A DNA stretch of 24,607 nt from a virus. This document shows, one piece after another, positions 1 to 24,607 of this stretch. Where the stretch lies: the IMG/VR virus record IMGVR_UViG_3300027126_000207, positions 1 through 24,607 of that record; one strand, given 5' to 3'. Position numbers and translations under genes: made by a program. Each line of letters begins with the position of its first letter. The stretch's first letter is position 1. Under the pieces are notes generated by a model. That model saw only the letters and a program-made list of their open reading frames with translations. It searched no databases and was not told the origin of the DNA.

Positions 1-521
1 TCCTCGGCAGAAATATACTTATCTTGCTTAGAACGGTATATCTTTTTGAGGTCTTTTGCACTAAGTCCGGTTTTTTCAATGATATTCTTGTCAATTATTT
101 TTTGTAAACGAATAGACTCAACCATATTTTCTTCGTGCTCAGTTGTCTTACCCAACGCCATGTAACCAGCTTCATGCCACATGTAAGAAGAACTTTCAAA
201 ACAAAAGCGTTTGTGGCCATTGATTGCCATAATAAACCCAGCCGACATAGCACAACCTGTTGCAATGGTATGGATTGGTGTGGTGCAATTACGCATTATT
301 CCTACGAGTCCGAGACAGGCATATGCATCACCGCCCGGAGTGTTTATGTAAAATTTAATTGGTTCTGGGGTGTAATCTAAACCAAATACAGCAGCATGTT
401 TCTTTAGACGTTTATCGTGACTTTCGATTTCAACTATTATTGCGGAAATCTCCCCAATAGTTTCTTGGGTTACGTCAGTATAGAAGAATATGTTTCTTTC
501 AAGGGGGTTTTCAAGGTTCAT
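1..521 (-). CDS. clpP: ClpP-like serine protease (partial, 3' end outside window)
   Basis: Reading from the ATG at 521-519 gives 173 residues before the window edge, so the C-terminus is missing. The fold signature of the ClpP/S14 peptidase family is clear. There is an FYINTPGGDAYA stretch (about residues 57-68, the ClpP oxyanion-strand motif), a nucleophile region TGCAMSAGF with Ser93, and SYMWHEAG with His116. A late SKQDKYISAEE has Asp167 where ClpP has its third catalytic residue (RDRFLSAPEA in E. coli). The triad is therefore intact. ClpP subunits form tetradecameric chambers that degrade proteins handed over by Clp ATPases; no ATPase is visible here. A Shine-Dalgarno AAGGAAA lies about 6 bases upstream. 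In a phage it could serve in head maturation or could remodel host proteolysis; which one is inference. Family assignment is firm, role is not. Confidence 0.9.
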   Translation of the reverse strand, partial: MNLENPLERNIFFYTDVTQETIGEISAIIVEIESHDKRLKKHAAVFGLDYTPEPIKFYINTPGGDAYACLGLVGIMRNCTTPIHTIATGCAMSAGFIMAINGHKRFCFESSSYMWHEAGYMALGKTTEHEENMVESIRLQKIIDKNIIEKTGLSAKDLKKIYRSKQDKYISAE

Positions 522-569
522 AGTAATTTCCTTTTATTTTAAACTGTTTTTGTTATTTGCTGCGAGATT

Positions 570-598
570 AATATATCACATTTGTAACAGTATGTAAA
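570..598 (-). promoter_or_regulatory. sigma70-like promoter for the ClpP-like gene
   Basis: On the minus strand TTTACA (598-593) and TATATT (575-570) are separated by exactly 17 bases, and the gene start lies about 50 bases downstream. It stands back-to-back with the plus-strand promoter at 604-632. Read by eye only; transcription is not shown. Confidence 0.5.
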
Positions 599-603
599 GG
601 TGT

Positions 604-632
604 TTGACAAACCCATTTTAAAAAATTATACT
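604..632 (+). promoter_or_regulatory. Strong sigma70-like promoter for the 656-1061 genes
   Basis: A perfect -35 TTGACA (604-609), a 17-base spacer and TATACT (627-632) lie 24 bases before the ATG at 656. This is close to the bacterial housekeeping consensus, as expected for a phage early promoter read by unmodified host polymerase. Confidence 0.7.
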
Positions 633-655
633 ATCAAAACAACATAGGAAACCAC

Positions 656-841
656 ATGAATACCACATATAAAATGCCGTATGAATATGAACTACTTGAA
701 GATTTCTCCCCTTTCAAGAAAGGAGATATGTTATGTCTTTCACGCAGAACTGTCATATACAATCCAAAATACCATGCATTCAATCATCCCGAAAAATATG
801 AAATTGTTTTTATCCCAATTGAAAAGTTGAAGAAATTATAA
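656..841 (+). CDS. Small protein of unknown function (61 aa)
   Basis: The ATG at 656 follows a Shine-Dalgarno AGGAAA about 6 bases upstream and sits just behind a near-consensus promoter. The 61-residue product is soluble, rich in Tyr, Pro and Lys, with no signal peptide, membrane segment or Cys motif. I do not recognise a family. The KKGDMLCLSRR stretch around residues 22-32 suggests a small beta-rich domain, but this is a guess. It is followed after one base by the next gene, so the two are surely co-transcribed and probably translationally coupled. The small size and promoter type suggest an early host-takeover protein. Confidence 0.7.
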   Translation: MNTTYKMPYEYELLEDFSPFKKGDMLCLSRRTVIYNPKYHAFNHPEKYEIVFIPIEKLKKL

Positions 842-842
842 A

Positions 843-1061
843 ATGTATCTTTTTACTGGAATGATGAGAGTTGTTGATTCTAGAAGTGATTATAGAATAA
901 AATTGATCAACATAAAGTTTAGCAATCCATTGTGGTTATCATCAATTGATGAAGTATTTGTATTCAAAAAAACTATTGATTTGATTTATAACCCTAAAGG
1001 CATTACAGTTGATGATTGTGTATTATGGATGTTGAAAAATAATCCATACAGTTCTAAATGA
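843..1061 (+). CDS. Small protein of unknown function (72 aa)
   Basis: It starts one base after the stop of the preceding gene, with no good ribosome binding site of its own beyond purines inside that gene, so translation probably depends on coupling. The 72-residue product is basic and contains a VDDCVLWMLKNN helix-like C-terminus. No family is recognised. Its stop codon lies inside the left arm of the perfect inverted repeat at 1050-1104, so the last four residues are encoded by the repeat. Confidence is for being a real gene. Confidence 0.65.
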   Translation: MYLFTGMMRVVDSRSDYRIKLINIKFSNPLWLSSIDEVFVFKKTIDLIYNPKGITVDDCVLWMLKNNPYSSK

Positions 1062-1104
1062 TTTTTACACCAAAAACAATTAGGTGTAAAAATCATTTAG
1101 AACT
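1050..1104. repeat. Perfect 22-bp inverted repeat with 11-base loop
   Basis: Bases 1050-1071 are exactly complementary to 1083-1104, around the loop AAAAACAATTA. The arms are AT-rich (starting AGTTCTAAATG) and the left arm contains the stop codon of the upstream gene. A hairpin this long would be very stable in RNA. However, no T-run follows on the plus strand (CTTATTAATAA), so it is not a standard intrinsic terminator. It may instead be an attenuator, an RNA 3'-end stabiliser, an RNase III site or the scar of a mobile element. Confidence 0.9.
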
Positions 1105-1142
1105 TATTAATAACTCCATTGACACAGACGCAGAGGGGACGT

Positions 1143-1613
1143 ATGATGACTAAAGAAAATATGAACGGTAATAATCCGGTAGTGATTGAAATTGATGATG
1201 TTATTGATACCACAATTTATTTCAATTGGGGTGGAAACGGTATTGGTTTTGGACAACTGGATATTAGAAATGTTGACGGTAAGTTTATTTGTTATAACGA
1301 GTGTATGTCACGTCAACAGGTTCGTGAATTGTTGATTGCATATGCCAATCATATGGCTGATATTGTTGAACTGACAGACCCTAATGAAAGTTCGAAAGGA
1401 TTTGAAAAAATACCACCAATTATAAAAGGTGTTGTCAAAGTTTGCATGGACTTCTTTAGTTTTAAAGAAGGGGCATATGTTGAGAAAATTGGAGATTTCA
1501 TCAAGAATACAAATGGTGATATGCTTCAATGTAAAGATATTCCTTACGGTGGAACTATACCCATTCGAGGTTATGTTACTAAAGAAGAACTGTTGTCACG
1601 CAACAGTGTTTAA
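1143..1613 (+). CDS. Protein of unknown function (156 aa)
   Basis: I place the start at ATG 1143 (or the adjacent ATG at 1146) because a strong Shine-Dalgarno AGAGGGG lies about 4-6 bases before it. An in-frame TTG at 1119 would extend the frame but has no ribosome binding site. The product has 156 residues with an acidic N-terminal half (VIEIDDVID) and a later MDFFSFKEGAYVEKIGDF segment resembling a small beta-barrel turn. There is no membrane segment and no recognised family. It lies after the 22-bp inverted repeat and before a terminator, so it is the last gene of the left plus-strand unit. Confidence 0.7.
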   Translation: MMTKENMNGNNPVVIEIDDVIDTTIYFNWGGNGIGFGQLDIRNVDGKFICYNECMSRQQVRELLIAYANHMADIVELTDPNESSKGFEKIPPIIKGVVKVCMDFFSFKEGAYVEKIGDFIKNTNGDMLQCKDIPYGGTIPIRGYVTKEELLSRNSV

Positions 1614-1687
1614 AGTATCATTAAAACCTCATAGGAGGCGTTTCTAGGCGCTTTAAACATTTGACAATATCTTTGCTCATATAAAAC

Positions 1688-1712
1688 AAAAAGGCGCTTT
1701 AAGCGCCTTTTT
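1688..1712. terminator. Bidirectional intrinsic terminator
   Basis: The hairpin arms AAAAAGGCGCT and AGCGCCTTTTT (1688-1698, 1702-1712) are perfectly complementary around the loop TTA. They give a GC-rich stem with a T-run on both strands. It lies between the convergent plus-strand gene ending at 1613 and the minus-strand sheath gene ending at 1731, so it can serve both. Confidence 0.9.
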
Positions 1713-1730
1713 GGTGTGTTTAAAACGATA

Positions 1731-4700
1731 TTAAACAGCGTTGTTAAGAATTGCGATTGCTTCATCGAACGACAAGGTTGCTCCGACATTAATGAAGTTC
1801 AATTCAATGAAGTTGATAGAATACTTAGGTTTGATGTATATTCTACCCTTGAACTGATTCAATGCAACAACTTCTGGGGTGTTAACCTTTTCAGAAACGT
1901 CGATTGCATAATCTTCAACGCCACGACCAGCTTTAACACCACGCAAGTATTTGTCGATGATACCATAAACTTGTGTACGTGTAGAAGCATCATTGAACTC
2001 GAACAATGCAAAACGTGCAGCATTTGCAAGAGTCTTTTCAATAACGATGAACAATCTTCTAGTTGGTATACGGTTAAAGCTTGAAGAAATGTTTAACAAT
2101 GTCTTGTCACCATAAATCATCGAGCCAATTCCGGGGAATGTAACAACAGGGTTTACACGGTTAGAGTACAATTGGTCACGTTGGGTTTCATTCGGATTGA
2201 ATGCCAACTTGACAACATTGTTCAATATACCACGCTGTTCACCAGCAGCAGAATACCAAGGGTCACGTAAACGATCTGTACGTGCATAACATCCAGCATG
2301 ATCACCAGAAGTAGGAATCCACCAGTAACGGTCATTGTACTTATCGTACATATATTTCCAACCTGAATCTAATTCAGCATATGATGTTGATGGTAATTCA
2401 TTAACATCTTTTAGTATTTCACGGACTTCATTGCGTGGATTGTTAACAACGGATTCACGACGACACGAGAAAAATACCATAGAGTCACGACGTTCTTCTG
2501 CAATATTCTGAATCAAATAGTTAGCTAAAACAGCATTAGGAATACCTGCTGCGTCTTTAATAGAACGCCAGTTGCCAATTATAATTGGTGCGTCAGTTTC
2601 TTCTGGGTTTCTGAACAAATCGTATCCAGTTATATCATCATCAATACCCATAGTGTCAAATGAATCGTCACCACCAACTAATACTAAACTATTAGCAACC
2701 CAATCTGTACCTTGCGCATCAGTGTCTGTAGAGGCTTTCAAAAATGGGATACCGTCCAAAGATGCAGAACCCAATCTGATATAAACAGAACTTGTATTAA
2801 TGCGGTTTAACCAATAATTACTTGTCCCATCCAAGTTCTTAGCAGTAGAGCTAAATGACAAGTTGGTAAACTTCTCAATAAGTGAACCAGCAGTACCAGT
2901 AATTTGACCCAATGCGTCATAAACAACAACGTGTATAGACTCGTCACTAGGAGCCAAACCAATAACGTTACTGAATCTCCACAAACGACTAAACTCAGTT
3001 ATAGATGGGTTTGACAAACCGGAAGAATCTTTATAATCACCTGTCGAAACAGTACCAGAATAAAGTTTATCTATTTCAATTATATCAACAGTTTCAACGA
3101 TAGCATCGGCGGCAGCACCAGTACCATTACCTACGAAAGCAACAGTAGCACCAGCACTATAACCAGAGCCACCATTTGTAACCGTAACGGACGCTACAGC
3201 ATAACCTAAAGTAGCAGTTAACGCACCACCAGTACCTGAACCAATGCCTGTGAATGTAACAGTTGGTGCAGTTTTATAACCAGCGCCAGCATTTGTTATG
3301 TTGATAGATGTAATTACACCTGAACCATCGGTCGTAATAGTACCAGTCGCAGGTGTAGTTGGCGTTCCACCAGAGAATACTAACGCACCAGTCGCAGAAG
3401 CAGTGTAACCAGAACCAGCATTATCAATTGCAATAGCTTTAACTGAACCAGTAGTTGCTAAAACTGCTGTTGCAGAAGCACCTGTCCCAGCGCCAGTCAA
3501 AGATACTGTTGGTGCTGCGGTATAACCTGAACCACCATTGGTCAAATTGATTTTTTGGACAGAATATGCACTACCTAAAGTAATACCCTTAACCTGATAG
3601 CGATTACCATTAATAACCATCCAGTCACCAAGATCGAATATTGATCTGGCAGATTTTGTTGCTGCTGCTCTAACATAATAAACTTTTTTATCACGTGAGA
3701 AATAGAATAAATCCTTATTGACATATTCATTATTCACGTTGTCATCATTATATTTTGCGATCAAATCAATTTCATATTTGTATTCATCGGAAGTGGCAAT
3801 AGTTGCTGAGTTTGTTACGAAACCAACACCAATACTATTACCAAGCTCACCAGAATAACGTGCAATAAATGTATTTGATGCCAAGTCACCATCTGATAAG
3901 TTGGTAAAATGATCATCATTCAAAATTGTTATTGCACTTTCGGCAGTAGATGTAAGGGTTACGCCGCCATCTATAAGACCATTATATTTTACAATAACAG
4001 TAGCATTTTTGTTCAAATATGTTGAACCATTGTACGATGCCAAACGTACAACGTCTAATGCGCTTGAGTACGACAAGTATGAAGCTGCGGTGAAAAAGTC
4101 AATAGCGTTGTCAGCATTAGTACCGGGTGTACCAAAATAGACTCCTAATGTCTCTTCATTAGCTATACGAATGCGCTCAAGGCATGGCCCCCAGCGGAAC
4201 TTGCCTGCAAAACAACCGTTAGTTCCTACAAACGGTTCTGCTATACCACTAAGGTCAGTTTCTTTTGTGTAAACACCAGCGGATACTGAAAATGTCATGT
4301 CACTTCCTCTTTTTAATCCTAAAATTCCTTTATCACTATTTAACCCATCTGTTTGTATTTCAAACATTAGGTTCCTAACGTCGATATTACCTTCATCATC
4401 ACCGGCTATTATAGTGACGCTATAAACTATTCCTAATTGTAACCCTGTGAATTGATATGATCCATTTGGAGATAGATTTAATCCCCCTTGCCCAAAAAAT
4501 GTTAATATATCAACTCTAGTTGCGTCTTGGGTTGTATAAACAAGTTCTACGGTTCTTTTATCAATTTGATTTAAATTTGCAGTTAATATAACAGGCAAAA
4601 CATCAATTTCAATTCCAGCGTCAAATACTGTATTAGTGTTATTTACAACACTTGATGATATATTTATATCAGACGCAATTAAATCAAATGATTGATTTTC

Positions 4701-5297
4701 ACTGGTGCTAATCAATGGTTCATTATATGCAGTAACAGTAACTGTATATGGGTTTAAGGCAGCAAATGCATTTATACTTAAACCATTAAAAGTATATGTT
4801 CCGCTTGCTGGTGCATTAAAATCTGAATATACTATTACGTTCAATGCGTTAGTAATAACTATCTCAACATGATCAATCGCATCAGAAGACCATGATATTG
4901 TCATGTCATGACTGTCTAAAAATAGAATATCTGATAAATTTAAACTTAATATTGGTCTTGGTAAAACTGTAATAAATGGATTCCTGTCAACCGCACCCAA
5001 TACTGTGCCATCTTCTGAAAAATCAAAAATTACTGTGTACGGGATAGTGCTGTTATTTGTACCATCAACTTCTAATGTTATAACCAAACGGAAAAAATCA
5101 TCGGTGCTAAAATATGATACCGGAACTTGACCAACTACAATTTGTTGCCCATTATATTCAGCAATGATATTTTGTGTAATATAATCATAACCAATTAGTA
5201 TAGGTGAACCCGGTATGGGTTCACTACTAAATGACACATTATATTCATTGAAATAGATATTGCTACCACTATATGTGTTAGCTAATGTGGATGGCAT
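1731..5297 (-). CDS. gp18: Tail sheath protein (T4 gp18 family) with N-terminal Ig-like extension and inserted repeats
   Basis: The 1188-residue frame is far longer than T4 gp18 (659). The C-terminal part from about residue 900 is a clear contractile sheath: IIGNWRSI, WKYMYDKYNDRYWWIP, FPGIGSMIYGDKTLL (about 1050), RIPTRRLFIVIEKT and FKGRIYIKPKYSINFIELNF. The canonical sheath N-terminus (SAGVYTKET, then GKFRWGPCLERI) begins only at residue 334. Residues 1-330 look like two or three Ig/fibronectin-type beta domains with recurring YTFNGL and YQFTGL strands. Residues about 580-730 hold four Gly-Ser-Gly-Tyr repeats. The ATG at 5297 has AAGGG upstream, but a second ATG at residue 334 has an even better ribosome binding site. 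Either a fusion, or two in-frame products from one frame. The sheath assignment is firm. Confidence 0.93.
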   Translation of the reverse strand: MPSTLANTYSGSNIYFNEYNVSFSSEPIPGSPILIGYDYITQNIIAEYNGQQIVVGQVPVSYFSTDDFFRLVITLEVDGTNNSTIPYTVIFDFSEDGTVLGAVDRNPFITVLPRPILSLNLSDILFLDSHDMTISWSSDAIDHVEIVITNALNVIVYSDFNAPASGTYTFNGLSINAFAALNPYTVTVTAYNEPLISTSENQSFDLIASDINISSSVVNNTNTVFDAGIEIDVLPVILTANLNQIDKRTVELVYTTQDATRVDILTFFGQGGLNLSPNGSYQFTGLQLGIVYSVTIIAGDDEGNIDVRNLMFEIQTDGLNSDKGILGLKRGSDMTFSVSAGVYTKETDLSGIAEPFVGTNGCFAGKFRWGPCLERIRIANEETLGVYFGTPGTNADNAIDFFTAASYLSYSSALDVVRLASYNGSTYLNKNATVIVKYNGLIDGGVTLTSTAESAITILNDDHFTNLSDGDLASNTFIARYSGELGNSIGVGFVTNSATIATSDEYKYEIDLIAKYNDDNVNNEYVNKDLFYFSRDKKVYYVRAAATKSARSIFDLGDWMVINGNRYQVKGITLGSAYSVQKINLTNGGSGYTAAPTVSLTGAGTGASATAVLATTGSVKAIAIDNAGSGYTASATGALVFSGGTPTTPATGTITTDGSGVITSINITNAGAGYKTAPTVTFTGIGSGTGGALTATLGYAVASVTVTNGGSGYSAGATVAFVGNGTGAAADAIVETVDIIEIDKLYSGTVSTGDYKDSSGLSNPSITEFSRLWRFSNVIGLAPSDESIHVVVYDALGQITGTAGSLIEKFTNLSFSSTAKNLDGTSNYWLNRINTSSVYIRLGSASLDGIPFLKASTDTDAQGTDWVANSLVLVGGDDSFDTMGIDDDITGYDLFRNPEETDAPIIIGNWRSIKDAAGIPNAVLANYLIQNIAEERRDSMVFFSCRRESVVNNPRNEVREILKDVNELPSTSYAELDSGWKYMYDKYNDRYWWIPTSGDHAGCYARTDRLRDPWYSAAGEQRGILNNVVKLAFNPNETQRDQLYSNRVNPVVTFPGIGSMIYGDKTLLNISSSFNRIPTRRLFIVIEKTLANAARFALFEFNDASTRTQVYGIIDKYLRGVKAGRGVEDYAIDVSEKVNTPEVVALNQFKGRIYIKPKYSINFIELNFINVGATLSFDEAIAILNNAV
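3080..3560 (-). repeat. Array of four GSGYT-type protein repeats inside the sheath gene
   Basis: Roughly 100-150-base units encode TNGGSGYTAAPTVSLTG, DNAGSGYTAS, TNAGAGYKTAPTVTFTG and TNGGSGYSAGATVAFVG. The DNA copies are diverged, with the conserved core reading GGTTATA on the minus strand around the Gly-Tyr codons. The units occupy a surface-insertion position between the N-terminal and C-terminal sheath domains. The same unit occurs at 5350-6040 and 21700-21910. Confidence 0.85.
4296..4310 (-). promoter_or_regulatory. Internal ribosome binding site and start codon for canonical-length sheath
   Basis: On the minus strand AGAGGAAGTGACATG (4310-4296) places a strong Shine-Dalgarno (AGAGGAAG) at normal spacing before an ATG. 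That ATG lies in the sheath frame (residue 334 of the long frame) and coincides with where sheath homology begins. It decides whether an 855-residue sheath is made separately from the long 1188-residue form. Confidence 0.75.
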
Positions 5298-5322
5298 ATT
5301 ATACCCTTAAAGTTTTACATAT

Positions 5323-7266
5323 TTAAGGTGTATAATGTGCTGTTACATAACCACTAAGAGTTTGACCTCCGGTTGGTACGTATCCTGACCCATTATCAGA
5401 TATCGTAACAGTTGCGATGCGATAACCAATAGCAGCAGTGAATACAGCAGATACCGTTGGTGTACCTGCTCCGGTGAATGATAAGCTTGGCACTGTTAAG
5501 TATCCTGACCCACCATTTGTTATCACCACACGTCTTACAATGCCACCAACAATATAAACGTTACCAGCCGCACCTGTTCCAGAACCACCAGTGAAAACTA
5601 GAGGATATGTTCCGTCAGTATAACCAGAACCGGCATTATTAATAGTAACATAATCATTCACCGATTTTGTCGAATCTATAGTTGCGGTTGCAACTGTAGT
5701 ATGACCACCTGTACCAGTAGGCCCACTAAAAGTTATTGTTGGTGTTGATGTATAACCTGAACCAGTTTCAATTATAGTAACTGATGTTATAGCATAACCA
5801 ATAAATGCAGTTAATACGGCAGCCACTGTTGGTGTTCCGGGGCTTCCACCTATTCCTATAGTTGGTGATGTTGTGTATCCGGAACCGCCATTAGTAACTG
5901 TTGCCGATGTAACAACACCACCAGAAATAGTCACTGTACCAACCGCACCTGAACCTCCCCCACCAGTGAATGTCATTGGATATGTTCCGTTAGTATATCC
6001 AGAACCTGCATTTATGATGGAAACTGTTTTATTAACAGACTTTGTAGAAGCAATAACAGGGAATAATGCAGCGCCCTTTGTTGAACCACTGGTAGACACT
6101 GTTATGGTAGGCATCGCCATAAACTCAATCCAACCCGATCCAGTTAAAACTTTTACTTGGCCTGTTGTTAAAACTTCTGCCGCTGTTTTATAAACCAATG
6201 ATTGTGCAACACCATTGATGCTTATTGCAGCATCACTTACTAATGTGGTTGTTGTCAAACTATTAAACTTGCTATTAAAATATCCACTTGATGTTGAAAC
6301 ATTACCTGCTTTAACTAAACGGCGTGGCTCAAAATATGTAAGTTTAATTTCATTGAAGCCTAATGTTTTTGAAACATTAGATGTTAATTGAACAAATGGA
6401 TATAAATTTCCGGATGTTGCAGTTGGGAATGCGTATGCCAAAACCCCATCAACATAAAATGATATTTTATTTGCGGCATCCCTAGAAATTGATATCACAC
6501 TGTCAATAGAGGGTAATTGACCATACACATAACTAGATTGACCAGACCCTGTAAACGCCAAATTTCCTGTTGTTGCATCAACATATGCATATGCAGTATT
6601 GGCTGAGTATGTAGAACCACTATATGTACAGACCCCCATTCTTCTTTCATCGGCAAAGGCAGATGACGGAACTGGCATTGATGAAAACTTAAACTTTAAT
6701 GTAAATTGGGTGTTATCTGGTATTACATTATCACCTATAAATTGGGTCGAACCATTTTCTTGTCCAGAAAAAGTTCCTTTCTTTTGTGTTCTTAAAGTAG
6801 AGTTTAATGCAGAAGTATTGGGTGATACTTGACTAAAGTTTACATATTCATCAATTAATTGACCATAGTATGCATTTGGCACTAATGTTGTAGTACCACC
6901 CATATTGACATTATAGAAGTCTGTTATTCTTTCCACTTGACTTGGATAATAATTAAACTTAAATGTATAATCAGTTGCGTTATCTTTCATCAACCCATCA
7001 CCAACAACAAATGACATAGATTCACCTGCTACGAAATGAGGGGTTGTTGTTCCGTTAACAAATGATATTTTTAAACCGTCCAAAAATGTCTCAGAACTGG
7101 TATGACATGTTTTTGCATTGGTATTTCCCAACACCCAATTACTACCATCCCAACCATATGATTTCCAACAAACAGATTTATATGTGTTGTAATTTGTAGA
7201 TGCCGGGTCAATTATCAATGGAGATACTGAGAATCTACCCAACGCTTCTAACCAATAAACCATCAT
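5323..7266 (-). CDS. Large virion protein with lectin-like domain and GSGYT repeats (probable C-terminal half of the 7263-9761 frame)
   Basis: The 647-residue frame opens with an ATG overlapping the upstream stop (ATGA) but has no Shine-Dalgarno. Its frame is also open upstream to about 7374, with sensible protein sequence such as YYSNNGDLCVNGQCPVVYLQ. It is therefore more likely the continuation of the upstream gene after a one-base shift than an independent gene. Residues about 150-300 look like a concanavalin/LamG or SPRY-type jelly roll (TLKFKFSSMPVP, ISISRDAANKISFYVDG). Residues about 410-640 are six Gly-Ser-Gly-Tyr repeats, and the frame ends GYVTAHYTP. A role as tail-associated adhesin or structural fibre is inferred from composition and position next to the sheath gene. 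Confidence 0.75.
   Translation of the reverse strand: MMVYWLEALGRFSVSPLIIDPASTNYNTYKSVCWKSYGWDGSNWVLGNTNAKTCHTSSETFLDGLKISFVNGTTTPHFVAGESMSFVVGDGLMKDNATDYTFKFNYYPSQVERITDFYNVNMGGTTTLVPNAYYGQLIDEYVNFSQVSPNTSALNSTLRTQKKGTFSGQENGSTQFIGDNVIPDNTQFTLKFKFSSMPVPSSAFADERRMGVCTYSGSTYSANTAYAYVDATTGNLAFTGSGQSSYVYGQLPSIDSVISISRDAANKISFYVDGVLAYAFPTATSGNLYPFVQLTSNVSKTLGFNEIKLTYFEPRRLVKAGNVSTSSGYFNSKFNSLTTTTLVSDAAISINGVAQSLVYKTAAEVLTTGQVKVLTGSGWIEFMAMPTITVSTSGSTKGAALFPVIASTKSVNKTVSIINAGSGYTNGTYPMTFTGGGGSGAVGTVTISGGVVTSATVTNGGSGYTTSPTIGIGGSPGTPTVAAVLTAFIGYAITSVTIIETGSGYTSTPTITFSGPTGTGGHTTVATATIDSTKSVNDYVTINNAGSGYTDGTYPLVFTGGSGTGAAGNVYIVGGIVRRVVITNGGSGYLTVPSLSFTGAGTPTVSAVFTAAIGYRIATVTISDNGSGYVPTGGQTLSGYVTAHYTP
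5350..6040 (-). repeat. Array of about six GSGYT-type protein repeats
   Basis: Six units with cores such as NAGSGYTNGTYPMTFTG, TNGGSGYTTSPTIGIGG, ETGSGYTSTPTITFSG and TNGGSGYLTVPSLSFTG recur at roughly 110-130 bases (5377, 5500, 5618, 5752, 5872 and 5990 for the Gly-Tyr cores). Two pairs of units alternate in type (TDGTYPLVFTG versus SPTIGIGG), which suggests duplication of a two-unit block. The family matches the arrays in the sheath gene and at 21700-21910. Confidence 0.88.
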
Positions 7267-9761
7267 ATTAGATGTTTGTAAGTATACAACAGGGCATTGA
7301 CCATTAACACATAAGTCTCCATTATTAGAATAATATGTTTGTATTGCAGTCGTAGTTGTGTCAACTGGCCAAACTTACAGAAAAACTCGGCGCTCGTTGC
7401 TGTTACGGTAGACGGCAACACTGAAAAATTACTTCCATTAACAAAGAATGCTGACGTGACATTATTGGATGTTGAGCCTGTTAATACCGGATAGGTTCCT
7501 CTTGGAGAATATACGTTTGATGTACCAAAAAATGCACCATTAACACCTGCAACACTAGCAGGTAATGCACGAATAACACTGCTAATAGTCCCGCCTGTTT
7601 GTTTTGATGTCCATGATACAGGTGGTGTCGCACCAGACCAAGTACACATATAAAAATCATATGAAGAGTAAACACCAGATGAAACGCCTTGGTTTATGTT
7701 ATAAAACCAATACCCATTCACACATTTTAAAATGTCTGATCTTGCTAATAAGTTTGCAAGGGTATATGTTGTCGATATACCAGTAGTCATTGGGGTTGTC
7801 GTTAATGTACTTCTTTCCCACCACACATATGCAGATGCTGAGTTACTAGTTGAAGTTGGCGCAACACCTAAAACAAACAGAATTCTATCATTTGCATGAT
7901 CTGGGTCAACACACATTGCTCCGACGTTAGACCAATTTGAGTTGGTTATACCAGTTGCCGTAAATCCATTACTAGTGTTATAGACTGTCCATGACCATGT
8001 AACGCCGGAATCTGCGGTAATGCCTTTACACAAACCACCTTCAAACAAAACCCATAAATCACCATTTGTTTTAACATCTATTTGATATGCTTTTGACGAA
8101 TCGACGCCTGCGCCTATAGTTGTTAATTGTGTTACAGTGGTGAATGTTGGGTCTATTTTCCACAACCCTGTTGTGGAACATGTGACGAAAATATATCCGT
8201 TTGAAACAGCAACGTCAGAAACATTGGCGACAGGTAGTGATGGGGTTGAAGCAGAGTTCAAAACCAATTTTTCCCCGGTTTCAACATTATAAATTGCGAT
8301 AGCTGCTTTTGTTCTTAAACAAGACGCTGTAACAAAATGTTTTATATTGTCTGGTGTTCGAACAGTTGTCCCCCCACTTATAACTTTGTCAAATGTAAAT
8401 GTATCTTTAAAGTCATTACGATGGTAACATAAAATATCGTTTGTCAAACCATCTTGAGGCAATATGGCATCACGAGGGCAATATGTATTTTGAACAAAAC
8501 CACCAGTAAATGACAACTTATCTATTTTATAAGTGGCAGTAGACTCAGTTCCACCAGATACAAAATTAATTTTGTATAGCGATGGATACGGTGATTGAAT
8601 CCAACTTGACGCATCTAAAGAAATACTACCTTTAGATGATCCCAAACTGTTCAAATCTTGAAATGGCCCCGGAGCAGAAGAGGTCTGTTTGAATATGTTT
8701 TGAATAGGTGATGTGCCATCTGGTAATACCTTTTGGTTTGCAAATGGTGCATCTAAAAAATCTATAGACGAACTACTTGATATATAAGCATTAGTTGTAC
8801 TTTTACTGTTAAATAAAGTTAGAGAGCGAATGAATGCGCCCATTGAGTTTATATCAGTGGCAGCATATGTTCCGGCTGCTTGTGAAGCATTTTGAAAAAT
8901 TGATTGATTTGTTATATTAATTATACCCATATCAGACATTTTGCTCACGAAATTAACAGTGTTTCGTGACAATCCAAATGGTTTTGCCTTTGTCATATTA
9001 TTCACGTCATAAAAACTACTTGCCCCGAAATAACCATTTGTGTTAAAAGGAACAACAGTACCACCATTTGAAGTTGCTGTAAACAAACTTCTCATCAATG
9101 CATAATAACTATCAGATATAGTTCCACTACCACTAACAAGATCATCCAAATATATCTTATAAGTAACACGCACAACGGTAGAGGTGTCTTGTATACACGG
9201 TGTTGTCAAGCGTAGATTCGTTAAAGCCGCATCCATAGAAGCGCCACGAGGCCCGGAAGCATGCCCATAATACGAAATACTTACACCTACACCATAAATT
9301 GTTCTATTTGATGTTGTTGGTAATAGATCGGCAACGAATGTAACATAATCTTTATCGCCGGGCAAAGTTTTAGCAACGAATGTTGGATATCCAACATTCG
9401 TGTTTACGGCAGCGGTGAATGGTAAGCTATAATTAGTTATATCTTGCTTAAAATCGTAAGTAGCGAACAATATTTGCCAATACAAAGATGGCGTGCCTGT
9501 AGCTGGTGTTGTATTTGGCATACTATACACAGCATTATTAATAGATAAAAAGGACGCACAAAGAATTGGCCAGCAAATATCATTAAATTCTGGCTCAGTT
9601 GTTTCATATACTTCATTGGTGTTTATATCTATTTTTTCAATAGTAACTACACCCGTAGCGCCAATTTGATTAGACGATGGAAACAATTCCTCATTCGTTT
9701 CATTTGTATATTCATTTATTTTTACAAGAGTGTTCATGTCATTTTTTATCTTTTCATTCAT
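7263..9761 (-). CDS. Large virion protein with beta-propeller and Asp-box motif (probable N-terminal half, frame broken near 7370)
   Basis: 832 residues, starting at ATG 9761 behind a Shine-Dalgarno AGGTGG and two bases after the upstream stop. There is no signal peptide. Residues about 480-720 look like a beta-propeller: NIKHFVTAS, VSDVAVSNGYIFVTCSTTG and GLWKIDPTFTTVTQL, with TADSGVTW matching the sialidase/BNR Asp-box pattern S/T-x-D-x-G-x-T-W. The last 30 or so residues (after FFCKFG) are out of character and correspond to a shadow frame. Adding one T to the TTT at about 7371-7373 would join FFCKF directly to WPVDTTTT and the following 5323-7266 frame, giving about 1,480 residues. The likely role, inferred from context, is a tail-fibre or receptor-binding protein. 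Confidence 0.8.
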   Translation of the reverse strand: MNEKIKNDMNTLVKINEYTNETNEELFPSSNQIGATGVVTIEKIDINTNEVYETTEPEFNDICWPILCASFLSINNAVYSMPNTTPATGTPSLYWQILFATYDFKQDITNYSLPFTAAVNTNVGYPTFVAKTLPGDKDYVTFVADLLPTTSNRTIYGVGVSISYYGHASGPRGASMDAALTNLRLTTPCIQDTSTVVRVTYKIYLDDLVSGSGTISDSYYALMRSLFTATSNGGTVVPFNTNGYFGASSFYDVNNMTKAKPFGLSRNTVNFVSKMSDMGIINITNQSIFQNASQAAGTYAATDINSMGAFIRSLTLFNSKSTTNAYISSSSSIDFLDAPFANQKVLPDGTSPIQNIFKQTSSAPGPFQDLNSLGSSKGSISLDASSWIQSPYPSLYKINFVSGGTESTATYKIDKLSFTGGFVQNTYCPRDAILPQDGLTNDILCYHRNDFKDTFTFDKVISGGTTVRTPDNIKHFVTASCLRTKAAIAIYNVETGEKLVLNSASTPSLPVANVSDVAVSNGYIFVTCSTTGLWKIDPTFTTVTQLTTIGAGVDSSKAYQIDVKTNGDLWVLFEGGLCKGITADSGVTWSWTVYNTSNGFTATGITNSNWSNVGAMCVDPDHANDRILFVLGVAPTSTSNSASAYVWWERSTLTTTPMTTGISTTYTLANLLARSDILKCVNGYWFYNINQGVSSGVYSSYDFYMCTWSGATPPVSWTSKQTGGTISSVIRALPASVAGVNGAFFGTSNVYSPRGTYPVLTGSTSNNVTSAFFVNGSNFSVLPSTVTATSAEFFCKFGQLTQLRLQYKHIILIMETYVLMVNALLYTYKHLI

Positions 9762-9763
9762 TA

Positions 9764-12565
9764 TTAGCCACCTATTACTGCGCCATTGTATCTAAAAATT
9801 GTAAAGTTCAACCCTGTGTGAACTGTTGCGTATTGTGTTGTTATATTATCTTCACCCGATACCGGCTCCATAACATATATTGTATTTGTTCTATTATATA
9901 CAATGTCAGATGTTGCCATTGTATTAATTGTTGTTACATTATCACTTCCAACAACATCACTAATCACATAAATTGTAGAAGTTTTGGTTGCATTAATACT
10001 AGTATCGCATGTCATTTGTGAAGCAACTAGGTTGGCGGTCATTGATGATGTTGAGTAATCAACATTAGTGTAATAAACAGTCGCAACTCCATTTATATCA
10101 AATACAGAACCTATTCTAAATGGAACACCTACTATTAATGGTTGATATGTTCTGCTGTCATTTAGAGTTGAAACATGTAATGTTTCCCAATAACCATTAA
10201 TGTTTGTCTCCAATGTGGTATAAAGAAAAACACTGCGATAATATTTTTTTGTATCAGTATCTGTTTCATAAAATGCTAGCGGCAATGACCATTCAATACC
10301 ACTAGTATACAAATTATATGTACCAGAGCTATTGAATGGAATATTGTAATCAAAATAATCACTACCAATTAAACTATATGACATAACATATAAATTGCTA
10401 TCATTACTGACCGCAACATTCAAAGGTGTTTCTATGCCAATATCATTATTTTTGAATATATCCGTTGGGGTTGAATATATGATTACGTCTTTATATTGTT
10501 CGTTATACTTTCCCTTGTCTATCCAAAAACGAAAAATACGATCACGAGATGAACCATCAATTACGTAGTGTGCTTGTGTTTGAGAATCTATTAATAATGT
10601 AATGGGGTCGCCACTAATCAATTCCCAAAGGAATGTGTGACCTGACATATTACCAATAACAGTAGATTCCAAATAAACAATAGGATCACATATTCGCTGT
10701 TGGTCATCACCTGCTGAAACTAAAACAATATCATTTTGTGGACGTACAGGAATAATAGCCATCGTTCCGTATACTGGATTTTGTGTTGTAGTTACAGAGT
10801 TTTGTTTTATATCAATAATATCATCTAATAGTGTATTAGATGAATTGAACAAACCAACTCCTATTTTTGCTGGGACGGGTGTATCAAACGGTAAGTTTGG
10901 ATAGTTGAAACTCATCCAACGAATGTTGGAACTGTCATTCTTATATCGTATGCTATTAACACGTTCAACATATGCTGACCCTACAATGCTGTATGTTGGG
11001 GTTCCTGTTATTGAGTCATTAACGGTATATGCTAAAAGTTTTCCATTTTCAACATATGAGTTTATAGCATCATTGGCTTCAACACTATGATTTATTGATG
11101 TTGGGAAACTTACATATTCTTCGATGAATATTTTTTCAAATATATCATATTCATCATAACTAGGAGTATAAAAGGTAGGGTTTAACGTCTTTAACTTAGT
11201 AGTGAATAAAATACGAGTTCCTACGTTGTTAAACACGGCTTTTCTTATAACGCCTTCATATTGGTTATTAGATGAAAACAATTGTTGGTTCATATTGTAA
11301 TTAATACGTATGGTCGTATTATTTTGTGTGTCTCTAAAAAACCAATCAACATCAGTATTTGTGTCACCTGAAACAATGTCATTACTGAAACTGGTAAACG
11401 CCAATGTATCATTTGTTACCCATGTGTATCCTAATACATTGCTTGATATATTTCCATTAGTTGCAGATTTAGATACACGGGTTAATATTCTTGTATCTAA
11501 ATCTTTGAAATACAAATTATCTATAGGGTTTGTTGACGAAGGATCAATATTATATGAGTTTGATATAAATGCTACCTTAGTTCCATCAGGCGAAAATGTA
11601 GCATTTTTGGAATAACCATTACCATAAATAGTCTCTAAGCTATTTTCATTCAACGGTATTATTGTATCGTTCGAAAAGTCATAAACGAAATCATCTACTA
11701 ATCCATTTGTGTCTGAAGTTATAGAAGTTCCGGTGGTTATGCGAAATAACATCTTGGTTCCATCATCAGACCAAGTTAGTGTTTCAGGTGTAACAATACC
11801 AAAACCAAGAATTTCTGGCAATTCTTGCACACGTTGTATTGATGTATCCACCATATTTTTTATGACAAATCCCAATTCATATGAATAGAAAGAAACTTTA
11901 TTTGGAGCAACCGCAATGTTTATACAGCTACCAATAAAATAAGGTGTTATGTTGGTGTCTTCTTTTCTGGAAACGTGAATTATGTTTCCAGAAGAAATGT
12001 TTTTCATATAAACTTCATAATGTGAATTTATATTAATACCACTTACTAAATTATTAGAAAGGGTAACAAAAACAACGTTGTCATTATCATACCATAATGC
12101 TTCGTTTCTGTCTATATTATTGCCAAAAACAGAAGATGTGGATGAAACACGGGTAAATGACGTATCAACAAAATCATATACATACCATCTATTTCCACTT
12201 GGATTTTGCGCAGATAAAATCGTATCAGCGGGTATTAAATTTGTTGATGTAGTTAGAAAAAGTATTTTGGAACCATCAGGAGAAAATGCCGCATTGTATA
12301 CCAATTCGTTTAACGTAGTGTTTGGTGGAAGTGGACAACTACCGTTTCCGCTGTTTATCTGAAATAAATCATTTGTTATTAAGTTTTTACAATATAATTG
12401 GTAAGTAGATAGATATGTATCGTTTTGATAGTCATAGTCTTGAACCCAAAAAGCAACTTTAGTGCCATCTGGTGAATAAAACGGATACAAACAAGTTGAA
12501 TGTATAAGAAGACCATTCTCTTGAATTGAAATAATGTTTAGTGTTTTATCCAATAATACTTGCAT
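9764..12565 (-). CDS. TolB/PD40-type beta-propeller virion protein with C-terminal Ig/PKD-like domain
   Basis: 933 residues from ATG 12565 with Shine-Dalgarno AGAAGG. The first 450 residues carry about eight propeller blades of the TolB/PD40 type: FYSPDGTKVAFWV, AFSPDGSKILFLTT, TWSDDGTKMLFRI, TFSPDGTKVAFIS. The outer strands have the TRVS and SNDIVSGDTNTDVDWFFRD patterns typical of secreted bacterial PD40 proteins. Residues about 600-670 resemble a PKD/Ig-like domain (VSAGDDQQRICDPIVYLES, then HTFLWELISGDP). The rest is beta-rich and unrecognised. First gene of the large minus-strand structural block, divergent from the tail-tube-like gene. No enzymatic residues seen; a binding or adhesion role is inferred. 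Confidence 0.82.
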   Translation of the reverse strand: MQVLLDKTLNIISIQENGLLIHSTCLYPFYSPDGTKVAFWVQDYDYQNDTYLSTYQLYCKNLITNDLFQINSGNGSCPLPPNTTLNELVYNAAFSPDGSKILFLTTSTNLIPADTILSAQNPSGNRWYVYDFVDTSFTRVSSTSSVFGNNIDRNEALWYDNDNVVFVTLSNNLVSGININSHYEVYMKNISSGNIIHVSRKEDTNITPYFIGSCINIAVAPNKVSFYSYELGFVIKNMVDTSIQRVQELPEILGFGIVTPETLTWSDDGTKMLFRITTGTSITSDTNGLVDDFVYDFSNDTIIPLNENSLETIYGNGYSKNATFSPDGTKVAFISNSYNIDPSSTNPIDNLYFKDLDTRILTRVSKSATNGNISSNVLGYTWVTNDTLAFTSFSNDIVSGDTNTDVDWFFRDTQNNTTIRINYNMNQQLFSSNNQYEGVIRKAVFNNVGTRILFTTKLKTLNPTFYTPSYDEYDIFEKIFIEEYVSFPTSINHSVEANDAINSYVENGKLLAYTVNDSITGTPTYSIVGSAYVERVNSIRYKNDSSNIRWMSFNYPNLPFDTPVPAKIGVGLFNSSNTLLDDIIDIKQNSVTTTQNPVYGTMAIIPVRPQNDIVLVSAGDDQQRICDPIVYLESTVIGNMSGHTFLWELISGDPITLLIDSQTQAHYVIDGSSRDRIFRFWIDKGKYNEQYKDVIIYSTPTDIFKNNDIGIETPLNVAVSNDSNLYVMSYSLIGSDYFDYNIPFNSSGTYNLYTSGIEWSLPLAFYETDTDTKKYYRSVFLYTTLETNINGYWETLHVSTLNDSRTYQPLIVGVPFRIGSVFDINGVATVYYTNVDYSTSSMTANLVASQMTCDTSINATKTSTIYVISDVVGSDNVTTINTMATSDIVYNRTNTIYVMEPVSGEDNITTQYATVHTGLNFTIFRYNGAVIGG

Positions 12566-12585
12566 TTTACCTTCTCATTTTTGTC

Positions 12586-12593
12586 TATTTACA
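12586..12593 (-). promoter_or_regulatory. Late-promoter-like motif before the PD40-propeller gene
   Basis: The minus strand reads TGTAAATA (12593-12586), about 20 bases before the ATG at 12565. It differs by one base from the T4 late consensus TATAAATA and shares GTAAATA with the element upstream of the capsid gene. Weak on its own because the region is AT-rich. Confidence 0.4.
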
Positions 12594-12605
12594 ATAGGAG
12601 TGTTT

Positions 12606-13094
12606 ATGACAGATTTATACCAAAATTTAAACAAACTTACTAGCAATCGTGCAACCCTAGAGTTTTCAGCATTTCCACATTTGAGTTTTACATTACAACG
12701 TTATCCTTTACCCGGAATAAATCTTGGGGTCGCCCAACAATCTTCGCCTTTATTTGATAAACCGATTTATGGTGACAAATTATATTTTGGTGACTTATAT
12801 TTGGAGTTTGCTGTTAGTGAAAACATGCAGAATTGGTATGAGGTATTTAAGTGGATGTGGGGTATAGCCAATCCGTCAGAACATCCTATCAGTGCAGAAT
12901 TCACATATGTTGACGCAGCAATGACAATATACACCAGCCATAATAATCCAATGATGAAGGTTACATTTATGGATGTGGTTCCTGTCTCTTTGGGTGAACT
13001 TGATTTTAGTGAACAAACATCAGAAACTATGGAAATATACAGCATGTTGATATTGAAATATCAACGTTACGAAATAGAGTTTTATGACGTTTGA
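12606..13094 (+). CDS. Tail-tube-like structural protein (gp19/gp54-type fold)
   Basis: The start is ATG 12606 behind AGGAG (12596-12600). The in-frame upstream extension to 12534 overlaps the divergent gene and lacks a ribosome binding site. The 162-residue product has the pattern of a family common in T4-like phages: FSAFPHLSFTLQRYPLPGI, then PIYGDKLYFGDLYLEFAV, then NWYEVFKWMWGIANP, and a C-terminal KVTFMDVVPVSLGELDFS. This family is related to tail tube or tube-initiator proteins, whose subunits stack into the channel for DNA delivery. Whether it is the main tube (gp19) or a tube-associated protein (gp54-like) cannot be decided by eye. It is on the opposite strand from the sheath, unlike T4 where 18 and 19 are adjacent. 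Confidence 0.7.
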   Translation: MTDLYQNLNKLTSNRATLEFSAFPHLSFTLQRYPLPGINLGVAQQSSPLFDKPIYGDKLYFGDLYLEFAVSENMQNWYEVFKWMWGIANPSEHPISAEFTYVDAAMTIYTSHNNPMMKVTFMDVVPVSLGELDFSEQTSETMEIYSMLILKYQRYEIEFYDV

Positions 13095-13119
13095 CTTTGT
13101 ATGTTTTTTATGGTACAAT
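13091..13119 (+). promoter_or_regulatory. Sigma70-like promoter with extended -10, upstream of uvsY
   Basis: TTGACT (13091-13096), a 17-base spacer and TACAAT (13114-13119), with TG one base before the -10 (extended -10). It overlaps the stop codon of the tail-tube-like gene and lies 13 bases before the ATG at 13133, so it can drive the whole following operon. Confidence 0.65.
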
Positions 13120-13132
13120 TCGGAGTGAAATT

Positions 13133-13240
13133 ATGAATGATTTATATGCTATTTTGATTGTTGGGATGACAGTGTTAGTTCCGGGTTTACCATTGTTGGT
13201 TAGCTGTTATTATCACTATTATAGTAAATGTTTGAAATGA
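13133..13240 (+). CDS. Tiny single-pass membrane protein (35 aa)
   Basis: ATG 13133 follows a Shine-Dalgarno CGGAGTGA and an extended -10 promoter. The 35-residue product has one hydrophobic segment (about residues 5-25, AILIVGMTVLVPGLPLLVSC) followed by a Tyr-, His- and Lys-rich tail (YYHYYSKCLK). It is a predicted inner-membrane microprotein. Its stop lies 9 bases before the uvsY start, so it is first in the operon. No family is recognised. It could be a lysis-timing or superinfection-related peptide, but nothing in the sequence proves this. Confidence 0.55.
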   Translation: MNDLYAILIVGMTVLVPGLPLLVSCYYHYYSKCLK

Positions 13241-13249
13241 AGGATTGAA

Positions 13250-13690
13250 ATGTTATTAGAAGATATAGAAAAGCAATGGGCGGAAGACGTTGAAATTAAT
13301 CCTCTTAAATTGGACTCTGAAAGTCTAAAGATACCAAAACTACATGCTAAGTATTACAAAATACTTGTGCATGAAAAAATGGTTTTGATAAAGCTGAAAA
13401 CAAAACTAGAAGAAAAGGAACATGTTTTAGAACAGTTTTATAATAAAACACTAACGATTGAAGAATTGAATCATTATAATCTTCCTCTAGTTCAGGATAA
13501 AAAAGTAATGCGACAGGACATACCAACTGTTATTGCCAATAGACCTGACGTGATAGAATTAAAAACAAAGGTGGGGGTTCAACACATAAAAATTGAATTC
13601 CTAGAATCTATTTTAAAAAGCATTCAAGGAAGAAACTGGAATATCAGGGACGCAATTGAGTGGAGAAAGTTTGAAAATGGGTCATACTAA
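13250..13690 (+). CDS. uvsY: UvsY-like recombination mediator
   Basis: 146 residues (T4 UvsY has 137), start ATG 13250 with AAGGA at good spacing. The pattern follows UvsY. It opens with LLEDIEKQWAEDVEIN (T4: RLEDLQEELKKDVFID), continues with a Lys-rich helical middle (KYYKILVHEKMVLIKLKTKLEEKE), and ends ILKSIQGRNWNIRDAIEWRKFENG, parallel to the T4 C-terminus (AIKSRGFAIKHIQDMRAFEAG). UvsY loads the UvsX recombinase onto gp32-coated single-stranded DNA during recombination-dependent replication and repair. In T4 it is next to uvsW; here uvsW lies about 5 kb downstream on the same strand. The assignment is by motif reading only but is convincing. Confidence 0.85.
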   Translation: MLLEDIEKQWAEDVEINPLKLDSESLKIPKLHAKYYKILVHEKMVLIKLKTKLEEKEHVLEQFYNKTLTIEELNHYNLPLVQDKKVMRQDIPTVIANRPDVIELKTKVGVQHIKIEFLESILKSIQGRNWNIRDAIEWRKFENGSY

Positions 13691-13991
13691 TAAGAAGGGC
13701 TGCTGTGGTGCATGCCCTTTTGCTTTTACGGATGAATCGGAATACGTACAGGGTCTTGGTTGTCTTCCAGAACCATATGACATTAAGAAGATGAAGGAAG
13801 AAAGTGGGCATAATTGGGCATGTCATGAAGATGAAACTAAGATATGCACCGGATATGTACTTCACGCTAAAAAATATTGGCCACACCATGATGTAAAAAG
13901 TGGTGGTCTTATATCTTATACCAATTGGCATCAATTTGGCCCAGAAGAAGCCATGAGACTAGCTGGTTTACAAAACAATACACAAGAATAA
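13677..13991 (+). CDS. Cys-rich, probably metal-binding phage protein
   Basis: I choose ATG 13677, preceded by GGAG about 11 bases upstream and overlapping the end of uvsY by 14 bases. An in-frame TTG at 13656 is less likely. The 104-residue product contains KKGCCGACPFAF, then LGCLPEPYDIKKM, NWACHEDE and KICTGYVL. That is six cysteines arranged as CC-x2-C, C, C and C, with several histidines. This spacing (CPF...GCLP...WACH...C) is a recurring small protein family of phages and bacteria without known function. The Cys/His pattern suggests a zinc or iron-sulfur site. No membrane segment. Confidence 0.75.
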   Translation: MGHTNKKGCCGACPFAFTDESEYVQGLGCLPEPYDIKKMKEESGHNWACHEDETKICTGYVLHAKKYWPHHDVKSGGLISYTNWHQFGPEEAMRLAGLQNNTQE

Positions 13992-14020
13992 TTGTATTCA
14001 AATATATTTTATTGTATAAT
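13992..14020 (+). promoter_or_regulatory. Sigma70-like promoter before 14041 gene
   Basis: TTGTAT (13992-13997), 17-base spacer, TATAAT (14015-14020), then the Shine-Dalgarno AGGAGAA and ATG at 14041. It starts immediately after the upstream stop codon, in the only real intergenic gap of this operon. Confidence 0.6.
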
Positions 14021-14040
14021 TTAATTTTTAGGAGAACAAC

Positions 14041-14418
14041 ATGTTCAAATGGTCATTTGATGTTCTTAATTGCAGCCCTAAAAGGGTATATGAAGAATAC
14101 AGTGCATATAAAGTTTTCAATTTTAAACGTTGCTATGAAACAATCGACAGATATGCTACAAAAGACATGTATGTTGAAGTTGGTATACTCGAAGATTGGC
14201 ATTCTACCAGTGATATATTGGTTGAAAATGGCGTGTTAAATGAAAATGTAGATTTTCAACAATGGTCTACACGTGGGACGCCAGCAATGAAAATTAATGG
14301 TTCTGTTGTACCATGTTTTATATATTCTAACGGTACTGCGTATAATAGAAATTATTCATATTGGAAAGCTGCCGCTAAAGTTAGATTGGAAATGTTAGAC
14401 CGAAAGGTGTTTGAATGA
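14041..14418 (+). CDS. Protein of unknown function (125 aa)
   Basis: ATG 14041 sits behind AGGAGAA with ideal spacing and a consensus -10 element. The 125-residue product is aromatic-rich with two halves: YEEYSAYKVFNFKRCYETIDRY and a C-terminal SYWKAAAKVRLEMLDRKVFE helix. No conserved catalytic motif or membrane segment was seen and no family is recognised. Its stop overlaps the next start (ATGA), so the two are translationally coupled. Confidence 0.75.
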   Translation: MFKWSFDVLNCSPKRVYEEYSAYKVFNFKRCYETIDRYATKDMYVEVGILEDWHSTSDILVENGVLNENVDFQQWSTRGTPAMKINGSVVPCFIYSNGTAYNRNYSYWKAAAKVRLEMLDRKVFE

Positions 14419-14822
14419 AGGTTATTAAGAAGTACACACAAGAAAATATTGAAGACTTGTTTTTACGAGCATGTAAGAGCAAATATAGCATGCATAAAGT
14501 TGAAATGGTCTATCGTCGTTTTTACTCAAAGCAACCAATTCGTTATAAGATGTTGGCAAATATACTGTCACGATTGATAGACAACCGTTTGACCATCACG
14601 ATTGATCGTCTTGAACTTATAGATGACATTCGACCGCATAAAATCAGCTTGAAGCAAGATAACCGTGAAGTAAGTGATGAAAGCTATTATGAGCAAGTAT
14701 GTTTATTTTTCGTCAATAAGATAACATTGGCTGAAATACATCAAGTAAAGGATTATAAAATACCAGCTTATTGGAGAAATTATGAAAAATACGAAACTGG
14801 AATATCCATTAAAAGTAATTAA
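14415..14822 (+). CDS. Protein of unknown function (135 aa)
   Basis: Starts in the ATGA overlap with the previous gene, behind AAAGG. It is basic and rich in Lys, Arg and Tyr in the first half (SKYSMHKVEMVYRRFYSKQ, then MLANILSRLIDNRL), suggestive of a helical nucleic-acid-binding region. A more acidic middle (ELIDDIRPH) follows. No family is recognised. The last 41 bases overlap the P-loop gene in another frame. Confidence 0.7.
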   Translation: MKVIKKYTQENIEDLFLRACKSKYSMHKVEMVYRRFYSKQPIRYKMLANILSRLIDNRLTITIDRLELIDDIRPHKISLKQDNREVSDESYYEQVCLFFVNKITLAEIHQVKDYKIPAYWRNYEKYETGISIKSN

Positions 14823-15330
14823 TCTTTGGGGCGGCCCCGGATCGGGAAAATCTACTACAGCAGCAGGTCTTTTTCATTTAATGAAAAAGAAACATTATGA
14901 TGTTGAGTTGATTACAGAATATGCAAAAGACATGGTTTGGGAAAGACAACACCCTGACCATTTCACGAATCAAGTTTATATTTCCGCAACCCAGAATAAT
15001 AAACAACTGAACTTGGTTTCACATAATGTTGAATATTGTATTACTGATAGTCCAGTATTAATGTCTGCTTTGTATAGACCAAAAAACTATTACAAGAACT
15101 TTCTCCCTTTGTTGTTGGAAATGCACCATTCATACCAAAATATCAACTTTTTCTTACAACGTGATTTTGAATATGTTGAAAAAGGAAGAAACAAAACCGA
15201 AAAACAAGCACAGAAACTTTCAAATAAAATTTTAAAGTTTTTGGATAAACACAACATAGAGTATCATATCATCAAAACAGATTATGATACATCCAATAAA
15301 ATATTTGAGATTATTAATGCAAAAAATTGA
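14782..15330 (+). CDS. P-loop ATPase/kinase-like protein (AAA_28/NadR-like)
   Basis: ATG 14782 with GGAG at 14773-14776. The 182-residue product has a textbook Walker A, WGGPGSGKSTTAAG (GGPGSGKST about residues 17-25), and a YCITDSPVLMSALYRP strand that fits a Walker B or substrate-pocket Asp-Ser-Pro. A late NINFFLQRDFEYVEKGRNKTEKQA with Arg/Lys residues resembles the LID region of nucleotide kinases. The size and order match small phage kinases of the AAA_28 (NadR/Ttd14-like) or nucleoside-monophosphate kinase type. The substrate cannot be told from sequence; nucleotide or NAD-precursor phosphorylation are both possible. Confidence 0.8.
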   Translation: MKNTKLEYPLKVINLWGGPGSGKSTTAAGLFHLMKKKHYDVELITEYAKDMVWERQHPDHFTNQVYISATQNNKQLNLVSHNVEYCITDSPVLMSALYRPKNYYKNFLPLLLEMHHSYQNINFFLQRDFEYVEKGRNKTEKQAQKLSNKILKFLDKHNIEYHIIKTDYDTSNKIFEIINAKN

Positions 15331-15652
15331 TTGCTGGGAAATATGTGGTATACTAAACAGTGGAAGTCCTCATGAGGACTTCTATACATGTATCCCGTCA
15401 AAAGCAAATCATTTACACATCAATGGTACAATTATTGATGGAGACAATGAAATTATTCATTTAATTGGTACAATTTTTGAATTGATAGAAACAGAAAACA
15501 ACCACATAATCCGTGTAGATAACGACGAAAAATATATTTTGGGCGATGTTAGTGATCGTTATGAATATGAACTTGGTTATGCGAATGGCGGAATTTTAAA
15601 AGAACTTATAGAAGTTTGTAAAAAGAAAGGTATGTATAAATGCAAATTATAA
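15317..15652 (+). CDS. Protein of unknown function (111 aa)
   Basis: The preferred start is ATG 15317, overlapping the previous stop by 14 bases. An in-frame ATG at 15284 would add 11 residues encoded antiphase to the kinase C-terminus and has no better ribosome binding site. The product is acidic, beta-rich (NHIIRVDNDEKYILGDVSD) and ends with a Lys/Cys-rich helix (ELIEVCKKKGMYKCKL). It has a WEICGILNSG opening that loosely resembles the VYGKISSYW part of the next protein, so the two may be distant paralogues; this is weak. No family is recognised. Confidence 0.65.
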   Translation: MQKIDCWEICGILNSGSPHEDFYTCIPSKANHLHINGTIIDGDNEIIHLIGTIFELIETENNHIIRVDNDEKYILGDVSDRYEYELGYANGGILKELIEVCKKKGMYKCKL

Positions 15653-16287
15653 ATGATTGGGTGTTATTTGAACAAACCATGCCATATGAGCTTGTGGCAC
15701 CAACGCAAATACCGTTTCGTGTTTATGGTAAAATAAGTTCATATTGGGATGTTCCTGTGTCATTTAAACAAAAACCTATTGACTTTGTTGAAGAAGGTGA
15801 AATAATGACAACCACTATTGTAAAAATTCTTTATGAAAACGGCAATGCTTTTTTTGTTACTAATGATGGTTATTATTTCGTCATTGGGAAAGTTAATAAA
15901 GAATATAATAAGAAGTATCACTCTGCATATATTACACTTTTCGACAAAATGCAGGAAGCAGGATTATGTGAACATGTATGGACGGTGCCGGAAACCTTGT
16001 GGGATAAAAAGTTTGCAGAAAGCGTAACATTATCTCTTATGTGGTATGATGGATATATTTCATTTTTATCGGAAAGTGATGGAAAGCACTATTACTTTAA
16101 TCTATGCGATGCGGAACCTGCGGGAAATGAACAATATTATCGTGTTTATAAAGGATTTGAAGTATCAGAAGATTTAATTAAAAAAATTAAATTAATGTAT
16201 TCTTCACCAAATGAAAACTTACTAGGTGACGTTGAAAAATTAATACATGAAAATGGCATGAAGGTGGTTACATATACAAAATGGTGA
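15640..16287 (+). CDS. Protein of unknown function (215 aa)
   Basis: ATG 15640 overlaps the previous gene by 13 bases, with AAAGG upstream. 215 residues, acidic and very rich in Tyr, Phe and Trp, with alternating beta-strand patterns (NAFFVTNDGYYFVIGKV, then SLMWYDGYISFLSESDGKHYYF). No signal peptide, membrane segment or catalytic motif was seen. Last gene of the plus-strand operon: its stop codon lies inside the hairpin shared with the convergent RuvC-like gene. No family is recognised. Confidence 0.75.
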   Translation: MQIINDWVLFEQTMPYELVAPTQIPFRVYGKISSYWDVPVSFKQKPIDFVEEGEIMTTTIVKILYENGNAFFVTNDGYYFVIGKVNKEYNKKYHSAYITLFDKMQEAGLCEHVWTVPETLWDKKFAESVTLSLMWYDGYISFLSESDGKHYYFNLCDAEPAGNEQYYRVYKGFEVSEDLIKKIKLMYSSPNENLLGDVEKLIHENGMKVVTYTKW

Positions 16288-16302
16288 AACTTATTTCACC
16301 AT
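16281..16302. terminator. Hairpin spanning two convergent stop codons (weak terminator)
   Basis: ATGGTGAAA (16281-16289) and TTTCACCAT (16294-16302) form a perfect 9-bp stem with the loop CTTA. It contains the TGA of the plus-strand gene (16285-16287) and the stop of the minus-strand gene (16291-16293). No long T-run follows on either side, so termination is likely but inefficient. Confidence 0.5.
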
Positions 16303-16851
16303 GTATTGTTGATTATTCATACACCATATAGCATAAGCATCTACCATATCCGATACAGGGTTCCCTACATCATTTGGTTCTGATGGGTCGCCTATAGCCA
16401 TATGAATATCATATGGACAAATCTTTTTAAATGAAAGAAACATCATACCTTTGTTAGAATTACCGCTTCCTGTAAAATATTTTTTTATCTGGGTTGGTGC
16501 CAATACATCATAAGGTATGTCATTTTTATACATCTTATATTTCAATACTTCTGTATTTTCAGCAATTTGAAATACTTGACCGGCAGAACTGCCATATGCA
16601 TATCCCTCCATCATAACATGATCAACTTTTTCAGTTTTAAGTATTTCCATGAATAGTTCTGAAAGACGATCATATCTTTCCTGATCTGTTTTCCACAACG
16701 GATATGTCAACAAAGTTATTTGTGATTTATTTGAATAATGTCTTTTTTTAGTTGCAAATGAATAAAATTTAAGGTCATCAAAAGACGACCCTACCTTTCC
16801 AATAACTAAAGCTGGACATGTTATAGAATAATCTATACCAGCTAAAATCAT
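16291..16851 (-). CDS. RuvC-like Holliday junction resolvase / RNase H-fold nuclease
   Basis: 186 residues from ATG 16851, behind AGGGGAA. The RuvC arrangement of acidic residues is present: Asp7 in LAGIDYS, Glu82 in MMEGYAYG, and Asp168/Asp171 in VSDMVDAYAIW, plus the family's APTQIKKYFTGSGNSNKG segment (about 118-134). RuvC-type enzymes use these acids to bind two metal ions and cut four-way DNA junctions. In phages they resolve recombination and packaging branches, the role T4 gives to the unrelated gp49. It fits with uvsW and uvsY in the same window. Starts one base after the preceding stop, so it is co-transcribed with the His-rich gene. Confidence 0.85.
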   Translation of the reverse strand: MILAGIDYSITCPALVIGKVGSSFDDLKFYSFATKKRHYSNKSQITLLTYPLWKTDQERYDRLSELFMEILKTEKVDHVMMEGYAYGSSAGQVFQIAENTEVLKYKMYKNDIPYDVLAPTQIKKYFTGSGNSNKGMMFLSFKKICPYDIHMAIGDPSEPNDVGNPVSDMVDAYAIWCMNNQQYMVK

Positions 16852-16852
16852 T

Positions 16853-17335
16853 TTATTCCCCTGTGTTATTTAAATTATGTAACAAGTTAGTATGACGTTG
16901 TTGTTCTGCCTCACCTTTAACTTGATGTCTAATTGCAGATGCTAGGTTTCCATTGGTCGCATGTTGTTTCGCCATAGAAAAATGGTACTGAGCTAGATGG
17001 TGACTTACTTCTGCGTGTGCATTGTTAATTATATTCTGGTGCCTTAGCTGTTTTTCAGTGTCACCGTTTTCATGATGAAAACGCACCATGTCTTTACTAT
17101 GGTTTATAATATGACCGTACATCTTTGCAGCAGCTATATGATGTTCTGGGCTTCCCACGGGATGACTGTCCATTTCAACTTTACTAGCATGCATATTGCG
17201 CATATCATTGAAATCTTCATCCAACCCCTGTGCAAAAAACTTGTATGAGCTTCTTTCTAAAGGGTTTAAGTTTATTTCATTTTCAATATCATTAAAATCG
17301 ACATTATCAGGTTTAACTACGTTAGTTTCCATCAT
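16853..17335 (-). CDS. His-rich protein of unknown function (160 aa)
   Basis: Two adjacent ATGs (17335 and 17332). The first overlaps the upstream stop (TAATG); the second has better spacing to GAGG. The 160-residue product is soluble, predicted all-helical and strikingly His-rich: SPEHHIAAAKMYGHIINHSK, FHHENGDTEKQLRHQN, EVSHHLAQYHFSMAKQHA and IRHQVKGEAEQQRHTN. Histidines recur every three to four residues along helices, which could bind metals or pack a helical bundle. No family is recognised. Its position between a zinc-ribbon gene and the resolvase gene gives no clear role. Confidence 0.75.
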   Translation of the reverse strand: MMETNVVKPDNVDFNDIENEINLNPLERSSYKFFAQGLDEDFNDMRNMHASKVEMDSHPVGSPEHHIAAAKMYGHIINHSKDMVRFHHENGDTEKQLRHQNIINNAHAEVSHHLAQYHFSMAKQHATNGNLASAIRHQVKGEAEQQRHTNLLHNLNNTGE

Positions 17336-17478
17336 TAGTCCTCAATCTCTATATCCAATTCTTCTCCGCAATACGGACAATAGTGTATGTTGTAATCGGA
17401 ATGTAATTCCTTTATTTTAAATTCTGATTCGCAAGATATGCAAATTATTTCCACGTTTTTTTCTCCGATAAAGTCCAT
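17335..17478 (-). CDS. Zinc-ribbon microprotein (47 aa)
   Basis: ATG 17478 with GGAG about 6 bases upstream; stop TAA overlaps the next start by one base (TAATG). The 47-residue product is essentially one zinc ribbon: IICISCESEFKIKEL followed by HYCPYCGEELDIEI, with the pairs Cys-x2-Cys at about residues 13/16 and 34/37, and an acidic tail. Such mini-ribbons often bind nucleic acid or RNA polymerase. In a T4-like phage it might be a transcription accessory factor, but that is inference. The paired Cys knuckles and translational coupling make it convincing despite the small size. Confidence 0.75.
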   Translation of the reverse strand: MDFIGEKNVEIICISCESEFKIKELHSDYNIHYCPYCGEELDIEIED

Positions 17479-17492
17479 TTATATCTCCATAA

Positions 17493-17517
17493 TAAAAAAG
17501 AAGATATTATATCTTCT
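17493..17517 (-). terminator. Second hairpin with T-run on minus strand
   Basis: AGAAGATA (17499-17506) pairs with TATCTTCT (17510-17517) around a 3-base loop. The minus strand continues with six T residues. It lies just downstream of the phoH terminator and 15 bases before the zinc-ribbon start, so it may be a back-up terminator or part of that gene's leader. AT-rich and weak. Confidence 0.5.
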
Positions 17518-17533
17518 ATATACAAAATAAAAT

Positions 17534-17563
17534 AAAAAGCCAATGTTTTAGCATTGGCTTTTT
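17534..17563. terminator. Intrinsic terminator after phoH
   Basis: AAAAAGCCAATG (17534-17545) and CATTGGCTTTTT (17552-17563) form a perfect stem with a 6-base loop, with T-runs on both strands. On the minus strand it lies four bases past the phoH stop. Confidence 0.85.
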
Positions 17564-17566
17564 TGT

Positions 17567-18400
17567 TTACACACGTTTTACTAATTCAGGGTTTGTATCG
17601 TATTGTTTTTCAATGGCTCTTACCCATGCCCCGCAAAGACCAGAACGAACAATATCATCAGAATCAAACTCGGCGATGCCAGTCAATTCACCCAATGATT
17701 TATATTTGTTAACCATACGCAAGGCCCATTCAAGACCATTTGATGTTCCAATATCTGATTGACGTATATCACCATCTATAACAACTTTTGAGTTTTCACC
17801 AGTACGTGTTACAAATGCAGTCATTTCTTTAACAGTAGTGTTTTGTGCTTCTGTTAAAAGAATCAATGAATTGTTCAATGATCTACCACGAATAACTTCA
17901 AAAGGAACAATTTCTATATCACCATTTTTCAAGGCGATGCCGTATGCTTCTGGCCCCATATGCATTTTTAAAATATTAATTGTTTCAGCCAACCACACAC
18001 TCATTTTTTCTTCTAATGTTCCGGGGAAGAAACCAATTGACGTTTCAACAGCAACAGTGGGTCTTGTTATAATTATTTTATCATAATTACCCTTGATAAA
18101 CTCATGCGCAGCAAAAGTTGTTGTCACATAAGTTTTACCAGTACCAGCAGGCCCATAAACCAATACTTGATCGTAGGTTTCTAATGCGTGTATCAAATTA
18201 TATTGTGCTTCTGTTTTCGCTTGCAATGGTTTCAAGCTTGATATTTTATTTTGGTGGTGGCGCTCGGCCTTTTGGTGGGTGGGTTGTTCTTGAACAGCGG
18301 TTTTACGTTGTTTACGCTCTAACCTTGCAAGTTGGCGAGGGGTTAGATAATCGCTGATATCACTTATGTTTTCTTCTGTTATCACACGCTTGTTACGCAT
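17567..18400 (-). CDS. phoH: PhoH-like P-loop ATPase
   Basis: 277 residues from ATG 18400 behind AAGGAA. The PhoH core is intact: LLQ-type lead-in (SLKPLQAKTEAQ), Walker A GPAGTGKT (residues 83-90), IIITRPTV, GFFPGTLEEKM, the FEVIRGRSLNNS motif, and VVIDGDIRQSDI. The Walker B segment reads LILLTEAQNTT, with Thr183 where family members normally have Asp (DEAQN); the neighbouring Glu184 is present. PhoH proteins are RNA-binding NTPases, related to the N-terminal domain of helicase-like PhoH2, and are common in marine phages, where the function is still unclear. The basic, Gln/His-rich first 55 residues are a linker unlike the core. Confidence 0.9.
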   Translation of the reverse strand: MRNKRVITEENISDISDYLTPRQLARLERKQRKTAVQEQPTHQKAERHHQNKISSLKPLQAKTEAQYNLIHALETYDQVLVYGPAGTGKTYVTTTFAAHEFIKGNYDKIIITRPTVAVETSIGFFPGTLEEKMSVWLAETINILKMHMGPEAYGIALKNGDIEIVPFEVIRGRSLNNSLILLTEAQNTTVKEMTAFVTRTGENSKVVIDGDIRQSDIGTSNGLEWALRMVNKYKSLGELTGIAEFDSDDIVRSGLCGAWVRAIEKQYDTNPELVKRV

Positions 18401-18445
18401 AATGCATTCCTTTGTTAATGGTTAATATAAAACTCTACTCTCCAA

Positions 18446-18703
18446 TTATTTTCTAAATTGGAATTGTTGTGTTTGGTTCAATGTACTTGCCAATTGCGAG
18501 GCCATACTCATAAGTCTTCTGGAAGTTTGAACGTCTCCTTTTAATAGATATACGTTTGACAATGATTTGAGATGAAGATATAGACTTTGATAGCTGGTTT
18601 GAATGATTTGTTGAAAATCATCTTGTGTATTGATATTGCGAATGTCGGTCATGACCGTTTCTGAAAGAGTTTTAATTCCTAAAAAGTCGTTATAACTTAT
18701 CAT
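18446..18703 (-). CDS. Small helical protein of unknown function (85 aa)
   Basis: I choose ATG 18703, preceded by ACGGGGA about 5 bases upstream. An in-frame ATG at 18727 would add eight residues but has no Shine-Dalgarno. The 85-residue product is Gln/Ser-rich and predicted all alpha (FQQIIQTSYQSLYLHLKSL, then SRRLMSMASQLASTLNQ). No family is recognised. It lies upstream of phoH on the same strand with a 45-base gap lacking a terminator, so it is probably co-transcribed with phoH. It is divergent from uvsW. Confidence 0.65.
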   Translation of the reverse strand: MISYNDFLGIKTLSETVMTDIRNINTQDDFQQIIQTSYQSLYLHLKSLSNVYLLKGDVQTSRRLMSMASQLASTLNQTQQFQFRK

Positions 18704-18724
18704 AAAATCCCCGTGTAAAAAGTT

Positions 18725-18769
18725 CATGTAGATATATGTGTAACGTCTACATGTTTTTATTTACGTTAC
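18725..18769. repeat. Two interleaved inverted repeats in the uvsW leader region
   Basis: CATGTAGA (18725-18732) pairs with TCTACATG (18746-18753). Separately, GTAACGT (18740-18746) pairs with ACGTTAC (18763-18769). The two stems overlap at 18746 and are mutually exclusive, as in an operator pair or an alternative-hairpin switch between the divergent genes. A GTAAATA element also lies inside (minus strand 18764-18758). Confidence 0.6.
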
Positions 18770-18807
18770 CAACAAATATATTTTCACACATAAAGGAACA
18801 GAATTGA

Positions 18808-20280
18808 ATGAGTATTGTACATTTAGAATCAATTAACGAATCTTTTGTTAGATTGAATACTGACGTTTCCATTTTGAGGGAACTTTCCACTAAGTTTTCT
18901 TTCAGAGTAGAAGGTTATCAATTCATGACACGCTATAAAGCTGGTGTATGGGATGGTTATATCCGACCAATCAACACAAAAAACGGATACTGTCCAAAAG
19001 GTATTGTGCCAAAGGTAATTCAGTATTTGAAAGACAACGATTATCAGTTTACTTTAGATGAAGGATTCTCACGCTTCAAAGAAAAAATAAAGTTTGATTA
19101 CAAAACGCTACAACTTCCTCATGAGCCACATGATTACCAATTAAACGCTTTGGAAATATTCACTAGCAAAAAACGCCAAGTTATTCTTAGCGCCACTGGT
19201 TCTGGTAAGTCAATGACAATTTACATGATGATTCATTCTATTCTTGACTATATGGAAGAAGACAGAAAAATATTGATATTGGTTCCTACAGTGGGCCTTG
19301 TAACACAGCTTTTCAACGACTTTAAAGATTACTCAGTCAACAATAAATGGGATGTTGATGGAAGTGTTCACATGATCATGGGTGGAAAAGATAAAAATTC
19401 TTCAAAAAAGATTTATATCAGCACTTGGCAAAGCATTTATAACATCAAAGATAACGACTATTTTGAGCGTTTTGAAGCTATCATTGCCGATGAATGTCAT
19501 ACCTGTGCGGCAGCATCGTTATCAGCCATCATGGAACGCTCTATAAACGCATTCTACCGTGTTGGAGTGTCCGGGACACTCGACGGGTCACTTATAGCTG
19601 AAACGGCCCTTATAGGCCATTTTGGGCCTATTAGAAGGGTGTCTTCTACTAGTGATCTAATCGAAAGAAATATATTGGCAAAATTGAAAATATTTTTGTT
19701 GACTTTAAAGTATCCAGATGATATCGTAAAAGAGACAAAGTATTTTGATTATGCTGCGGAAATGGATTGGATTGTCCGCAATGATTACCGTAATAGATAC
19801 ATTAGTAAGTTGGCAAAATCATTAAATGGAAATACACTTATACTTATTCAATATATTGAAAAACAGGGTCGTGTTTTAGAACAAATGTTAAAAGAAACAT
19901 GCCCTGATAAACAAGTCTATTTTGTTTATGGGGGAACTGATGCTGATGATCGTGAATCTGTTCGTAAAATTGCTGAATCACATTCGAATGTGATAATTTT
20001 GGCATCGTATCCTGTTTTCCAAGCTGGTGTCAATATTCGTAACTTACCAAATTTGATTTTGGGGTCGCCAACAAAATCTGTTATTAGATTGCTACAATCA
20101 ATTGGCCGTGGGTTGAGAAAACACGATGATAAAGAATATTGCCGTGTCTTTGATATTGCCGACGATTTGCGTGGCAGTCGCAAAAAACTTAATTATACAC
20201 TTAAACATTGTTTAGAACGTTTGAAAATATATCAAAACGAAGGATTCGATGTTATTGAAAAAACAATTAATACAAAATAA
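18808..20280 (+). CDS. uvsW: UvsW-like superfamily 2 DNA helicase
   Basis: 490 residues (T4 UvsW has 503), ATG 18808 with AAAGGA about 10 bases upstream. The SF2 motifs are in order: an N-terminal DNA-binding part (residues 1-100), then Walker A ATGSGKS (129-135). Next come ILILVPTVGLV (Ia), IIADECHT with DECH at 228-231 (II), GVSGTLDG (III), ILASYPVFQAGVNI (V) and QSIGRGLRKHD (VI, about 430). UvsW unwinds branched DNA and R-loops and promotes fork regression, shifting T4 from origin- to recombination-dependent replication. It works in one pathway with UvsY and a RuvC-type resolvase, both encoded nearby. Followed after nine bases by a small gene on the same strand. Confidence 0.92.
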   Translation: MSIVHLESINESFVRLNTDVSILRELSTKFSFRVEGYQFMTRYKAGVWDGYIRPINTKNGYCPKGIVPKVIQYLKDNDYQFTLDEGFSRFKEKIKFDYKTLQLPHEPHDYQLNALEIFTSKKRQVILSATGSGKSMTIYMMIHSILDYMEEDRKILILVPTVGLVTQLFNDFKDYSVNNKWDVDGSVHMIMGGKDKNSSKKIYISTWQSIYNIKDNDYFERFEAIIADECHTCAAASLSAIMERSINAFYRVGVSGTLDGSLIAETALIGHFGPIRRVSSTSDLIERNILAKLKIFLLTLKYPDDIVKETKYFDYAAEMDWIVRNDYRNRYISKLAKSLNGNTLILIQYIEKQGRVLEQMLKETCPDKQVYFVYGGTDADDRESVRKIAESHSNVIILASYPVFQAGVNIRNLPNLILGSPTKSVIRLLQSIGRGLRKHDDKEYCRVFDIADDLRGSRKKLNYTLKHCLERLKIYQNEGFDVIEKTINTK

Positions 20281-20289
20281 AGGAAATAT

Positions 20290-20430
20290 ATGAGTCTATT
20301 TTTATCTTTAACCCATGACGAACTTCAAGAGAATTTCAAAACGTCAATATTGTGTGTTTTAACACTGGTCAACTCAGACACTATCATATGCAATGCAAAA
20401 GAAATCCGGAGAAAAAACGATATTGTTTAA
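20290..20430 (+). CDS. N-terminal fragment of a small phage protein, frame broken near 20405
   Basis: ATG 20290 has an excellent Shine-Dalgarno AAAGGA six bases upstream and follows uvsW after nine bases. It encodes 46 residues, ending in an out-of-character RRKNDIV. Up to NSDTIICNAKEI the sequence looks like the start of a small Sm/Hfq-like phage protein (VLTLVNSDTIICNAKEI). It connects naturally to GEKTILFNPV in the next frame if one base is skipped at about 20407. The real product is probably a 138-residue protein over 20290-20707. Confidence 0.55.
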   Translation: MSLFLSLTHDELQENFKTSILCVLTLVNSDTIICNAKEIRRKNDIV

Positions 20431-20707
20431 CCCGGTTTTAATGGAGGGTTATGTTGATGAAAACCAAGTTTTCCAATACTTCTTCAAACCTATATGCATG
20501 GCTTCAAAAGATAATTTCACTGTTATTGATAGTAGTAAAATATTATATGCATCATCAATTGATGCTAGTTTTAAAGCAGATTATATTGAATATCAAAAAA
20601 CACGCATTCAAAAACAACTTGATGCAAAGGCTGAAAGTGAAAAAATGAATGTGGATGATACAGATTCTTCAAATGTTGTGCAGTTAAATAAACGACAATT
20701 ACACTAA
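20393..20707 (+). CDS. Main part of the small Sm-like phage protein (probable continuation of the 20290 gene)
   Basis: A 104-residue frame whose first ATG (20393) has no Shine-Dalgarno and lies inside the preceding fragment, so it is probably not an independent start. From residue 6 the sequence GEKTILFNPVLMEGYVDENQ, a basic FFKPICMASKD stretch and DSSKILYASSIDASFKADYI resemble a recurring small T4-like phage protein. That family has an N-terminal strand order reminiscent of Sm/Hfq-type barrels; the likeness is weak. A charged tail (KAESEKMNVDDTDSS) follows. A terminator starts four bases after the stop, so it ends the uvsW transcription unit. Confidence 0.65.
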   Translation: MQKKSGEKTILFNPVLMEGYVDENQVFQYFFKPICMASKDNFTVIDSSKILYASSIDASFKADYIEYQKTRIQKQLDAKAESEKMNVDDTDSSNVVQLNKRQLH

Positions 20708-20710
20708 AAG

Positions 20711-20736
20711 AAAAAGGAGCTTATGCTCCTTTTTTT
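20711..20736. terminator. Bidirectional intrinsic terminator between uvsW unit and capsid-linked unit
   Basis: AAAAAGGAGC (20711-20720), loop TTAT, GCTCCTTTTT (20725-20734) with further T residues. A T-run is present on both strands. The last codons and stop of the minus-strand gene (20721-20723) lie within the hairpin. Confidence 0.88.
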
Positions 20737-21533
20737 ACGTGAATCCTAAAACCAAGCAATCTACGTTTACGTGCAATACGATGGGCAATTTGTTGCGCAT
20801 GCTCTTTATTAATTGCATAATTTATCTTGAACTTTTTCTTAACACGTTTCCTATCACCACGTTTCACATGAGAATATTCCACCTCAAACGAATCATGAAA
20901 GCTTTCAGACATTGGTGGTGTAGGAATTGGATGATGTAATTCACCACTACCAAACTTTCTAATATATTCATCACGAGACGAAACATGTAAGTTTTCTGGG
21001 TCTACATGATGAGCCTTTGGATTGTCATGAAAAAAATGCTTTTGCATGTTGGCAATAGCATGTTTTAAAACCGTAGCGTTTTTATGTCTGAAAAAAACTT
21101 TACCATGACTATCATGCACGATATAATCAGCATTGACTGCACCTACGTCTTCAAACAATTTAATTTCATCTAATTTATTTTCTATAGACTCATACAAAAC
21201 ATGTTTTGATTTAGTTGGCTCAGTTTTCTTACCAAAATCACGAGCAAATGGAGATATATGATAAGTAGCTACCATATGTTTATGCTCAGTCGATTCCGCC
21301 GATGTAATTAAATCGCCTCCGGGATGAACCATAACAAAATGATATGGGTCATGACGTATAACAGTTGATTTTGGATTAATATCACGCAATTTAGCCTCCA
21401 ATTTACGGGAGGCTAACTCAGCGGGTTCATCATGTTTATATTCTGAGAAAAAACGACCGTTTTCCATATCAGAAAGTTCTTTATATGAGGTTGCGGACTC
21501 ATTTAGATTGACTAAAATATCTAGAATATTCAT
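20721..21533 (-). CDS. Protein of unknown function (270 aa), capsid-linked unit
   Basis: ATG 21533 behind GGAGTAGGAAA. 270 residues, basic and His-rich, without membrane segment. The N-terminus is MNILDILVNLNESAT. The middle has short alpha/beta units (DYIVHDSHGKVFFRHKNATVLKHAIANM) and the C-terminus is strongly basic (KRGDRKRVKKKFKINYAI, then AHRIARKRRLLGF), consistent with binding nucleic acid or sitting inside a capsid. It closes the transcription unit that follows the capsid gene. No family is recognised; an internal head protein is one possibility. Confidence 0.7.
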   Translation of the reverse strand: MNILDILVNLNESATSYKELSDMENGRFFSEYKHDEPAELASRKLEAKLRDINPKSTVIRHDPYHFVMVHPGGDLITSAESTEHKHMVATYHISPFARDFGKKTEPTKSKHVLYESIENKLDEIKLFEDVGAVNADYIVHDSHGKVFFRHKNATVLKHAIANMQKHFFHDNPKAHHVDPENLHVSSRDEYIRKFGSGELHHPIPTPPMSESFHDSFEVEYSHVKRGDRKRVKKKFKINYAINKEHAQQIAHRIARKRRLLGFRIHVKKGA

Positions 21534-21555
21534 ATCCGTTTCCTACTCCAATATA

Positions 21556-21960
21556 TTATTGCGGGGTATATGTTATGGTTTGATAGTAATAAGAAGAACC
21601 GCCAATTTTTGAAATGACGACCCCACCAACAACATCCCAACCATCAGTTGTAAAAACATTAACCTTGGTAACTAAATCATCTAATGTTGCAATTGCTGTT
21701 GCCGAGCTTCCACCACCACCAGTAATAGTAACAGTTGGGGTAGCCGAATATCCCTTACCGGAATCTAACATTACGATAGAGACAACACTACCATCTTCAA
21801 TAACTGCAAATGCGGATGCCCCGTGGCCGGTAGTATCTCCGTTTGCAGGGGTAATGGTAACAGTTGGCACCGAAGTATAACCACTGCCAGCTTGGTCTAC
21901 AGCGATACTTTCAACACCACCATTTGTCAAGTTTCTTGACGAAATAACTTTATAATCCAT
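21556..21960 (-). CDS. Small GSGYT-repeat protein (134 aa)
   Basis: ATG 21960 with AAGGAAGG upstream, four bases after the previous stop. The product is largely two Gly-Ser-Gly-Tyr-type units: DQAGSGYTSVPTVTITPANG (about residues 22-41) and LDSGKGYSATPTVTITGGGG (about 66-85). They are flanked by a short N-terminal MDYKVISSRNLTNGG and a C-terminal domain (VTKVNVFTTDGWDVVGGVV). The same repeat occurs in the sheath and in the large propeller protein. It could be a decoration or fibre-like accessory protein; no cell-envelope signal is present. Function is unknown. Confidence 0.75.
   Translation of the reverse strand: MDYKVISSRNLTNGGVESIAVDQAGSGYTSVPTVTITPANGDTTGHGASAFAVIEDGSVVSIVMLDSGKGYSATPTVTITGGGGSSATAIATLDDLVTKVNVFTTDGWDVVGGVVISKIGGSSYYYQTITYTPQ
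21700..21910 (-). repeat. Two GSGYT-type repeats in the small capsid-linked protein
   Basis: Cores GSGYTSVPTVTITP (about 21850-21890) and GKGYSATPTVTITGG (about 21720-21760) match the units in the sheath gene and the large propeller protein, 15 kb or more away. Confidence 0.8.
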
Positions 21961-21963
21961 TTT

Positions 21964-23094
21964 TTAACCTTCCTTTTTCATTTTAATAATATCTTCTGGG
22001 GATAATGTTTTTTCAACTTTTATAGCGTGATCCATATTATAATTTGGTGCCCACATATGGCGCTTAGGGTTGTTAACATTGTTTATGTCATGGTATCCGA
22101 CCATATCACCAACGGATATATTTTTATTGGTTGTATCCATTTCATGTACACTTTTTGGTATCATTGTATAGTATCTTCCCTTCGGAGAAACTTTAACATT
22201 TGGTAATTTTTTAACATCTTCTTCCGCACCAGCAGGAACATGTAATAATGCATAATGGTCATTCTTCTCTTGGTGTGCTGTTTTTCTTGCACCAACAAAC
22301 TCAGCATCCACGCCCGGTAATACTTTACTCATGACACTCTTTCTATATTTTGGCAATTCACGACTTCTGTAATCTTCATCTGAAATAACTTCTGAATCGT
22401 CATGTGATGAATGATAAGAAGGGAATAAAGCATTTGCCTTATCATGGTCATCTTTTGTTACTGGAACTGCATAAGTATGTTCACCAACCTTGATACCTTC
22501 ATGTGCTGGGGTGTCAAGTGGTGTATGCGACTTCACAACCAAATAATGATCTTTTTTAGGAGGTGTATACGCAGGGTATGATTTAGATGGGCGGCGCATT
22601 ACTTCGTCATTTTCACGTTCCTTTTCACCATGCCACAAATGAGGCATGTAATGGCTGTTATATCGGTTTCCAAATTTTGCTTCCGATAAACTTTTACCCT
22701 CTGACACTGGTTGTTCTACATTTTCTTTAGCTTTAGAACGATTTGATGGACGTTCTACCAATATGACATGTTTACCTTGTTTATTTGAATGGACAATTGC
22801 TATTTCATTTCCATTCGAAGAAATCATTTTGAACTCATCATTGTTAATACGTGAAAAAGAAGATTTTGGGTATTTTCTCTTCATGATTGACTCTATATCA
22901 CGTGAGTTTTGATCTGGTGCAACTACAACATAACGATTTTTTCCATCATTTAAATCTAAATCATTAACGGAATCTTCCCCACCGGAATATACTTGATCCC
23001 CGGTAGAATCGTTATCGGTGAAATCAGGTCTAACCCCATAATATGAACGGCTCTTTTTTTCATCTGACTTTGATAATGTTACATCGTTTTCCAT
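21964..23094 (-). CDS. Protein of unknown function downstream of major capsid (376 aa)
   Basis: I choose ATG 23094 because AAGG lies eight bases upstream and a late-type TATAAATA sits 27 bases upstream. The in-frame TTG at 23109 has no ribosome binding site. 376 residues, hydrophilic and charged, rich in Lys, Asp and His. It has an N-terminal disordered region (SKSDEKKSRSYYG, then DNDSTGDQVYSGGEDSVND) and several similar small alpha/beta segments (NRYVVVAPDQNSRDIESIM, DHYLVVKSHTPLDTPAH, DHYALLHVPAGAEEDVKK). These may be three copies of one domain; this is a visual impression. No family is recognised. The gene order suggests a head-associated protein. Confidence 0.7.
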   Translation of the reverse strand: MENDVTLSKSDEKKSRSYYGVRPDFTDNDSTGDQVYSGGEDSVNDLDLNDGKNRYVVVAPDQNSRDIESIMKRKYPKSSFSRINNDEFKMISSNGNEIAIVHSNKQGKHVILVERPSNRSKAKENVEQPVSEGKSLSEAKFGNRYNSHYMPHLWHGEKERENDEVMRRPSKSYPAYTPPKKDHYLVVKSHTPLDTPAHEGIKVGEHTYAVPVTKDDHDKANALFPSYHSSHDDSEVISDEDYRSRELPKYRKSVMSKVLPGVDAEFVGARKTAHQEKNDHYALLHVPAGAEEDVKKLPNVKVSPKGRYYTMIPKSVHEMDTTNKNISVGDMVGYHDINNVNNPKRHMWAPNYNMDHAIKVEKTLSPEDIIKMKKEG

Positions 23095-23120
23095 ATTACT
23101 TACCTTCAATTGGTTTACTG

Positions 23121-23128
23121 TATTTATA
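23121..23128 (-). promoter_or_regulatory. T4-type late promoter before 23094 gene
   Basis: The minus strand carries TATAAATA (23128-23121), an exact match to the T4 late promoter consensus read by a gp55-type sigma factor. It lies 27 bases before the ATG at 23094 and just downstream of the capsid terminator, where a new promoter is needed. Confidence 0.65.
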
Positions 23129-23150
23129 TTACTTCTTTTTTTACAGGAAT

Positions 23151-23177
23151 AAAAAAAGAGTCCGAAGACTCTTTTTT
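23151..23177 (-). terminator. Terminator of the major capsid gene (UUCG tetraloop)
   Basis: On the minus strand GAGTC-TTCG-GACTC forms a stem with the very stable cUUCGg tetraloop, flanked by an A-run and seven T residues. It lies about 25 bases after the capsid stop codon at 23201. Confidence 0.9.
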
Positions 23178-23200
23178 ATTAAATCACACTAATATTGCTA

Positions 23201-24502
23201 TTAGGATGCAGCACCTGCCAAGTTTTCGATACGAACACGGCGGTAGTAGACGTTTGCGTTAGCAGTCAATGCACCGTTGGAAACAGCGTTTCCGTTCACG
23301 TCGATATTAGCAAATGGGTTGCTTGCCAAACCGTAACGGGTTTTAAAACCAATCTTAGGTTGGAAGCTATCTTCACTAACAGCTTTGTAAAGTTGCAATG
23401 GGATGTATGGGCAGTAGTAGATACCTGCGTCATATTGGTTAGCACCCTTGTAACCGACAACGTAGAAGTTACCAACTGCGTATGGGTCGATATAAACACG
23501 ATACTTACCGTTCAACACACCAGCGAATGTATTACCAGTATCATCAATTTGCAAGTCAGTAGACAATGCAGGTTGATAATCCAACATACCGGACATTGCA
23601 AGAGCAGAAGCTACGTCAGACGAACAGATAATGAAATTACCTTTACCGTTACGAGTTTCTTTAGCGATTGCGTTAGCATCACGGTCGATCTGGAACAACA
23701 TACCTTGGAATTTTTCTTTTGACCAACGACCGTTAGAGTCAGTGTCAAGGTCGAAAATACCGGGTGTTGACAAATCAGTGTTTTGTGCACCAACCTTAGC
23801 AGTAACATAAATTGTACGAATAACTTCACGGTTCAAATCAGCCAACAATTGTGCGGACAAAATGTTTGCCAATTCAGTTTCAGCGTCAAGACCATGAATC
23901 TGCTTCAAATCTTGTGCCAATTCAACAGTATAAGTTGCCTTCAATGCACGGGTCTTTGTCTGAACAGTGAACGAATCAATGTCGAAGCCCATTTCACCGA
24001 ATGCATCACCTGTATCTGTACCCAAAGCTTCACCAGTAGCAGTTGCCATACCAGTACCAGAAGTATATGTTCCGGGAACGCCAAGGTTAAGAACAGATGG
24101 ATCAGTACCACCATGAGAACCAGTACCAGAGAATGCAGTATTAGCTTCACGATAGAAAGCATCAGTACGAGTTGCACCAGCGATGTATTTTGGCTTGTAA
24201 GCGAAAACCAAACCAGATGGGCCAGTCAAAGGCTGAACACCACAAACATCATAAGCGATCAAGTTTGGCATAGAACGACGAACCAAATTAATCAAGATTG
24301 GGTCATATTTTGCGACATTTGCAGTTACGTTGCTTGCAGCAGCATCTTCATTCAAAGTACCACCGAATGCATCAACAGCAGTCGAATTTTTTAGTTGGTT
24401 TTCCAACAAGGTAGCTGTAGTCTTACGACGGTGAGCATCCTTAATCTTAGGATAGTCACTGTGTTCAAGAACCGCTTGCCACTTTTGAACTAAATCAGTC
24501 AT
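23201..24502 (-). CDS. gp23: Major capsid protein (T4 gp23 family)
   Basis: 433 residues from ATG 24502, behind AGAGGAAA. The gp23 signatures are clear: an N-terminal helical region with HSDYPKIKDAHRRKTTATLL, then LVRRSMPNLIAYDVCGVQP, LTGPSGLVFAYKPKY, RTDAFYREANTAFSG, GEMGFDIDSFTVQTKTRALKATY, and a C-terminal PFANIDVNG. It is somewhat shorter than T4 gp23 (521). LNE at residues 50-52 (followed by Asp-Ala-Ala-Ala) fits the hydrophobic-x-Glu cleavage rule of T4 prohead protease, so removal of about 52 N-terminal residues is likely, as in T4. HK97-fold capsid subunit forming the head lattice. A strong terminator and its own late promoter indicate high expression. Confidence 0.95.
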   Translation of the reverse strand: MTDLVQKWQAVLEHSDYPKIKDAHRRKTTATLLENQLKNSTAVDAFGGTLNEDAAASNVTANVAKYDPILINLVRRSMPNLIAYDVCGVQPLTGPSGLVFAYKPKYIAGATRTDAFYREANTAFSGTGSHGGTDPSVLNLGVPGTYTSGTGMATATGEALGTDTGDAFGEMGFDIDSFTVQTKTRALKATYTVELAQDLKQIHGLDAETELANILSAQLLADLNREVIRTIYVTAKVGAQNTDLSTPGIFDLDTDSNGRWSKEKFQGMLFQIDRDANAIAKETRNGKGNFIICSSDVASALAMSGMLDYQPALSTDLQIDDTGNTFAGVLNGKYRVYIDPYAVGNFYVVGYKGANQYDAGIYYCPYIPLQLYKAVSEDSFQPKIGFKTRYGLASNPFANIDVNGNAVSNGALTANANVYYRRVRIENLAGAAS

Positions 24503-24540
24503 TTCGATTTCCTCTATAATTTTAAAAATTTGTTTAATCT

Positions 24541-24551
24541 TATTTATTTAC
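24541..24551 (-). promoter_or_regulatory. Late-promoter-like element before the major capsid gene
   Basis: Minus strand GTAAATAAATA (24551-24541), 39 bases before the capsid ATG, contains AATAAATA, one base from the T4 late consensus TATAAATA. The remaining stretch to 24607 is AT-rich and shows nothing else convincing. Confidence 0.5.
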
Positions 24552-24607
24552 TGACAAAAAAAGTTTTGAAAATTTTTCGTTTTGTAAACAATAAGTTGTT
24601 ATACTTT

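Follow-up and report, generated by a model that had tools for sequence, protein, structure and literature searches.

The whole stretch of DNA analysed here (the window) comprises 24,607 nucleotides of an uncultured virus, IMG/VR record IMGVR_UViG_3300027126_000207, and, to judge from its sequence, belongs to a T4-like myovirus. Its minus strand contains a single open frame of 1188 codons, running from an ATG at 5297 to a TAA ending at 1731, which bears out the view of the initial annotation that the sheath frame starts 333 residues ahead of the canonical sheath N-terminus. The first 333 residues (4299-5297) form an N-terminal extension, probably made up of Ig/FN3-like beta domains (frame and sub-cut-off domain matches), and positions 1731-4298 encode a T4-type tail sheath of 855 residues plus the stop codon, recognized by its family profile and predicted fold, whose canonical Met is Met334 of the long frame. 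A junction linker of 17 residues, DGLNSDKGILGLKRGSD (residues 317-333; 4299-4349), contains no recognized domain; the sheath frame is open through it and the other two frames contain stops. The internal sheath start is preceded by the Shine-Dalgarno sequence AGAGGAAG (4303-4310; duplex score -5.8) and the long start by AAGGG (5304-5308; score -4.0), the latter lying within a predicted RNA hairpin of 17 pairs (5294-5340) that covers this Shine-Dalgarno sequence and most of the start codon. Upstream is a gene for a virion-protein-like protein of 647 aa with GSGYT repeats (5323-7266), the 3' end of which forms the 5' arm of the hairpin. All of these features are on the minus strand. An identical 1188-residue protein is encoded in the same frame by a second metagenome contig, IMGVR_UViG_3300027123_000198 (L001; hereafter the sibling).

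Profile matches in the window include a major head protein (phrog_138, E 1.9e-148), a tube protein (phrog_45, E 6.1e-19), and a UvsY-like protein (phrog_231, E 1.7e-31). The gene order is unusual: the sheath gene follows three large minus-strand genes, and the tube gene is on the plus strand near 12606, so that within 1731-13094 the two genes are separated and differ in strand. Among the six annotated phage records used for this comparison (a seventh record has no annotation), five show the order terminase, sheath, tube, and portal, some with genes interposed; in the sixth, phiN3, the terminase is followed by the sheath, and the stretch shown has no annotated tube gene. The genes clustered upstream of the sheath also include one for a 933-aa protein with PD40/WD40-like beta-propeller repeats (9764-12565, minus strand; E 5.2e-9). 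A ClpP-like head maturation protease (3-521, minus strand; phrog_94, E 9.1e-17) is truncated by the window edge; in the sibling contig the frame goes on, to a length of 185 aa (L293, 1242-1799). The strongest fold of the window is a 25-base inverted repeat at 1050-1104, located between plus-strand reading frames, with 96% complementarity, 5-nt spacing, and a folding energy of -31.5 kcal/mol (z -7.3, minus strand). GSGYT-type repeats, which match many phage structural families, are found on the minus strand in the sheath insertion (3072-3587), in the upstream 647-aa gene (5362-6138), and in a 134-aa gene (21598-21930).

In a profile search, residues 333-1181 of the long protein matched phrog_23 'tail sheath' (E 2.7e-89); in Pfam, the C-terminal sheath domain scored over the cut-off and the sheath domain slightly under it. 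An AlphaFold2 model of the full protein, calculated from an alignment in which the window was joined by 32 relatives, out of 36 non-redundant loci, had a mean pLDDT of 57, with a good sheath core and poorly modelled Ig part and repeat region. In the PDB, this model best matched sheaths from Klebsiella phage KP1 and T4 (E 1e-30 to 1e-20). The family match along the protein and the predicted core fold both assign it to the T4-type sheaths. It resembles these proteins (gp18; phrog_23) in family profile and predicted core fold and has a start signal at the same N-terminal position, whereas it carries 333 more residues in front, in frame, and a repeat-bearing insertion at about residues 571-742, which resembles the repeats of the upstream gene. 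The canonical Met with its start signal is present at the sheath N-terminus, although the frame runs 333 codons further upstream.

The nature of the extension is less clear-cut. Residues 1-333 matched the Pfam domains SdrD_B (E 2.7e-4) and fn3 (E 0.014), both below the curated cut-offs, and piecewise searches gave weak and mixed matches. Against PDB sequences, a monobody chain (E 0.27) and an unrelated regulator (E 0.2) were obtained. A single-sequence model of the extension was mostly beta with low confidence (pLDDT 37), and a structure search with this model returned nothing at E <= 0.001; FN3 and Ig-type adhesin chains were among its top rows, which is suggestive only. This single-sequence fold was dropped as too poor. 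The Ig/FN3-like label of the initial annotation is thus weakly supported and retained in a softened form, since the Pfam matches stay under their cut-offs and the all-beta model is of low confidence; the extension probably consists of such domains. When homologues of the extension were searched for, the sibling contig alone was found in IMG/VR, and neither the phage collection (searched to E 0.1) nor the GTDB genome contigs nor 284 fetched loci totalling 2.18 Mb (E up to 1; window and sibling copies excluded) contained any.

The distribution of the fused architecture was surveyed by six IMG/VR scans with varied sheath queries. Each scan contributed at most its 80 best matches, out of 116 to 599 confirmed candidates. 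With seven phage records added, this gave 450 loci, every one with a forward sheath match. The N-terminus is contained in 425 of them; collapsing identical junctions left 338, and dropping seven at contig ends left 331 distinct sheath N-termini. Copies of the window and of the sibling (L080-L084, L291-L293) had been removed before the survey. The sheath start is preceded by at least 100 open codons in only one of the 331 (best 80 per scan), namely the sibling, and by at least 40 in three (again among the best 80 per scan): the sibling, L005, and L337. In L005, 74 codons are open and the first in-frame start is 24 codons upstream, and the 46 open codons of L337 include no start codon. Since taking the best 80 per scan favours the nearest relatives of the query used, the survey is a sample and not a census; among the 331 N-termini sampled, the fused architecture is rare at the sequence level.

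The initial annotation had also described a Shine-Dalgarno sequence before an in-frame ATG at the point where sheath homology begins, and this was confirmed: AGAGGAAG occupies 4310-4303 and the ATG at 4298 encodes Met334. This column is invariant when the window is aligned with 32 relatives, although these were picked by a match beginning there. In 312 of the 331 surveyed relatives (best 80 per scan), an ATG stands exactly at the first Met of the query, and in 17 more it is at most 10 codons off; two could not be scored for start position. The Shine-Dalgarno sequences of the 328 relatives scored (sibling left out) have a median score of -7.1, none being weaker than -3.5, and GGAG is present in 260 of them. 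The score of AGAGGAAG, -5.8, is below the median strength, with 304 of the 328 equal or better; its core and score are the same as those of the major capsid gene of the window. Of nine in-frame ATGs in the frame, Met334 ties with codon 560 for the best Shine-Dalgarno score, and in a control using 17 frames of the window, a score of -5.8 or better was seen at 14 of 120 internal in-frame ATGs (sheath ATG included). The score by itself therefore says little, and it becomes telling because it is placed at the canonical sheath start. This start is also predicted to be open in the RNA (Shine-Dalgarno accessibility 0.44; ATG 0.99 unpaired). Another ATG, at 4367 (residue 311), follows a weaker Shine-Dalgarno sequence (-3.9) and could yield a 23-residue extension. 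We consider it very probable that the sheath is produced mainly from 4298.

A separate sheath promoter was considered as well. The motif TATAAATA, which we take to be a late-promoter motif, occurs within the Ig part, 363 nt ahead of the sheath ATG. Its exact matches in the window number two, where 4.18 would be expected, and it was therefore given no weight; with one mismatch allowed, there are 78 matches against 84.33 expected. The scan of the window for this motif revealed no promoter signal separating long and short products.

The start at 5297 presents a different picture. In the predicted hairpin (5340-5294), the AAGGG Shine-Dalgarno sequence and two of the three start-codon bases are paired, and the 5' arm contains the stop codon of the upstream 647-aa gene. 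Of 24 hand-picked gene starts of the window, no other has as low a folding energy (-21.1, with -14.3 for the runner-up) or as inaccessible a Shine-Dalgarno sequence (0.02, with 0.28 for the runner-up). The significance of the hairpin depends on how the comparison is framed: none of 200 shuffles was as stable in one framing (z -4.1), and 10 of 1000 were in another (z -2.8). On the minus strand, 9 of 818 windows are at z -4 or lower. The hairpin is not listed by a gapless repeat finder run on the window, and since no T run follows it, it does not have the look of an intrinsic terminator. It may be opened by ribosomes terminating inside it, as would be expected of translational coupling.

The sibling aligns with positions 1-5763 of the window at 99.55% identity (24 mismatches and two gap openings over 5763 bp). 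In the coding sequence of the long frame, the two differ at five positions, all synonymous and all within the sheath part; the Ig part and the 466 bases upstream of it are the same in both. Because the Ig part is identical in both contigs, selection on it is not readable from this pair. The initial annotation had proposed a comparison with close relatives, and in this one the frame is kept open through the junction. The possibility raised there that an assembly or sequencing indel removed a real stop between two genes would fit the stops in both alternative frames of the linker, but it is highly improbable, since the same frame occurs in two non-identical contigs and the error would have been needed twice. 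The density of stops at the junction is also that of the background. The cluster had been described correctly, with eight stops over the other two frames within 24 codons, but it is not unusual: at least eight are found in 18.8% of 309 equal-sized windows of the Ig part, and four further places in the frame have three successive stops. Since such stops are ordinary background in the rest of the frame, their clustering was rejected as a sign that a gene boundary had been lost. A natural loss of the stop between two former genes is a possible origin of the fusion. Sixteen random codons at the base composition of the window are open 31% of the time, and the missing stop thus requires no special cause. 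The in-frame N-terminal extension of the tail sheath, with its kept internal start, is real as well as rare in the sample surveyed.

Several readings of this arrangement can be compared. The initial annotation had offered, beside the indel, a genuinely long sheath and a nested gene giving a long and a short sheath. The nested gene fits best, and is supported in part, because the canonical Met and its Shine-Dalgarno sequence are kept and a long extension was found elsewhere in the sibling only (331 N-termini sampled). In this reading, the segment coding for the Ig-like part lies in frame just ahead of the sheath gene, no stop parts the two, and the start signals of the sheath were retained inside the fused frame. 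Ribosome entry at 4298 would give an ordinary sheath of 855 aa, of which most of the tail would consist. The hairpin, which extends into the 3' end of the upstream gene and may open as ribosomes finish that gene, would restrain initiation at 5297, from which a smaller amount of an Ig-sheath of 1188 aa would be made that could join the tail as decorated subunits. We consider the chances about even that the locus makes an ordinary sheath from the internal start together with a minor, possibly translationally coupled Ig-sheath. Our fuller proposal, in which initiation is dual, the N-terminal Ig-sheath is a minority product, and a hairpin gates the long start until the upstream structural gene is translated, is a tentative one. 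The frame, its occurrence in a second contig, the kept start signal, and its rarity among the relatives are observed in the sequence, and the hairpin is predicted; that both starts are in use, in what ratio, and that the long form enters virions is inferred.

The main rival is that the fusion is accidental or a dead end: the internal start alone would be used, the Ig part would be made little or not at all or be degraded, and the missing stop would have no function. This is doubtful in our assessment, although the occlusion of the long start in the predicted RNA, the chance opening of a 16-codon run, and the limitation of the extension to one near-identical contig pair within the databases searched all agree with it; against it, neither contig interrupts the 333-codon frame, and the extension has its own start with a Shine-Dalgarno sequence. 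A frame open from end to end and a Shine-Dalgarno sequence at 5297 would suit an obligate long sheath, with 5297 as the sole start and the Ig part on all subunits. Such a sheath is improbable given that the canonical start and its Shine-Dalgarno sequence are retained, that the start at 5297 is the most occluded of the 24, and that no relative among the 331 (best 80 per scan) besides the sibling has a like extension. The N-terminus is moreover the link between subunits in the sheaths of other phages. In phage P1, it is described as pairing with the C-terminus of a neighbour and swinging nearly 100 degrees on contraction (PMC10304247), the same handshake is described for the XM1 sheath (PMC10457771), and residues 1-21 of the Kp24 sheath are described as extending to subunits of the ring below (PMC9700779). 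A large addition is consequently less likely on all subunits than on a few. It is also conceivable, if unlikely, that the two parts act as separate proteins, the long product being cleaved near the linker, as a putative event, or the Ig part acting alone; the linker that parts them and a ClpP-like protease gene in the window would be in keeping with this, though nothing ties that gene to the Ig-sheath. An ordinary sheath with a minor Ig-sheath thus remains our preferred reading.

Ig-like domains added to sheaths are described as common, with a proposed role in adhesion or stability (PMC9230969), and weak adhesion to cell-surface sugars has been proposed for Ig-like domains of virions (PMC9230969, PMC8718954); by analogy, the extension may serve such weak adhesion. 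The protein studied here would resemble those sheaths in its probable Ig-like beta domains. As described there, the sheath core is formed from both termini with the additions elsewhere, and the sole extra N-terminal part mentioned has about 30 residues, whereas here 333 residues precede the core (PMC9230969). Minority Ig extensions made by frameshifting are described for capsid and tube proteins (PMC5009743, PMC8718954), and a suggestion reported there is that chance decides whether a mobile Ig domain inserts in frame or not (PMC5009743). The long form of SPP1 gp17.1 (3:1) and the coat protein of phage T3 derive two virion proteins from one gene, the longer with an Ig-fold domain, which is only proposed for the present case; as described, those extensions are C-terminal, arise by recoding, and are carried on the tube or capsid (PMC8718954, PMC5009743), whereas the one here is N-terminal, on the sheath, and proposed to depend on an internal start. 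The 3'-end frameshift of phage Ig/FN3-like decorations is not seen, the extension being at the 5' end and in frame. In the open-access literature searched, we found no report of an internal-start Ig-sheath or of a sheath with such an N-terminal extension. If the preferred reading is true, the locus would represent an N-terminal route to Ig-decorated virions that does not involve frameshifting, and the dual-start form, on the sheath as the moving part of the tail, would be another route to mixed virions. The system has simple signals, two start sites and one hairpin, and would probe how far a contractile sheath tolerates additions at the terminus that links its subunits.
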